In this document: piece after piece, positions 1 to 64,000 of the stretch
How the letters are laid out: each line of letters begins with the position of its first letter
How positions within the stretch are numbered: position 1 is the stretch's first letter
Assembly: GCA_014378995.1 (NCBI GenBank)
Contig: JACMMP010000130.1
Coordinates: 26,602 to 90,601, forward strand
DNA: 64,000 bases
From: Hyphomonadaceae bacterium
Lineage (GTDB): Bacteria > Pseudomonadota > Alphaproteobacteria > Caulobacterales > Aquidulcibacteraceae
Direction of reading: 5' to 3'
Made by a program: the position numbers and the translations under genes
Notes under the pieces: generated by a model
Database searches by the model: none
What the model was told of the DNA's origin: nothing
The model's input: the letters and a program-made list of their open reading frames with translations, nothing else

Positions 1-182
1 CAAGCCCGCCACCGGCGTGTGCGCGGCGGCGTAAGCCAGGCTCATCGCCCGCCCATACGAGCGGGCGCTGCAAGCCGTAGAGATGCCGCAGCGCCAAAAC
101 ACATGGCTTTCAAAGTCGTTGATCGAGGTTAAAGGGCGCTTAAGCGGCTTGACGCGGGAAGCGCTGCCCCGATTCCAACTTT

Positions 183-1070
183 CTAGCGGCGGCGCGAACT
201 CCCCGCGGCCACGGCGGCTGCCTCGGCTTCCGCGATGCGCGCAACTTCCGCGGGATCGCAGATCGATTCGACTTCGGTGAACCGGAACGACGTCGTCACT
301 TCCGTTTGCGTCAGCATGGCCGACATCGAGAACATCTGCGTTCCGCTATCGGCCAAGAGATGGCCGTTCGCATCAGGCGTGAAGCCGTTGCGCAGAAGCG
401 CGCGTCGCACGCGCACAATGCCAAGCGCCCGGACGGCCGTCTCTGGGGGCTCGCGCAGCGTGCTGCTGAGGATACGCCCCTCGCGCGAGACTTCGATCTC
501 GCCGACCAGCTGCTCGATTATGCCTTGGCCGGTTTCGTCGGCGATGCGGGCGGGGACCATGCGCGGCTGGAAGGAATAGACGACCCGATCCGGGTGCTCA
601 GCGCGCATGGCGGGGTTCTCGAAGCTGTACTCACCTTCGGCGGTCAGCGCCATGAGATCGAACGGGAGTCCTTTGCGATCTTCACGCGCAAAAGAGCGCT
701 CGAGAGCGCGTTGTTGACGCGTGGCGCTAACGACGGTCCAGCGTTCGCCGATGGGCAAGCGGGGATCGAACCGGACGACCACATCAGCGTCGGCGCCGTT
801 CCAAGCGACTTGAGCAGCGGTGGTTTGCGAACGCGTGAAGGCGAAGCGGCATTGCGCCGGCTCGCGCGCGTTGGCGAGCGCATAAGCCAGGAGCTCCGTG
901 GGATCGGTCGGAATGAGCGGCGCGACGGAGACTGGCTCGGCGGGCGCGTCGGCGACCGCGGTTTCAGCCTGCGTTGCCGCGGACGCCGGGGCCTCTTGCG
1001 GCGCCTCTACGGGCTGCGCCCATGCGCTCGTCGCCAACACCAAAAGCGACGCTGCAAGTCTCTTGATCAT
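183..1070 (-). CDS. hypothetical exported protein
   Basis: Intact 295-aa ORF with N-terminal signal peptide (MIKRLAASLLVLATSAWAQ). Confidence 0.75.
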   Translation of the reverse strand: MIKRLAASLLVLATSAWAQPVEAPQEAPASAATQAETAVADAPAEPVSVAPLIPTDPTELLAYALANAREPAQCRFAFTRSQTTAAQVAWNGADADVVVRFDPRLPIGERWTVVSATRQQRALERSFAREDRKGLPFDLMALTAEGEYSFENPAMRAEHPDRVVYSFQPRMVPARIADETGQGIIEQLVGEIEVSREGRILSSTLREPPETAVRALGIVRVRRALLRNGFTPDANGHLLADSGTQMFSMSAMLTQTEVTTSFRFTEVESICDPAEVARIAEAEAAAVAAGSSRRR

Positions 1071-1188
1071 ATCCCACCCTCCCCAGGTTCAGCGCGGTGA
1101 AGCTAGGCTGCCAAAGCACCCGCGCGCAAGCCGGCGGCAAGAGCGATGGCGTCTTGACGGCGGCGGCGCCACGTCGGATGCGAAAAGC

Positions 1189-2040
1189 ATGAGCGATCAA
1201 GTGCTTCCTGTCGCCCGTTCGGTCACCGCCCTGCGCGGCGCCATCCGCGGCTGGCGCGCGCAAGGGTTGCGGGTCGGCCTCGTGCCGACAATGGGTGCGC
1301 TGCATGAGGGGCACCTTTCGTTGGTGCGGATGGCCAAAGAGCGGTGCGAGCGGGTGATCGCGAGCCTGTTCGTGAACCCCAGACAATTTGCGCCGCACGA
1401 GGATTTCGAGCGCTATCCGCGTGACGAAGCCGGCGATTCCGCGCTGCTCGCCGGCGCCGGTTGCGATCTCCTCTACGCGCCTGAGCGCAGCGTGATGTAT
1501 CCTGACGGCTTCGCCACCAATGTGATCGTCTCGGATGTCTCGACGCCGCTCGAGGGGGAGTTTCGCCCGCATTTTTTCGGCGGCGTCGCAACCGTGGTGG
1601 CGAAGCTCTTGCTGCAGGCGCTGCCGGACGTCGCCGTGTTCGGAGAGAAAGATTACCAGCAGCTGCTGGTGATCAAGCGCATGGCGCGCGATCTCGATGT
1701 CCCGGTGGAGATCGCCGGTTGCCCCACCGTGCGCGAGCACGACGGGCTCGCGATGTCGTCGCGCAATGCGTACCTGAGCGCCGATCAGCGCCGGATTGCG
1801 GCGCGGCTCAATCATCTGATGCATGACGCGATCAAAGCAGCGCACGCCGGCGGCGCGATCGGCGTGATCGAAGCGGAGACCCAGCGCCATCTGCACGCGG
1901 CGGGCTTCACCAGCATCGACTATTTCGCCATTCGCGACGCCGAGACATTGGCGCCGGTCAGCGACCTTGCCCGCCCCGCCCGCATCTTGGCCGCCGCTTG
2001 GCTGGGAAAAACGCGGCTGATCGACAACATGGCGGTATGA
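1189..2040 (+). CDS. panC: pantothenate synthetase (pantoate--beta-alanine ligase)
   Basis: Motifs GLVPTMGALHEGHLSLV, FVNPRQF, FGEKDYQQL, MSSRNAYL; start placed at ATG 1189 inside the longer track ORF. Confidence 0.95.
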   Translation: MSDQVLPVARSVTALRGAIRGWRAQGLRVGLVPTMGALHEGHLSLVRMAKERCERVIASLFVNPRQFAPHEDFERYPRDEAGDSALLAGAGCDLLYAPERSVMYPDGFATNVIVSDVSTPLEGEFRPHFFGGVATVVAKLLLQALPDVAVFGEKDYQQLLVIKRMARDLDVPVEIAGCPTVREHDGLAMSSRNAYLSADQRRIAARLNHLMHDAIKAAHAGGAIGVIEAETQRHLHAAGFTSIDYFAIRDAETLAPVSDLARPARILAAAWLGKTRLIDNMAV

Positions 2041-2076
2041 CGCTTAGTCTTCTCCGCAAAGAACGGGGGATCTCGG

Positions 2077-3489
2077 ATGGCGTTTTGGACTAGGCGCAAG
2101 CCGATCGAGGCGCCGGCTCATCATCAAGAGCTGAAGCGCACGCTATCGTGGCCGCATCTGTTGGCGCTTGGCGTGGGCGCCATTGTGGGCGCTGGCATTT
2201 ACGCGCTGATCGGCCAGGGCGCGGGGATGGCGGGGCCCGGGGTGATCGTATCGTTCGCCGTCGCGGGCGCGGTGTGCGCGTGCGCAGCGCTCTGTTACGC
2301 GGAGTTGGCGACGATGATGCCGGCTTCGGGCAGCGCTTACACCTACACCTACTCTTCGCTAGGCGAGCTAGCCGGCTGGATCGTCGGCTGGGCTTTGATC
2401 CTGGAATATTCGGTTGTGGTGAGCGCGGTTGCGGTCGGCTGGTCGGGCTATGCGTCCGGGCTGCTGACGGGCTGGGGCGTCGATGCGCCGCAAATGATCC
2501 AGTTCGGCGAGATCGCCGGACAGGCGCTGCATTTTAACCCGCTCGCGGTGTTCATTATCTTCCTGGTGGCGGGTTTGTTGATCCTCGGCACGCGCGAGAG
2601 CGCATGGATCAACGCAGTCCTTGTCGTCGCCAAGATCGCGGCGCTCATTTTGTTTCTCGTCATCGCCCTGCCCGCGTTCGACATCGCGCGCTTTACGCCG
2701 TTCGCGCCGTTCGGCTGGGGATCGGCGCCAGCGGAGACCGGCGGGAATATCGGCGTCATGGCGGGCGCGGCGGTGATGTTCTTTGCCTTCTATGGCTTTG
2801 ACGCCGTCTCCACCGCGGCGGAGGAAACCAAGAACCCCGGGCGCGATCTCGCCATCGGCATTATCGGCTCGATGGTGATTTGCACATTGCTTTACATGGC
2901 CGTCGGCGCCGCCGCGATTGGAGCGATGGATTTTCGCGCATTCGCGGGAAGCGGTGAGCCGATTGCGCACATCGTTCGCGATCTCGGCCAGCCGCAAGCG
3001 GCGGCGATCATTGGCGGCGTCGCCTCGATCGCCATCCCGACCGTGATCCTGGCGTTTCTCTACGGGCAAACGCGCATCTTCTACGTGATGGCGCGCGACG
3101 GCTTGCTGCCGCGTTCGTGGAGCCGAGTGCATTCAAAGCTCGGCACGCCGATCTTTGTGACGATCCTGACCGCGGTGGTCACGTCGGTGCTCGCGGGGTT
3201 GTTGACGCTGGGCGAGATTGCATCGCTGGCGAACGCGGGCACGCTGGCGGCGTTCATCGCAGTGGCGATTTCGCTGATGGTGCTGAGACAGCGCGAGCCT
3301 ACGCGCGCGCGGCCCTTTCGCACGCCGTTCGCCTGGGTGGTTGCGCCGCTCGCGATTGTCGGCTGCCTCTATCTCTTCTCCAGCCTCAACGCAGGCACAA
3401 TCCAGCGCTTCTTCATCTGGATGGCGATCGGTATCCCGGTTTACCTGGCGTGGGGCGCGCATCAGAGCGCGTTGGCGAAGACGACGTGA
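2077..3489 (+). CDS. APC-family amino acid permease
   Basis: 12-TM-like protein, GVGAIVGAGIYALIG motif typical of cationic amino acid transporters. Confidence 0.9.
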   Translation: MAFWTRRKPIEAPAHHQELKRTLSWPHLLALGVGAIVGAGIYALIGQGAGMAGPGVIVSFAVAGAVCACAALCYAELATMMPASGSAYTYTYSSLGELAGWIVGWALILEYSVVVSAVAVGWSGYASGLLTGWGVDAPQMIQFGEIAGQALHFNPLAVFIIFLVAGLLILGTRESAWINAVLVVAKIAALILFLVIALPAFDIARFTPFAPFGWGSAPAETGGNIGVMAGAAVMFFAFYGFDAVSTAAEETKNPGRDLAIGIIGSMVICTLLYMAVGAAAIGAMDFRAFAGSGEPIAHIVRDLGQPQAAAIIGGVASIAIPTVILAFLYGQTRIFYVMARDGLLPRSWSRVHSKLGTPIFVTILTAVVTSVLAGLLTLGEIASLANAGTLAAFIAVAISLMVLRQREPTRARPFRTPFAWVVAPLAIVGCLYLFSSLNAGTIQRFFIWMAIGIPVYLAWGAHQSALAKTT

Positions 3490-3526
3490 ATGAAGCGTGG
3501 GGCTGCCTATGAGCGCGTGGCGCCGC

Positions 3527-3587
3527 CCTTCGATAAGCTCAGGGTGACGCCATCCTGCCAGTAGCGTCTTCCTGAGCCTGTCGAAGG
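3527..3587. repeat. intergenic imperfect inverted repeat (CCTTCGATAAGCTCAGG ... CCTGAGCCTGTCGAAGG)
   Basis: Arms match 15/17 as reverse complements. Confidence 0.7.
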
Positions 3588-3632
3588 AGACGCGGGCCAA
3601 AGGGTTGATTAGGCTCGCACCCGGAGGCCTGC

Positions 3633-5180
3633 ATGAGCTGGAAAGACGACATCGAGGAGTTGCGCCGCCGCGAGGCGCTGGCTGAGGAGATGGGCGGCGA
3701 AGAGCGGGTGGCGCGGCAGAAGGCGTCCGGCAAGCTGACGGCGCGCGAGCGTGTCGATGCGCTGCTGGATGCGGGCTCGTTTCACGAGACGGGCAAGATT
3801 GCGGGCCGCGCCGCGTATGGCGCGGACAATGAGCTCGCTTCGTTTCTGGCGACGCCGTTCGTGGTCGGGCGCGGGATGATCGACGGCCGGCCCGTTGCGG
3901 TGCAGGCGGACGATTTCTCCGTGCGCGGCGGCGCGGCAGATGCTGGCATTTGGCAAAAGCTCGTCTTCGCCGAGCAGATGGCGAACGAATATCGCATGCC
4001 GCTTATTCGCATGGTCGACGGCACCGGCGGCGGCGGCTCGGTGAAGATGCTGGAGAAGGATCCGCGCACCTACATTCCGCAGACGCCGGGCTGGGAATGG
4101 GCGGTGGCGAACATGGGCGCAGTGCCGGTGGTGACGCTGGCGCTGGGGCCGTGCGCGGGCTTGGGCGCGGGGCGCGTGGCGGCGAGCCATTATAGCGTGA
4201 TGGTGCAGGGCCTCGCTCAAGTGTTCGTCGCCGGGCCGCCAGTGGCGAAGGCGATCGGCGAGGACGTCGACAAGGAAGGCCTCGGCGGCGCCGAGATCAA
4301 CGGCAAGAACGGCGTGGTGGACGATATCGTCGCCAGCGAAGCGGAGGCGTTCGCGGCGGCGAGGAAATTTCTCTCCTACCTCCCCGCTTCGATCCACGAA
4401 TTGCCGGCGCGGGTGCAAAATGGCGATCCGGCGGAGCGCCGCGATGCGACCCTGATCGATGTCGTGCCGCGCGACCGGCGTGTGCCCTACAAGATGCGGC
4501 GCATTGTTGAAGCCTGCGTCGATGCGGGCACGTTCTTCGAGACCGGCCGGCAATGGGCGCGCGGGCTGATCACCGGCTTTGCACGCATCGATGGACACAG
4601 CGTGGCGGTGCTGGCGGGCGATCCGATGTTTCTGGCCGGCGCATGGACGGCGGATGTGTGCCGCAAGCTGATCAAGCATGTGGACCTGGCGCAGACGTTC
4701 CACCTGCCGGTGGTTCACTTCGTCGATTGCCCAGGCTTTGCCGTTGGCGTGAAGCATGAGCGCGCGGCGACGGTGAAGCTTGGCGTGCAGGCGATGGCGG
4801 CTGTGTATCAGGCGCGTGTGCCGTGGTGCTCGATCGTGGTGCGCGCGGCGTTCGGGCTGGCGGGCTCGGCGATGATGAATCCGACACGCGTGAAGTATCG
4901 CTATTGCTGGCCGAGCGGCGATTGGGGCTCGCTGCCGCTCGAGGGCGGCATCGAGGCGGCGTACAAGCGCGAAATCGAAGCGCATGCCGAACCTGCGGCG
5001 CGCCTTGCTGAAATCCGCGCTTGGGCCGAGGCGCTGCGCTCGCCGTTCCGCACCGCGGAGGCGTTCTACGCCGAAGAGATCATCGATCCGCGCGATACGC
5101 GGCCGCTGCTGTGCGAATGGGCGGCGCTGGCGCAGCGGAGTTTGGAGACCGGGCCGAGTGCGTTCGGGATGCGGCCTTAG
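3633..5180 (+). CDS. acyl-CoA carboxylase carboxyltransferase (beta) subunit
   Basis: MSWKDDIEELRRREALAEEMGGEERVARQKASGKLTARERVDALLDAGSF; carboxyltransferase-type architecture. Confidence 0.88.
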   Translation: MSWKDDIEELRRREALAEEMGGEERVARQKASGKLTARERVDALLDAGSFHETGKIAGRAAYGADNELASFLATPFVVGRGMIDGRPVAVQADDFSVRGGAADAGIWQKLVFAEQMANEYRMPLIRMVDGTGGGGSVKMLEKDPRTYIPQTPGWEWAVANMGAVPVVTLALGPCAGLGAGRVAASHYSVMVQGLAQVFVAGPPVAKAIGEDVDKEGLGGAEINGKNGVVDDIVASEAEAFAAARKFLSYLPASIHELPARVQNGDPAERRDATLIDVVPRDRRVPYKMRRIVEACVDAGTFFETGRQWARGLITGFARIDGHSVAVLAGDPMFLAGAWTADVCRKLIKHVDLAQTFHLPVVHFVDCPGFAVGVKHERAATVKLGVQAMAAVYQARVPWCSIVVRAAFGLAGSAMMNPTRVKYRYCWPSGDWGSLPLEGGIEAAYKREIEAHAEPAARLAEIRAWAEALRSPFRTAEAFYAEEIIDPRDTRPLLCEWAALAQRSLETGPSAFGMRP

Positions 5181-5188
5181 CTCTGATC

Positions 5189-5220
5189 TTGGACCGCCGG
5201 CGTCCTCGCCGGCGGTCCAA
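5189..5220. repeat. REP-like perfect palindrome TTGGACCGCCGGCG-TCCT-CGCCGGCGGTCCAA
   Basis: 14-bp perfect arms, 4-nt loop; first 26 nt identical to 38598-38623. Confidence 0.85.
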
Positions 5221-5227
5221 TAAGAAA

Positions 5228-5255
5228 AAAGGCCGCGGCGTGAACCGCGGCCTTT
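5228..5255. terminator. bidirectional hairpin terminator
   Basis: AAAGGCCGCGG-CGTGAA-CCGCGGCCTTT between convergent genes. Confidence 0.8.
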
Positions 5256-5277
5256 CCATTTCGATTGAACGTTTGCG

Positions 5278-6321
5278 TTACGGCGTCGTTGCCGGCGCAA
5301 CAGCCGCTGGCGCGGCCGCTGCGGGTGCGGCCGCCGGCACAGCAGCCGCTTCAGTCGGCGCGGCGATGCGGGTCAGCGCGGCGATGTCGCCTTGCACGAC
5401 GTAGAATATCTCGCGATTGCGCGAGCCGCCGGCTTGCGCGGCGTCGTCGTGATAGACTTCGTACGTCACCCAATCGTCGTCCGGGGTCGCCGGATTGTCG
5501 AGGTGGGCGGCGGCGAGCAGCGCGTCCATCGGATTGTAAACGTCGCGCACAACGTTGGCTTCTTCACCCGTGTACACAACACGCAACACCGTTCCGGCGG
5601 GCGTCTGTCCGGTCTTGCCGATCAGCAGCGCGCGCGGCTGACGGCCCGTGTACGGATAGCCGACCTGATAGCAATACTGGCCGGAGACGACACGCGGCTC
5701 GACCGCGGTGAGATCGCCGTTCACGGTCAGGTTGCTCGCGCGCATCACTGGCGGAATGGCGACGACGGCTTGGGCGATGATCGAGGTGATCGATTCGGTA
5801 TCGGAGCCCGAGCAGTTTTCGACATAGAAGAACGGGCGCCCTTCAACTTGCGCCACGCTGTATTGCAGGCCTTCGAAGGTTGCGTTCGGCAGCGCGTTGA
5901 GATCGGTTTCAACCGCGGTCGCCGCCGTCGCGATGAGCGGGCCGACATCACCGCCTGTGATCGCTTGGATGCGATCGAGCGGGTTAGCGCCCAGATCCTG
6001 CTCCAACTTGACCTGCACGCGTGAGCCTTCGCCTTGCGGCGTCACGGTGTAGACCACGCGGCCCGTTGCGCCGTCGGCGAACGTCACTGGCGCGGTGACG
6101 GTGTCGCCCTCGAGCGTCGCCGCTTCGGCGATGGTGACGCCTTCAACGACGGTTGCGCCAACCGGCGTAGACGACAAACGCGCCAAAACGGTAGGCGCTG
6201 GACGCTCGATCTCGAGCGTGTGCGTGCGCGCCGCGACTTTCGGTCCGAAGACGTAGCCGGCGCCGGCAACCACCAGCACCACCGCTACAATGATAAGTAT
6301 TGTCCGTACCATAGAGCCCAT
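5278..6321 (-). CDS. hypothetical membrane-anchored protein, SRPBCC-like N-terminal half
   Basis: TM segment VRTILIIVAVVLVVAGAGYVFGPKV then cyclase-like region, Ala/Pro-rich tail; start placed at MGSMVRT. Confidence 0.7.
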   Translation of the reverse strand: MGSMVRTILIIVAVVLVVAGAGYVFGPKVAARTHTLEIERPAPTVLARLSSTPVGATVVEGVTIAEAATLEGDTVTAPVTFADGATGRVVYTVTPQGEGSRVQVKLEQDLGANPLDRIQAITGGDVGPLIATAATAVETDLNALPNATFEGLQYSVAQVEGRPFFYVENCSGSDTESITSIIAQAVVAIPPVMRASNLTVNGDLTAVEPRVVSGQYCYQVGYPYTGRQPRALLIGKTGQTPAGTVLRVVYTGEEANVVRDVYNPMDALLAAAHLDNPATPDDDWVTYEVYHDDAAQAGGSRNREIFYVVQGDIAALTRIAAPTEAAAVPAAAPAAAAPAAVAPATTP

Positions 6322-6484
6322 GGCCACCCTCCCGGCGTTGTCCCTGTGAAGCGGTTTCACTACCAAATTGCGCCGCGCGGCCAAACCTTTAATTGGAACT
6401 CGCCTGCTTTGAGGCGGGCGCGCGCGCCTTTTCCCACATCAGCGCCCGTGCTTTAAGCTCGTGATTTGAAGAGGAAGCGCCGGG

Positions 6485-7276
6485 ATGGGCGAAGAAGTCA
6501 CGTATGGCGGCTATCTACGGCTGAAGGAATTGCTGGGGGCCCAGCAGCCTCAGACGGCGCAGCACGACGAGCTTTTGTTCGTGATCCTGCATCAAACGAT
6601 GGAATTGTGGATGAAGCAGGTCATCCACGAATTGGGCGCGGCGCAAACCGAAGTGCGCAGCGGCAACCTCGTACCTGCATACAAACACATGGCGCGTGTC
6701 TCACGTATCCAGGCCGTGATGACCCAAACATGGGACATTCTGGCGACGATGACGCCAGCGGATTATCTGAACTTCCGATCGTTGCTCGGCGCGAGCTCGG
6801 GATTTCAGTCGGCGCAGTTTCGCGTGCTCGAAGCGCGCCTTGGCCTGAAGGACGCGAGCTTCCTCAAGTTTCACCCGGACGGCAGCGACGAGCGCGCCAT
6901 GTTAGAGGCGGCGCTCGCCGCGCCCAGCTTGTATGACGATGTGCTGGAGCAACTCGCCAAAGCGGGATTCGATATTCCCGCTGCCGCCTACCAGCGCGCG
7001 CCGGGCGCAGCGTACGACCCAAGCGACGCGGTCGAGAACGCTTGGCTTATAGTTTACCGCGACACGCAAAAACACTGGGCGCTCTATCAATTGGCGGAAA
7101 AGCTCATCGATCTGGACGACGCCTTCCTCACCTGGCGCCACAAGCACGTGCTGACGGTCGAGCGCATCATCGGCAGAAAGCGCGGCACGGGCGGCACCGA
7201 AGGCGTCGGCTATCTGCAGCGGACGCTAACGCGGCGCGCGTTTCCCGAATTGTGGTCGCTGAGGACCAAGCTTTGA
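6485..7276 (+). CDS. kynA: tryptophan 2,3-dioxygenase
   Basis: YGGYLRLKELLGAQ, HDELLFVILHQTMELWMKQVIHEL, RFRSLLGASSGFQS-type motif (FRSLLGASSGFQSAQFR). Confidence 0.95.
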   Translation: MGEEVTYGGYLRLKELLGAQQPQTAQHDELLFVILHQTMELWMKQVIHELGAAQTEVRSGNLVPAYKHMARVSRIQAVMTQTWDILATMTPADYLNFRSLLGASSGFQSAQFRVLEARLGLKDASFLKFHPDGSDERAMLEAALAAPSLYDDVLEQLAKAGFDIPAAAYQRAPGAAYDPSDAVENAWLIVYRDTQKHWALYQLAEKLIDLDDAFLTWRHKHVLTVERIIGRKRGTGGTEGVGYLQRTLTRRAFPELWSLRTKL

Positions 7277-8442
7277 AGAGCTACAAGCCTCTCTTCTCGC
7301 GCGCGCTGGCCGCTTCGCCCGGGCGCATCCACTTTGCGGCGCACTCGCACCATCTGTGGCCGGACGCATCCTACGATGGCCACATGCAAGCGTGGGACGA
7401 TGCGGCCACACTCGCCGACCGCAAGTGGGAGAAGATATTCGGCGAAGTGATCCCGCGTGCGCAGGCCAACATCGCGCTGGAGCTGAAGCTGCCCGATCCG
7501 CGCACCATTGGATTTGCGCCAAACACTCATGAATTGCTGATGCGGCTCTTCTCGGCGCGTAAACCCGGCAAAATCGAAGTGCTGACGACGGACGGTGAGT
7601 TTCATTCCTTCCGCCGCCAAGCTGCGCGTTGGGAGGAAACCGGTTGGATTACGCGCCGGATCGTGCCCTGCGAGCCGTTTGAGACCTTCAGCGAACGTTA
7701 CCTCGCCGCCATGCGCGAAAAGCAGCCGGACATTGCGTTTTTGAGCCACGTGATGTTTCGCAGCGGACTGCGGTTTGACGGCGTCGAGGAATTGGCTTCG
7801 TACGCGTCGCCCGATGGCGCGTGGATCGCACTCGATCTCTATCACTCGTTCATGGCGATGCCGTGCGATTTTGCACGCGTCGCTAATCGCGTCTTTTTGC
7901 TCGGCGGCGGCTACAAATACGCGATGGCCGGCGAAGGCGCGGGCTTTATCCACGCGCCGCCCGGTTACGCGACGCGCCCGAGCTTCACCGGCTGGTTCGC
8001 CGATTTCGGCGCGATGGAAGGTAAGCAGGGCGAAGTCGCGTACGGCGTAGACGGCTCGCGCTTCCTCGGCGCCACGTATGATGCAACTGGGCTTTATCGC
8101 TTCAACGCGGTGCAAGCGATGCTGATCGATCAGCAGTTGGACACCGACGCTATAACGGCGCGGCTCGGCGCGCTGCGGGCGATGATGGCGGACGCCATCG
8201 GTTCGGGCGAAGCCGGCGCGAAATTACGCACTGCTGAAGTGCTGCATCCGAACGCGCACGGCCCGCAGGCGCGCTTTCTCTCGCTCCGCCACCCGGATGC
8301 GGTGCAATGGAAAGCGGCGCTGATGGCGGCGAATGTCATCACCGACGCGCGCGACGATATTCTGCGGATTGGGTTTGGGCTGTACCAGGACGAAGAAGAC
8401 GTGCCCGCCTTTTGCGCGGCGGCGAAGCGCGTGTTGGGGTAG
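7273..8442 (+). CDS. kynureninase-like class V aminotransferase
   Basis: PLP-type LGGGYKYAMAGEGAGF motif; TTG start overlaps kynA stop (TTGA). Confidence 0.85.
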   Translation: MKSYKPLFSRALAASPGRIHFAAHSHHLWPDASYDGHMQAWDDAATLADRKWEKIFGEVIPRAQANIALELKLPDPRTIGFAPNTHELLMRLFSARKPGKIEVLTTDGEFHSFRRQAARWEETGWITRRIVPCEPFETFSERYLAAMREKQPDIAFLSHVMFRSGLRFDGVEELASYASPDGAWIALDLYHSFMAMPCDFARVANRVFLLGGGYKYAMAGEGAGFIHAPPGYATRPSFTGWFADFGAMEGKQGEVAYGVDGSRFLGATYDATGLYRFNAVQAMLIDQQLDTDAITARLGALRAMMADAIGSGEAGAKLRTAEVLHPNAHGPQARFLSLRHPDAVQWKAALMAANVITDARDDILRIGFGLYQDEEDVPAFCAAAKRVLG

Positions 8443-8445
8443 AAT

Positions 8446-8630
8446 CCTTCTCCCTTTGCCGGGAGAAGGTGGCCCGAACGGCCGGCGAGTCATCCGGTTC
8501 ACGAACGCTGAGGTGTTCGCCGGTGATGGTGCGGTGCTGCGGCGGTCGTTGAAGCTGTGGGGGATTGATACCCATCTCCTCCACCCGGCCGCCCCACGGC
8601 CACCCTCCCCCGTGCAGCGGGGGAGGCGAC
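8446..8630. repeat. composite intergenic palindromic repeat
   Basis: CCTTCTCCCTTTGCCGGGAGAAGG and CCTCCCCCGTGCAGCGGGGGAGG hairpins. Confidence 0.6.
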
Positions 8631-8635
8631 GCAAA

Positions 8636-9067
8636 TCACCACGCACCCAACTCGACAAGTTGCCGCCGCAAATGCTCGGGTAGGTCGGCGCCGCCTTGCG
8701 TTTCGCCTAGGTCGGCGGGCGCGTCCTTCGGCTCTAAATAGCGCCAGCCTTGGAAGGCGCGCCGTGGTTGCGGGACGGTGCGGGCGAGGTGCGTGTCGAG
8801 ATAAAGACCGCAGCGTTGGCCGTGATCGTCGGTGACACGGTCGATGGCGACGATGCGCTGGCGCACGCTGACGACGCCCTTGATCACCCAATAGAGCGAA
8901 CCGCCCGCGAGCACATCCGCCGCGCGCTTGGGCCACATGCGCGTGCCGCAATGGGGACGCAGGTCGCGCTTTTCTTTCTTCGCGCGCTTGATCTGCCCGA
9001 TCTGCCATTCCGCCAGATCCTCGACGCTATCGGCGCCGACGCAGAGTTTGACGATGTGGATGGTCAT
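8636..9067 (-). CDS. DUF1489 family protein
   Basis: MTIHIVKLCVGADSVEDLAEWQ...HCGTRMWPKR...GGSLYWVIKG. Confidence 0.85.
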   Translation of the reverse strand: MTIHIVKLCVGADSVEDLAEWQIGQIKRAKKEKRDLRPHCGTRMWPKRAADVLAGGSLYWVIKGVVSVRQRIVAIDRVTDDHGQRCGLYLDTHLARTVPQPRRAFQGWRYLEPKDAPADLGETQGGADLPEHLRRQLVELGAW

Positions 9068-9129
9068 TGCGGGTGGTGTTTAGCGCGACTCTAGCGTCAC
9101 TCCAACGCTTCGAATGCAGCGCAGCGCGC

Positions 9130-9237
9130 GCTTCCCGGCCAAGCGTGCGGAGCACGCGTCGAGCCGAGACCCAGGGGCAGAAGACGTGCCGGTGGCCCCT
9201 AGGTCCCGGCTCTCCGCTCCGCTGCGGCCGGGAAGCG
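9130..9237. repeat. nested intergenic inverted repeat
   Basis: CGCTTCCCGGCC...GGCCGGGAAGCG outer arms with inner GAGACCCAGGGG...CCCCTAGGTCCCGGCTCTC. Confidence 0.65.
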
Positions 9238-9244
9238 TGGGAAG

Positions 9245-9892
9245 CTAGTTGCCGTCCGGATCGTCGCTCAGCGCGCGTTCGGCGCGCATGAGCGCTGCAA
9301 CTTCTTTCGCCGTCGCATCGCCGCTTGCGGCGAGGCCACACGCCACGCCGGTGAAATCGGCCTCGCTTTTGTTTTGCGAGAGTTTGCGTTTGGCTTCGAT
9401 GCGCTCCGCGGTCAGCGTGACGCCGACGATGCCGCGGAGGAGCGCGTCGATGTAAGGCCGCGGGGCGTCGGCGATGGACCAGGGTTCGGCGCGATCGTGT
9501 TCGTGCGCGTGAGAGAGATCGGTGACGATAGCATGCAGGCGCGCTGGATCGTCGAACCATTCGACGCGGCCGGTGAGATGCACGGCTTCGTAATTCCAGG
9601 TCGGCACGGTTTTGCCGTGCTCGGCTTTGGAGGGATACCAGGCTGGCGTGACGTAGGCTTCTGGGCCACTCAGCACGATGAGGCCTTGCCCTGCGCCGCG
9701 CTGCCATTGCGGATTGGCGCGAGCGATGTGGCCGGTGGCGATGCGCTTTTCAGCATCCCACAGGATCGGCATGTGCGTTCCGACCGGCGCGCCGGTTTCG
9801 TCGATTGTGATGAGGATGCCGGCGTGTGTGCGGGAGAGGCGTTGGATCAACGCGTCGGCTTCGTTGGTGGCGAAATGCGATGGGACGTACAT
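9245..9892 (-). CDS. PaiB-like FMN-binding negative transcriptional regulator
   Basis: MYVPSHFATNEADALIQRL... HIARANPQW, VPTWNYEAVHLTG motifs. Confidence 0.88.
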   Translation of the reverse strand: MYVPSHFATNEADALIQRLSRTHAGILITIDETGAPVGTHMPILWDAEKRIATGHIARANPQWQRGAGQGLIVLSGPEAYVTPAWYPSKAEHGKTVPTWNYEAVHLTGRVEWFDDPARLHAIVTDLSHAHEHDRAEPWSIADAPRPYIDALLRGIVGVTLTAERIEAKRKLSQNKSEADFTGVACGLAASGDATAKEVAALMRAERALSDDPDGN

Positions 9893-9923
9893 TTTATCAA
9901 TGATACTTGGGCCGCGATTTCAT

Positions 9924-10874
9924 CTATTCCGCCGGCACGGCGGCGCTTTGCTGCTGCGCCGCCCAGGCTTGCTTGATCGAGCGCGATGTCTTGCGTGAGC
10001 CGTCGGGGCTCCAGCCGGGCGGGCCGAACATGTAGCCCAGCACTTCGCGCGCGGATTTCGCGCCGCGCACGTCGCGCCAGATGCCGACCCATTCGTGAAA
10101 AGCAACGCGGAACGGATTGAAGGTGCCGAGCTGGCTGATGATGCCGTACCGCAGCTTTTCCTCATCGTCCTCCGGCACGAAGGTGCCGAATAGGCGATCC
10201 CAGATGATCAGCACGCCGGCGTAATTCGCATCGAGATATTTGGCGTTGGTGGCGTGATGGACGCGGTGGTGCGAGGGCGTGTTCATCACCCATTCGAACG
10301 GCCCCATACGGCCGATCATCTCGGTGTGGATCCAGAATTGGTAGACGAGGCTGATGGCGCTAAACATCAGCACCATGAGTGGCGGAAAGCCGATCAGCAC
10401 TAGCGGCAGCCAGAAGATGAAGCTGAGGCCGAGCGTGCCGGTCCAGGTTTGGCGCAGCGCCGTCGTCAAATTGTAGTGCTGCGAGCTGTGATGGACGATG
10501 TGGCTGGCCCAGAACCAGCGCCGCTCGTGGGCGACGCGGTGAAACCAATAATACGCCAAGTCTTCGGCGAAAAAGCACGCGACCATCACTGGCAAGGTCC
10601 AGGTGAGATCGAACAGGCGATATTGGTAGACGGCGAAATAGGCGGCGACGGCAAGGCCGCCAAAGGCGATGCCGAAGACGCGGTTGCCGAGGCCCATGGC
10701 GAGGCTGGCGGCGCTATCGCGGGTTTCGTAGCGGCCCTTTTTGGTCACGCGCACCATGATCATCTCGATGATGATCAGCAGCACGAACGCCGGCACGGCA
10801 TAGGTGATGATCGGCGGAATCTCGAACGGCGGTTCGAGGCCTGCTGCGCTGAAGGCGGTGACGGGCGCGGTCAC
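9924..10874 (-). CDS. sterol desaturase / fatty acid hydroxylase family protein
   Basis: His-box motifs WFHRVAHE, HIVHHSSQHYN, HRVHHATN. Confidence 0.9.
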   Translation of the reverse strand: MTAPVTAFSAAGLEPPFEIPPIITYAVPAFVLLIIIEMIMVRVTKKGRYETRDSAASLAMGLGNRVFGIAFGGLAVAAYFAVYQYRLFDLTWTLPVMVACFFAEDLAYYWFHRVAHERRWFWASHIVHHSSQHYNLTTALRQTWTGTLGLSFIFWLPLVLIGFPPLMVLMFSAISLVYQFWIHTEMIGRMGPFEWVMNTPSHHRVHHATNAKYLDANYAGVLIIWDRLFGTFVPEDDEEKLRYGIISQLGTFNPFRVAFHEWVGIWRDVRGAKSAREVLGYMFGPPGWSPDGSRKTSRSIKQAWAAQQQSAAVPAE

Positions 10875-11290
10875 TTGGGTTCTCCGGCAAGCTCGGCCAG
10901 CCAGGGCGGCGGCGCTTGCAAACGCATATGTAGCGGCGGAAACCCCAGATCGGCAAATTGCGCGCTGAGTTTTCCACGCGCTACACGCACCCGCACGGCG
11001 CCAGCGGGCGCGACGCGGGCGCTGACATCATTCCCCATCACCCGCGCCACCATAAGCTTGCCGCCGCTGAGGCGCGCCAAGGCGTGGCGACCGTTCGGCG
11101 CGATCACCGCGGCTTCCACGCGCGCGCCTTCCGCGGCGGCGAGGCGGGCCAATTCCGCATCGTTTAGCTCAGCGCTTTTGCGAAAGCCCAACGCGAATGC
11201 AAGACCAATCATCACCAGCACTACGGCAGCGGAGCCGGCCAGCACGGGCGCTTCCGCGACCCATTGCGCGATATAGTTTTCGACGCTCAC
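10871..11290 (-). CDS. hypothetical protein with one N-terminal TM
   Basis: GTG start at 11290 (VSVENYIAQWVAEAPVLAGSAAVV); 4-nt overlap with downstream desaturase gene. Confidence 0.65.
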   Translation of the reverse strand: MSVENYIAQWVAEAPVLAGSAAVVLVMIGLAFALGFRKSAELNDAELARLAAAEGARVEAAVIAPNGRHALARLSGGKLMVARVMGNDVSARVAPAGAVRVRVARGKLSAQFADLGFPPLHMRLQAPPPWLAELAGEPK

Positions 11291-11292
11291 GC

Positions 11293-12558
11293 CTAACCCG
11301 CTAGTCCGAGGATCACGATCCACACGATGAAGATTGAGAGAATGATCGTTGCGAACATGAGCATGAAGAACGTCCGCCACAGCGCCGACCACCACCGCAG
11401 CGCGTAGGCGCCTTTCAGATGGAAGAAGGTATGCGCCGGCAGTCCAAGCAGCAGCAGCCAGCCGGGCAGCCAGTTGGTCCATGTCGTCTGCGCCGAGAGG
11501 ATCACGGCCACGAACAGGAGCGCCGCGAACGACAGCGCATAAAGCGCAAATACGATGTGATCGTACATCGTGGTGCCGCGTTTCCACAGAAACAACAGCA
11601 TGATGAAGGGCAGCGACAGCGGCGCCAGCAGGAACGAGAATTTCGAGGCCGCGTCCTGAATGCGATAGAGAGCCAGATCGGGGTTTTCGAACTTGCGCCG
11701 CACCCGTTCGTTCAGCTCCGGCATGCCCTCGACGACGACGATATCATCGCGCTGCGCCATGCGCCGCACGCCGTCCTGCCAGGTTTCGCCAGGCGCCCAG
11801 CCGATGCCGTCGATGTCATCTTCCTCAGGCGCCGCCATCTCCGCTTCTATGATGACGGCGGGCGCGGCCGGCGTTTGCTCAGACGCCGTTGCCGGCGGCG
11901 TCGGCGCTTGAGCGGCGTTTTGCTGCGCTTGCCGTGCGGCCAGGAGCGCATCGAGACGCGCGAGTGATGTTTCGCGCCGCTCGACGTCCTCGTTCGCCAG
12001 CGACACCGCTTGTTCGGCCAGACGAATTTCAAGCCCTGGCGGAGTGCCGTCCGTTGGCGGCGGCGCGGCGCGCGCTGCGGCCAACTCGCGCTCGGCCTGC
12101 TCTACTTCGGCGCGTGCTTCGCTTAGCCCTTCAGCCAGCGCCGCGCGTTGCTCGGACGCGGCGCCGCCGATTTCCACCGGCGCTTCGAGGAAGGACACGG
12201 CGAAGAACATCAGGAAAATCGTGAATAGAAAGAGCGCGAGCGGCGAGATGTAGCGCGCGCGTTTGCCGAAGACGTAATTGCGCGTCAGCGTGCCGGGGCG
12301 AAAGATCGCCATGGGCAGCGTGCGCCAAAGTTTCGTGTCCAAATGAAAGAGGCTGTGCAGCACCTCTTCGATCAGATGGAAAAGCTTGCGGTTGGCGTGG
12401 GTGGCTTGGCCGCAATCTTGGCAATACCGGCCTTTGACCTTCGCGCCGCAATTGGCGCATTGGCCGTCCCCGGCTTGGCCGGGTTCACGCCCTTCGATGG
12501 CGCCCGCCACGGCGCCAGCTGTCACCAGCGCGCCGGCAGCTTCAAGTTCCCCGCTCAT
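11293..12558 (-). CDS. DUF3667-like membrane protein with N-terminal zinc ribbon
   Basis: CANCGAKVKGRYCQDCGQ, RPGTLTRNYVFGKRARYISPLALFLF. Confidence 0.8.
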   Translation of the reverse strand: MSGELEAAGALVTAGAVAGAIEGREPGQAGDGQCANCGAKVKGRYCQDCGQATHANRKLFHLIEEVLHSLFHLDTKLWRTLPMAIFRPGTLTRNYVFGKRARYISPLALFLFTIFLMFFAVSFLEAPVEIGGAASEQRAALAEGLSEARAEVEQAERELAAARAAPPPTDGTPPGLEIRLAEQAVSLANEDVERRETSLARLDALLAARQAQQNAAQAPTPPATASEQTPAAPAVIIEAEMAAPEEDDIDGIGWAPGETWQDGVRRMAQRDDIVVVEGMPELNERVRRKFENPDLALYRIQDAASKFSFLLAPLSLPFIMLLFLWKRGTTMYDHIVFALYALSFAALLFVAVILSAQTTWTNWLPGWLLLLGLPAHTFFHLKGAYALRWWSALWRTFFMLMFATIILSIFIVWIVILGLAG

Positions 12559-12590
12559 GATTCAACTTGTCCCGCGCTAGGGGGACGCGA

Positions 12591-12980
12591 TCAAGCCCGT
12601 GCGTCTCTGCGCGAGGGCCCTTCGGCGCCTGTTTCCCCATCGAGGCGGGGCAAAAAGCCCAGTTCTGTTCTGGCGACCGCGGCGGGCGTGCGGCGCGGAC
12701 CGGCAGCTGGGGGCGCCTTCTTGGCGTCTGCGGTAAGAGCCTCCAGACCCTCTTCCTCGAGCGCCAGCACGGCCAGGCCCTCGGCTTCCTCGATAGTGCG
12801 CGCCCAGACGTAGACGGCCGTCACCGCCGAACCGAATTTACGCGGCCATTTCTTGGAGCGCCGATCAAGCCGCGCTTCCACCACGACACGCCAGAACGGC
12901 ATGTGCGGATGAACCAGTTTAACCTGATACAGGGTTGGCCAAATCCGGCTCAAACCGCGCTTAAGCTTCACGAATTCCAC
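12591..12980 (-). CDS. hypothetical protein
   Basis: 129-aa ORF overlapping 13 nt with upstream enoyl-CoA hydratase gene. Confidence 0.65.
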   Translation of the reverse strand: MEFVKLKRGLSRIWPTLYQVKLVHPHMPFWRVVVEARLDRRSKKWPRKFGSAVTAVYVWARTIEEAEGLAVLALEEEGLEALTADAKKAPPAAGPRRTPAAVARTELGFLPRLDGETGAEGPSRRDARA

Positions 12981-13759
12981 TCCGGCTTGCGCTTCTCCAG
13001 AAACGCGGCGAGACCTTCCCGGCCCTCCGCCGAGACGCGTCGGGCGGCAATGCGGCGGGCCGTTTCCTTCGCCAACCCATCGTCGATCTTATGGCCGTCC
13101 ACGTAACGCACCAGCGCTTTTGCATCGGCGACAGCGCCGGGCGCCGCAGCCATGGCCAATTCGCTGAGATACTCCATCATCGGGCGCAGACCAGCTTCGT
13201 CCTCTACCGCATATTGCACTAAGCCGATCCGTTCGGCGAAGGTTCCATCGAAACTTTCCGCGGTCGCAAATAAAGCGTTGGCCCAGCGCGGACCCACGGC
13301 TTGGATAACGTACGGAGAGATCGTGGCCGGGGTGAGCCCGAGCCGCACTTCGGAAAAGCGGAATTTGGTGTTTTTTGCAGCGACGGCGACATCGCACGCG
13401 GCCACCAATCCAGCCCCGCCGCCCATCGCGGCGCCGTGCGCCAGCGCCACGGTGAGTTGCGGCAATTCGTGCAAGTGACGGAGCATACGCGCGAGCGCCA
13501 GCGCATCGGTTTCGTTGCCCTGCTCGGTGAATTCGGCGGCGCGGCGCATCCAGTCGATGTCGGCGCCGGCGCAGAACGACTCGCCCTCCCCGCGCAGGAA
13601 AACGACGCGGACGTGGTCGGCGCCTTTCAGCGTCTCGAACGTATCGCTGAGGCCCGAGATCATCAGTTCGTCGAATGCATTGCGCTTTTCGGGGCGGTTC
13701 AGCGTGACGACGGCGATGCCTTCGCTTGAGATGTCGAGCAGGACAGTATCTTGAGACAT
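12968..13759 (-). CDS. enoyl-CoA hydratase/isomerase family protein (methylglutaconyl-CoA hydratase-like)
   Basis: LNRPEKRNAFDELMI, GEGESFCAGADIDWM, AHGAAMGGGAGLVAACDVAVA; ATG at 13759 overlaps upstream stop (TGATG). Confidence 0.9.
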   Translation of the reverse strand: MSQDTVLLDISSEGIAVVTLNRPEKRNAFDELMISGLSDTFETLKGADHVRVVFLRGEGESFCAGADIDWMRRAAEFTEQGNETDALALARMLRHLHELPQLTVALAHGAAMGGGAGLVAACDVAVAAKNTKFRFSEVRLGLTPATISPYVIQAVGPRWANALFATAESFDGTFAERIGLVQYAVEDEAGLRPMMEYLSELAMAAAPGAVADAKALVRYVDGHKIDDGLAKETARRIAARRVSAEGREGLAAFLEKRKPEWNS

Positions 13760-14934
13760 CAATTGGATCCTAATGCGGTGATGTAGGCCTGCGGCCGCTC
13801 GGTCTCGGGCGTCTCGAATAGATTGAGCCGCTGAACGCCGGCGAAGAAATACTCGAAATCCTCAGGCGGCTCGACGGCTTCCAGATACACGGGCAGCAGC
13901 GGCTTTTTATAGCGGTCTGCAAGATATATTTCCCGCTTTACGTGGTCGCTGTCGAACGCGGCTTGCGAACACATGACGGTGACGCCCCGCGCGCCGCGGA
14001 TGGCGCGCACAATTTCGCCGGCCCACCCGTCGCCGGGCTTTAAGCCTTGCTGATCGAGCCAGAACTTGCGCCCCGCCTGCTTGGCCGCGTCGATCACCGG
14101 CAGCACCAGCCCTTCATTGGCGCGCGCATAGGAGACGAACACGGTTTCGCTTTGCTTCACCGGCGCTGCAGCAGGCGCCGGGCGCGGGGCGCTTTTTTTA
14201 GTTGGACGCTTGGCGGCGAACAGCCGTGTCAGCCAATAGCCGACGATCGCGAACGTCAGCAGGATCGAGAGCGCGAACAGCGCTTCCGTGGCGCTAGCGC
14301 CGAGGCCAAAGCGTGCGCCGAATTCACCAATGCCGCGGCGTAGCTCGGGCCAGCCGCCAGGCGTCGGGCCGATGCGGTTGGCCAGCCAGATCGAACTTGC
14401 GGCCGCGATCGCCACCAAGCCGGGCAAAGCGAGCAGCAGCAAAAGGAGCGCGCGCAAAAGACCAGCGGGCGAAAATCCGCTTGCGGTCGGGTGCTCTTCG
14501 AGGTGATCGAGCATCGCAGGCGGAATTGATCCGTCAGCCGCGCGGCCAGGGGTCCTTGGCGGCGGCGCGGCCTTCAGCTTCTCGCGCACGACGTCGGCGA
14601 CTTCGTTCCACTTGAACTCGCGCTGGGCCTCGAAGCTTGCATCGATGCTGGGAAGATCGCGCAAGCCGACGGGGGCCAAGCCCTGGTCCAGCTTCACGAC
14701 CACGAGCCGGCCATCGGCCCAGGCGTCCAGCGCGCGCTGCTCCAGGCGCAGCCGTGCGGTGGCGAAGGTCAGCGCCTGCGAGATCAGCAACACAAAAACG
14801 TCGCCGTGCTGCACTGGGCGCAGCGCGACTGTGCCGTCATCCAGCTCCGAGAACTGGCCCCGGCGCTCGATGGTGCGTTCAAGCGCCTCGGCGGCGGGCC
14901 GGTCTGCGGGCGCATGCGCGATAAACACGGTCAT
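13759..14934 (-). CDS. membrane protein with N- and C-terminal TIR-like domains
   Basis: N-term VFIAHAPADRPAAEALERTIERRG...LLISQALTFATARLRLEQRAL; two central TMs; C-term VFVSYARANEGLVLPVIDAAKQAGRKFWLDQQGLKPGDGW...VTVMCSQAAFDSDHVKREIYLA. Confidence 0.8.
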   Translation of the reverse strand: MTVFIAHAPADRPAAEALERTIERRGQFSELDDGTVALRPVQHGDVFVLLISQALTFATARLRLEQRALDAWADGRLVVVKLDQGLAPVGLRDLPSIDASFEAQREFKWNEVADVVREKLKAAPPPRTPGRAADGSIPPAMLDHLEEHPTASGFSPAGLLRALLLLLLALPGLVAIAAASSIWLANRIGPTPGGWPELRRGIGEFGARFGLGASATEALFALSILLTFAIVGYWLTRLFAAKRPTKKSAPRPAPAAAPVKQSETVFVSYARANEGLVLPVIDAAKQAGRKFWLDQQGLKPGDGWAGEIVRAIRGARGVTVMCSQAAFDSDHVKREIYLADRYKKPLLPVYLEAVEPPEDFEYFFAGVQRLNLFETPETERPQAYITALGSN

Positions 14935-15036
14935 GGCGTCGTCTTAGGCCGTGCGCGGGCCGCCCGCAAACGAGCGCCCGAGGCAGCCCACAGCCCTTCT
15001 CATTGCGCCTTAACAATCGCGCCCTATCCTGTCGCC

Positions 15037-16833
15037 GTGAAGCCAAGCCTAGCTGAAATCCCCACCCTGCATGACGCGCCGTCAGACGTGCTGATGGCGC
15101 TCGACGCGGTAGCGGAATGGTTTTCGATCCCCGCCGGGTGGCCCCTGATCAATGCCGGCGAGCCGCCGGACGGGGTCTATTTTCTGATTTCAGGCTCGCT
15201 CTCGGCGTTCAAGCCAGGCGAGCGCGGCGGGCACAGCCTGCTGGGTTACATTCGTCCCGGCGAGCCGGTCGGTGAGATGGCGATGATCGCCCGCGAACCG
15301 CACTCGGCCAGCGTGTTCGCGATGCGCGACAGCGAGATGCTGAAGCTGCCGCCCGTCGCGTTCGACCTTTTGGTGCACGCGCACCCGGCGATGATGGAGC
15401 ATATCGCGCGAATCATGCTGACGCGCGCCCGCGCCAGCAATCGCAACAACCCGCGCGCCGACCCGAAAGTTTACGCCTTCATCTCCACCTCCCCCACGAT
15501 CGATCTCGGCTTACGCGCGCGCACGCTGCAGGCGGCGCTGCGGCGGCTGAATTGCCGCGCGGTGATCGTCACCGAGGACGATCAGCGCGAGATGAGCGGC
15601 GGCGGCATGAACAGCGCCTGGTTCGACGCGCTGGAGGCCAAGAATGACGCTGTCTTTCTGGTTTCGCCGATCGCCGACACGCCGTGGTTTCGAACCTGCA
15701 TCCGTCAGGCCGACCGTATCTGGTTTTTCGCCCGCGCCGATGCGCGGCCCTCGCTGCCGCTGCTGCCGCCGGAAGAGCCTTCGCCGGCGCGTCAATTTCG
15801 GCTGGTCGATGTTGTGCTGCTGCACCACGGCATGGACCGCAAGGCGGCGAGCACGAACGAATGGCGCGTCGCCTGCGAAGCATCGCGCCTCTTCCATTGG
15901 CGCGGCTTGGAAGATGAAGACGCCGCCAGATTGGCGCGCGTGATCGCGCGGCGTTCGATCGGGCTGGTGCTTTCCGGGGGCGGCGCGCGCGCTTATGCGC
16001 ATATTGGCGTCGTGCGCGCGTTGCGTGAAGCGGGCCTGCCCTTCGATGTCATCGGCGGCACCTCGATGGGCGCGCTTGTCGGCGCCTGCGTCGCCATGGG
16101 CTGGCCCGATGATGAGATCGAGCACCGTATTCGCAAAGCGTTCGTTGAGACCAATCCGCTCGGCGATTACGTTATTCCCGTCGTCGGCCTCGTGCGCGGG
16201 CGACGTGTCGAGGACCGGTTGCAGGAGCATTTCGGCGAGACTTTGATCGAGGATCTGAGCGCGCCGTTCTTCGCCGTATCCACGGACCTCGTCGCCGGCG
16301 ACATTCGCGTGCACCGCGGCGGGCTGCTGCGCAAAGCCCTGCGCGCGTCGATTTCGCTGCCGGGCATTCTGCCGCCGGTGATCGATGGCGAGAAAGGCTT
16401 GCTCGTCGATGGCGCCGTGCTGCGAAATTTTCCGGTCGATGTGCTGAAGGACATGCATCGCGGGCCGATTATCGGCGTCGATGTCGCGCGCCGCGACGGC
16501 ATCGACCTTGAGGATTTCCGCGATCCGCCGGGCTTCTTTGGCTGGGTTGCGGCGCACGGCTTCCAATCGGCGCCGCCGATCGCGTCACTGCTGATGCGCG
16601 CCGCGACGCTGGCGATCGATCCCTGGGAAGGCCGCTCCGGGGCCGACGTGCTGATCGCGCCGGAGATGCAGGATATCGATATGCGCGACTGGAAGCGCTT
16701 CGATGAAGCGGTCGCGGCAGGATACGAATCGGCGGTTGCCGCACTGCAGCGTCCGCACGGGCTGTTTCACAGCCCAAGCGAAGATGCGATCGCGGAAATG
16801 ACCGGCACGACCTCGCTTGAGATCGCGGAATAA
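15037..16833 (+). CDS. cyclic nucleotide-binding domain / patatin-like phospholipase
   Basis: CAP_ED-like N-terminus; patatin motifs LSGGGARAYAHIGV, GGTSMGALVG, LVDGAVLRNFPVD; GTG start at 15037. Confidence 0.9.
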   Translation: MKPSLAEIPTLHDAPSDVLMALDAVAEWFSIPAGWPLINAGEPPDGVYFLISGSLSAFKPGERGGHSLLGYIRPGEPVGEMAMIAREPHSASVFAMRDSEMLKLPPVAFDLLVHAHPAMMEHIARIMLTRARASNRNNPRADPKVYAFISTSPTIDLGLRARTLQAALRRLNCRAVIVTEDDQREMSGGGMNSAWFDALEAKNDAVFLVSPIADTPWFRTCIRQADRIWFFARADARPSLPLLPPEEPSPARQFRLVDVVLLHHGMDRKAASTNEWRVACEASRLFHWRGLEDEDAARLARVIARRSIGLVLSGGGARAYAHIGVVRALREAGLPFDVIGGTSMGALVGACVAMGWPDDEIEHRIRKAFVETNPLGDYVIPVVGLVRGRRVEDRLQEHFGETLIEDLSAPFFAVSTDLVAGDIRVHRGGLLRKALRASISLPGILPPVIDGEKGLLVDGAVLRNFPVDVLKDMHRGPIIGVDVARRDGIDLEDFRDPPGFFGWVAAHGFQSAPPIASLLMRAATLAIDPWEGRSGADVLIAPEMQDIDMRDWKRFDEAVAAGYESAVAALQRPHGLFHSPSEDAIAEMTGTTSLEIAE

Positions 16834-16886
16834 GCTGGCCTCGGCGGCGTCGGCGGTTATGTTTCGCGAGTCGAGTGGGGAGCGGG

Positions 16887-17453
16887 ATGCGCCGGTTTGC
16901 TTTGATCATCGCAGCTTTGCTGCTGAGCGCGTGCGGGGCGCGCGAGGATTCAACCCTGAACGAAAGCGCCTGCGCCCGCAGCGCCACACGCGAAATTGCA
17001 TGGACGCAAGGTGAGGTTGCGGATGTGATCACAACGAGCGCGCAAGGTCCGAGCTGCGCGCAGGCGGTGGTGACGTTCGTCGCCCGCAACGCGGCGGGCG
17101 ATCCGCTCTGGGCGTTCGCATCGACTTATTACGACATGACGGTGGGTGGCGTGGCGCCGGAAGGCGCGCCCGCGGTGACGAACGAACAAATGGACACGTT
17201 CCTCACCTCATGGGCCGATGCCACGGCCTCCCGCACCGGCGGCTTGCCGCAATGGCGCGAGGGCGTGCCGACGCTGACACAAAGCGCGACGACGTTTGCG
17301 TATGACACGCCGTTCGAGCGTGAGACCTATGAGATGCTGCGGGCGCGCGATTTGCCGATGATCTGTTACGCCGCGGCGGTCGAGGCGACGCAGTGCCTGA
17401 TCGTCGATCCGGCTTCGAATGCGCCGACCATGATCGTGGCGTACGGGCCGTGA
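16887..17453 (+). CDS. putative lipoprotein, tandem family member 1
   Basis: Lipobox LLLSACG; Cys pattern shared with next two ORFs. Confidence 0.8.
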   Translation: MRRFALIIAALLLSACGAREDSTLNESACARSATREIAWTQGEVADVITTSAQGPSCAQAVVTFVARNAAGDPLWAFASTYYDMTVGGVAPEGAPAVTNEQMDTFLTSWADATASRTGGLPQWREGVPTLTQSATTFAYDTPFERETYEMLRARDLPMICYAAAVEATQCLIVDPASNAPTMIVAYGP

Positions 17454-17971
17454 AGCGCCTGGGGATTGCTGCGCTGATGGTTCTGCTCTCGGCATGTGGG
17501 CGCGAAGCGCCGGCGACGAGTTGCGATCTCTCGGCGACGCAGGAGATCAGCTTCACCAACGCCGACGCGCCCGACACGCTGGTGGTTCAGTCACTCGGGC
17601 CCTCCTGCGACAAGGCAATCGGCCTCATCACGCTGCGCACCGCAGAAGGCTACCCGGCGTGGTCGTGGAGCGGCCCGCTATCGCACCGTTTCGGCGATGC
17701 GTTTGGCGCCGAGGATTACGAGCACATGCAAACTTTCCTTGAAGCTTGGTCGCGGCCGGACATCGCCACCACGCAATCGGCGCCTGCCTGGACTGCGCTC
17801 ACCAGCGGGCAGACGACGCTCGATCAACTCACATATGAAGACGTGCGGGTCCGCAATTTGCCGATGTTGTGCCACTTTTCAGGAACAGCACGGCAGACGT
17901 GCGTGTTTTGGGAGCCAGCGGCGGGTGGCGCCGGCCATTTGCTGGAACGCGACACGCAGGAGAACGAGTGA
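17450..17971 (+). CDS. putative lipoprotein, tandem family member 2
   Basis: GTG start overlapping previous stop; lipobox VLLSACG; GPSC and RNLPMLC motifs shared with member 1. Confidence 0.8.
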   Translation: MKRLGIAALMVLLSACGREAPATSCDLSATQEISFTNADAPDTLVVQSLGPSCDKAIGLITLRTAEGYPAWSWSGPLSHRFGDAFGAEDYEHMQTFLEAWSRPDIATTQSAPAWTALTSGQTTLDQLTYEDVRVRNLPMLCHFSGTARQTCVFWEPAAGGAGHLLERDTQENE

Positions 17972-18540
17972 TGAAGCTTGCTGGCTTGGCTGTGATTGTG
18001 CTCGCGCTGGCGGCATGTTCGCCGCAACAGGACGCCAAAACGGCCGAGATTCCCGCGGCGACCTCGGCTGCGCAACAAGCAGCGTGCAGTGCGGAAACGT
18101 CACGCGATTGGTCGGCGGTCGGCAGCCAGTATTATGTGATCGAAGCGGAGGCGCGGGGCGACACGTGCGCCGGAGCGGTCGCGACGATCCGCATCCGCGC
18201 ACGCGAAGGCGCCGTCCTGTTCACGCGCGACTATCCGATCGCGCAAGTGCCGCTCGCCTTCAACCCGAACAGCGATCAAACCGGTTTGCGCACAGATCTT
18301 GACGCATGGACGCAGAACACGGCGGAGCCGCCGACCGCGGACACCCTGCCCGCATGGCCCAGCGGCGCGTCGCGTCCGCCAGGCTTTGACCCGGCAGTGG
18401 GGCGCAATGCTTACGAAGCCGCGCGCGGCGCGCAGGGTCCTGTGTTTTGCTATCCGGACGGCGGCGAGAGCAATGCGTGCGTCGCCCTCGCCGGCGACGC
18501 CGCCACGTTCCTGGGCTCGCTTACGCCCGAGCGGATGTGA
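17971..18540 (+). CDS. putative lipoprotein, tandem family member 3 (divergent)
   Basis: Lipobox LALAACS; AACSAE...DTCAGAV and VFCYPDGGESNAC align with members 1 and 2. Confidence 0.75.
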   Translation: MKLAGLAVIVLALAACSPQQDAKTAEIPAATSAAQQAACSAETSRDWSAVGSQYYVIEAEARGDTCAGAVATIRIRAREGAVLFTRDYPIAQVPLAFNPNSDQTGLRTDLDAWTQNTAEPPTADTLPAWPSGASRPPGFDPAVGRNAYEAARGAQGPVFCYPDGGESNACVALAGDAATFLGSLTPERM

Positions 18541-18625
18541 GCGGCGCCAAGCGAACAGCTACCCGCATTTCGCCTCCCTGTAGCCGGTGCGCCGCACATT
18601 ACGCCTGATGCAGTTGGGATTAGCC

Positions 18626-18733
18626 ATGGCGCTTTTCAGCGGCGGCGACGCATACTATCTTTCGATCTCCGGCGGCGGGCGCCGGTTGTTTTTAAGAAAA
18701 GGAGGTGATCCATGTCTCATTGTCACTCGTTAG
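18626..18733 (+). other. candidate 35-aa mini-ORF MALFSGGDAYYLSISGGGRRLFLRKGGDPCLIVTR
   Basis: Short ORF below track cut-off; overlaps the SD and start of the next mini-ORF. Confidence 0.35.
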
Positions 18734-18780
18734 AGGCACTGTCGCAGATTTGGACCACCTTGTCGGTGGCGTGCTCCTAA
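18712..18780 (+). CDS. candidate 22-aa small protein MSHCHSLEALSQIWTTLSVACS
   Basis: ATG directly preceded by AAGGAGGTGATCC, complementary to the 16S rRNA 3' tail; hairpin downstream. Confidence 0.5.
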   Translation: MSHCHSLEALSQIWTTLSVACS

Positions 18781-18809
18781 ACGATCGCCCCGTAGGGGAC
18801 TGACAATGG

Positions 18810-18841
18810 AAGGGCCGCGGGGCGAAAGCCTTGCGGCCCTT
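18810..18841 (+). terminator. hairpin terminator
   Basis: AAGGGCCGC...GCGGCCCTT followed by TCGGTTTGTTT. Confidence 0.6.
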
Positions 18842-18896
18842 CGGTTTGTTTAGCCCACAAGCGAAGGCGTTGCCCAAAGCCGACCCGCAAAAAGAT

Positions 18897-18920
18897 GAGG
18901 GCGGGATTGCTCCCGCCCTC
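18897..18920. terminator. hairpin terminator
   Basis: GAGGGCGGGA-TTGC-TCCCGCCCTC followed by TTTAGTT; A/T tract on either side. Confidence 0.75.
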
Positions 18921-18951
18921 TTTAGTTATCACCAGCGTTATCGATTGAAGC

Positions 18952-20121
18952 TTAGGTTGCCGCGTCGCGCGGCGAGCGCCAGAAGCCGTAGGCCGCCAGA
19001 GCGGCCGCCAGTACGCCAGGCGTCACGATCGCGGCGGCAGCGACGATCTCGATCGTCTCGCCCGCGCCGTTGAACAGGAGCGAAGAGCCGAGCGCGACCA
19101 AGCCGAGGCCGAAGATCAGCAGCGCCGCGAGGCCGGCCTGCTCGAACGGAGCGGCGCGCCTGGCTTGCGATGCGCGGCGCATCTCACGGATACGGCGATC
19201 GACATTCAGCTCCGGCGCGACACTGACCACTTTCTCTTTGGCTTCGCGCTTGGCGAAGCTGAACAGCGGCTTGCGTTTTATTTCTTGCGCCGCGTGGGCG
19301 CGGCGCGTCGCTTCGCGCACGTTGTCGAGCGGGCGAGCGACGGGTTTGGCGTGTGCGGTGACGATCTCGTCGTCATCCTCGGCAACGTCATTGGCCACTT
19401 GCGTCAGCAGCAACGCTTCGGTTTGCGGCTCGGCCCGCAGAATTTCAGTGAGGCGCACCGCGGGCTCAAAGACGGGCGTCTCGACGATCGGTTCTGCTTC
19501 GGGAAGCGCAAATTCGAGGACGTTCGCGGCGGCGGAGGCATGCGAGCCGATGGCGACCGGCTGGAAACGCGGTTGCGCCGCAAGTCTGACTGCGGACTTC
19601 ACCGGCGCGCCCAGGATAGAGGCAGCATAGTCAAGTTTGGGGCGCTGCATCACGGAGGGGGTTGCGGCGCATGGCAGGTCTTTCAAGAACAGATTTTTTT
19701 CCGCCGCGCGGCGGCGGACGAGCAGCTCGGCGATCTCAAGTTCGCCGCCTATTTCGACTTTGCGCCAAGCGTCCATGGCGCAGGCGGCGGCGACGACATC
19801 ACCGGCGTTCACGCGCCGCAGCGTTTGGCTCTGGGCGAAGGGTTCCAGGCCGATGGAAAATGCGAACGAGACCAGCGCATCGAATTGCGATTGCGTGAGC
19901 GGTTGCGTTACTAGCGCGTTCACCACACTCTCGACTGGGGCCAGATCGAGCGAAAGCAGCTCGGTCGCTTCGTTTTGGGTCACGGCGGGGCCGCATTGGC
20001 CGACCCGCACGTGGCTGAAGCCGACGACCCAGGTTCCGTCAGGCAGTTGCGCGGGGTCGGCGCGGAAGCCTTCGTACTCTTGGATGAGCGAAAGGCCGGC
20101 AGTGGAGATGGCGTACGTCAT
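18952..20121 (-). CDS. spmX: SpmX-like protein: N-terminal GH24 muramidase-like domain, acidic linker, two C-terminal TMs
   Basis: LIQEYEGFRADPAQLPDGTWVVGFSHV...QSQFDALVSFAFSIG lysozyme-like domain; long variable linker; two hydrophobic C-terminal segments, as described for Caulobacter SpmX. Confidence 0.7.
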   Translation of the reverse strand: MTYAISTAGLSLIQEYEGFRADPAQLPDGTWVVGFSHVRVGQCGPAVTQNEATELLSLDLAPVESVVNALVTQPLTQSQFDALVSFAFSIGLEPFAQSQTLRRVNAGDVVAAACAMDAWRKVEIGGELEIAELLVRRRAAEKNLFLKDLPCAATPSVMQRPKLDYAASILGAPVKSAVRLAAQPRFQPVAIGSHASAAANVLEFALPEAEPIVETPVFEPAVRLTEILRAEPQTEALLLTQVANDVAEDDDEIVTAHAKPVARPLDNVREATRRAHAAQEIKRKPLFSFAKREAKEKVVSVAPELNVDRRIREMRRASQARRAAPFEQAGLAALLIFGLGLVALGSSLLFNGAGETIEIVAAAAIVTPGVLAAALAAYGFWRSPRDAAT

Positions 20122-20326
20122 TGTCGAATGCCTTTCGGGCGTATTTCACGTCCGGCGTGCCGTTTCGGGGCTGATGGACGGCGGACTTCTCCTTTCAGGC
20201 AAGTGCGGCGCCAAATGCGCGCGCTGAGGGTGAACCTGCGTTAGGCATCTTAGTCGCGCCGGGCGCTATTCGCGGGCGCCGACAGGCGCTAAAACGGGGC
20301 CGGGAATCACTCGAAGTATCGGCGCC

Positions 20327-20521
20327 ATGACGAAACCAAACACAATCATCGATTGTGGCTGCGGCGCCAGCTACGAGCGCCGCGAAGTCCAATTGCCAAT
20401 CAAGGATATCGGCTGCTTCGATTGCAGCGATTGCGGCGCGCGTTTGGAAATCTGGTCGAGCCGCACCGTGCCGGCGTTCAAGCGCGTCGATGCTGTGGAT
20501 GCGGCGGCCAAGCGCGCCTAA
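20327..20521 (+). CDS. small Cys-rich zinc-ribbon-like protein
   Basis: 64-aa ORF with CGCG...CFDCSDCG. Confidence 0.6.
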   Translation: MTKPNTIIDCGCGASYERREVQLPIKDIGCFDCSDCGARLEIWSSRTVPAFKRVDAVDAAAKRA

Positions 20522-20706
20522 GCGTCCGCCTTCATGGGGCGATGCGGTTCATTGTCGTGGTAAAACACTTCGGTAAAGTCCTGCACGTCGTAAAATTGCG
20601 CGCAGATCGGGCAAGCCATGTACCGGTCAGCCAGCACGACGGCATCTGCGCCGAAGAGGCGGCGCTTAAGCTCGATCAGTCGGCGCGTACGTTCGGCCTC
20701 TTCCAT
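20518..20706 (-). CDS. hypothetical 62-aa protein with CPIC motif
   Basis: MEEAERTRRLIELKRRLFGADAVVLADRYMACPICAQFYD; convergent 4-nt overlap. Confidence 0.5.
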   Translation of the reverse strand: MEEAERTRRLIELKRRLFGADAVVLADRYMACPICAQFYDVQDFTEVFYHDNEPHRPMKADA

Positions 20707-20796
20707 CGCAACGCAATTCGCCAGCGAGGCCCGAAGTTCCAGGGATGTAACCGCCCCTTACCTAGCCGCACCGATCACAGCTGAGTGAAACGCGGC

Positions 20797-22191
20797 TCAG
20801 CTTAGGAGAATGACAGTCGCCAAACCGAGGAAGGCGAGAAAGCCCACCACGTCGGTTACGAAGGTGACGAACACCGACGAACTGACGGCCGGATCGGCGC
20901 CGAAGCGGCGGAGCGTCAGCGGAACGAGAATGCCGGCAAGACCCGCGCAGGCGAAGTTGATCAAAACGGCGAGCGCGATGGCGACCGCGAGCAACGGCCG
21001 TTCTGGAAACCAAAACCAAACCACAATGGATAGCACGACCGCGAAGATCGCGCCGTTGGACACGGCGGTCAGCCCTTCGCGCATCACGTAACGAGGGGCG
21101 TTGGATTCGTTCAGGTCGCGCGCAGCAATGGCGCGCACAGCGACGGCGAGCGCCTGCGTGCCGGCGTTGCCGCCCATCGAGGCGACGATGGGCATCAGGA
21201 TGGCGAGCGCGACGAGTTGGTTGATCGAGCCCTGGAAGGCGCTGATGACGCTCGATGCGGCGATAGCGGTGCCGAGATTGACCAGGAGCCACGGCGCACG
21301 GGCGCGCACCGATTTGAAGACGCTGTCGGTCTGCGCGGCTTCGCTGACGCCGGCGAGCTTCAGCAAATCTTCTTCGCCCTCTTCGCTGATGACATCGACG
21401 ATGTCATCGACGGTGACCATGCCGGTGAGGCGCCCGGCTTCGTCTACCACTGGCGCCGAGGCCATGTGATATTTCTGAAACGTCTGCGCCACCTCTTCTT
21501 GATCCATTTCCGGCCGGATCAGGATGAGGGGCGAGCGCATCATGGCTCTAATGGGCGTGGACCGCCCGGCGCGGATGAGGCTCGATACGCGCACGGCGCC
21601 GATCGGGCGCATGGCGGCGTCAACGACGTAGATTTCGAAGAATTCGTCCGGCAATTCCTCGGCGTTTGCACGCAAGCGGTCGATGACGTCGCCGACCGTG
21701 TCGCCCTCCGGGGCGGCGACGTATTCGCGCTGCATCAAGCGCCCGGCGGTTTCCTCGTCGAATGAAAGCGCCTCTTCGACCGCGAGGCGGGTGTCCTCGT
21801 CGGCCGCGGCAAGAACTTGGCCCAGCTGCTTTTCGTCAATGTCGGCGGCGACGGCGGCCGCGTCGTCGGTGTCGAGCTGGCCGAGCGCCTTGGCGACGTA
21901 ATCGGCCGGGAGCTCCGGCAGCACCTCCTCGCGGCGCTCCCAGGAGAGATCGGCCAGCACCTCGACCGGGAGTTCCTTGCCGATCAGGCGCGCCAAGGTA
22001 CGCGCAGTCTCGAGCGGGACGTGTTCGAGTACGTCAGCGAGGTCGGGCGCGCCAAGCCCGGCGATGAGACGGCGCAGCAGCGGCGCGTCGCGATCACCCG
22101 CCGCGCCGATGACGCTGGCGATGAAGTGCGAGTCTTCGGAGGGCGTGCGGCGCGTCTGGTCGGCGGCCGCCGGTTCGTTCTCGGTGCTCAT
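20797..22191 (-). CDS. mgtE: magnesium transporter MgtE
   Basis: MgtE N-domain, CBS pair, C-terminal TM domain with MPIVASMGGNAGTQALAV. Confidence 0.95.
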   Translation of the reverse strand: MSTENEPAAADQTRRTPSEDSHFIASVIGAAGDRDAPLLRRLIAGLGAPDLADVLEHVPLETARTLARLIGKELPVEVLADLSWERREEVLPELPADYVAKALGQLDTDDAAAVAADIDEKQLGQVLAAADEDTRLAVEEALSFDEETAGRLMQREYVAAPEGDTVGDVIDRLRANAEELPDEFFEIYVVDAAMRPIGAVRVSSLIRAGRSTPIRAMMRSPLILIRPEMDQEEVAQTFQKYHMASAPVVDEAGRLTGMVTVDDIVDVISEEGEEDLLKLAGVSEAAQTDSVFKSVRARAPWLLVNLGTAIAASSVISAFQGSINQLVALAILMPIVASMGGNAGTQALAVAVRAIAARDLNESNAPRYVMREGLTAVSNGAIFAVVLSIVVWFWFPERPLLAVAIALAVLINFACAGLAGILVPLTLRRFGADPAVSSSVFVTFVTDVVGFLAFLGLATVILLS

Positions 22192-22346
22192 CGGCCGTCG
22201 CTTCGCGTTGGAGTAATGTTTCGCCTCCCCCAAACGCCGCGTTGCCGCTCAGGTCAAGCTTTGATTTAGCGCGCGTCAATCCGGCGCTAGGAATTTGGCG
22301 CTCTAACGCACATATGCTTCGACGCACTCAGAACGAGGACGCCTTC

Positions 22347-23666
22347 ATGCTGCGCTACGCCGCCCCCGCCGCTTTGCTGATGTTTGCCTTGCCAGCAGCG
22401 GCGCAGGATCATTCCGGCCACGAAGGCCACACGCCGCCGGCGGCGCAGCAACCTGAGCATGACCACGGCCCGGCCCAGCCAGAGGCGGCGCATCGCGATC
22501 ACGATATGACCGCCATGACTGGGATCTACGGCGCTTACGCTATGGGCCGCGACGCATCGGGCACGGCTTGGCAGCCGGACGTCTCGAGCCATGGCGGCGT
22601 GCACGCGCAGCACGGCGACTGGATGCTGATGGGCCACGCCATGCTGAACGGCGTATATTCCTGGCAGGACGGGCCGCGCGGCGATGAGAAGGCGTTTCTC
22701 GCGGGCATGATAATGGGCGCGGCGCGGCGGGACTTCGCAAGCGGCACGCTCAATTTGCGCGCCATGCTCTCACCCGATCCGTTCATGGGCGCGAGCGGGT
22801 ATCCGCTGTTGCTGGCGGCGGGCGAGACGGCCAACGGCGTCGATCCGCTGGTCGATCGCCAACACCCGCACGATCTCTTCATGGAATTATCGGCGGCCTA
22901 TTCGCATCGGCTCGGGGCGGACTCGTCGGTGTTTGTGTATGGCGGGCTGCCTGGCGAGCCGGCGTTCGGGCCGCCGCCCTTCATGCATCGGATGGCGGCG
23001 ATGGATTCGCCCGAGGCGCCTATCACGCACCATTGGTTTGATTCCACGCACATCACGTTCGGCGTGGTGACGGCGGGCTATGTGCGCGGCGACTGGAAAA
23101 TCGAAGCCTCGCAGTTTCGCGGCCGCGAACCGGACGAAGAGCGCTACGACATTGAGACGGGCGAGTTGGATTCCACCGCAGTACGGCTCAGTTGGAATCC
23201 GACTGAGAATTGGTCGCTGCAGACCTCGTGGGCCGACATCGAGAGCCCGGAAGCGCTGCATCCAGACGAAGATGAGAAGCGTTGGTCGGTCAGCGGCATC
23301 TACACGCGCCAGCTTGGCGAGGACGGCTGGTGGTCGGCGACGATGGCATTTTCGAACAAGGAACGCAGCGACGGCGTCTCGCTCGATGCCTGGGTCGCGG
23401 AAGCTGCGTGGCATCCGAACGAGAGCTGGACCGTCTTTGCCCGCGGCGAAGCGATCGAAGCCGATGAGCTTGGCGCCCATCACGGACCGGTTGAAAACGT
23501 GGCGCGCCGCAGCTTCGGCGCGATCCGCGACTGGCGCATCAACGAACATGCCGTGTTCGGCGTCGGCGCGCTGGCGCAGCAGCATTGGGTCAGCGATGCG
23601 CTTGAGCCCAGCTATGACGGCGACCCGGTGGGCGCGATGGGGTTTGTGCGGCTGAAGATCGGTTGA
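22347..23666 (+). CDS. His/Met-rich exported protein, predicted outer-membrane type
   Basis: Signal peptide, DHSGHEGH...EHDHGPAQPEAAHRDHDM, then beta-rich C-terminal region with RQHPHDLFMELSAAYSH. Confidence 0.75.
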   Translation: MLRYAAPAALLMFALPAAAQDHSGHEGHTPPAAQQPEHDHGPAQPEAAHRDHDMTAMTGIYGAYAMGRDASGTAWQPDVSSHGGVHAQHGDWMLMGHAMLNGVYSWQDGPRGDEKAFLAGMIMGAARRDFASGTLNLRAMLSPDPFMGASGYPLLLAAGETANGVDPLVDRQHPHDLFMELSAAYSHRLGADSSVFVYGGLPGEPAFGPPPFMHRMAAMDSPEAPITHHWFDSTHITFGVVTAGYVRGDWKIEASQFRGREPDEERYDIETGELDSTAVRLSWNPTENWSLQTSWADIESPEALHPDEDEKRWSVSGIYTRQLGEDGWWSATMAFSNKERSDGVSLDAWVAEAAWHPNESWTVFARGEAIEADELGAHHGPVENVARRSFGAIRDWRINEHAVFGVGALAQQHWVSDALEPSYDGDPVGAMGFVRLKIG

Positions 23667-23740
23667 CGAAATCGGCCGCGCCTGTGTCGGCAATCCTAGG
23701 CATGGTGCGTCCTTGGGGGGACGGCTGAAGGAGGCACGCG

Positions 23741-24130
23741 ATGGAGGCTGGCGTATCGGTTTGGGTCGGCCGCGTGCTCAGCGCGCTATTTGTGCTGTTC
23801 ATGCTTGGCGCGTCGGTCGCGCCGAAGCTAATGGGCATGCCGGTGGCGGAGGAGACGTTGACAGGGCTCGGCTGGCCGCCGGGCAATGCGTTCTGGATTG
23901 GCGTCGTCGAGTTCGCGCTGGTGGTGCTTTATCTCATCCCGCAAACCAGCGTGCTCGGCGCGGTGCTGTTCATGGGCCTGCTCGGCGGCGCGATGGCGAC
24001 GCACGTCCGCGTCGATAGCCCGCTGTTCAGCCACACGCTGTTTGGCCTCTATCTCGGGCTGATCATGTGGGGCGGACTGTGGCTGCGCGATGAGAAGCTG
24101 CGGACCGTGTTTCCGTGGCGGGGGAGCTAA
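23741..24130 (+). CDS. DoxX-like membrane protein
   Basis: Four-TM protein, APKLMGMPVAEETLTGLGWP...LIPQTSVLGAVL. Confidence 0.8.
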   Translation: MEAGVSVWVGRVLSALFVLFMLGASVAPKLMGMPVAEETLTGLGWPPGNAFWIGVVEFALVVLYLIPQTSVLGAVLFMGLLGGAMATHVRVDSPLFSHTLFGLYLGLIMWGGLWLRDEKLRTVFPWRGS

Positions 24131-24131
24131 G

Positions 24132-24285
24132 TTACCAAAATCGCTTACTAGCAAACGCCTTGCCGGAGCGGACTTGAGATAGTGTTCAAAGGCTCGAGCC
24201 TTGAGTTCGTCTTCGAACGCGAAGTACGCGACCATGCGCCATGGCCGATAGTTCGCTGTGTGTGGCGACCCACCAGGTTGGCGAC
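24132..24285 (-). pseudogene. C-terminal remnant of a GIY-YIG endonuclease-family gene, with a frameshift
   Basis: Reads GGSPHTANYRPWRMVAYFAFEDELKARAFEHYLKS then, one frame over, SGKAFASKRFW*; N-terminal GIY..YIG half absent. Confidence 0.75.
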
Positions 24286-24380
24286 TAGGCGTCAGCCATC
24301 CCGAAGCTCGCGAGCGGAGAGCGCAGCCCTCCTACGCCAAGGCTACGGAGGGCATCCTACACTCGCTCCGCGAGCGAGGA

Positions 24381-24465
24381 TGGTGCGCTCGAGAGGACTC
24401 GAACCTCCACGATGTTACTCGCTGCCACCTCAAGGCAGTGCGTCTACCAATTCCGCCACGAGCGC
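24381..24465 (-). tRNA. tRNA-Leu(GAG)
   Basis: GCGCTCGTGGCGGAATTGGTAGACGCA...CTGCC-TTGAGGT-GGCAG...GGTTCGAGTCCTCTCGAGCGCACCA. Confidence 0.93.
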
Positions 24466-24507
24466 ATTTTAGGGCGCGGGGTTAGCAGACCCACCCCAAA
24501 CGAACAA

Positions 24508-24528
24508 GGGCCGGGAATTCCCCGGCCC
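24508..24528 (-). terminator. hairpin terminator
   Basis: GGGCCGGG-AATTC-CCCGGCCC downstream of 24555-25046. Confidence 0.6.
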
Positions 24529-24554
24529 TCGCCCCCTTCTTAGGTCGAACCAGC

Positions 24555-25046
24555 CTACTGGCTGTAGATTTCCGAAATCGTCAGCTGCGCCGGCTGGGCC
24601 GCGCCGCTGGAATAGGTCCCGACCCAGATTTCGTACCGGCCGGACTGGGCGTTATTGAACCGGAGCGCCGGGTTCAGGCCGTTCGCGCCGCCATCGTCAT
24701 CGCAATACCAAGCGCCGTCCGGACCGTTGACCACCAAGGTCGTGTCGGAGTTCGCGGCCACTGAGATGATCAGCGGCAGCGAACCCGCGTTGAAGTTAAG
24801 CCGAACGTCCGGCGCGCTGGTGATCATGCCGCGGCAGGACGAACTCATGTTCGCGGCGCTTAGATTGCCGCCCGCGAGCACGTTGACGATGTACGGGTCC
24901 GGCGTGAAGCCGCCGTTCAGCGAGACCGTTCCGTAATTGGGCGTCGCGTTATAGTCCAAGCCGCCGCCACCGCCAGTCGCGGTGCTTGCGCATGCAGTGA
25001 GAGTCATGACGGCCGCAGCCGCCGCCAAAGTGCGTACTAAGTTCAT
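24555..25046 (-). CDS. putative lipoprotein, paralogue of 25141-25629
   Basis: Lipobox MTLTACA; shared GFTPDPY, SSCRG, APDVRLN, DTTLVVNGPDG, WYCDDDGG, GLNPALRF blocks. Confidence 0.8.
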   Translation of the reverse strand: MNLVRTLAAAAAVMTLTACASTATGGGGGLDYNATPNYGTVSLNGGFTPDPYIVNVLAGGNLSAANMSSSCRGMITSAPDVRLNFNAGSLPLIISVAANSDTTLVVNGPDGAWYCDDDGGANGLNPALRFNNAQSGRYEIWVGTYSSGAAQPAQLTISEIYSQ

Positions 25047-25098
25047 AGAAAAATCCCCCGCGCCCGATCGCCCGATCGGCGAGCCGCTAAAAAGCAAA

Positions 25099-25124
25099 AA
25101 GGCCGGAGCTTTGGCTCCGGCCTT
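25099..25124 (-). terminator. hairpin terminator
   Basis: AAGGCCGGAGC-TTTG-GCTCCGGCCTT with A-tract on + strand (T-tract on -). Confidence 0.8.
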
Positions 25125-25140
25125 ATCGCGATTGGTGTTC

Positions 25141-25629
25141 TTACTGGGTGTTGCCGTCCAACTCGGAGATCACGAGTTGTGCCGGCTGGTTGGAGGCGTT
25201 CCCATAGGTGCCGATCCAAATGTCGTACTGGCCTGACGGCGGTGAGCCGAAACGAAGGGCCGGGTTGAGGCCCTGGATGCCGCCGTCATCATCGCAATAC
25301 CATTGGCCGTCCGGACCGTTCACGACCAGCGTCGTGTCGGCGTTGGAATTAACCGAGAGGATCAGCGGCAGCGAGCCTGCGCGATAGTTCAGGCGCACGT
25401 CCGGCGCGTCAGCGATGAAGCCGCGGCAGGAACTCGACACCGTCCGGGAGGAATCGATGCGGCCGCCCGAAGCAACGTTCACCACATACGGATCAGGGGT
25501 GAAGCCCGCAGCGAGGTTCACCGTGCCATAGGCAGGGTTCAGGCTAAAGTTTTGTGCGGCGGCAACGCCAGCCGTGGCGAGTGCAGCAACGGCCGCGCCG
25601 GCGGCGAATATACGTGCGATAGGCGACAT
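25141..25629 (-). CDS. exported protein, paralogue of 24555-25046
   Basis: Signal peptide and the same conserved blocks as the neighbour. Confidence 0.8.
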   Translation of the reverse strand: MSPIARIFAAGAAVAALATAGVAAAQNFSLNPAYGTVNLAAGFTPDPYVVNVASGGRIDSSRTVSSSCRGFIADAPDVRLNYRAGSLPLILSVNSNADTTLVVNGPDGQWYCDDDGGIQGLNPALRFGSPPSGQYDIWIGTYGNASNQPAQLVISELDGNTQ

Positions 25630-25747
25630 TTGATTTCCCCGTGTGTCAACGCGTCGGGCTCCGACGCGTGCGGTAAATCTGCCGCGTCCACCCTGAGCCG
25701 CACATGAACAGGAAGGCAAGATTGCGTCTAGAGCAAAAGAAACACGG

Positions 25748-26005
25748 TCAGGCGGCCGCGTTGAATTCGTGGACATCTGCGGGCTCCGTCACGGTAATGC
25801 AGAGCCGGTCGCCCTGGATCGTGATTTCGCCCCGGGCGATCGGATGGCCTCCCGCAAGGATCCAGAGTTCGTCTGATTCCCTTGTATCCAGGGGAATGAC
25901 GGCCCCCCGCCCCATCCGCAGCAATTGCTGCATCGGCATGTGGCAACGGCCCAGCACAACTGAGAGTTCAATATCGACGCGATGGACTTGGGTTTTATCG
26001 AACAC
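25748..26005 (-). CDS. FliN/SpoA-domain (C-ring type) small protein
   Basis: VDIELSVVLGRCHMPMQQLLRMGRGAVIPLDTRESDELWILAGGHPIARGEITIQGDRLCITVTE. Confidence 0.8.
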   Translation of the reverse strand: MFDKTQVHRVDIELSVVLGRCHMPMQQLLRMGRGAVIPLDTRESDELWILAGGHPIARGEITIQGDRLCITVTEPADVHEFNAAA

Positions 26006-26058
26006 GTGACGGCCCCATGTGATTCCGCTCTAGTCGAACCTGAAAGGGTTGCGGGCGC

Positions 26059-26742
26059 GTGAACGAGGCAGCTGATCGGGTGGGTTGGGGCGTATCGCGC
26101 GGGCTCGTCGCGTACGAAACGGCAGTTCGCGCAATGGAGACGCGAGCGGCCGCGATCGCCGCTGGCGAAGAGCGCGAAATCGTTTGGCTGCTGGAACATC
26201 CCTCGCTCTACACCGCCGGCGTGAGCGCGAAGGATGACGACTTGCTCGCGCCCGACCGCTTTCCTGTTTTCCGCACGGGCCGCGGCGGCCAGTTCACCTA
26301 TCACGGCCCCGGGCAGCGCGTCGCTTACGTGATGCTCGATCTGCGCAAACGCGGGCGCGATGTGACGCGCTTTGTCGCCGATCTGGAGCGCTGGATCATC
26401 GGCGCGCTCGCAAGTTTCAACGTGGACGGCGAGATTCGCGCGGGGCGCGTCGGCGTTTGGGTCGAGCGCAAGGGGCCGGGCTGGGCGCGCGAAGACAAGA
26501 TCGCGGCGATTGGCGTGCGCTTGCGCAAATGGGTGAGCTATCACGGCATCGCCTTTAACGTGGAACCAGACCTGGAACATTTCTCCGGCATCACGCCGTG
26601 TGGGTTGAGCGCGCCGCAGTTCGGCGTCACCAGCCTCGTCGATCTCGGCCTGCCGGCGACGATGGACGATGCGGACGCGGCGTTGCGCGATTCGTTCCAT
26701 CGCGTGTTCGCTCAGACGGAAGACGCGCCACCTCTGGCGTAG
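26059..26742 (+). CDS. lipB: octanoyltransferase
   Basis: [75 protein letters not shown]. Confidence 0.95.
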
Positions 26743-26778
26743 TGCGCCTGTTGTATTTGCATCCACGCGCCAATCGCA

Positions 26779-26811
26779 CATCATCTCCTTTATCGGATTG
26801 ATGAGGTGATG
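26779..26811 (+). promoter_or_regulatory. candidate SD-sequestering hairpin
   Basis: CATCATCTC pairs with GAGGTGATG (9 bp, one G-U) just upstream of ATG 26814. Confidence 0.4.
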
Positions 26812-26813
26812 AG

Positions 26814-26969
26814 ATGACGAATGCGCCAGCCGACAAAACCGCCAAGCGCATCAGCGCCGAAGACTGGTTCGCACGCTATGATTCTGTTGACCTCTTGAAG
26901 TCGCGCGCAGAACCGACAGAGGCGCCGCGCATGCGCCCGCCGGCTGACCGGATCGCCGTTCGCGGCTGA
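26814..26969 (+). CDS. hypothetical 51-aa small protein
   Basis: MTNAPADKTAKRISAEDWFARYDSVDLLKSRAEPTEAPRMRPPADRIAVRG; GAGG SD; below track cut-off. Confidence 0.6.
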   Translation: MTNAPADKTAKRISAEDWFARYDSVDLLKSRAEPTEAPRMRPPADRIAVRG

Positions 26970-27140
26970 CACTGCTTTCGAACCCCTGTTGAACCTCATT
27001 TCAAGGCTCGCCCCCGGCGGGCCTTTTTCTTTGTCCGGCAAGGCGTGCGCCGGAAAATTAGGGGCGATGCGTCCAAACCGCGACGATACCGCATCTGTGT
27101 CGGTAATGGGGCAAAGTCCCCGGGTGCTATGGAGCCGACA

Positions 27141-27539
27141 ATGGAAGCCGATGTGTTTGTCCCGTTTGTTTTTTTCACGTTTCTCGCGGCCGTGATCCTG
27201 GTGCCGGTGCTGGCCAAGGAGCGCACTAAGCGCTCGGCGCACGAGCTCATCTCAGCGGCGCTATCGCGCGGCCAGGCGCTCGAGCCCTCGCTCGTTTCGC
27301 AGCTGACGCAGAACATGCTCGATGAAGGCAATCGGGCGCGCAAGAGCCTTGGCAACGGAGTCATTCTGCTGGCGCTGGCGGGCGGTTTTGTCGCCGCGGG
27401 TTTTCTGATCGACGGTTACGATCCCGATGGCGACGTCATTCGCGGCATGGCGGTGCCGGCGGTGTTGCTCGGCACGGTTGGTCTCGCCTTTCTGCTGCTG
27501 GCAATCTTCGATTACGCGACCAAGAAGCGCAACGCGTAG
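27141..27539 (+). CDS. hypothetical membrane protein (DUF6249-like)
   Basis: MEADVFVPFVFFTFLAAVILVPVLAKERTKR plus two further TMs. Confidence 0.7.
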   Translation: MEADVFVPFVFFTFLAAVILVPVLAKERTKRSAHELISAALSRGQALEPSLVSQLTQNMLDEGNRARKSLGNGVILLALAGGFVAAGFLIDGYDPDGDVIRGMAVPAVLLGTVGLAFLLLAIFDYATKKRNA

Positions 27540-27562
27540 ACGAAGCGGCGCACGAATAATCA

Positions 27563-27589
27563 GCGGAGGCCGTATGATGCGGCCTCCGC
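27563..27589 (+). terminator. hairpin terminator
   Basis: GCGGAGGCCG-TATGATG-CGGCCTCCGC then TTT. Confidence 0.75.
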
Positions 27590-27695
27590 TTTGCGTTTGA
27601 ACGCGCAGCGCGCCGCTGATGAAATGCGCGACAGGTTGCATCCAGCAACATCGTTAGCGGCATCTCAGGTGCGGAAGACGGAGGAGGAAAAACCA

Positions 27696-28598
27696 ATGCT
27701 GAAGTTGAGCTCTCGCACGCTCGTGACCGCCGTTATGATGTGCTGCGCTTCGCTTTTCGCGGCGCCCGTGAACGCCGCTGAAACAACGGATTCTGAAGCG
27801 ATTGTTGTAACCGGGCAAACGCCCGAACGCGTGCAGCAATTCGTCGATTCCGTTTCCGCCGCCTCGCCGATGGCGGAGCAATTGCCGCGTTGGGACACCA
27901 GCATCTGCACAAGTTTGGCCGGTCTGCCGCGCCGGCAGGCGGAATTTATCGCTGACCGAGTCGCACAGCGCGCCATGGCGGTGGGCATCGAGCCGGGCGA
28001 GGCCGGCTGCCAAGCCAACGTATCCGTTATCTTCACGCAGGATTCGGATGAGGTCGCGCAACGCATGTTCGATCAGGATCGACAGATGTTCGCGTACTAT
28101 CAGGAAACCAACGTCTCGACGCTTGGCCAATCGGCTTTCAACCAGTTTCTTCGCTCGACGTCGCCGGTGCGCTGGTGGCATGTCTCGCACACGGTGACCG
28201 CCGACGGCCTCTCGCTGGCTGGCGATTCGTCGAGCGGAGGCCTGGAGAACGCGCCAACGCAGCGCGCCTCCGGAACGCGGCTGCGCAGCGAGACGCGTGA
28301 GGACTTACGCCGTGCGATCATCATTGTGGATGCGCGCCGCGTCGGCGCAGCGCAGCTCGCCGCGCTGGCGGACTACATCTCGATGGTGGCGCTGGCGCAG
28401 GTCGATCCCGCAGCGGACACGTCCGGCTTCCCCAGCATTCTCAATCTGTTCGCGCAGGGCGGTGAACCTGTCACCGAACTGACGCAGTGGGACCTCGCCT
28501 ACCTCGACGGCCTCTACAATGTCACCCGCGCCGCGGCGAGCGCCCAACAACAAGAGCGCGAGATTGCCAGGCACATGAGCGGCGCCCAAACCCCCTGA
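27696..28598 (+). CDS. hypothetical exported protein
   Basis: Signal peptide MLKLSSRTLVTAVMMCCASLFAAPVNAAE; intact ORF. Confidence 0.75.
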   Translation: MLKLSSRTLVTAVMMCCASLFAAPVNAAETTDSEAIVVTGQTPERVQQFVDSVSAASPMAEQLPRWDTSICTSLAGLPRRQAEFIADRVAQRAMAVGIEPGEAGCQANVSVIFTQDSDEVAQRMFDQDRQMFAYYQETNVSTLGQSAFNQFLRSTSPVRWWHVSHTVTADGLSLAGDSSSGGLENAPTQRASGTRLRSETREDLRRAIIIVDARRVGAAQLAALADYISMVALAQVDPAADTSGFPSILNLFAQGGEPVTELTQWDLAYLDGLYNVTRAAASAQQQEREIARHMSGAQTP

Positions 28599-28636
28599 CG
28601 CCCTAGGCCTAACGCAAGGGCATCACGTCAAATTCA

Positions 28637-28661
28637 GAGGCCGCGGTCGAACCGCGGCCTC
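28637..28661 (+). terminator. hairpin terminator
   Basis: GAGGCCGCGG-TCGAA-CCGCGGCCTC-TTTTT. Confidence 0.85.
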
Positions 28662-28713
28662 TTTTTATGCATGATCGGCGTACACATTCGCGAACGTGCT
28701 TTCCGGAGACTTC

Positions 28714-29871
28714 ATGAGAATTCTGATCCTCGCCGCTGCGATGCTGCTCAGCGCCTGCGGCGGCAGCACCGTTGCCACCGCAACCACCGTCGCGGCGCCC
28801 TTACCGCGCGAGGCGAGCGGCTGGGTCGAACTTGAACCGCAACCTGTCGAGATTGATGGCGAGACGCTGACCGCCACTTGCTCGGATGTGCCGGGCGCGG
28901 ACGCGGCGTTCAAGTTTTGGGCGCGCCGGGGCGCCAGCAACAACCTTGTTGTGTTCTTCGATGGCGGCGGCGCCTGCTGGGATAACCTCACCTGCTCGGT
29001 GCCGCGCCTTGCCGTCAACACGCGCGAGGAAGACGGTTTCTACAAAGCCGAACTGCTCCCTGGCGATGACCCGAACACGTTGTCGGGAGTTTTCGATCTC
29101 GATAATCCACGAAATCCGCTGCGGGACTGGAGCTTCGTGTTCGTGCCCTATTGCACCGGCGATGTGCATTCAGGCTCCAACACTGCGACCTACACCGATC
29201 CAGATACCGGTGAGACCTTCACGCTGGAGCATCGCGGTGCAGACAATTTCCGCGTCGTGCTGGAATGGATGCGGCAAAACTTCGTGACCCCGGAGCAGAT
29301 CGTGGTGACGGGCTCAAGCGCCGGCGCTTACGGCGCGGCCACGCACTTTGCCCCCATCCGCGCCGCCTTCCCGGCCGGGCGCGCCCTGATGCTGGGCGAC
29401 GCCGGCCAGGGCGTCGCAACGCGCGACTTTCTGCAATCGCGCAACGGCAGCTGGCGTTATCAGCTGCCGGAGAGCGTCTTTGGCGCCGATGGCGAGGTGA
29501 CTGCGGACGAAGACATTGTCGGCATGCTGGCGGCGCATTATCCCGATGACCGCTTTGCGCAATACACGACCGCGCAGGACCTTACGCAGACGGCGTTCTA
29601 CGCGCTGATGGGCGTGCCGGGCGCGTGCCGCGCCTGGACCCAAAAGATGGCGACGGATCTTAGCCGGCGTCAAACCGCGCCGAATTTCCGCTCTTACGTC
29701 GCCGTCGGCCAATCGCATACGATTCTGCGCTCGCCCCTTTTCTACAGCCAGCGCAGCGGCGGCGCACCGTTCGCGGAATGGCTGGCGGCCGCGCTGAGCG
29801 ATGAAGGCGACGACTGGACGAATCGCGCATGCGAAAATTGCTCTCGGCCGCCGGCACGCTGCCAATTCTGA
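28714..29871 (+). CDS. pectinacetylesterase-family lipoprotein hydrolase
   Basis: Lipobox MLLSACG; VVFFDGGGACWDNLTC, FVFVPYCTGDVHSG, VVTGSSAGAYGA, GQSHTILRSPLFYS. Confidence 0.8.
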   Translation: MRILILAAAMLLSACGGSTVATATTVAAPLPREASGWVELEPQPVEIDGETLTATCSDVPGADAAFKFWARRGASNNLVVFFDGGGACWDNLTCSVPRLAVNTREEDGFYKAELLPGDDPNTLSGVFDLDNPRNPLRDWSFVFVPYCTGDVHSGSNTATYTDPDTGETFTLEHRGADNFRVVLEWMRQNFVTPEQIVVTGSSAGAYGAATHFAPIRAAFPAGRALMLGDAGQGVATRDFLQSRNGSWRYQLPESVFGADGEVTADEDIVGMLAAHYPDDRFAQYTTAQDLTQTAFYALMGVPGACRAWTQKMATDLSRRQTAPNFRSYVAVGQSHTILRSPLFYSQRSGGAPFAEWLAAALSDEGDDWTNRACENCSRPPARCQF

Positions 29872-29961
29872 GCCATTTGCGGCCTGCGGCTTTTTCGCAG
29901 TTGCAAGTCAATCGCAACAAGGATAATGCTAACGCCTCGCAAAAACACTCGGGGCGGTAGG

Positions 29962-32046
29962 ATGAAGATCAGGAAACGTGGGGCGCGTCGGACGCTGGTT
30001 CTGACGGGGACGATGCTGGCGACCTTGGGCGCCGCACCTGCGTTCGGAGAAATGGTCGCCGATTCCGAACCGATCGATGTGATCGGTCACCGGCCCGCTT
30101 ACACTGAAGCCGAAACGTCCACGGCGACGCGCACGGACACGCCGCTCCGGGACGTGCCGCAATCGGTTACAATCATAACCAATGATCTGATTGAAGATCA
30201 GGCGATGCGCTCGATGGCGGACGTCGTGCGTTATGTTCCGGGCGTTTCGATGGGCCAGGGTGAAGGCCATCGCGACGCGCCGACGTTGCGCGGCAACAGC
30301 TCGACCGCGGATTTCTTCGTCGATGGCGTGCGTGACGACGTTCAATACTTCCGCGATCTCTACAACGCCGAGCGCGTCGAGGTGCTCAAGGGTCCGAACG
30401 CGATGATTTTCGGCCGCGGCGGCGGCGGCGGCGTGATCAATCGCGTGACCGAGTGGGCGGATTGGTCGCCCGAGCGCGAACTCGCGCTGACCGTGGGCTC
30501 GTACGAGCAGTACCGCGGGACCGCCGACATCGGCGGCGCCTTCGGCGATGCGACCGCGTTGCGGCTGAACGCGGTCTACGAACAATCGGAGTCATACCGC
30601 GATTTCGTCTCGCTGGAGCGTTATGGCGTGAATCCCACCGCTGCGTTCCAGTTCGGCGACAGCACGACAGTGCGCGCGGGCTACGAGCACTCCCGCGACG
30701 ACCGCACCGTGGATCGCGGCGTGCCGTCGCAGAACGGCCGCCCCTGGAGCGGCAGCCGCTCGGCATTTTTTGGCAACCCGAACCTCAGCTACGCCGAAAC
30801 CGAGGTCGATATCCTCAACCTCCACGTCGATCACGACTTCAACGCCAATCTCGAACTGCGTAATCGCATGGTGGCCGCGGACTATTACAAATTCTACCAG
30901 AACATCCATGCCAACTCGGCCGTGAACGGCGCCGGCAACGTCGCGCTGCAGGGCTATAACGCCGCAACCGAGCGGCAGAATTTCTTTAATCAGACCGACC
31001 TGATTTGGCGCGCCGAAACAGGCGCCGTGCGCCACACCGTGCTCGCCGGCTTCGAGTTCGGCATGCAAGAGACCGACAACACGCGCTCGCCCAATTTCAC
31101 CGGCCTGCCCACAGTGAATGTCGCAAGTCCGACAACGGCCGCCACCGGTGCGATCCCAACGCCGCTGCAAACGAACAACGCCGTCGGAGTGGATGTCGCC
31201 GCGTTCTATCTGCAAGATCAGGTCGCGCTGTCCGACCAATGGCAAATCGTGGCCGGCGTTCGGTTCGACCGCTTCGATCTCGATCTCGACGATCGCCGCG
31301 CCGCCAACGCCGATTTTAGCCGCCAAGACGATCTCGTCTCGCCGCGCGTGGGCGTGATCTATCGGCCAATCGAGCCGCTCTCGTTCTATGCGAGCTACGG
31401 CGTCTCGTATCTTCCTCAATCAGGCGATCAGTTCTCATCGCTCGACGCGACCAGCGCGGCGCTTGACCCGGAAGAGTTCGAAAATATCGAGCTGGGCCTG
31501 AAGTGGGATGTCTCGCCTGATCTTGCGTTCACCGCGGCAATCTATCGCCTTGAACGCAGCAACACCCGCGCGATCGATCCGATCACCAGCCTCACCGTGC
31601 TCACGGGCGCGCAGCGCAGCGAGGGGCTCGAACTCGGTCTCGCCGGTCAAGTGACCGAGAACTGGCAAATCGCCGGCGGCTACGCTTACCAGGACGCCGA
31701 AATCACCAGCACCACGACCGCCGCACCCGCCGGCCGCGCTGTGCCGCTGACGCCGGAGCACACGTTCTCGCTCTGGAGCATGGTGCGCTTTTCGCCGCGT
31801 TTCGGCGTCGGCGCCGGGGTAACGCATCAGAGCGAGATGTTCGCCTCCATCAGCAACGCGGTGACGCTGCCAGAATTCACCCGGATTGACGCGGCGCTGT
31901 TCGTGGCGCTGACCGACACGGTCGAGGCGCAGCTGAACATCGAAAATCTGCTCGATGAAGATTATTGGGGCACTGCGCACAACGACAACAATATCACGCC
32001 GGGCTCGCCGACCGCGGCGCGCGTGACATTGCGGACGCGGTTTTAG
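29962..32046 (+). CDS. TonB-dependent siderophore receptor
   Basis: Plug domain DVPQSVTIITNDLIEDQAMRSMADVVRYVPGVSMGQGEGHRDAPTLRG; C-terminal aromatic TLRTRF. Confidence 0.92.
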   Translation: MKIRKRGARRTLVLTGTMLATLGAAPAFGEMVADSEPIDVIGHRPAYTEAETSTATRTDTPLRDVPQSVTIITNDLIEDQAMRSMADVVRYVPGVSMGQGEGHRDAPTLRGNSSTADFFVDGVRDDVQYFRDLYNAERVEVLKGPNAMIFGRGGGGGVINRVTEWADWSPERELALTVGSYEQYRGTADIGGAFGDATALRLNAVYEQSESYRDFVSLERYGVNPTAAFQFGDSTTVRAGYEHSRDDRTVDRGVPSQNGRPWSGSRSAFFGNPNLSYAETEVDILNLHVDHDFNANLELRNRMVAADYYKFYQNIHANSAVNGAGNVALQGYNAATERQNFFNQTDLIWRAETGAVRHTVLAGFEFGMQETDNTRSPNFTGLPTVNVASPTTAATGAIPTPLQTNNAVGVDVAAFYLQDQVALSDQWQIVAGVRFDRFDLDLDDRRAANADFSRQDDLVSPRVGVIYRPIEPLSFYASYGVSYLPQSGDQFSSLDATSAALDPEEFENIELGLKWDVSPDLAFTAAIYRLERSNTRAIDPITSLTVLTGAQRSEGLELGLAGQVTENWQIAGGYAYQDAEITSTTTAAPAGRAVPLTPEHTFSLWSMVRFSPRFGVGAGVTHQSEMFASISNAVTLPEFTRIDAALFVALTDTVEAQLNIENLLDEDYWGTAHNDNNITPGSPTAARVTLRTRF

Positions 32047-32103
32047 GGAAATCTGGAGGCCGGCGCTGGCCGGCGCGGCCGCTGACGGTCCATATTCACG
32101 CGC

Positions 32104-32568
32104 ATGAACGCGCCCACCATCTTCATCGATGCTGACGCCTGCCCCGTGAAGGAAGAGATTTACCGGGTTGCGCGACGGACAGGCTGCCCGGTGCAGGTGG
32201 TGGCGAACATGTTCATGCGCACGCCGCCGGATGTGACGCTGACAGTGGTCGATGCCGGCGCCGACGTCGCGGACGACTGGATCGCCGAGCGCGTGCAGCC
32301 AGGCGACATCGTCATCACTAACGACATTCCATTGGCCAGCCGCACGTTGAAGGCGGGCGGCGCGGCGCTCGGCGCAAGCGGCAAGGCGTTCACCGAAAGC
32401 TCGATCGGGGCTGCCTTAGCGCAGCGCGAATTGATGGAGCATTTGCGCTCGTTCGGCGAAGGCATGGGTGGGCCAAAGCCCTTCTCACCGGGCGATCGCT
32501 CCCGCTTTCTCTCGTCGCTGGACGCAGCCGTGCAGCGCGCCAAGCAAGGCAAGCGCCAAGGCGGCTAG
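32104..32568 (+). CDS. UPF0178/YaiI family protein
   Basis: IFIDADACPVKEEIYRVARR, DIVITNDIPLASR, GGPKPFSPGDRSRF. Confidence 0.9.
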   Translation: MNAPTIFIDADACPVKEEIYRVARRTGCPVQVVANMFMRTPPDVTLTVVDAGADVADDWIAERVQPGDIVITNDIPLASRTLKAGGAALGASGKAFTESSIGAALAQRELMEHLRSFGEGMGGPKPFSPGDRSRFLSSLDAAVQRAKQGKRQGG

Positions 32569-32687
32569 GCTTGCGCTATCCCAACAGCTTGAATTTCGGC
32601 CTTTTCGCCCCACATTGATGCTTTGCGGCCTCTTCGCCGCGCGTTTGACTGCGCCATACCCCAGGCGCGGCTTGAGGCGACAAAGCT

Positions 32688-32975
32688 ATGAATTACGGCC
32701 GGCAATCCTTTAGACCCCCGCAGCCGCCGCACGTCGTGGCCAAGACGCTTAAATATAACGAAGCGCAGGAACATTTGCTGCGCCGTCTCGGCAGCGCTCT
32801 GGTGCTGCAATGGGACGAACTGCCCGACGCGTTGCAGGATTTGATCATCGATCAAGCTGCCGCTGTCGAAGACCGGGACGAGGCGGCCCACGACAGCACC
32901 GTCATCGAAGCGTTCATCCGGAACGCCAAGGTCATCGCGCTCAGCAAACCGCCAGCGGTCCCCGAGGCGAAATAA
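32688..32975 (+). CDS. hypothetical 95-aa protein
   Basis: Intact short ORF without recognised domain. Confidence 0.6.
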   Translation: MNYGRQSFRPPQPPHVVAKTLKYNEAQEHLLRRLGSALVLQWDELPDALQDLIIDQAAAVEDRDEAAHDSTVIEAFIRNAKVIALSKPPAVPEAK

Positions 32976-33066
32976 CGATCTGCGCGTGTGAAATCGCAGG
33001 AAAGTGCAAGCGGCGCTAGGCGCCCGGCAGGTACCTCGTGGGTGTTAACCACATGAGGACAAGCCG

Positions 33067-33441
33067 ATGCGCAATCCCATCGAAACATTCGTCCACCACG
33101 CCGTCGCAGGGGTTTGCTTTCTCCTCGTGACGCTCATTGCAGCGCCCTCACCGGCGCTCGCGTCATCCGCTGGTGAAGCCGTGATTGTGCGCACGCGCGA
33201 TCTTGATCTCACCACAGATGCTGGCGCTCGGCGATTATTGCGGCGGCTCGATCACGCGATCGATCTCGTGTGCGGAGGCTCTTTCCTCCAACAATTTTCG
33301 GCCGCGCGTCGGGCGCACGCGACATGCTATGAAAGCAAAATGTCCGAGACACTGGCGCGGCTTGATGCGCCGCTCGTCCACGAGCAATATACGCGGCAGT
33401 CGGCGCGTACGAGGCAGCGCACGCGCAACCGGCAATCTTGA
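33067..33441 (+). CDS. UrcA family protein
   Basis: VIVRTRDLDLTTDAGARRLLRRLDHAIDLVCGG...YESKMSETLARLDAP. Confidence 0.75.
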   Translation: MRNPIETFVHHAVAGVCFLLVTLIAAPSPALASSAGEAVIVRTRDLDLTTDAGARRLLRRLDHAIDLVCGGSFLQQFSAARRAHATCYESKMSETLARLDAPLVHEQYTRQSARTRQRTRNRQS

Positions 33442-33456
33442 CGGAGAGCAGCCCCA

Positions 33457-34254
33457 GTGGCCCGCATAGTCTCCCTTTGGCGCTCGCCTGAGATCGATGT
33501 TTATCGCTTCGATCATCCGGTGGAGCATGAGGACCAAGCTTACGAAGAAGTCGCCGGCGCGTTCAGGGCGAGCTTCGTTGAGGAAGGAACGTTCGATTTA
33601 CACATCGGCGAAAGCCGCTGGCGGGTGGCCGCGGGCGACGTGATGCTAAGCTATCCCGGCATGCGTTTCCGCGCCGGGTTTCAGGGCAAAGGCTTCAACG
33701 ACACGTGCCTCTCTGTGACGTACCTGGCGTCGCGGCAGGACGGGTTCGATCCCGAGCAGCGTTGGGCAAAGTCCGGCCGCCCAGTGCTGCCCGCGAGCAA
33801 CCGGCTGCGCTATCTGCGCTGGGGCTTGCGCCGCGCGATCGAGAGCAGCGCGCCGATGTTTGCGGAATATTGCGCTACGGAGATTTTCCGCAGCGATTCT
33901 GGCGGTAAGCCAGCGCCTTTGTTCAGCGAGCGGAAATTCTGTTGGTACGCCGAGCGCGTGCATCATGTGCGTGAGCGGATCGATGCCGAGTACGCAGACG
34001 CGATGACGGTCTCCGAACTCGCGCGCGGCGTCGGCATGAGCATGTTTCACTTTACGCGCGTGTTCATCGAGTTGATGGGCGTGCCGCCGCACCGTTATCT
34101 GCTGGAAACGCGCCTCAAGGCGGCGCGGGCGATGCTGCGTCAGGGGCGCAGCGTGACCGAGACGTGCTTTGCCTGCGGCTTCAACAATCTGAGCCATTTT
34201 AGCCGCAGCTTCGCCCGCCGTTATGGCGAGGCGCCCTCCCGCCTATTTGCTTGA
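33457..34254 (+). CDS. AraC family transcriptional regulator
   Basis: C-terminal HTH MSMFHFTRVFIELMGVPPHRYLLETRLKAARAML...CGFNNLSHFSRSFARRYG. Confidence 0.9.
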   Translation: MARIVSLWRSPEIDVYRFDHPVEHEDQAYEEVAGAFRASFVEEGTFDLHIGESRWRVAAGDVMLSYPGMRFRAGFQGKGFNDTCLSVTYLASRQDGFDPEQRWAKSGRPVLPASNRLRYLRWGLRRAIESSAPMFAEYCATEIFRSDSGGKPAPLFSERKFCWYAERVHHVRERIDAEYADAMTVSELARGVGMSMFHFTRVFIELMGVPPHRYLLETRLKAARAMLRQGRSVTETCFACGFNNLSHFSRSFARRYGEAPSRLFA

Positions 34255-34331
34255 ACTTTGGCAAGGAAGCGCAAGCCGGCGGGGCGTCGTGTCCGCTAAT
34301 TTCAGCGCCTGAGCCAATCAGGAAAACGCCC

Positions 34332-34784
34332 ATGGATCTCCGCGCCGCCGCTTATCCGATTATCGCCTTGGCGCTCGGCGCGTCCGAGGCCGGCAATACC
34401 GAAGACGCCCGCGCAATCGCCGCGATGGACACCGCCTATCAGGCGGCCGTGGAGCGCAACGACGCCGGCGCCATGGCGGAAATCCTGCACGAGGACATGA
34501 TCCTCGTCGTCGGCGCGGGCACTGTGTTCACCCGCGAAGACCTGCTCCAATCGGCGCGCACGCGCGAGTTTATCTACGAGCACCAAGTCGAAGACGAAGG
34601 CACGCAAACGGTGCGGCTCTTCGGTCCCGACACGGCGATCGTGACGGCTCGGCTTTGGCTCAAAGGCACGCGCAACGGCCACGCCTTCGATCGGCGGCTG
34701 TGGTTCAGCGACACCTATGTGCGCACGCCGCAAGGCTGGCGCTACGCGTTCGGGCAAGCCTCGCTAGCGCTGCCGGCGGACTGA
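34332..34784 (+). CDS. nuclear transport factor 2-like (DUF4440/SnoaL-type) protein
   Basis: AIAAMDTAYQAAVERNDAGAMAEILHEDMILVVGAGTVFTREDLL. Confidence 0.75.
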   Translation: MDLRAAAYPIIALALGASEAGNTEDARAIAAMDTAYQAAVERNDAGAMAEILHEDMILVVGAGTVFTREDLLQSARTREFIYEHQVEDEGTQTVRLFGPDTAIVTARLWLKGTRNGHAFDRRLWFSDTYVRTPQGWRYAFGQASLALPAD

Positions 34785-34794
34785 TTGATTTTGA

Positions 34795-35223
34795 CTAATC
34801 GCCACGCGGGCTCGGATCGCCATATCGATTGGCGCCGATTGAGCCCGGCACGAGAAACAGGATAGCTAAGTAGCCTAGGTTCACTGGCACGATGAACACT
34901 ATCATCCACGGTGATGCATTGGTTTTTGTCGCGACGCTGAATAGGAAAGCCGCCACTCCGAAAATGGGAGCCAGCCATCAGCCCGACAGGCCGACGTCAT
35001 GAAAGCGGCGCACGACCAAGCTGATGTCTGCATACATCAAGGGAATCATGATTATTGCCATGCCGATCGTGAAGGCGGCGGCGTGAGATGTGACGACGCT
35101 AAGCGCTCCAATCAGAAGCATTCCCGCAGCTGTGCCGACAGCGCAGAGCACAAAGTGCCGCCACAGCAATTGGCTACGGCGCAGACGACCCTCGTAAGTC
35201 GTGAACTCTCTAAGCCAACTCAA
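34795..35223 (-). pseudogene. DUF805 family gene interrupted by one in-frame TGA
   Basis: Reads MSWLREFTTYEGRLRRSQLLW...LVVRRFHDVGLSG[TGA]WLAPIFGVAAFLFSV...LFLVPGSIGANRYGDPSPRGD*. Confidence 0.8.
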
Positions 35224-37210
35224 TCATCACCTCATCCGCCGCGACGCTTGCGCCGGCGGCGATGTGGACTTTGGCGATGACGCCGTCGCGTTCGGCGCGG
35301 ATGATGTTTTGCATCTTCATGGCTTCAACGACGGCGACGCCTTCGCCCGTCTTCACGTCCTGTCCCTCTTTGACGTCGATGGAAATGACGAGGCCGGGCA
35401 TGGGCGAGACGATGAGTTTCGAGGTGTCGGCCTTCTGCTTTTCTGGGAGGCGTTGATGTAATTCGGCGCCCCGCGGCGTGGCGACGAGCGCAAGCACGGT
35501 GATTCCGCGATGGCGGAGCGTGTAGCCGCCGGGCGCGGTCTTGATCTTCACGGAAAAAGGCTGGCCGTCGAACTTGCCGCTGATGATGCGCGCGCCTGGG
35601 CGTGTCGTCGTATCGAAGCGGTGCTTCTTGCCATCGATGACGACATTCGCGCCGGACTCGTCGAGATCGACTTGGGTGAGATGGTGGACCTTATCGAGGA
35701 TCACCGTCCACGCGCGCTGCCAGTCTTTGACTACGCCGTTGATCTGGCCGCTGACTTCGCGGGCGCGGCGGGCGGTGAATGAGCGAGCGACGGCGGCCGT
35801 GGCGATCAGCAGCTTTTGCTGCTGCGGGGTGGGCGCCACGCCTGCGAAGCCGTCCGGGAAATGCTGCTTGATGTAGGCGGTGGTGAAATCGCCCTTGCGG
35901 AAATCTTTTTCCTCCATCACGGCGCCGAGGAACGCGATGTTGTCGGCGATGCCATCGATGAGGAAATTGTCGAGCGCTGCGGCTTGGGCGTCGATGGCGG
36001 CGATGCGCGTTGGCGCATGCGTGATGAGCTTGGCGATCATCGGATCGTAGAACATCGAAATCTCGTCGCCCTCGCGGACGCCGGTTTCGTTGCGGAGTGT
36101 GATGTCGCCAGTCTTGCCTTCGGCGGGCGCTTGGTAGGCTTTGAGGCGCCCTATGCTGGGCAGAAAGTTGCGGTATGGGTCTTCGGCGTAGATGCGGCTC
36201 TCGATCGCCCAGCCTTTGATCTTCAGATCCTTCTGCTTGAAGGCGAGCTTCTCCCCGGCGGCGACGCGGATCATCTGCTCGACCAGATCCAGACCCGTGA
36301 TCATCTCCGAGACCGGATGCTCCACTTGGAGACGCGTGTTCATCTCCAGGAAGAAGAAGCTCTTGTCGGCGCCGCTGGCCACGAACTCGACCGTGCCGGC
36401 GCTATCGTACTGGACGGCGCGCGCCAGAGCGCAGGCTTGCTCGCCCATCGCCATGCGCGTTTTCTCATCAAGCAGAGGCGACGGCGCCTCTTCGATGACT
36501 TTCTGGTTGCGGCGCTGGATCGAGCATTCGCGCTCAAACAAATGGACGACGTTACCGTGCTTATCGCCGAGCACTTGAATTTCGATGTGCCGAGGTGCGG
36601 TGACGAATTTCTCGATGAAAATGCGGTCGTCGCCGAATGCGCCCTTGGCTTCGGCGCGCACGGCGGGGAAGCCTTCCTCAACGTCGCGGCGATTGTGCGC
36701 GACGCGGATGCCCTTGCCGCCGCCGCCTGCGCTGGCCTTGATCATCACCGGATAGCCTATCTCCTCCGAGATCTGCACCGCGTGTTCGACGCCTTCGATC
36801 TCGCCGATGAACCCTGGCACGCAGGATACGCCCGCTTCAGCGGCGCTCTTCTTGGACTCGATCTTGTCGCCCATGGCGCGGATGGCGTGGGCGTTAGGAC
36901 CGATAAAGACGATCTTCTCGGCTTGCAGCCGATCGGCGAACTCGGCCTTCTCGGAGAGAAAGCCGAAGCCGGGATGGATCGCTTGCGATCCGGTCTGGCG
37001 GGCGGCGGCGACGATCTTGTCGATCACCAAATAGGATTGCGCCGCCGGCGATGGGCCGATGAACACGGCCTCGTCGGCCATCTCGACGGCGAGGCTGTCG
37101 GCGTCCGCCTCGGAGAACACCATCGCTGTCTTGATGCCGAGCCGGCGGGCGGTGCGGATGATGCGGACCGCCACTTCGCCCCGGTTGGCGATCAGAATTT
37201 TATCGAACAT
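35210..37210 (-). CDS. pccA: acetyl/propionyl-CoA carboxylase alpha subunit (biotin carboxylase + BCCP)
   Basis: MFDKILIANRGEVAVRIIRTARRLG, MIKASAGGGGKGIR, MNTRLQVEHPVSE, C-terminal biotinyl VEAMKMQN. Confidence 0.93.
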   Translation of the reverse strand: MFDKILIANRGEVAVRIIRTARRLGIKTAMVFSEADADSLAVEMADEAVFIGPSPAAQSYLVIDKIVAAARQTGSQAIHPGFGFLSEKAEFADRLQAEKIVFIGPNAHAIRAMGDKIESKKSAAEAGVSCVPGFIGEIEGVEHAVQISEEIGYPVMIKASAGGGGKGIRVAHNRRDVEEGFPAVRAEAKGAFGDDRIFIEKFVTAPRHIEIQVLGDKHGNVVHLFERECSIQRRNQKVIEEAPSPLLDEKTRMAMGEQACALARAVQYDSAGTVEFVASGADKSFFFLEMNTRLQVEHPVSEMITGLDLVEQMIRVAAGEKLAFKQKDLKIKGWAIESRIYAEDPYRNFLPSIGRLKAYQAPAEGKTGDITLRNETGVREGDEISMFYDPMIAKLITHAPTRIAAIDAQAAALDNFLIDGIADNIAFLGAVMEEKDFRKGDFTTAYIKQHFPDGFAGVAPTPQQQKLLIATAAVARSFTARRAREVSGQINGVVKDWQRAWTVILDKVHHLTQVDLDESGANVVIDGKKHRFDTTTRPGARIISGKFDGQPFSVKIKTAPGGYTLRHRGITVLALVATPRGAELHQRLPEKQKADTSKLIVSPMPGLVISIDVKEGQDVKTGEGVAVVEAMKMQNIIRAERDGVIAKVHIAAGASVAADEVMIELA

Positions 37211-37262
37211 GGAGCGGGTGTTAGCGGGGTTTCGCGGGCGCGTCATCTGCTATGGTTCGCCG

Positions 37263-38255
37263 ATGAATCGCAGAGAAGCCCTGCTCGGCGCCGTTGCCCT
37301 CGCGGGATGCGGCGCGGCCACCAGCCAGGCGCCGGTGACGCCGTTCCCGATCCGCCGCGGCGTCAATATGGGCAATGCGCTGGAGGCGCCCAACGAAGGC
37401 GATTGGGGCTATCGGATCGAGGCGGATCATTTCTCGGCCATCGCCGACGCTGGCTTCGACGGCCTGCGGCTGCCGGTGCGGTGGGATGCGCATGCGGAAA
37501 CGGCCTCGCCCTTCACGATCGCGTCGGCCTTCTTCCGCCGCATCGATCGCGTGCTCGACCAAGCGCTCGAGCGCGGCCTCAAGGTTCAACTCGACTTGCA
37601 TCACTATGACGACCTGATCGCGCACGACGATCGCGAGCGGCGCCGCTTCATCGAGCTTTGGCGCCAGATCGCGCGGCGCTATCGCAATCAGCCCGACTGC
37701 CTGATCTTGGAACCGCTCAATGAGCCGAACGGCGAGCATTGGCGCGGCGAGCGGCTGACGGCGCTGCAACGCGATGTCGTCGCCGCGATCCGCGAAAGCA
37801 ATCCGACGCGCCTCATCGTGCTTGGCCCGGGCAATTGGCAGAACATCGATGCGCTGCGCAGCTGGACGCCGCCGGACGGATCGAACATAGCCGTCAGCGT
37901 GCATTATTATGAACCGCACGCTTTCACGCACCAGGGCGCCGAATGGCTCGGCGAGGACGCGCCGCGTTATAATCGCGAATGGGGGCTTGAGGCGGATCGC
38001 CGCGAAGTCGCCGCGCACATCGCGCGCGCCGCCAATTGGGGCGCGTCGCGCGGCTATGCGATGCAGCTCGGCGAATTCGGCGCCAATGCGCGCGTGCCGC
38101 TGGCGCAACGCGCGGCGTGGACGCGTGCCGTGCGCGAAGCGTGCGATGCGCATGCGATGGGCTGGTGCGTCTGGGATTTCGCCGGCGCGTTTCCGGTTTG
38201 GGATCGCGAGCGGGAAGCGTTGGTTCCGGAGATGGTTGAGGCCTTACTTCGTTAA
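37263..38255 (+). CDS. glycoside hydrolase family 5-like lipoprotein
   Basis: GVNMGNALEAP, LEPLNEPNG (acid/base), MQLGEFGAN (nucleophile). Confidence 0.88.
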   Translation: MNRREALLGAVALAGCGAATSQAPVTPFPIRRGVNMGNALEAPNEGDWGYRIEADHFSAIADAGFDGLRLPVRWDAHAETASPFTIASAFFRRIDRVLDQALERGLKVQLDLHHYDDLIAHDDRERRRFIELWRQIARRYRNQPDCLILEPLNEPNGEHWRGERLTALQRDVVAAIRESNPTRLIVLGPGNWQNIDALRSWTPPDGSNIAVSVHYYEPHAFTHQGAEWLGEDAPRYNREWGLEADRREVAAHIARAANWGASRGYAMQLGEFGANARVPLAQRAAWTRAVREACDAHAMGWCVWDFAGAFPVWDREREALVPEMVEALLR

Positions 38256-38256
38256 A

Positions 38257-38359
38257 GTCATTCCGGACGCGCGGAGCGCGATCCGGAACCCAGGGCCAAG
38301 GACTAGCTTGTCGCCCTGGGTTCAAGCTCAACGGCGCTACGCGCCTGCGGCCGGAATGA
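38257..38359. repeat. intergenic inverted repeat GTCATTCCGG...GGCCGGAATGAC
   Basis: Outer arms plus inner AACCCAGGGC...CCCTGGGTT. Confidence 0.7.
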
Positions 38360-38369
38360 CTCGCTACCC

Positions 38370-38846
38370 TCAGTAATCGAACATCTTGTCGTCGCGCTCG
38401 GCGCGGCGCTTGGCTTGCGCGACAATGTGGGCGACGAGTTCGGCTTCATCCATGCCCGGCGTTTCGTCGGCGGGGTCGAGATTGTGTTCGGTGACGAGCG
38501 CATGCAGCGCCACGGCGTCGAGCGCGACCAAAGCCGCGGTGAGCGCGTCTTCGCCTTCTTTTTTGTAGAGCCCGGCCGGATTAAGCGCGGGCGCGCCTTG
38601 GACCGCCGGCGTCCTCGCCGGCGAGGTGGTTGCAGCTGAACCAGTGGCAGCCGGCGAGAGGCCGGCGGTCTTAGACGGCTTCGCCTTCGGCGAAGCCGCC
38701 ACGTCCTCCATCACCTCGTCCGCCACGTCGCGGCGGCTGTCGTGCAAACGCAGCACCGCGTCGAGGCGATCGGCGAAGTCGGGACTGCGTTTCGCCTCGC
38801 GGCGAATTTCATCGAACAGGCGGTCGAGCGTCTTGTTGAGGCTCAT
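38370..38846 (-). CDS. hypothetical protein coupled to ParA-like gene
   Basis: 158-aa ORF; 4-nt overlap with upstream ATPase gene. Confidence 0.75.
   Translation of the reverse strand: MSLNKTLDRLFDEIRREAKRSPDFADRLDAVLRLHDSRRDVADEVMEDVAASPKAKPSKTAGLSPAATGSAATTSPARTPAVQGAPALNPAGLYKKEGEDALTAALVALDAVALHALVTEHNLDPADETPGMDEAELVAHIVAQAKRRAERDDKMFDY
38598..38675. repeat. inverted pair of REP-like palindromes inside a CDS
   Basis: TTGGACCGCCGGCGTCCTCGCCGGCG ... GCCGGCGAGAGGCCGGCGGTC; first 26 nt match 5189-5214. Confidence 0.8.
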
Positions 38847-39715
38847 AGAGACGGCGCGACCTCCACCTTCGCCTGGAATTCCTCGCCCAGAGTTTTGACG
38901 ATCTTCGCCATCGCGCCGTACTTCTGCTCGAACGTGCGCTGGGTCTCAGACCACTCGGCAGCTTTGGCGATATCGACATGCTGCGGAATGCGCACGTCAA
39001 ACATCGCTTCGCCGAGATTGTCTTTCAGCAACGTGGCTTCCGAGCGGTGCAACGAGAAGGTTTCGTCGTACTTGGTGGCGAGCACCATGAGCTGCGAGGG
39101 GCCGCCGCGGCGTTCATTGATCAACCGAAGCGCGCGCTTGCGGAACGTGATGAGGCCCAGGCGCGAAACATAGTCCGGGATCGAAGGCACCAGGATCGTA
39201 TCCGCCGCAATCAAGGCGGCTTCTGCAAACAGCGAAATGCCGGGCGGGCAATCGATTAGGACGTAATCGTAGTCGTTGACGATGTTCTTCAAACCGTTGG
39301 CAAAGCGTTCGAGAATCCATTTCTGGATCATGTCGATCTGGAAGCCGCGCTTGACGAAGCTCTCGATCATGTCGCGCTCGACGATGCGGAATTCTGGCGC
39401 AGAAGCGCAGAGCGCCACATCGGGCTTGCCCTTCAGATCGCTGACCTGCTTCTCGATCAGCGATTTGAACGGCTTGGCTTTCTGCTGGACGATGTAGCTT
39501 TCAAAATAGAAATCGAGCGTGCGCTCGGCCTCGCGCATCTTGTTCCACTTGTCGGGACCGGCCACCATGATCGAGGCGTTGGTCTGCGGATCAAGATCGA
39601 TCACCAGAATGCGGCGGCGCTGGTGGTGCGCCAGTGTTTCGGCTAGCGAAACGGTCGTCGTGGATTTGCCCACGCCGCCCTTCATGTTGATCACCGAAAC
39701 GATGCGCGCGGGCAT
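38843..39715 (-). CDS. orphan ParA/MinD-type P-loop ATPase
   Basis: MKGGVGKSTTTVSLAETLA, ILVIDLDPQTNAS, YVLIDCPPGISLFAEAAL. Confidence 0.9.
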   Translation of the reverse strand: MPARIVSVINMKGGVGKSTTTVSLAETLAHHQRRRILVIDLDPQTNASIMVAGPDKWNKMREAERTLDFYFESYIVQQKAKPFKSLIEKQVSDLKGKPDVALCASAPEFRIVERDMIESFVKRGFQIDMIQKWILERFANGLKNIVNDYDYVLIDCPPGISLFAEAALIAADTILVPSIPDYVSRLGLITFRKRALRLINERRGGPSQLMVLATKYDETFSLHRSEATLLKDNLGEAMFDVRIPQHVDIAKAAEWSETQRTFEQKYGAMAKIVKTLGEEFQAKVEVAPSL

Positions 39716-39979
39716 GCTGCCCCCTCTTTGGTTTTGGGCTTATCCGAACACCGGACGGTCCGCCCGGAGGGTTAGTTTTTGGTGAATCTGGGTCAAGCGC
39801 GCGGCGCAGCGCATCAGAAACTGTGGGTAGCGCTCGGCTTCGATTCAGATGCGCAATGAATAGTGCGCCTTACGCATCACCCTACCGGAGCAGCTGCAAT
39901 CCGAACGCCGCCCTGCGGTTCAAGCGCCGGAAGCGATGCTCCGCGCACGCTTTTAGAAGCGCTTGAGTGGAGCAGAACG

Positions 39980-40402
39980 ATGAAACGCAAGCTGACATTC
40001 GCCGCGCTGGCCGCGGCCATCACCCTCACCGCGTTGCCGGCGGCGGCGCAAGATTATCGCCGCGGCAACGACCGGGGCGGCGGCGGCGGCGAGATCGTCG
40101 TCCGGCACGATGCGGGCACCTTCCGCTTCGATCGCAGCGACCGCGAATATCGCCGCCTGGTGCGCACCTTTGGCTTTCAGCCGGGCTATCGCTATGAGTA
40201 CACGCACACTTGCAACGCCTATGGCTGCGACGTGATCGCGTACGAACCGGGCCGCAGCCGGGCAGTCGATCGCTTCCGCGCGCCGTACTTTGCTAACGCC
40301 TTCGCGAACGGCCGCGTCCCAGGCAACCCGCACCATAACGACAGCCAAGACAACCGCCGCGACCGGGACGACCGCCGTGATCGCGATGGCCGCCGGGGCT
40401 AA
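39980..40402 (+). CDS. hypothetical exported protein, Arg/Asp-rich tail
   Basis: Signal peptide MKRKLTFAALAAAITLTALPAAAQ. Confidence 0.7.
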   Translation: MKRKLTFAALAAAITLTALPAAAQDYRRGNDRGGGGGEIVVRHDAGTFRFDRSDREYRRLVRTFGFQPGYRYEYTHTCNAYGCDVIAYEPGRSRAVDRFRAPYFANAFANGRVPGNPHHNDSQDNRRDRDDRRDRDGRRG

Positions 40403-40427
40403 CGGACAAAGCTAACAGGCAGACTCG

Positions 40428-40458
40428 AAGGGGCGCTCGCAGCACGCGGGCGCCCTTT
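40428..40458 (+). terminator. imperfect hairpin terminator
   Basis: AAGGGGCGC...GCGCCCTTTCT. Confidence 0.5.
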
Positions 40459-40464
40459 CTCTGT

Positions 40465-40902
40465 TCAATCGATCCAGAGGCGTGCGTAGTCCATCGGGTT
40501 CGGCGCCAGCGGCGGCATCTGCTGAACCTGTTGCGACCGAGCGCTGATCTCATAACGTGCTTGACGGAGAGTTTCGCCGCAGAACCGCTCGGCGCTGATG
40601 TTGTGTACGTTCATCTGCGTCGCCATGTGCGCGGCGAGTTCGTCGCTGGCGTGCCCGCGATGCGCGCGCTCAACTAGCCCCGAAAGCACGCCAAGATTTT
40701 GCTGTTCGGCGCGAATGGCTTGCGTGACAGCCTCCCGATGCGCGCCGCCGATCGCCGTATCGCACACTTCGCCCATGCCGACATAAAGTTTACCGCGGTT
40801 GCCGAGTTCGGCCGCCATATCGACCGGGTCTTCCGGATTGGCTGCGTATGTGGACGCGCAGGCCGATAGCGCGCACGCCAAAACGATCGCAACGAGCCGC
40901 AT
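40465..40902 (-). CDS. hypothetical lipoprotein
   Basis: MRLVAIVLACALSACASTYAANPEDP lipobox. Confidence 0.7.
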   Translation of the reverse strand: MRLVAIVLACALSACASTYAANPEDPVDMAAELGNRGKLYVGMGEVCDTAIGGAHREAVTQAIRAEQQNLGVLSGLVERAHRGHASDELAAHMATQMNVHNISAERFCGETLRQARYEISARSQQVQQMPPLAPNPMDYARLWID

Positions 40903-41009
40903 GAGATTTCCCTCATTGAGCGAGACTGTGGCGTTCATGGTTAATGCGCGCGCCCGCGGGCTCAACCGAATACGCCGCGCGCGGGCAATATGGAGCGCCG
41001 GCGCTCCAT

Positions 41010-42392
41010 TTACGCCGGCGCTTCGTTGTCGTGGCTGATCGGCTCGCCCATGAGCACCAGTTCCTCGGCCGCGGTGGGATGGACCGCGCAAGTCGCGTCC
41101 CACTGCGCCTTGGTCAGCCCCGCTTTGATGGCGATCGCCGCCAGCTGGATCAGGTCCGGACTTTCAGGCCCTGCGATGTGTACGCCGACGACGCGGTCGC
41201 TCTCGGCGGCGACGATGAGCTTCATCAGTGTGCGCTGTTCATTGCCGGCGAGGATGTTTTTCATCGGCCGGAACGCGGTGCGGAAGACGCGGATTTTGCC
41301 AAGTTTCTCGCGCGCCTGCTCCTCGGTATAGCCGACTGAGCCCACCGCTGGGCGCGAGAAGACGGCGCTCGCGACATCGGCGTGATCGAACGCGGTGGGC
41401 CGGCCCATGAACTCGGTTTCGACGAAAGCGACAGCTTCCCGAATGGCGACTGGCGTCAAATTGATCCGGTCGGTGACGTCGCCGATGGCCCAGATCGACG
41501 GCGCGCTGGAGCGTGAAAATTCATCTACCGCAACGGCGCCGCGCGCGGTCAGCCGCACACCGGCGGCTTCGAGGCCCATGCCGTTCGTGTTCGGCTCGCG
41601 GCCGATCGCCCACAGCACGTGATCGGTTTCCAATCGCATCGTGTTCGAGAGCGTCACCAGCTTGCGGTTCTCCGCCAGCGGCGCGATCCCGGTGATGGTC
41701 GAGCCGCACATGATGTGGATTCCGGTGCGCTGCATATCGGCTTGCACGTGGGCGCGGATGTCGTGGTCGAAGCCGCGCAAGATGCGCTCGCCGCGATAGA
41801 CGAGTGTGGTCTCGACGCCGAGGCCGGAGAAGATGTTGGCGAATTCGAGCGCGATGTAGCCGCCGCCGGCGATGACGATGCTGGCGGGCAGCGCGTCGAG
41901 CGTGAAGGCGTCGGTAGAGGTGATGCCGAGCTCTTGGCCGGGAATGTCCGCAGGGCGCGAGGTGTGCCCCCCGGCGGCGACCAGGATGCGCTCGGCCGTG
42001 ATTTGCTTGCCGCTCGCGGTGAAACGTACCGTGTGCGGATCGACGATGATGGCGCGGTCGTCGATGACCTCAACGCCGGCGCCGTCGAGGTTTTTGATGT
42101 AGAGGCCGGAGAGCCGGTTCACTTCCGCCTGCACGTGGTCGCGTAAAATCGACCAGTCGAAGCGCGCCCAGTCGACCGTCCAGCCAAAACCCTTGGCGTC
42201 GCGGAAGGCCTGGCCAAACTCCGAGCCGTAGACCAGGAGCTTCTTCGGCACGCAGCCGCGCAACACGCACGTGCCGCCCACCTGCACCTGCTCGGCGATG
42301 ACGACTTTGGCGCCCGCCTTAGCCGCCAGCCGCGCCGCACGCACACCGCCGGAGCCGGCGCCGATGACAAAGAGCTCGTAGTCGTATTGCAT
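41010..42392 (-). CDS. gor: glutathione-disulfide reductase
   Basis: GAGSGGVRAAR, GGTCVLRGCVPKKLLVYGS redox motif, AVHPTAAEELV C-terminus. Confidence 0.94.
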   Translation of the reverse strand: MQYDYELFVIGAGSGGVRAARLAAKAGAKVVIAEQVQVGGTCVLRGCVPKKLLVYGSEFGQAFRDAKGFGWTVDWARFDWSILRDHVQAEVNRLSGLYIKNLDGAGVEVIDDRAIIVDPHTVRFTASGKQITAERILVAAGGHTSRPADIPGQELGITSTDAFTLDALPASIVIAGGGYIALEFANIFSGLGVETTLVYRGERILRGFDHDIRAHVQADMQRTGIHIMCGSTITGIAPLAENRKLVTLSNTMRLETDHVLWAIGREPNTNGMGLEAAGVRLTARGAVAVDEFSRSSAPSIWAIGDVTDRINLTPVAIREAVAFVETEFMGRPTAFDHADVASAVFSRPAVGSVGYTEEQAREKLGKIRVFRTAFRPMKNILAGNEQRTLMKLIVAAESDRVVGVHIAGPESPDLIQLAAIAIKAGLTKAQWDATCAVHPTAAEELVLMGEPISHDNEAPA

Positions 42393-42424
42393 ACGCTGAC
42401 CTTACTCCGCCGCCTGCGGCGTGC

Positions 42425-42540
42425 GGGGCGATCGTTTCCCAGACACCGCTTAGATTGTCGTACACGTCAGCGCTCGTCACACGAAGCACCCGCCAGCCTT
42501 GGTGCACGGGGTATTTGGTGCGGCGTTTGTCATGCGCCAG
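42425..42540 (-). pseudogene. C-terminal remnant of a DUF559-type gene
   Basis: HDKRRTKYPVHQGWRVLRVTSADVYDNLSGVWETI; N-terminal part of the family absent. Confidence 0.65.
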
Positions 42541-42600
42541 TCCGCGCCACTCATTTTCGCGCGAGCGCCGCGTTATGCGACGAACGTCCGCCTGCTCCGC

Positions 42601-43047
42601 TTAGCCTGCGCGCTCCACAGGCGCGCGCAGAAAGTCCGCCGCCAGCAGCGCGGCGATGAGCAGACAAAGCGGCGCGTAATAGCGCAGATTGAGATCGTAG
42701 AACGGCGTGCCGCGCGCATAGCTGAAGACATCGCTGACGTAAGGGAGCACGCCGCGCCCGGCAAAGACCGCAAACAACACGACGTAGCCCGCGGTCACCA
42801 CCCAGCCGATTGGAGCGATCGACGTGACGTAGTGGCGCGCCAATACGATTGCCGCAGCAGCGGCGAGCGCGCCTGCAACCAAGGCGCTCGCGGCAAAGCC
42901 GAACATCGGGCCCGTGTGTGTGCCAACGACACGCAGGCGCAACGTGTCTCCATCCGTTCCAGGCCAAAAACCGCCGAGGCCCCAATAGAGGTGCAAGCCT
43001 GCGAGCGCGAAAAAGATGGTGACGAGAGCCACGCCAATCGCGCTCAC
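42601..43047 (-). CDS. DUF3995-like membrane protein
   Basis: FALAGLHLYWGLGGFWPGTDG plus further TMs. Confidence 0.75.
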   Translation of the reverse strand: MSAIGVALVTIFFALAGLHLYWGLGGFWPGTDGDTLRLRVVGTHTGPMFGFAASALVAGALAAAAAIVLARHYVTSIAPIGWVVTAGYVVLFAVFAGRGVLPYVSDVFSYARGTPFYDLNLRYYAPLCLLIAALLAADFLRAPVERAG

Positions 43048-43910
43048 GCCTTCGGCCCCATGCTCACGCCCGGCGGCACCGGCGTGTTCTCCGGGACGAA
43101 AAAGTCCGGCATCAGCGGCTTGGAGGGATCGACGCGGTATTTATCGAAGTCGCGCTCGCCTTCGGCGTGAAGCAGCACATCGTCGATAAAGAAATTGCCG
43201 GTGCATTCGCGCGCGGGCTTGTTGAAGATGGCGTAGGCCGCGTCGGCCATGATGTCCGGCGTGCGGCAGTGCTTCATGCCATCGCCTCCGGCCAGCGCGA
43301 ACTCGATCGCCGCTGTGGCGATGCCGGTGCGGGGCCAGAGCGCGTTGAATGCGACGCCCTGGTCGCGGAATTCTTCCGCCATCCCGAGCACGCACATGCT
43401 CATGCCGTATTTCGCCATCGTGTAGGCGACATGGCCGGCAAACCAGCGCGGGCTCATGTCCAGAGGCGGCGACAGCATCAGCACGTGCGGATTCTCCGCT
43501 TTCAACAGATGCGGCAGGCACACGCGCGTGGTGACGAACGTGCCGCGCGTATTGACCTGGTGCATCAGGTCGTACCGCCGGTAATCGGTGGCGAGCGTGC
43601 CGGTGAGCTGAATGGCGGAGGCGTTGTTGACGCAGATATCGATGCCGCCGAAGCGCGCGACAGCGGCGTCGACCGCCGCTTGGACGCTGTCGGGCTCACG
43701 GACATCGACCACGATCGGCAGCGCCTGGCCGCCGGCCTGCTCGACTTCCTCCGCGGCCGTGAAAATGGTTCCCGGCAGTTTCTTGTGCGGTTCGGCTGTC
43801 TTGGCGGCGATCACAATGTTGGCGCCGTCCCGGGCGGCCCGAAGCGCGATGGCGAGCCCGATACCGCGGCTCGCGCCTGTAATAAAGAGGGTTTTGCCCC
43901 GCAAACTCAT
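43044..43910 (-). CDS. SDR family oxidoreductase (HSDL2-like)
   Basis: LFITGASRGIGLAIAL, CVNNASAI, VAYTMAKYGMSMCVLGMAEEF. Confidence 0.9.
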   Translation of the reverse strand: MSLRGKTLFITGASRGIGLAIALRAARDGANIVIAAKTAEPHKKLPGTIFTAAEEVEQAGGQALPIVVDVREPDSVQAAVDAAVARFGGIDICVNNASAIQLTGTLATDYRRYDLMHQVNTRGTFVTTRVCLPHLLKAENPHVLMLSPPLDMSPRWFAGHVAYTMAKYGMSMCVLGMAEEFRDQGVAFNALWPRTGIATAAIEFALAGGDGMKHCRTPDIMADAAYAIFNKPARECTGNFFIDDVLLHAEGERDFDKYRVDPSKPLMPDFFVPENTPVPPGVSMGPKA

Positions 43911-44048
43911 TTTGACCTCCGGTTTTGCACCAGCTTAGCCTCTTCCAGGGACGGTTCCACTCCCCCGCACCGGTGTTGCGGCCTTGACTGCGACGGGCCC
44001 AATCGGTGAATCAAGGTTAGAGGACGAGCTTTTTGTGGAGGAAAGCCA

Positions 44049-44765
44049 ATGCGCATTCTTGCGCTCGCCGCTGCTGTCGGCGTGGCATTAAGCGTGGGCG
44101 TCGCCCAGGCTGAACAATGGAACGACCCCAATGGCCGCGTGACGTTTGACAAGCCGTCGGGCTGGCAAGCGGAGGCCGCCGGCCCGCAGACGGCGCAAAC
44201 GGCTGTGCTGCTCTTCAACGCCAGCAACGATTGTTACGTATTCGGGGTGGCGAATCCGAACACTGCATCGTCGTCCGCGGACGCCGCGCGCAATACGACG
44301 ACGCCGTTAAGCCCGGACGCGTGGGCCACTGCGGCTAACGCCGTGCGTGACTTCTTCCCGGCTGGCTCGTCGCCGCAAGTCGTCACGCAGACTGTGGATA
44401 CGAGTGGGTTCTGGCCGGTCCAGCGCGCCCAGCTGCAAGCGCCGTCGAGAACGGTCTTCGGCGCGGTTCAGGTTCGCCCCGGCGTCGAAATGCGCGCGTT
44501 CTGCTCTTCGACCAGCGGCAGCGAGTCGGCGGCGTTTGCGCAGATCTTCAACTCGCTAGGCCATCCGAACGACGCGACCTGGCAGAGCCAGGCAAGTCAG
44601 CAGATGTCCGAACGTGACGCGCGCGCTGCAGCGGCGGCGGCTCAAGCAGCGGCGCAGCCTGAGCCGAGCACCACTCAGGCGCAGCCGACGGACCCTGACG
44701 GCGTGAATGACGGTGTGGAACGCAGCAGTCGCGATCCACGCGCTCGCCGCCGGCGTGGTGACTAA
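44049..44765 (+). CDS. hypothetical exported protein
   Basis: Signal peptide MRILALAAAVGVALSVGVAQA; intact ORF. Confidence 0.75.
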   Translation: MRILALAAAVGVALSVGVAQAEQWNDPNGRVTFDKPSGWQAEAAGPQTAQTAVLLFNASNDCYVFGVANPNTASSSADAARNTTTPLSPDAWATAANAVRDFFPAGSSPQVVTQTVDTSGFWPVQRAQLQAPSRTVFGAVQVRPGVEMRAFCSSTSGSESAAFAQIFNSLGHPNDATWQSQASQQMSERDARAAAAAAQAAAQPEPSTTQAQPTDPDGVNDGVERSSRDPRARRRRGD

Positions 44766-44851
44766 CGAAAAGTTACCGCGCCGATAGCGTAAACGCTTGG
44801 TTATTCTTGCATTTACGCACAATTCACGACGTTGGCTCAAACCATTGAGCC

Positions 44852-45586
44852 ATGAATGGGAGAATCCCTGAGCACGCTGCAGCGCTGCAGAGCGGAGCGC
44901 TCGTCCGCGCCAGCGCCGCGCGCAGCTTTATGGCCATGTTCGCGGCTTTGGCAGTGGGGGCGGCGGCGCTCGCCTCTCCGCCGGTTGCGATCTTGATGCT
45001 CGCAGGCCTCGCCGCCTTCGTCCTGATGCGCAGCGAGCATGTCCGCCTCGACCTTCCCGCTTTTGTCGGCCCCGTCGTCGCAGCAATAATTGTCGGCGCA
45101 TTCACCGGCCTTGCCGGGGGCATCGGCGCGCTTTTCGTGTGGCGCATGTTCGCGGACACCCAATGGAGCGTGCGCGAGGCTTCGCGCCTGGCCGCCGCCG
45201 CGGGACGCCCGGCCGAGACGTCATGGCGATCGCTGGCCCACGCCTGGCTGACGCCGTTTTATTGCCTCACGCTCGTCGCCTACACAGCGCCCCACATGAT
45301 TGCCGGCCTGCCGCTTGACCTTCCTCACGTGCCGGTTTGGATACCGATGCTCGCCGGGGCTATCGCGGCGGGCGCATTGTTCGATTGGAGCTTGCGCCGC
45401 GCCGCTGACTGGCGTCTCGGCGAACTCGCCGCCGCGCCAGCCGCGCACCTGCTCACGCACCACGCGCTCTTTCTCATCGCGTTTGGCTTCAGCCTCGACG
45501 TTTCAGCCGGCATCGTCGCGTTAATGGCCTGGCGGTTGGCGCACGCGGCCCCGCTGCGTCAGGCCAGCTTCACCGCCGTGCCGTAA
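44852..45586 (+). CDS. hypothetical multi-TM protein
   Basis: Several hydrophobic segments; no recognised family. Confidence 0.65.
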   Translation: MNGRIPEHAAALQSGALVRASAARSFMAMFAALAVGAAALASPPVAILMLAGLAAFVLMRSEHVRLDLPAFVGPVVAAIIVGAFTGLAGGIGALFVWRMFADTQWSVREASRLAAAAGRPAETSWRSLAHAWLTPFYCLTLVAYTAPHMIAGLPLDLPHVPVWIPMLAGAIAAGALFDWSLRRAADWRLGELAAAPAAHLLTHHALFLIAFGFSLDVSAGIVALMAWRLAHAAPLRQASFTAVP

Positions 45587-45876
45587 GCCAACACTTCGGT
45601 CGCCTGCCCCTGGCCGGCGTCCGTCGTTTCCAACCGCACGCCAATCACCGCATCGGCGCCGAGCGATTGAGCGTGCTGAACCATGCGATCAAGCGCCTGC
45701 TCGCGGCTTTCGGCCAGCAGCTTTGTGTATTCGTGGATTTCACCGCCGACGATCATGCGCAGGCCCGCGACGATGTCCCGGCCGATAAAGCGCGAGCGCA
45801 CGACATTGCCGCGCACCAGGCCAAGGTGCTGCGCCACGCTGCGGCCGTGGACCTCAAATGTAGTGGAAAGAATCAT
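45559..45876 (-). CDS. YbjQ/UPF0145 family protein
   Basis: IVGGEIHEYTKLLAESREQALDRMVQHAQSLGADAVIGVRLET. Confidence 0.9.
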   Translation of the reverse strand: MILSTTFEVHGRSVAQHLGLVRGNVVRSRFIGRDIVAGLRMIVGGEIHEYTKLLAESREQALDRMVQHAQSLGADAVIGVRLETTDAGQGQATEVLAYGTAVKLA

Positions 45877-45888
45877 GACGGCTCCGAA

Positions 45889-46194
45889 TCAGCGTTCGAC
45901 GTCACGATAGCGCTTTTCTTCGGCGCCGCCGCTTTGATCGGCAATCACGCGCACGATCATCCAGACGCCGCCGATGAGCATCATGATGAAGCCCACGAAG
46001 CCAGCTGCGCCGATGGCGATGGCCGAGAGCAGGCTGCCTGCGATCAAAATGGGGTCGCCGCCGCTGAAAGCTGCGCCGATCACCGCGCCGATGCCGAGGA
46101 CGTAGGCCAGCACGCAAAGGCCAACGCCGATGCAAAAGCAGAGCATGGCGTTGTTCGAACGCCGTTCTGGATTGGGCGCGTCAGACGGCTTCAT
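45889..46194 (-). CDS. hypothetical membrane protein
   Basis: Two hydrophobic segments, intact ORF. Confidence 0.65.
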   Translation of the reverse strand: MKPSDAPNPERRSNNAMLCFCIGVGLCVLAYVLGIGAVIGAAFSGGDPILIAGSLLSAIAIGAAGFVGFIMMLIGGVWMIVRVIADQSGGAEEKRYRDVER

Positions 46195-47251
46195 AACGGA
46201 TCACACCTTCTTCATCACGCACCGCGCGCGCGAGCCCACGGCCGATCAGGCAATTGGCATGCGCAATTGCTTCGCCCGTAGCCATCCCTAAAATTTCCGG
46301 CCCGATCTTGCGGGCAAACAGCGCGCCGAACATATCGACCGCGCGCTTTGGCTCTTGCTGCAAACGCTGCATCACGCGCGCGAGCCCTTTCTCGTGGCCC
46401 TCGATCAGATTGGTGAGGCGCTCGTGCAGGCCGATGAACGGCTCATTGTGCGACGGCAGCACCAGCACGTCGTTCGGCATGACGTTGAGCAGCTTCTGGC
46501 ACGACGCGATCCAATCGGCGAGCGGATCGCCATCGGGTTCAGTTGGAAACACTGAGACGTTGGATGAAATGCGCGGCAGCACCTGATCGCCCGAGATGAA
46601 GAGTTTCAAATCCTCTTGCCAGAGGCAGGCGTGCTCCGGGCAATGGCCGTTGCCGGTGATGACGCGCCAGGAACGGCCGCCGATGTCGATCACATCGCCA
46701 TCTTGTATGCGGCGATAGGCGTCGGGGATTTTCGACACCGCTTTGCCGAATCCGCCAAAGCGGATTTTGTAGCTGTCGATCGCGTCTTCATCCCAGCCGG
46801 CGGCGCGATAAAACTTTACGCCCTCTTCCGGCGCCTCGCGGCCGGTGTCGGCGACGAGCATGCGCCCGGTGATGTATTCGAGCCGGCTCATCCACAGACT
46901 CGCGCCGAACTTGCGGCAGATCCAGCCGGCGAGCCCCATATGATCGGGATGCATGTGGGTGCAGATCACGCGCGTGACCGGCTTGCCTTTCAGCGTCGTG
47001 TCAAAAATCTGTCGCCAATATTCGCGCGATTGTTCGATCGCGACGCCGGTGTCGACGATGGTCCAGCCCTCGCCGTCTTCGATCAGCCAGAGATTGATCC
47101 ATTGCAGCGCGAACGGCAGCGGCATGCGGACCCAATACACACCGGGCGCGACCTCGCGCGCCTCCCCCGCCGCCGGCGGCTCGCCGAGCGGATAGACCAG
47201 CTGCGGCCGGCGCCGTTCGGTGATGTCCTGCTCCAGACCGTCCATGGACAT
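46181..47251 (-). CDS. MBL-fold metallo-hydrolase
   Basis: ICTHMHPDHMGLAGW, GNGHCPEHACL, LPSHNEPF. Confidence 0.9.
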   Translation of the reverse strand: MSMDGLEQDITERRRPQLVYPLGEPPAAGEAREVAPGVYWVRMPLPFALQWINLWLIEDGEGWTIVDTGVAIEQSREYWRQIFDTTLKGKPVTRVICTHMHPDHMGLAGWICRKFGASLWMSRLEYITGRMLVADTGREAPEEGVKFYRAAGWDEDAIDSYKIRFGGFGKAVSKIPDAYRRIQDGDVIDIGGRSWRVITGNGHCPEHACLWQEDLKLFISGDQVLPRISSNVSVFPTEPDGDPLADWIASCQKLLNVMPNDVLVLPSHNEPFIGLHERLTNLIEGHEKGLARVMQRLQQEPKRAVDMFGALFARKIGPEILGMATGEAIAHANCLIGRGLARAVRDEEGVIRYEAV

Positions 47252-47393
47252 GAAATTCGTCTCCAGAGGGCAACCTAGCCGAGCACACCCGGAGACTAAA
47301 TGGGGCCTACCGTCGAAAAGGCGCCCCGAGCGGCTTTAACCACGAGCAAAAAAGCGGCTAAACTGCCCTGGCGCGGAGGCAAGGGGGAAACGC

Positions 47394-48686
47394 ATGAAGC
47401 GCATTATCGTGTGCATGGACGGGACCTGGCAGTCGCTGCGTCAGGATAAACCCACCAACGTCGCCCTGATCGCACGCAGCGTGGCTCACAAAGAGACGCT
47501 GCAGGACGAGAACGGCGTCGCCACCGGCTACATTCCGCAGACCGTGATCTACACCCAGGGCGTCGGTTCGAACATCGGCGCGCTGACCCGGCTCACCTTC
47601 GGTTCGTGGCTGCTTGCCGTTATCAATCGCACATTCGGCGGCGCCCTCGGCGAAGGTCTCGAAGACGGCATTCTCGACACCTATCTGCGGCTCTCGTTCA
47701 ACTATGAAGAAGGCGACGAAATTTACATTTTCGGCTTCAGCCGCGGCGCATTCGCGGCGCGCCGCCTAGCCGGCATTATCAACACATCCGGCATCGTCAG
47801 CCGGCGTTCGGTACACAAGGCGTGGGAGGCGTTTGAGCTTTACCATGACGCCCCCGGCGAGAACGGCACCCAGGAGCAATTGCTGGAGCACGCCGCAAAG
47901 ACGCTCGCGTTCCGCCAAGCGCACGGCAAGGGCGGCCGCAATCCGGATGGCACGCGCTACACCATCGATACGCCGCCCACGATCACCTATCTCGGTGTGT
48001 TCGACACAGTGATTCAGCGCGGCATCGCGCAAGTGCTCGATTCAATGTTTCTCAAGCTTGGCGGCCGCTATCGGTTCAAGAACCTTCGCGTATGTCCGAA
48101 CGTTTTGTCCGCGCGTCATGCGATGGCGGTCGATGAATCGCGAGCCGGCTTCCCGGCGACTCCTTGGGACGGATTGGAAGAGAGCAACGCGATTGCGCAA
48201 CGGCGGGCCGGCGCCGTGCAGGGCTACGCATATTACCAGCAGCGCTGGTTCATCGGCACGCATGGCGACATCGGCGGCGGCGACGGCTCACCGCTCGCGG
48301 CGGCGACCTTGCGCTGGGTCACGGACGGCGCCGCCAAGCAAGGCTTGCGCTTCTATGGCAAACACGGCCCTGACGCTTCCCCGATGGAAGAAGAAATTGC
48401 GCGGGCAGGTCCCGATTTCTACAAGGCGCCGATCCACCGCCCGAAACTTTTGGACTTGATCTTAAAACCGCAAAATTGGTTCGGCCCGCCGCGACGGATT
48501 TGGGCAGATCGCAACAAGCGGCCAAGCGCGGACGATGTCGTGCTTTACCTCGATGATGCGGTGATCCGACGGGCGAGCGACGAGCACGTCAGGCCCCGCT
48601 ATAAGCCGGCCGCGCTACGACCGTTCAAGGACGCGGTCAAAGAAGCAGCGAAAAGAGAACGCAAGGCGGAGCACGCCAATCAATAG
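47394..48686 (+). CDS. DUF2235 family protein (predicted alpha/beta hydrolase)
   Basis: IIVCMDGTWQS, YIFGFSRGAFAARRLAGII (GxSxG-type), FIGTHGDIGGG. Confidence 0.88.
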   Translation: MKRIIVCMDGTWQSLRQDKPTNVALIARSVAHKETLQDENGVATGYIPQTVIYTQGVGSNIGALTRLTFGSWLLAVINRTFGGALGEGLEDGILDTYLRLSFNYEEGDEIYIFGFSRGAFAARRLAGIINTSGIVSRRSVHKAWEAFELYHDAPGENGTQEQLLEHAAKTLAFRQAHGKGGRNPDGTRYTIDTPPTITYLGVFDTVIQRGIAQVLDSMFLKLGGRYRFKNLRVCPNVLSARHAMAVDESRAGFPATPWDGLEESNAIAQRRAGAVQGYAYYQQRWFIGTHGDIGGGDGSPLAAATLRWVTDGAAKQGLRFYGKHGPDASPMEEEIARAGPDFYKAPIHRPKLLDLILKPQNWFGPPRRIWADRNKRPSADDVVLYLDDAVIRRASDEHVRPRYKPAALRPFKDAVKEAAKRERKAEHANQ

Positions 48687-50314
48687 CTCGCGTCGGCAAG
48701 CGCCTCCGCGCCGATCTTTATGGCGGCGGAGCGCCCCGAAGCGCGCGTGAGTGTCGTCTCCGCAAGAAAGCGCAGCAGGCGCGCCTGCTCGTCCGAAGGC
48801 TCGCGGGAAAGCCCGCGCGCTAGCAGCATTGCGCCGATAACGTCGCCAGCCAGCGCCAGGTAGTCGCTGGCCCCGGCTAGCGCATTGTCGCGCGCGGCCG
48901 TCAACCTGTAGCTCGTCGCGTCGCGCAGCACGCCAGCCGCGGCGACGAGCCGATCCGACACCTGGCGATCTGCGTAGTTTTCGCCGACGATGACCGCCTC
49001 CTCGATCAAGCGCCGCATCGCTTCGCCGCGGTCGCCGAGCAGCTTGCGGCCGTAGAGATCGATCGCCTGAATGCCGTTGGCGCCCTCATAGATCGGCGCG
49101 ATGCGCGCATCGCGATAAAATTGCGCCGCGCCGCCTTCTTCGACGAAGCCCATGCCGCCATGAACCTGCACGCCGAGGCTGGCGCACTCGACGCCCAAAT
49201 CCGTGCCCCACGCTTTCGCAATCGGCGTCAGCAAATCCTCCATCGCCTTATCGCCTGCATCCGCCGCGACCGCGCAGGCGTAACAAATCGCCCGGCCGGC
49301 TTGGATTTTCGCCCGCATCGTCATCAGCATGCGCTTCACGTCGGGATAGTCGATGATGGGGCGCCCGCCCTGCTTGCGCTCTCGCGCATAGGCGAGAGCC
49401 TTCTGACATGCCGCCTCCGCGACCGCGACGCCCTCCATGCCGACATTGAGCCGCGCCGCATTCATCATCGTGAACATGGCGGCGAGGCCGCGATTTTCTT
49501 CGCCGATCAGCCACCCTTGCGCGCCTTCGTACGCCAACGTGCAGGTGGGCGAAGCATGGATGCCCATTTTTTCTTCGACGCCGATGCATCGCACGCCGTT
49601 GCGCGCGCCGTCAGCGTCGCGAAACTTCGGCACGATAAACATCGAGATGCCCTTCGAACCCGCCGGCGCGCCTTCGATACGCGCGAGAACGAGGTGGATG
49701 ATGTTCGGCGCGAGGTCGTGCTCGCCCCAGGTGATGAAAATCTTTTGGCCGCTAATGGCATAAGAGCCGTCCGCCTGCGGGACAGCCTTCGTGGTCAGCG
49801 CGCCGAGATCGGAGCCGGCCTGCGGCTCGGTCAGGTTCATCGTTCCGGTCCATTCGCCGGAGATAAGCTTTTCCAGATAAAGCGCCTTCTGATCCGGCGC
49901 GCCGTGCTGCTCCAGCGCCTCAATTGCGCCGAGCGTCAGCATCGGCAGCAGGCCGAAGCTCATATTGGCCGAATGCACCGTCTCCATCACCGCAAGCGCC
50001 ACCGCGCGCGGCAGACCCTGTCCGCCATAGGCCGGATCGGCGGCCAGCCCCTGCCAGCCGCCCGCCTTGAACGCTTCGTACGCTTCGCGAAAGCCGGGCG
50101 CCGCGCGGACCACATCGCCCTCCAGCGTCACGCCCGCGCGGTCGCCGCTGCGGTTGATCGGCGCCAGCGTCTCGGCCGCCAGTGCGCCGGCGCCGTCGAG
50201 AATCGCCGTCAGCAGATCGGCGTCGAGATCGGGATAGCGCTCGCGCAGCCGCCACAGATCGGCGCACGCTTCGAGTGCGAAGCGCATGTCGGCGATAGGC
50301 GCGGCGTAGGTCAT
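48680..50314 (-). CDS. acyl-CoA dehydrogenase family protein
   Basis: MNLTEPQAGSDLGALTTKA, GQKIFITWGEHDLA, QVHGGMGFVEE. Confidence 0.93.
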   Translation of the reverse strand: MTYAAPIADMRFALEACADLWRLRERYPDLDADLLTAILDGAGALAAETLAPINRSGDRAGVTLEGDVVRAAPGFREAYEAFKAGGWQGLAADPAYGGQGLPRAVALAVMETVHSANMSFGLLPMLTLGAIEALEQHGAPDQKALYLEKLISGEWTGTMNLTEPQAGSDLGALTTKAVPQADGSYAISGQKIFITWGEHDLAPNIIHLVLARIEGAPAGSKGISMFIVPKFRDADGARNGVRCIGVEEKMGIHASPTCTLAYEGAQGWLIGEENRGLAAMFTMMNAARLNVGMEGVAVAEAACQKALAYARERKQGGRPIIDYPDVKRMLMTMRAKIQAGRAICYACAVAADAGDKAMEDLLTPIAKAWGTDLGVECASLGVQVHGGMGFVEEGGAAQFYRDARIAPIYEGANGIQAIDLYGRKLLGDRGEAMRRLIEEAVIVGENYADRQVSDRLVAAAGVLRDATSYRLTAARDNALAGASDYLALAGDVIGAMLLARGLSREPSDEQARLLRFLAETTLTRASGRSAAIKIGAEALADASY

Positions 50315-50471
50315 GAGCAATCTCCTGAGCAATTATAACCTGCGCCGCGGCGCGTGCGAACCGCACACCGGGTCATGTTGAAGGGCGCCCGGTTAGGTTA
50401 CGCCCATGTGCCTCCATGGCGGCGACGGCGAATGGCGCTACATACGCAGCTTCAGCGAGGAGACTACGACT

Positions 50472-51173
50472 ATGAAATCTTGGACCATCGCCGCCGCGGC
50501 GGCCTTGGCGCTCGCCGCGTGCTCACAGCCCGCCCCGACCGCTCCAGAAGCGCCCGCCGAGGCCGCCATTCCGATCAACGTGACGACCGGAACCTACGAA
50601 CTCGACTCCAACCACACCACCGTCACCGTGCGCACCCGCCACTTTGGGCTCTCCAACTATGTGTTGCGCTTCAACGGCGTCACCGGTTCGCTCAACTTCA
50701 ACGCCGAGGATCCAGCTCAATCGAGCGTAACCACGACCGTGGCTATCAGCACGCTGGACACCCCCTTTACGGGCGAGCGCGACTTCGACTCTGAACTGCA
50801 AAACTCCGAATGGCTCGACTCGGCGCAATTTCCCACCGCCACCTTCCGCTCTACGTCCGTCGAGCGCACCGGCCCGAACACGGCGCGCGTGACCGGCGAC
50901 CTCACCATCCGCAACATCACCCATCCGCAGACGCTGGACGTCACCTACAACATTAGTCACGCCACCCACCCAATGGGCTTTCCGATCAATCTGATCGGCT
51001 TCTCGGCGCGCGGCGTGTTCCAGCGCTCACAATACGGCGTCACCACGCTGATGGATGACGGCGCCGCAAACGGCGTCTCCGATCAGGTCGAGCTGCTGAT
51101 CGAAGCCGAATTCACCAAGCCTGCCGAAACCACCACACCCGCGCCGGTTCAGCCTGCTGAGCCAGTAAACTAA
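50472..51173 (+). CDS. YceI family lipoprotein
   Basis: Lipobox LALAACS; YELDSNHTTVTVRTRHFGLSNYVLRFNGVTGSLNF. Confidence 0.9.
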   Translation: MKSWTIAAAAALALAACSQPAPTAPEAPAEAAIPINVTTGTYELDSNHTTVTVRTRHFGLSNYVLRFNGVTGSLNFNAEDPAQSSVTTTVAISTLDTPFTGERDFDSELQNSEWLDSAQFPTATFRSTSVERTGPNTARVTGDLTIRNITHPQTLDVTYNISHATHPMGFPINLIGFSARGVFQRSQYGVTTLMDDGAANGVSDQVELLIEAEFTKPAETTTPAPVQPAEPVN

Positions 51174-51174
51174 A

Positions 51175-52494
51175 ATGGCCGCGCCGGCTCAGCGCTACGC
51201 CGCGATCGCGATTGTCCTGCATTGGGCCATCGCGTTTTCGATCGTGCTGATGATCCCGCTCGGCTGGTGGATGAGCGATCAGGCCGAGGATGGCGTCGTC
51301 AGCGACGCCCTCTTTCAAGCCTATCAGCTCCACAAGTCGGTCGGGCTCACGGTGCTGGCGTTGAGCCTGGCGCAGCTCGCCCGGCGGCTCGCGAACCCGC
51401 CGCCGGCAATGCCCGAGCACATGCCGGCTTGGGAACGCCTCATCGCGAGCGCGACGCACTGGGCGCTCTATGCGCTGATGATCGCGCTGCCGCTGACCGG
51501 CTGGCTCTACGTCTCCGCCGGCTGGTCCGACCATGACGACGCGCCGCTGCAAGTGACGACGCGCTGGTTCGGCCTCTTCGTCGTGCCTCACCTTTTCGGG
51601 CTCCCCAGCGCAGGCGCGGAGGTGCGCGAAGAGGTGGCGGACGCCGCCATGGGAGCGCACGGCGTGTTGGCGTGGGGCGCGATCGTGCTCGGCGCCCTCC
51701 ACGCTGCGGCAGCGCTGAAACACCACGTCATCAACCGCGACAACGTGCTGACCTTGATGGTCCCAGGCTTGCGCGCGCTCAGCGGCGGCGAACCGGCGCC
51801 CAAGAACCCAGGCCGCCTCGCCCTCCTCGGCGGCGGACTGGCGCTCACCTTCGCCGGCTTAGCGGCCGCTGCGTTCACGCTCGCCAGCCTCGGCGGCGGC
51901 CCACAAACGCAGTCGCAAATCGAAATCGCCGAGCCCGCGCCGGACATCGCTCCGCACACGCCTGCCCCACCTGAAGCCGGCGCGCCTTCGGCGTGGCGTG
52001 TCGATCCGCGCGCCAGCACGATCGGTTTCGCCTTCACGTATGACGACGGCGAGTCGGCCGCTGCGCGCTTCGAAGGCCGCTTCACCCGCTGGCGCGCCGA
52101 CATCCGCTTCGATCCCGATAATCTCGGCGCCTCCCGCGCCGTAGTCACGATCGAGACGGCCTCGGCCACGGACGGCGTCGCCGTGCACGATCGCGCGCTG
52201 CCCGGTCCAGAATGGTTCGACTCCGCCGCCCATCCCACTGCTGTGTTCCGCGCCAGCGAACTCCGCCGCCGCGGCGACGCCTATGAAGCGCGCGGCGAAC
52301 TCACCATTCGCGGCCGCAGCCGCACTTTTGATCTGCCGTTCACTTTGGTGATCGAGGGCGACCGCGCACTTATGACCGGCACGGCTCAGCTCGACCGGAG
52401 CGACTTCGACATCGGCAAGGACACCGACGCCGATGATTTGATCTCGCGCGAGATCGATCTCTCGATCCGCGTCGAGGCTGTGCGGCAGCCATGA
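51175..52494 (+). CDS. cytochrome b561 domain fused to a YceI domain
   Basis: N-term RYAAIAIVLHWAIAFSIVLMIPLGWW, LHKSVG; C-term WRVDPRASTIGFAFTYDDGESAAARFEGRFTRW. Confidence 0.88.
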   Translation: MAAPAQRYAAIAIVLHWAIAFSIVLMIPLGWWMSDQAEDGVVSDALFQAYQLHKSVGLTVLALSLAQLARRLANPPPAMPEHMPAWERLIASATHWALYALMIALPLTGWLYVSAGWSDHDDAPLQVTTRWFGLFVVPHLFGLPSAGAEVREEVADAAMGAHGVLAWGAIVLGALHAAAALKHHVINRDNVLTLMVPGLRALSGGEPAPKNPGRLALLGGGLALTFAGLAAAAFTLASLGGGPQTQSQIEIAEPAPDIAPHTPAPPEAGAPSAWRVDPRASTIGFAFTYDDGESAAARFEGRFTRWRADIRFDPDNLGASRAVVTIETASATDGVAVHDRALPGPEWFDSAAHPTAVFRASELRRRGDAYEARGELTIRGRSRTFDLPFTLVIEGDRALMTGTAQLDRSDFDIGKDTDADDLISREIDLSIRVEAVRQP

Positions 52495-53405
52495 GCATCC
52501 CTCGCGCCGCCGAAATACTGCGCGCGGGTGGGCTCGTCGTCTTTCCCACCGAAACGGTCTACGGGCTCGGCGCGGACGCCGCGAACCCACATGCGGTGGC
52601 GCGCATCTACGAAGCCAAGGGCCGGCCGCAGTTCAATCCGCTGATCGCGCACGTGCTTGGCCTAGTTGAAGCGGAACAGCACGCGCATCTCCACGCTAAG
52701 GCCGTCGCGCTCGCCCAAACGTTCTGGCCTGGCCCCTTCACCATCGTCGCACGCCGCCGCGCTGAAAGCGCCGTCTGCGAACTTGCCTGCGCTGGCCTTG
52801 CGACCATCGCGCTACGCGCGCCCTCACACCCGATGGCGCGGGAGCTCCTCGCGGCGTTTGGCGGACCGATCGTTGCGCCGAGCGCCAATCGTTCGGGCCA
52901 TGTCAGCGCCACCACGGCCCAGCATGCGGCGGACGATTTGAGAGAGCGCGTAGATCTCGTGCTCGACGGGGGGGCGTGTGAGATCGGGCTTGAGTCCACC
53001 ATCGTGGTCGTGACCGATGACGGCGCGGTCACATTGCTTCGGCCGGGCGCGATCGCGCGCGCTGAGATCGAAGCGCTGGTCGGGCCGATTGCGTCGGCGC
53101 ACGGCGGCGCGATCCAGGCGCCCGGCATGCTCGAGAGCCATTACGCGCCCCGCGCACGCCTGCGCCTCGACGTCGGCGCGCCACAACAGGGCGAAGCGTA
53201 CCTCGCCTTCGGCGCGGCGGCCGCTGCAGGTGGCGCGACGCTCTCAGCCAGCGGCGACCTCGTCGAAGCTGCAGCTAATCTCTACGCGGCGCTCCGTGCG
53301 CTCGACGCGACGGGTGCAGACATCATCGCCGTCGCGCCAATCCCCGCGCACGGTCTGGGCGAAGCGATCCGCGACCGGCTCACCCGCGCCGCCGCACCGC
53401 GCTAA
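52491..53405 (+). CDS. L-threonylcarbamoyladenylate synthase (Sua5/YwlC/TsaC type)
   Basis: GGLVVFPTETVYGLGADA, KGRPQFNPLIAH, APSANRSGHVSATTAQH; C-terminal Sua5-like domain. Confidence 0.93.
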   Translation: MSIPRAAEILRAGGLVVFPTETVYGLGADAANPHAVARIYEAKGRPQFNPLIAHVLGLVEAEQHAHLHAKAVALAQTFWPGPFTIVARRRAESAVCELACAGLATIALRAPSHPMARELLAAFGGPIVAPSANRSGHVSATTAQHAADDLRERVDLVLDGGACEIGLESTIVVVTDDGAVTLLRPGAIARAEIEALVGPIASAHGGAIQAPGMLESHYAPRARLRLDVGAPQQGEAYLAFGAAAAAGGATLSASGDLVEAAANLYAALRALDATGADIIAVAPIPAHGLGEAIRDRLTRAAAPR

Positions 53406-53416
53406 GCAGTTTCATC

Positions 53417-53553
53417 GTCACCTGGGGCGCACGGCTTGTCCGCCGAAGCTCGAAGAGCGTAGGCGGAAGTGCGCGCCCAGGACCCAGGGGATCAAAGAGC
53501 TGGGTGTTTGCCACTGGGTCCTGGGCTCTCGCTGACGCGAGCCCCAGGATGAC
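53417..53553. repeat. intergenic inverted repeat GTCACCTGGGG...CCCCAGGATGAC
   Basis: Outer arms plus internal GACCCAGGGG...CACTGGGTC. Confidence 0.65.
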
Positions 53554-53571
53554 GGCGGTTGTGCTACCAAC

Positions 53572-54978
53572 TTGCGGATGAACACGACCGACCTCGTCGC
53601 CAAATTGACTGCCCGCCTCGGCCCCAAGGGCGTTTTGACCGACGCGGCTGCCCTTTCGCCCTATCTCACTGAGTGGCGTGGGAAATTTTCGGGGCGCACA
53701 CCGGTCGCGGCGCTGCCGCAAAGCACCGCAGAGGCCGCCGACGTCGTCCGCATCTGCGTCGAATCCGGCGCATCAATCACCACGCAGGGCGGCAACACTG
53801 GCCTTGTCGGCGGCCAAATTCCTGACGGCGAAGTGTTGGTTTCACTCAAGCGCATGAACCGCATCCGCGAGATCGACGCCGACAACGACTCACTTATCGC
53901 CGAGGCCGGCTGCGTGCTCGCGGGCGTTCAGCAAGCCGCAGCTGATTCGGATCGGCTCTTCCCGTTGAGCCTCGCGAGCGAAGGCAGCGCGACCATTGGC
54001 GGACTGATTTCCACGAACGCTGGCGGCGTTCACGTGCTGCGTTACGGGATGATGCGCGAACTCGTGCTCGGCATCGAAGCTGTGCTGCCGGACGGGCGAG
54101 TGCTGAACGGGCTGAAGGCGCTCAGGAAGGACAACACCGGCTACGACCTGAAGCAGCTCTTCATCGGCGCAGAGGGAACGCTCGGCATCGTCACCGCCGC
54201 TACGCTGAAGCTTTTCCCCCGGCCGCGCGCCCGTGAGGTGGCGCTGCTCGGGGTCGAAGGGCCCCGTCCGGCGCTCGCTCTGCTGCATCGCGTCAAAGCC
54301 ATGACCGGCGCCGTCTCCGCCTTCGAAGTGATGAACCGGCTCTCGGTTGATCTGGTCGTTCAGAACGTCCCCAACATGCGCGATCCTCTGCCTGGCGCGC
54401 CCTTCATGGTGCTGATCGAGTTCGAAGCGGCGCACGCCGAGGGCCTGCGCGACGCCATCGAACACGCGCTCGCCGGCGCACTTGAAGCAGGCGAAGCGCA
54501 AACGGCGCTAATTGCCGAAAACGCAAGCCAGGCAAGGGATTTCTGGCGTGTGCGTGAAGCCATATCGGCGGGCCACAAGCCCGAAGGTGCGCAAGCGAAC
54601 CACGATGTCAGCGTGCCCGTATCGAAGACGCCCGACTTCCTGGCGCGCACCGATGCGGCGATGCAGGCGCGCTGCCCCGGCGTGCGCATCGTCGCCTTCG
54701 GCCACATGGGCGACGGCAACTTTCACTATTCCGCGATGCAGCCGATCGGCATGGCGCCCGACGCCTTTCCCGGCGCCGCACTCACCCAAACGGTCTATGA
54801 CGTCGCCGCCTCCTTCGGCGGCTCCATCTCCGCCGAACACGGCATCGGCGTCGCGCGCAAAGCCGACCTCGTTCGCTTCAAGGACGCCGAATCGCTTTCG
54901 CTGATGCGCACGCTCAAGCACGCGCTCGACCCGATGAACGTGATGAACCCGCGCGCGTTGCTCACGACTGAAGTGTAG
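53572..54978 (+). CDS. FAD-binding oxidoreductase (D-lactate / D-2-hydroxyglutarate dehydrogenase-like)
   Basis: TQGGNTGLVGGQIP, AEGTLGIVTAATLKLFP, GDGNFHYS, SAEHGIGVARKADL. Confidence 0.9.
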   Translation: MRMNTTDLVAKLTARLGPKGVLTDAAALSPYLTEWRGKFSGRTPVAALPQSTAEAADVVRICVESGASITTQGGNTGLVGGQIPDGEVLVSLKRMNRIREIDADNDSLIAEAGCVLAGVQQAAADSDRLFPLSLASEGSATIGGLISTNAGGVHVLRYGMMRELVLGIEAVLPDGRVLNGLKALRKDNTGYDLKQLFIGAEGTLGIVTAATLKLFPRPRAREVALLGVEGPRPALALLHRVKAMTGAVSAFEVMNRLSVDLVVQNVPNMRDPLPGAPFMVLIEFEAAHAEGLRDAIEHALAGALEAGEAQTALIAENASQARDFWRVREAISAGHKPEGAQANHDVSVPVSKTPDFLARTDAAMQARCPGVRIVAFGHMGDGNFHYSAMQPIGMAPDAFPGAALTQTVYDVAASFGGSISAEHGIGVARKADLVRFKDAESLSLMRTLKHALDPMNVMNPRALLTTEV

Positions 54979-55135
54979 CGAAACGATCCGCGCGCACGCG
55001 CGTTACACATCGTGAAGTGTGTGAGTCGCTGTTGCAGATTCAGCGCGTTGAATCTTTTCGCTAGCGTATGTGCTTGCGCATGACATATTGAAGACGTACT
55101 GCGGCTGCGTTGCCGTAAGCAAAAGGAGCCAGGGC

Positions 55136-55294
55136 ATGGCTAAGAAAGCAAAGAAGTCGGCCAAGAAGGTCGCGAAAAAAGCGAAGGCCAAGAAGGCCAC
55201 GCGTAAGACTGCGACGAAGAAGGCCGCCAAGAAGGCGCCGCGCAAGACCGCCGCCAAGAAAAAGGCGAAGCGTGCGAAGAAGGCAGCTCGGTAA
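55136..55294 (+). CDS. histone H1-like Lys/Ala-rich basic protein
   Basis: MAKKAKKSAKKVAKKAKAKKATRKTATKKAAKKAPRKTAAKKKAKRAKKAAR; start at ATG 55136 after AAAAGGAG. Confidence 0.8.
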   Translation: MAKKAKKSAKKVAKKAKAKKATRKTATKKAAKKAPRKTAAKKKAKRAKKAAR

Positions 55295-55554
55295 AACGAG
55301 GCCTTCGAGTGCTCCACTAAGAGAGCGCTCCAACGAACAAGGACGAACGTCCAATCGATGCGCGGCACGCGAGTGTCGCGCATCTTTGTTTTTGGACCGC
55401 CGCAGTCGCGGCGCCTGCGGAAAAACTCTTTTGTTCCAGAAATTTATCACCATTCGCCCAGCCGCCAGCCGCGCCCTTGCGCGCTCCGCGCGCGATGCGC
55501 TGACCCACGCTCTGGCGCTTGCGGCGCACAGCTCCGCGGGCGCATTGAGCGGCG

Positions 55555-55989
55555 ATGACTGAACCGCGCCGCCACACCGCCGCCGTCGGCGCCGTCTGCT
55601 TTAGAGGCGATGACGTACTGCTGATCCGGCGCGGCGCGCCCCCGCTCAAGAACCACTGGTCGCTGCCCGGCGGGCGAATCGAATGGGGCGAGCGCGCCGC
55701 CGATGCGGCGCTGCGCGAGTTGAAGGAAGAGACAGGCTGCTCGGCCGAACTGATCGGCCTTATCGATGTCGTAGACGGCTTGTTCAGCCGCGCCAGCGAT
55801 GCCGAGGCGCCGCCGTGGGGGCACTACGTACTGATCGACTATGCCGCGCGCTGGATCGCAGGCGAGCCGAAGGCCGGCGACGATGCGCGCGTGGCCCGCT
55901 TCTTCAGTCCCGAAGAATTGGGCGCGCTCGGCCTCTGGAGCGAGACATTGCGGATCATTGAAGCGGGCCGCCGCCTGCTTCGGACTTGA
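55555..55989 (+). CDS. NUDIX hydrolase
   Basis: Nudix box GGRIEWGERAADAALRELKEETGC. Confidence 0.93.
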   Translation: MTEPRRHTAAVGAVCFRGDDVLLIRRGAPPLKNHWSLPGGRIEWGERAADAALRELKEETGCSAELIGLIDVVDGLFSRASDAEAPPWGHYVLIDYAARWIAGEPKAGDDARVARFFSPEELGALGLWSETLRIIEAGRRLLRT

Positions 55990-56674
55990 TCGGCCGCCGC
56001 GCGAGGTTGAATTTCGGCGTCTTGCCCGTCGCCTCGCCGACGTCGTACGCCGTTTTCACGAGCGCCAGCATCACCAGGCCCGCCATCGGTTCTTCGAGCA
56101 GCATCACCAGGAAGCCGCCAAGGATGATGGCGAGGTGCAAGATGAAGATGCGCGGGTACGGCGCGGCCATCAGCGACAAGGGATCGGTCTTCGTCGCCTC
56201 GCCGCGCGCGATGAACAGTATGAATTGTACGACCTGCCACAGCACGATCGACCAAAGGCCCCAGACCAAATTCGGCTGCAACGCGAACAGCGCCCGCGCC
56301 GCGCCGGCGAGACCGAGCCCGCTCTCGCCGAGCCTGTCGCCAGCGAAGATGCCGACCACGAACGTGCCGTGCCCGTAGCAGAAAAGCCCGTAGTGCACCG
56401 TGAAGAACGCGCAGAACATCAATACGCCCGCCCAGTGCAGGCCACTAGAGCGCAGACCGGAGATGAGCATGCTCAAAACCGTGCGGACGCCGATGATCAG
56501 GTTCTCCAGCCAGTAGAGAAAGATGAGCGCAAATGCGCTCCATCCCCAGAACATGACGCCGACGATCGGAATAAGGTTAAGCGCCACAGCCGCCGCCACC
56601 GGCCAGGCCGCAGACGGAACTTTCGCTTTCGCTGTGCGCTCCAGGTCCATCGCATTCGCCCCGAAGGCTTGCAT
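55955..56674 (-). CDS. DUF6498-like membrane protein
   Basis: ALIFLYWLENLIIGVRTVLSML, FFTVHYGLFCYGHGTFV. Confidence 0.75.
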   Translation of the reverse strand: MQAFGANAMDLERTAKAKVPSAAWPVAAAVALNLIPIVGVMFWGWSAFALIFLYWLENLIIGVRTVLSMLISGLRSSGLHWAGVLMFCAFFTVHYGLFCYGHGTFVVGIFAGDRLGESGLGLAGAARALFALQPNLVWGLWSIVLWQVVQFILFIARGEATKTDPLSLMAAPYPRIFILHLAIILGGFLVMLLEEPMAGLVMLALVKTAYDVGEATGKTPKFNLARRPIKSEAGGGPLQ

Positions 56675-56731
56675 ACGCGCAAGTGGCGCCGATCTTGTTT
56701 AGACTAAAGAGCGAACTCAGGAAAACTTGCT

Positions 56732-56953
56732 ATGGCCACAAATCGATCGACCCAAGGCGGCAACGACGCTGGCGACGGGCAAGACCAAACCAGCGAAAGC
56801 TTGGCGGCGGCCGAGGCCGCCATCAAGGAAGGGCTCGACGAGGCGAACCGCTATTTGCAACGTCAGCTGACGGAGCGCCCGCTCACCGTAGCCGCGACGG
56901 CGTTGGGTGTCGGCGTGCTTGTTGGGGTTCTGCTCGGCAGCCGCAGATCATGA
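56732..56953 (+). CDS. DUF883/ElaB-YqjD-like protein
   Basis: RYLQRQLTERPLTVAATALGVGVLVGVLLGSRRS. Confidence 0.8.
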   Translation: MATNRSTQGGNDAGDGQDQTSESLAAAEAAIKEGLDEANRYLQRQLTERPLTVAATALGVGVLVGVLLGSRRS

Positions 56954-57342
56954 TTGATCGCGCGATGACCGCGGTGATCGCAACGGCGGCGGCGGCGGCG
57001 GCGGCGGTGCTCGTCGTATTCGGCGCAGGTTTTGCGCTTTACGCATTGCTCGAGCCGATCACCGGCGTCGCGGGCGCGGCCGCGCTTGTCGCGCTGGCGG
57101 CGGCCTTGGCCCTCGTTATCTTCGCGCTCATCGTCCAGCAGCGGGCGCGCAAGCGGGAGGCCGAAGCCGCCCTCGCCGCAGCGCGGCTGGCCGAAGAACA
57201 CCCCCTCGGCCTTGGCGACATCGCCCGTGAGCGGCCGCTCGTCACTTTAGCGATCACGGCGGTAAGCGGGTTGATCGCCGCGCGCAACCCAGGGCTGATC
57301 CGCGACCTTATGCAGGTGGTGACGCGCTTCGGCAGGCGTTGA
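56950..57342 (+). CDS. YqjE/holin-like membrane protein
   Basis: ATGA overlap with DUF883 gene; two hydrophobic helices, ERPLVTLAITAVSGLIAARNPGL. Confidence 0.65.
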   Translation: MIDRAMTAVIATAAAAAAAVLVVFGAGFALYALLEPITGVAGAAALVALAAALALVIFALIVQQRARKREAEAALAAARLAEEHPLGLGDIARERPLVTLAITAVSGLIAARNPGLIRDLMQVVTRFGRR

Positions 57343-57404
57343 CGATTTGGTCTCCCTGAGGTTGTGTGCCCCGGCGCGCCGGGCGGTGCGCCAAGGGGGA
57401 GACA

Positions 57405-57911
57405 ATGAAACATCTTATTTTGGCGGCGGCGCTCATTGCGCCGCTGGCGGCATGCGCGACCGTCACGCGCGGCACCACTGAAGCTTTCGTCGTGGAGAGT
57501 GAACCGAGCGGCGCTGCGGTGCTCACCAGCACCGGCATGAGCTGCGAGGCGACGCCTTGCACATTTGCGCGCGTGCGGCGCAACGCCGAGTTCACAGTGA
57601 CCATTTCGAAGCCGGGGTATCGGACCACAACTCATACCGTAACGCACCAGACCGCTGGCGGCGGCGCAGCCGGCATGGCGGGCAACGTCCTTGTGGGCGG
57701 GCTGATTGGCGTTGCAGTGGATGCCAGCAGCGGCGCCACGCAGGACTTGGTGCCCAATCCCCTGCGCGTCACACTGGAGCGCGAAGAGCCGGTCGCGACC
57801 CTTGTAAGCGCACCGGCGGAGGCCGTAGCGCCTGCTGAGGCCGCTCCGGCCGACGCCGCTCCAGCCGCAGCGCCAGCGGAGGTCACGCCGGCCGCGTCAC
57901 CGAGCAACTAG
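57405..57911 (+). CDS. PEGA-like lipoprotein
   Basis: Lipobox LAACA; TRGTTEAFVVESEPSGAAVLTSTGMSCEATPC...ISKPGYRT. Confidence 0.75.
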   Translation: MKHLILAAALIAPLAACATVTRGTTEAFVVESEPSGAAVLTSTGMSCEATPCTFARVRRNAEFTVTISKPGYRTTTHTVTHQTAGGGAAGMAGNVLVGGLIGVAVDASSGATQDLVPNPLRVTLEREEPVATLVSAPAEAVAPAEAAPADAAPAAAPAEVTPAASPSN

Positions 57912-57974
57912 CCCATCTGCTTTACAGGCGGCGGCGGCCCGGCGAAGCTATCCCGCTAACGGGAGGAGTTTCGC

Positions 57975-59198
57975 ATGAGGTTCGCCGCCGCCGCTCTGGG
58001 CGCCATCATCTTCGCCGTCGCCGGCGCCGCCGAGGCGCGCACTTGGCGCATACGTCCGGGTCCGCAAGCCGAGCAGCAGCTGCAGACAGCTTTGATCGAA
58101 GCTGAGCCTGGCGACACCGTCCAACTTGGCCGCGGCCGGTTTGAACTCACGGCCGGGCTTTCGCTCGATGTCGACCGCGTCACCATCCGCGGCGAGGGCG
58201 AAGGGCGCTCTATCCTTTCCTTCGATGGCCAGCGCCGCGGCGCTGAGGGCCTGCTGGTCACCGCCAGTGACGTCGTGCTGCGCGACTTCGCCGTGGAGAA
58301 CACGCGCGGCGACGGCATCAAGGTGCGCGATTGCGACGGCATAACCTTCCGCGGCGTGCGCATGGAATGGACGCGCGGACCGAACCCGGAAAACGGCGCC
58401 TACGGGCTCTATCCGGTGAACTGCGCCAACGTGATGATCCGGGACTCGATCGTCCGCGGCGCTTCGGACGCCGGCATCTATGTCGGCCAGTCGCGCAACA
58501 TCATCGTCCGCGACAATCTGATTGAGTACAACGTGGCCGGCATCGAGATCGAGAACAGCTTCGGCGCCGACGTATTCGGCAACACCACGACCAACAACAC
58601 CGGCGGCATCCTGGTGTTCGATTTGCCCGGCGTGCCGCAATCTGGCGGTCACTCCACCCGCGTGTTCGGCAACACCATCGTCAACAACAACACGCCGAAC
58701 TTCTCCCCGCCCGGCAACATCGTCGGCATGGTCCCGGCCGGCACCGGCGTGCTGATCATGGCCAGCCGGAATGTGCACTTGTTCGACAATGAGATCGGTG
58801 ACAACGCCACCGGCAACGTTATCGTCTTCGCCTACCCAAACCCTTTCACTGACACGAATTACAATCCGCTGCCGCGGGACGTGGTGATCCGCAACAATAG
58901 CTTCGGCAATGGCGGCTATGCCCCGACGGGCCTGCTTGCGCCCCTGGGTCAGGCCGGCATCGCCATAGCCGACGTGCTCTGGGACGGCGCGACGATCTAT
59001 TCGGTCGGCGGCGCGGCGCGCACGGACATCGTGCGCCTCGTGGTTCGCGACAATCAGTCCACGCGGTCGGGCCAGGGCAGCTTTCTGTCGCTCGGCGTGC
59101 CCGTCGCCGGCTCGCCATTCACCGAAGCCGCGCCAGACCCAACCCCGCCGCCTCTGCTCGACGTGGAGGAGCCGGAGGAAATTCGGATCCGGAATTGA
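57975..59198 (+). CDS. parallel beta-helix repeat protein (NosD/pectate-lyase-like)
   Basis: AEPGDTVQLGRGRFELTAGLSLDVDRVTIRGEGEG, repeated IRDS/VRDNLIEYN/NTTTNNTGG coils. Confidence 0.88.
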   Translation: MRFAAAALGAIIFAVAGAAEARTWRIRPGPQAEQQLQTALIEAEPGDTVQLGRGRFELTAGLSLDVDRVTIRGEGEGRSILSFDGQRRGAEGLLVTASDVVLRDFAVENTRGDGIKVRDCDGITFRGVRMEWTRGPNPENGAYGLYPVNCANVMIRDSIVRGASDAGIYVGQSRNIIVRDNLIEYNVAGIEIENSFGADVFGNTTTNNTGGILVFDLPGVPQSGGHSTRVFGNTIVNNNTPNFSPPGNIVGMVPAGTGVLIMASRNVHLFDNEIGDNATGNVIVFAYPNPFTDTNYNPLPRDVVIRNNSFGNGGYAPTGLLAPLGQAGIAIADVLWDGATIYSVGGAARTDIVRLVVRDNQSTRSGQGSFLSLGVPVAGSPFTEAAPDPTPPPLLDVEEPEEIRIRN

Positions 59199-60346
59199 TA
59201 CGCGACGCCGATATGGAGCGCCCATACAAGCGCCTCATCCTGTGCGCGATGCTAGCGCTTCTGTTGGTGACTGGCGCCGCCGCACAGGGGCCGGCGCCCG
59301 TGAGCGATCGCGCCATCATGGCGGAGCGGCCCCCGCAGCTGCTCTCCGACTACCAATTCTTCCGCGACGCCGGCGGGCGCGACCCTAACGCACGCGTCAC
59401 GCCTTACGATCTGAACACCGCGCTCTATTCCGACGGCGCGCTGAAGTTTCGCTACGTCTACATCCCTGCGGGATCGCAAGCCCGCTACAGCGCCGATGAG
59501 GTGTTCGACTTTCCGGTCGGCACGGTGCTGATCAAAACCTTCGCCTTCGCCGCGGATATGCGCGCGCCGACCGAGAACGTGCGTTTCCTCGAAACGCGCC
59601 TGCTCATCCGCCGCGCCGACGGCTGGATCGCGCTGCCCTACGTCTGGAATGAAGCGCAGACCGAAGCGCGACTCTCGCTCATCGGCGCCGATATCCCGGT
59701 CAGCTTCACGAACGAGGAAGGCCAAGCCATCGCGCTCGACTGGGCCGTGCCCAACCGCAACCAGTGCAAAGCCTGCCACGATCGCCGCGGCGAGATCACG
59801 CCGATCGGGCCGAGCGCGCGGAATCTCAACGTCGAAAACGTCGAGGTCGTTGTTACAAGCGCCCCGCGCGGCGGCGGCCCCACGCCGCCGCCCGTCTATA
59901 CCGATCAACTCGATGCCTGGAGACGTGACGGCCTTATCGCTGGTGCGCCACCTGCCAACGAAGCGCCGCGCGTTCCGAGCGCGTACCGCCCCGCGACCGG
60001 CGCCATCGCCGCCCGCGCTCGCGCCTACCTCGATGTGAATTGTGCGCATTGCCATAACCCTGAAGGGCCAGGGCATACGTCCGGCCTCGATCTGCGCTGG
60101 AGTCAAACCGATCCGGCGCTGTGGGGCGTGAACAAGCGCCCGGTCGCCGCCGGCCGCGCTTCGGCCGGTTTCGACTTCGCCATCGAACCCGGCCATCCCG
60201 AACGCTCTATACTTCTGCACCGCATGACGAGCACCGATCCAGGCGTGATGATGCCGGAGATCGGCCGCCAACTCGTGGATGAACGCGGGCTGGCGCTGAT
60301 GCGCGAATGGATTGCGGGCATGGATGAGAACGGCCGGAGCAACTAG
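59195..60346 (+). CDS. SO2930/HNE_0200-type diheme c-type cytochrome
   Basis: CKACH and CAHCH heme motifs; LSDYQFFRDAG start; TTG start overlaps beta-helix stop (alternative ATG 59213). Confidence 0.85.
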   Translation: MIRDADMERPYKRLILCAMLALLLVTGAAAQGPAPVSDRAIMAERPPQLLSDYQFFRDAGGRDPNARVTPYDLNTALYSDGALKFRYVYIPAGSQARYSADEVFDFPVGTVLIKTFAFAADMRAPTENVRFLETRLLIRRADGWIALPYVWNEAQTEARLSLIGADIPVSFTNEEGQAIALDWAVPNRNQCKACHDRRGEITPIGPSARNLNVENVEVVVTSAPRGGGPTPPPVYTDQLDAWRRDGLIAGAPPANEAPRVPSAYRPATGAIAARARAYLDVNCAHCHNPEGPGHTSGLDLRWSQTDPALWGVNKRPVAAGRASAGFDFAIEPGHPERSILLHRMTSTDPGVMMPEIGRQLVDERGLALMREWIAGMDENGRSN

Positions 60347-60357
60347 CGCACGCTCGT

Positions 60358-60516
60358 CCTTCTCCACTTGTGGGAGAAGGTGTCTCGACGCAGCGCGTCG
60401 AGACGGATGAGGGGTATAGGCGCCGGTGCGTCAAACACTGCGCCGATACCCCTCACCCACACCTGCGTGTTTGAAACTGCGGCGCTCTACGATCCCTCTC
60501 CCACAAGGGGAGAGGA
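60358..60516. repeat. composite intergenic palindromic repeat
   Basis: CCTTCTCCACTTGTGGGAGAAGG; GTCTCGACGCAGCGCGTCGAGAC; CCTCTCCCACAAGGGGAGAGG. Confidence 0.7.
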
Positions 60517-60526
60517 GGAAACCGCG

Positions 60527-60955
60527 TCAGAAATGCACATCCACCATGCCCACGGCAATCGCCGCGTGGAACGCCAGCGCCATCAGCACCAGCGAGCCGA
60601 TGATGAAGATCGAGAAGCGGATAACGATGCTGTTGAAGATCGCCTGCACGAGCGAGTGGACGATGCGGATCACGACGTAGAGCCACGCCAAGCCGATATT
60701 GATGTCGTTGGCTTGATCCAGGAACTGCAACGCAAAGCACAGCGCGTAGAAGATCGTCGGCTGCTCCATCAGATGGTTGTAATTGTCGGCGACCTTGGCG
60801 CTCGGCAGCGCCTCCATCTGCGCCCTGGTGGCGGCGTCCGGCTTTATCTTGGCTTTCGACATCGCCGGTATGCGCGTGGCGTAAAGCCAGATCAGCATGA
60901 TCAACGACCAGATCGCCAGCGCCACGACGGGCGCAATCATTCCGTGTTCGTACAT
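60527..60955 (-). CDS. MAPEG family membrane protein
   Basis: NYNHLMEQPTIFYALCFALQFL...AWLYVVIRIVHSLVQ. Confidence 0.85.
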   Translation of the reverse strand: MYEHGMIAPVVALAIWSLIMLIWLYATRIPAMSKAKIKPDAATRAQMEALPSAKVADNYNHLMEQPTIFYALCFALQFLDQANDINIGLAWLYVVIRIVHSLVQAIFNSIVIRFSIFIIGSLVLMALAFHAAIAVGMVDVHF

Positions 60956-61083
60956 GTTTCCCTCCCCGCGAGGCGGCGATCATCCGCGCGTCATCGCGCC
61001 GCGGCAAGCACTACCGTTACGGGAGTCCGCTTGGCGGCGGCCGCATGCGCCCCTAACTTCCCACCGCTTCCGCAGGGGACCGA

Positions 61084-61638
61084 ATGAGCACCGACAAACC
61101 CGACCGCGAGCATTCGCCGTTCCTCGAGCGCGCGCTCGAAAGGATCATCTACGCCAGCCGTTGGCTGATGGCGCCGGTCTATCTCGGCCTCATCGCGGCG
61201 CTGGCGATCCTGATCGTCACCTTCTTCCGGGAGCTCGTGATCCAGCTGCCTTTGGTGCTGGAGATGGACGAGACGGACATCATCCTTCTGGTGCTGACGC
61301 TGGTCGATCTCTCCCTCGCCGGCAATCTCGTGCTGATCATTCTCTTTTCGGGCTATGAGAATTTCGTCTCCAAGATCGAGATCGCGCACCAGGATCGCGA
61401 CCGCCCCGAATGGATGGGCACGCTCGATTTCAGCGGCTTGAAGATCAAGCTGATCGCCTCGATCGTCGCGATAAGCGGCATCCATCTGCTGAAGATTTTC
61501 ATGAATCTGAGCACCTACACCGAGCAGCAATTGCTCTGGTACGTCGTGATCCACCTGACCTTCATCCTCTCCGGCGTCTGCATCGCCGCAATGGATTGGA
61601 TCGAAGGCATGGCGCACAAGGCCCACGCTGGGCGCTGA
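61084..61638 (+). CDS. UPF0114/YqhA family membrane protein
   Basis: ERALERIIYASRWLMAPVYLGLIAAL...LVDLSLAGNLVLIILFSGYENFVSKIE. Confidence 0.9.
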   Translation: MSTDKPDREHSPFLERALERIIYASRWLMAPVYLGLIAALAILIVTFFRELVIQLPLVLEMDETDIILLVLTLVDLSLAGNLVLIILFSGYENFVSKIEIAHQDRDRPEWMGTLDFSGLKIKLIASIVAISGIHLLKIFMNLSTYTEQQLLWYVVIHLTFILSGVCIAAMDWIEGMAHKAHAGR

Positions 61639-61646
61639 TGCGGCTT

Positions 61647-63437
61647 TTACATCCGCTCCGGTACGTCGATGCCGAGCAAGTCCAGCGTCACGACCAGCTG
61701 CTTCAGCGTCGCCGCCGCCAGCGCCAGCCGCGATGCGCGGACGGCGCCTTCCGAGGGTAGGATCGGACAGTTCGCGTAGAACCCTGAAAACGCCTGCGCC
61801 AAATTGTGCGCGTGTTCCGCCAGAAAATGCGGAGCTTTCTTGTCATAAGCAGCGCGCACCGCGCCATCGAACGCGTCCAGCGCCAACGCCAAGGGGCGCT
61901 CCGCGTCGTGTTCGATGACAATCGGGCCGGCCTTTAGCCCCTGCTCATCGGCCTTGCGCAGCACGCTTTTGATCCGCACCGCTTGATAGAGAAGGTATGG
62001 GCCCGTTTTGCCTTCAAAGCTCATGAAACGATCGAGATCGAACACGTAGCTGGTGCCGCGAAAGTTCGAGAGATCGGCGAACTTGATCGCCGCGATCGCC
62101 ACCTTGTGCGCCACGTCCTCGAACTCTTCGGCCGAGAAATCCGCGCCGATTTCGTTTTCCTTCAGCCGGGCGCGCGCCTTCTCTTCCGCCTGCCCGATCA
62201 AGTCTTGCAGCTTCAGCACGCCGCCGGCGCGGGTCTTGAACGGCGTGCCGTCGGGGCCGTTCATGGTGCCGAAGCCAATATGTTCGAGCGCCTCGCGCGG
62301 CGCGTAACCGGCCTTGGCCGCCGCGCGATAGACTTGCTCGAAGTGGTCGGCCTGACGCTGATCGACGCAATAAAGGATGAGATCGGGCTTTTGATCGCGC
62401 ATGCGCTGCACGATGGTGGCGAGATCGGTCGTGCCATACATGGCCGAGCCCTCGCTCGACACCACGAGCAGCGGATCGGGGCTCTCGACTTCGACGACCG
62501 TGCCGTCCTCGCGCCTCTTCTTTTTGGTCTCGCCCGGCCCCGCCACGCGAAGGATGCGCGCGCCCTGGTCTTCTTCCAGCAAGCCCTTAGCTTCGAGATC
62601 GCGCACCATTTCAGGGATCAGCGGATCGGCGTCGCTTTCGCCGAGCCAGAGATCGAAATCGACGCCGAGGCTGACGAAATCGCGCTTTTGCGCCGCCATC
62701 GAGACGTCGTGCATGGCTTTCCAGATGGTGCGGTGAAGCTCGCTGCCGCCTTGCAGCGCGGCGGTCGCTTTGCGCGCGCGATCGCGCACGCCGATGTCGC
62801 CAGCTTTCACGCGCTGGGCGTAGGTGGGATAGATCGCTTCTAATTGATCGAGCGTCAGCGTTTTCAGCCGCGCGTTGAGCTTGGCGCGGTCTTCGATGCC
62901 GCCGAGTTCATCTTCCAGCGCGGTGATGACGAGCCCCATCTGGAAGCCCCAGTCGCCGAAATGCGCGTCGCCCCAGACCTCGTCGCCGCGGAAGCGATAG
63001 ATGCGCTTCACGCTCTCGCCGATGATAGACGCGCGCAGGTGCCCAACGTGCATGCCCTTGGCGACGTTCGGGCCACCATAATCGACGATAACGCGCCGCG
63101 GCGCCTCCACCGGCGGCGCGCCCGCGTTCGGATCGTCGGCGATGCTCTGCGCGCGCTGGGTCAGCGCTTGGGCGGTGACTTTGAAATTGAGAAAGCCCGG
63201 CCCCGCGATCGTGGGCGCCGGCGCAAGCTCGTCCGCGCTCCAGCCGGCGGCGACGCTTTGCGCCACCTCTTGCGGCTTCTTTCCCACCGCTTTCGCGACG
63301 GCGAGCGCGCCATTGGCTTGAAACTCGCCCAAATCCGGCCGGTCCGAGCGGCGCACGTCCGCATGCTTGGGATCGAGCCCGAGGGCCTCGAACACGGCCT
63401 GATTAGCCGCGGTCAGTTTGCTGGCGAGGTCTTTCAT
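61647..63437 (-). CDS. argS: arginyl-tRNA synthetase
   Basis: [27 protein letters not shown]-type motif; DALBR C-terminal domain; start at ATG 63437. Confidence 0.95.
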
Positions 63438-63438
63438 C

Positions 63439-63532
63439 GGGAATTGGGAGTAGGGAGTAGGGAGTGGGATTGCAAGAAAGCTCGGCGACGTAAGGCCCGC
63501 GCCCCACTCCCTATTCCCCACTCCCTATTCCC
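63439..63532. repeat. large inverted repeat abutting the argS start codon
   Basis: GGGAATTGGGAGTAGGGAGTAGGGAGTGGG ... CCCCACTCCCTATTCCCCACTCCCTATTCCC. Confidence 0.75.
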
Positions 63533-63537
63533 AGCAT

Positions 63538-64000
63538 TCAGCCCGCGTTGTCGCCGGCGTCGATCCGGAAGCGGCGGCCGTCGCGGTTAAACTGAAGCTG
63601 CTCCGGCGTCAGTTCAAAGCCGACCAGGATCTCGAAATTCTCGCCCGAGATTTCCTCGTTGGCGCGCGGGATGACGATGCGTTCGATCTCTTCGCGGCGC
63701 GTCACTACGGCTTCGCCGCGGTCCCAGCGCACATCGACATCGAAGTACACCTTCTCGATCGGCGCGCGGCCGCGACGGGTCACCGCCACCCAGTAGCGAT
63801 AGGTCTGACGATCCGCCGTCGCGGCCGGGCCGCGCCCGAACGCCATGTCGATCTCGAGGTTCATCACGATCGGGTCCGTGCCGATATAGCGGCAGAGCCC
63901 GCGCACGCCCTGCATCTCCCCGGTGAACTCGATGTTGGCGTAGCGGACCTGATCCGGCGCGGCGAAATCGACCACGCGCGAATTGTCATAGAGCACGCCC
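63538..64000 (-). CDS. hypothetical protein, truncated by window edge
   Basis: Open reading frame runs to the window end. Confidence 0.65.
   Translation of the reverse strand, partial: GVLYDNSRVVDFAAPDQVRYANIEFTGEMQGVRGLCRYIGTDPIVMNLEIDMAFGRGPAATADRQTYRYWVAVTRRGRAPIEKVYFDVDVRWDRGEAVVTRREEIERIVIPRANEEISGENFEILVGFELTPEQLQFNRDGRRFRIDAGDNAG

What the first reader, a model, noticed from the sequence alone, without database searches (positions are those of the whole stretch)
18626..18841. Compact locus of two overlapping mini-ORFs with full-length anti-SD complementarity and a terminator
GTTTTTAAGAAAAGGAGGTGATCC-ATG opens a 22-codon ORF (MSHCHSLEALSQIWTTLSVACS). AAGGAGGTGATCC is complementary to the entire 16S 3' tail, far beyond a normal SD. 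The region also encodes an out-of-frame 35-aa ORF from 18626 that spans the SD and stops inside the second ORF, small hairpins (CCACC-TTGTC-GGTGG, CCCC-GTA-GGGG), and a 9-bp hairpin ending in a T-rich tract. It is flanked by unrelated genes and invisible to ORF finders. It could be a leader-peptide/small-protein gene, a dual-function sRNA, or an RNA that binds the 30S. I cannot place it in a known family.
Basis: partly seen in the sequence, partly recalled or inferred. Interest (0 to 1): 0.7.

Follow-up and report, generated by a model that had tools for sequence, protein, structure and literature searches.

The report
Self-masking mini-mRNA copying ribosomal RNA tail
This is a real, roughly 180-base stand-alone RNA gene, a distant member of the unexplained Rfam family CC2171, found across Alphaproteobacteria; it carries a ribosome-binding site matching the whole tail of the small-subunit ribosomal RNA and a tiny translated reading frame that hides a partial copy of that tail, so the RNA can probably mask itself until a ribosome opens it.

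Summary
A 15-base perfect complement of the 16S rRNA 3' tail (18698-18712; next longest in the window 9) opens a 22-codon ORF (18712-18780), followed by a 15-bp terminator. The upstream 35-aa ORF is not real: its ATG lies before the conserved -10 box and it is not conserved.

The locus is a distant member of Rfam RF01867 (CC2171, a Caulobacter sRNA of unknown function): 63.8 bits, E 4.6e-13, below the gathering score of 75. The family is class-wide, not Caulobacter-specific: my model hits 113 of 387 sampled Alphaproteobacteria and, in a separate phylum sample, three weak matches outside the class.

Comparative evidence: (i) the reading frame is kept while the peptide is only weakly constrained, so being translated seems to matter more than the product; (ii) the start region pairs with the segment before the terminator, supported by compensatory changes; (iii) the ORF contains a covarying near-copy of the 16S tail (CUGGAUCnCC) that pairs with its own Shine-Dalgarno.

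Best explanation: a self-occluding mini-mRNA opened by the 30S subunit, acting as a ribosome-responsive RNA switch. Its output is unknown. No expression data were available.

The parts
18620..18627 (+). Conserved box TTAGCCAT upstream of the -35 (regulator or promoter element, unidentified)
   Evidence: Read from the upstream regions of 21 same-genus loci
18632..18637 (+). -35-like CTTTTC (CTTGCG in some relatives)
   Evidence: 17-18 nt from the TATCTT element in same-genus loci; consensus inference, the sigma-70 scan reported nothing
18656..18661 (+). -10-like TATCTT; transcription start predicted near 18668
   Evidence: A -10-like match at nearly the same distance from the start codon in 20 of 21 same-genus loci; start site inferred
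18669..18685 (+). 5' hairpin CCGGCG...CGCCGG of the same genus; elsewhere in the class this place holds a CAACAAC leader
18689..18839 (+). Match to Rfam RF01867 (CC2171), full model 1-159
   Evidence: 63.8 bits, gathering 75, E 4.6e-13; own model R1 100.5 bits
18696..18711 (+). Extended Shine-Dalgarno GAAAAGGAGGTGATCC; perfect 16S-tail complement is 18698-18712
   Evidence: near-invariant across the class
18712..18780 (+). 22-codon ORF, ATG to TAA
   Evidence: Start, frame and length conserved across the class; peptide only weakly constrained
18717..18724 (+). P1 5' arm TCATTGTC
   Evidence: Pairs with 18802-18809 in the predicted fold; covariation
18752..18759 (+). 16S-tail mimic GGACCACC (class consensus CUGGAUCnCC), can pair with the Shine-Dalgarno
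   Evidence: Best antidiagonal of the pairing scan; covariation; duplex energies
18755..18769 (+). Competing hairpin CCACC-TTGTC-GGTGG (mimic with the ORF's 3' part)
   Evidence: Hairpin in this place favoured across the class, z -1.03 +- 0.10 against codon shuffles
18788..18798 (+). Small hairpin CCCC-GTA-GGGG after the stop codon
   Evidence: Predicted fold; not conserved as such
18802..18809 (+). P1 3' arm GACAATGG
18809..18852 (+). Intrinsic terminator, 15-pair stem 18809-18842 and T-rich tail
   Evidence: stem covaries across the class

Best explanation
The locus is a stand-alone gene for a roughly 180-nt RNA, a distant homologue of the Rfam CC2171 sRNA, which is really a self-occluding mini-mRNA. 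Shown by comparison: an extended Shine-Dalgarno complementary to essentially the whole single-stranded 16S tail; a frame-conserved 20-27 codon ORF; inside that ORF a near-copy of the 16S tail that can pair back onto the Shine-Dalgarno; a long-range helix P1 tying codons 2-5 to the segment just before the terminator; the terminator. Inferred: without a free 30S the in-ORF mimic covers the Shine-Dalgarno, and with P1 this gives an H-type pseudoknot or competing closed states. A 30S subunit with an intact 3' tail displaces the mimic because its pairing is much stronger (about -31 against -14 kcal/mol, predicted). Translation then sweeps the mimic, and the terminating ribosome at codon 20-27 together with the hairpin between the mimic and the ORF's 3' part keeps the site open for the next 30S. 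The RNA thus switches with the supply of initiation-competent 30S subunits. The output (RNA stability, P1 arm freed for a target, or 30S titration) is unknown.
For: Rfam match over the full model and family members across the order and class (3 weak hits outside the class). First in-frame stop at codon 20-27 in 164 of 173 class-wide hits while the other frames scatter. Start-to-mimic distance is a multiple of 3 in 88 of 91, but start-to-P1-arm is not (62/57/47). The pairing i+j=110 between the Shine-Dalgarno and the ORF is the best antidiagonal of the scan: 81.2% of cells paired against 76.9 +- 0.6 shuffled, at most 51% when slid, covariation score 0.293 against 0.230 +- 0.009, including C-G to G-C and A-U to G-C changes. 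P1 98% paired with compensatory changes, and different but complementary arms at the same place in several divergent members. Shine-Dalgarno with 16S tail mean -30.7, with own mimic mean -13.9 kcal/mol. Even distribution of changes over codon positions (100/116/108): translation seems to matter more than the product.
Against: No transcript, ribosome profiling or structure data were available. The predicted minimum-energy fold of the window RNA leaves the Shine-Dalgarno unpaired from the mimic and uses a competing fold, so masking may be minor. The window's own mimic has an A-C mismatch with its Shine-Dalgarno. Covariation of the masking helix leans on a few clade-level changes (mostly Sphingomonadales), and the shuffles do not correct for relatedness. 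The alignment A1 was collected with the TGTCTCATTG box, so the invariance of that box is partly by selection. Amino-acid changes are about 17% fewer than expected (100 against 120.6 +- 5.7), so the peptide is not fully free.
Confidence: 0.5

Rival explanations
1. A conventional base-pairing sRNA: the conserved unpaired or switchable segments (UCAUUGUC, CAAUGG or the G-rich Shine-Dalgarno-like stretch) pair with target mRNAs; the ORF is incidental or secondary.
For: Rfam and one Mesorhizobium survey list the family as an sRNA; codons 2-4 (UCU CAU UGU) are near-invariant at the RNA level even in GC-rich genomes.
Against: Frame conservation and in-frame mimic spacing point to translation; the near-invariant arm is already explained in part by P1, which co-changes in divergent members. 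No target was tested.
Confidence: 0.17
2. A 30S decoy: the very strong Shine-Dalgarno mainly titrates or parks 30S subunits, the mini-ORF being a way to release them.
For: Complement to the entire 16S tail, predicted -30.7 kcal/mol, conserved class-wide.
Against: Nearly always one copy per genome, so it would need very high expression; a pure decoy would need neither mimic nor conserved frame.
Confidence: 0.15
3. A small-protein gene: the 20-27 aa peptide (M/V)SHC...W...A is the functional product.
For: Start, stop and frame conserved; slightly fewer amino-acid changes than expected.
Against: Changes spread evenly over codon positions; SHC and W coincide with P1 and the 16S mimic, and divergent members encode unrelated peptides with the same RNA layout.
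Confidence: 0.13
4. A leader or attenuator of a downstream gene.
For: Mini-ORF followed by a terminator resembles attenuators.
Against: The next gene here lies on the opposite strand; nearest ORFs differ between genera (rough ORF calls).
Confidence: 0.03

Closest known systems
Rfam RF01867, CC2171 (Caulobacter sRNA)
   Same: Full-length covariance match, same order of Shine-Dalgarno, GUGUCUCAUUGUC, long-range helix and terminator; class members from other genera pass the gathering score.
   Different: Window copy is below the gathering score (63.8 against 75); genus-specific 5' hairpin replaces the CAACAAC leader; Rfam describes an sRNA, without the mini-ORF or 16S mimic found here.
Dual-function sRNAs such as SgrS/SgrT (from memory)
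   Same: Small stand-alone RNA with a short translated ORF and a terminator.
   Different: Here the peptide is hardly conserved, and the notable features are the 16S complement and the in-ORF 16S mimic.
Shine-Dalgarno-sequestering leaders, e.g. erm-type leaders and translational riboswitches (from memory)
   Same: Three mutually complementary segments (Shine-Dalgarno, anti-Shine-Dalgarno, anti-anti), with ribosome position choosing the fold.
   Different: No downstream regulated gene; the sequestered site is that of the mini-ORF itself.

Membership tests
Rfam RF01867 CC2171 | Covariance-model score at or above the gathering score of 75 bits | tested here: not met
   63.8 bits, E 4.6e-13, full model. 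Filed as a distant homologue, not a formal member.
Rfam RF01867 CC2171 | Homology shown through intermediates that do pass the score | tested here: met
   40 order genomes over the cut-off; same-family genera g8, g21, g23 and g24 pass; other class loci pass.
Rfam RF01867 CC2171 | Long-range helix from GUGUCUCAUUGUC to GACAAUGGA followed by a terminator stem | tested here: met
   Alignment, fold, covariation.
Rfam RF01867 CC2171 | Expressed as a small RNA | not testable with these tools
   No transcript data; conserved -10-like element and terminator only.
Translated mini-ORF (dual-function RNA) | Conserved start, frame and stop | tested here: met
Translated mini-ORF (dual-function RNA) | Peptide under strong purifying selection | tested here: not met
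   100/116/108 changes by codon position; 100 amino-acid changes against 120.6 +- 5.7 expected.
Leader or attenuator | Co-directional downstream gene | tested here: not met
   Next gene, a phage-lysozyme-domain protein at 18952-20121, is on the minus strand.

The most novel reading that the evidence does not exclude
A class-wide alphaproteobacterial RNA that senses initiation-competent 30S subunits: it carries both a complement and a mimic of the 16S rRNA 3' tail, so that only a 30S with an intact tail can open it, and its translation state sets the activity or stability of the RNA as a global read-out of ribosome supply.
Probability: 0.25. Interest if true: 0.88.

Novelty: new variant of a known kind. 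Interest (0 to 1): 0.62.

Why it matters
A functionally unexplained RNA family listed as a Caulobacter sRNA turns out to be spread over Alphaproteobacteria, to carry a conserved translated mini-ORF, and to contain in that ORF a covarying copy of the 16S rRNA tail. If the switch is real, it would be an RNA read-out of free, intact 30S subunits, in a class where, in Caulobacter, most genes lack a Shine-Dalgarno (75.4% of C. crescentus coding sequences, PMC4117421). It makes a direct test possible in Caulobacter and would explain why the family kept its reading frame but not its peptide.

Tried and rejected
A fragment of a 16S gene on the other strand: rejected, only the tail complement is present and Rfam finds no rRNA. 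A chance match: rejected by conservation. The 35-aa overlapping ORF: rejected. A leader of a downstream gene: disfavoured. Finding the genus's own 16S tail: three searches failed. Identifying the Caulobacter transcript's expression: the primary paper (Landt 2008) is not held; Schrader 2014 says two previously predicted ncRNAs are translated but does not name them in the main text; Table 1 of PMC5988900 could not be tied to CC2171. A literature search for the peptide sequence found nothing; RF01867 appears in two held papers only.

Full report
What is there. Window 18690-18850 holds GAAAAGGAGGTGATCC-ATG, a 22-codon ORF ending at TAA 18778-18780, and a 15-pair terminator at 18809-18842. The run AAAGGAGGTGATCCA (18698-18712) is the longest complement of the alphaproteobacterial 16S tail; the next longest in either strand of the window is 9 nt. 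The RNA folds far better than shuffles, z -5.6. The 35-aa ORF from 18626 starts upstream of a -10-like TATCTT shared by same-genus loci and has no consistent counterpart in relatives, so it is a chance ORF.

What family. Rfam at gathering threshold sees only a tRNA in the window, but at E-value threshold the stretch 18689-18839 matches RF01867, CC2171, over its whole length with 63.8 bits and E 4.6e-13, below the gathering score of 75. In the order, 148 of 299 genomes match, 40 above the score, and Caulobacter vibrioides rings as control. A DNA pattern of the Shine-Dalgarno and GTCTCATTG hits at least 120 stretches in GTDB genomes, nearly all Alphaproteobacteria of many orders: Sphingomonas, Bosea, Methylobacterium, Microvirga, Azospirillum, Acetobacteraceae and others; several of these class loci pass the Rfam score. 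My own model R1, from 69 diverse members, finds 113 of 387 sampled class genomes in 85 of 264 genera. In a phylum sample it finds three weak matches outside the class. In the held literature RF01867 is mentioned only in the Rfam 15 paper and as M. huakuii candidate MH_s33; no function is given there.

Is it translated. Among 173 hits the first in-frame stop falls at codon 20-27 in 164; in the other two frames stops scatter. The spacing from start codon to the TGGA motif is a multiple of three in 88 of 91, while the spacing from start to the 3' arm of P1, outside the ORF, is 62/57/47. So indels inside the ORF keep frame. Yet substitutions between related ORFs fall evenly on codon positions, 100/116/108, and amino-acid changes are only about 17% fewer than a spectrum-matched null (100 against 120.6 +- 5.7). 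I conclude that translation is conserved and the peptide nearly not.

RNA structure. P1 pairs TCATTGTC with GACAATGG just before the terminator; RNAalifold finds it with six compensatory changes, and the terminator stem covaries. Because A1 was collected with the TGTCTCATTG box, I also fetched weak R1 hits that were not selected for it. They keep the Shine-Dalgarno but several use other arms at the same place: ATGAGATT/AATCTCAT, CATGGTT/GACCATG, CATGAAT/ATTCATG, GTGATT/AATCAC, TTGTCA/TGACAA (the automatic pick was elsewhere or absent in the rest). They still match CC2171 weakly.

The 16S mimic. In a scan of the Shine-Dalgarno columns against the ORF columns the best antidiagonal pairs GGUGAUCCAG with CUGGAUCNCC, which is the 16S tail sequence CUGGAUCACC with one free position. 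With fixed structure 81.2% of cells pair against 76.9 +- 0.6 in shuffles and at most 51% when slid; covariation 0.293 against 0.230 +- 0.009. The number of pairs with double changes alone is not above shuffles (258 of 500), and the changes are concentrated in a few clades. By duplex energy the best site in the ORF lies 34-44 nt after the start in most members, mean z -1.04 +- 0.09. The predicted pairing of the Shine-Dalgarno with the 16S tail is -30.7 kcal/mol on average, with the mimic -13.9. Two same-genus loci with a diverged 3' half still carry GGATCACCTCC or GCGCCTCCTTT downstream of the start.

Mechanism. Shown: the parts and their conservation. Inferred: closed state by Shine-Dalgarno with mimic and P1; opening by a 30S whose tail outcompetes the mimic; maintenance of the open state by translating and terminating ribosomes. 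The minimum-energy fold of the window RNA does not show the masking helix, which is the main computed point against. The output is unknown. Rivals are a base-pairing sRNA, a 30S decoy and a small-protein gene.

Surroundings. Upstream are lipoprotein-like ORFs without Pfam family, downstream a minus-strand phage-lysozyme-domain protein. Similar neighbours flank the locus in two other species of the genus. Between genera the nearest ORFs differ (a rough ORF caller), so the gene stands alone.

Limits. 16S of the genus could not be read. No expression data. Related sequences are not independent in the shuffle tests.

Noticed in passing
L255 (G002:C109) 6829 onward and L258 (G002:C55) 59-174: In one same-genus genome the 5' half of the element (with a replaced 3' half MSHVSAEGMRLL, GCGCCTCCTTT and a terminator) and the original 3' half lie on different contigs with the usual neighbours on either side, as if something inserted at TGTCTCAT; no integrase was identified.
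   Followed up: partly
L026 (G006:C45) 1490-1720: Diverged copy at the same locus: 14-codon ORF, no CAATG arm, but an exact 16S-tail stretch GGATCACCTCC downstream.
   Followed up: partly
L199 1489-1784 and L198 1196-1535: The CC2171-like RNA lies about 50-100 nt upstream of the SRP RNA gene on the same strand in two genomes of one family; in L186 a tmRNA lies about 1.2 kb away.
   Followed up: no
window 18620-18627: Box TTAGCCAT conserved upstream of the promoter in most same-genus loci; possible regulator site.
   Followed up: no
window 16875-18540: Three consecutive, similar-looking lipoprotein-like ORFs without Pfam family.
   Followed up: no
downstream of the element in L003, L006, L007, L010, L015: Minus-strand lysine/alanine-rich (histone H1-like) reading frames follow the terminator in several same-genus loci, absent in the window (by eye).
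   Followed up: no
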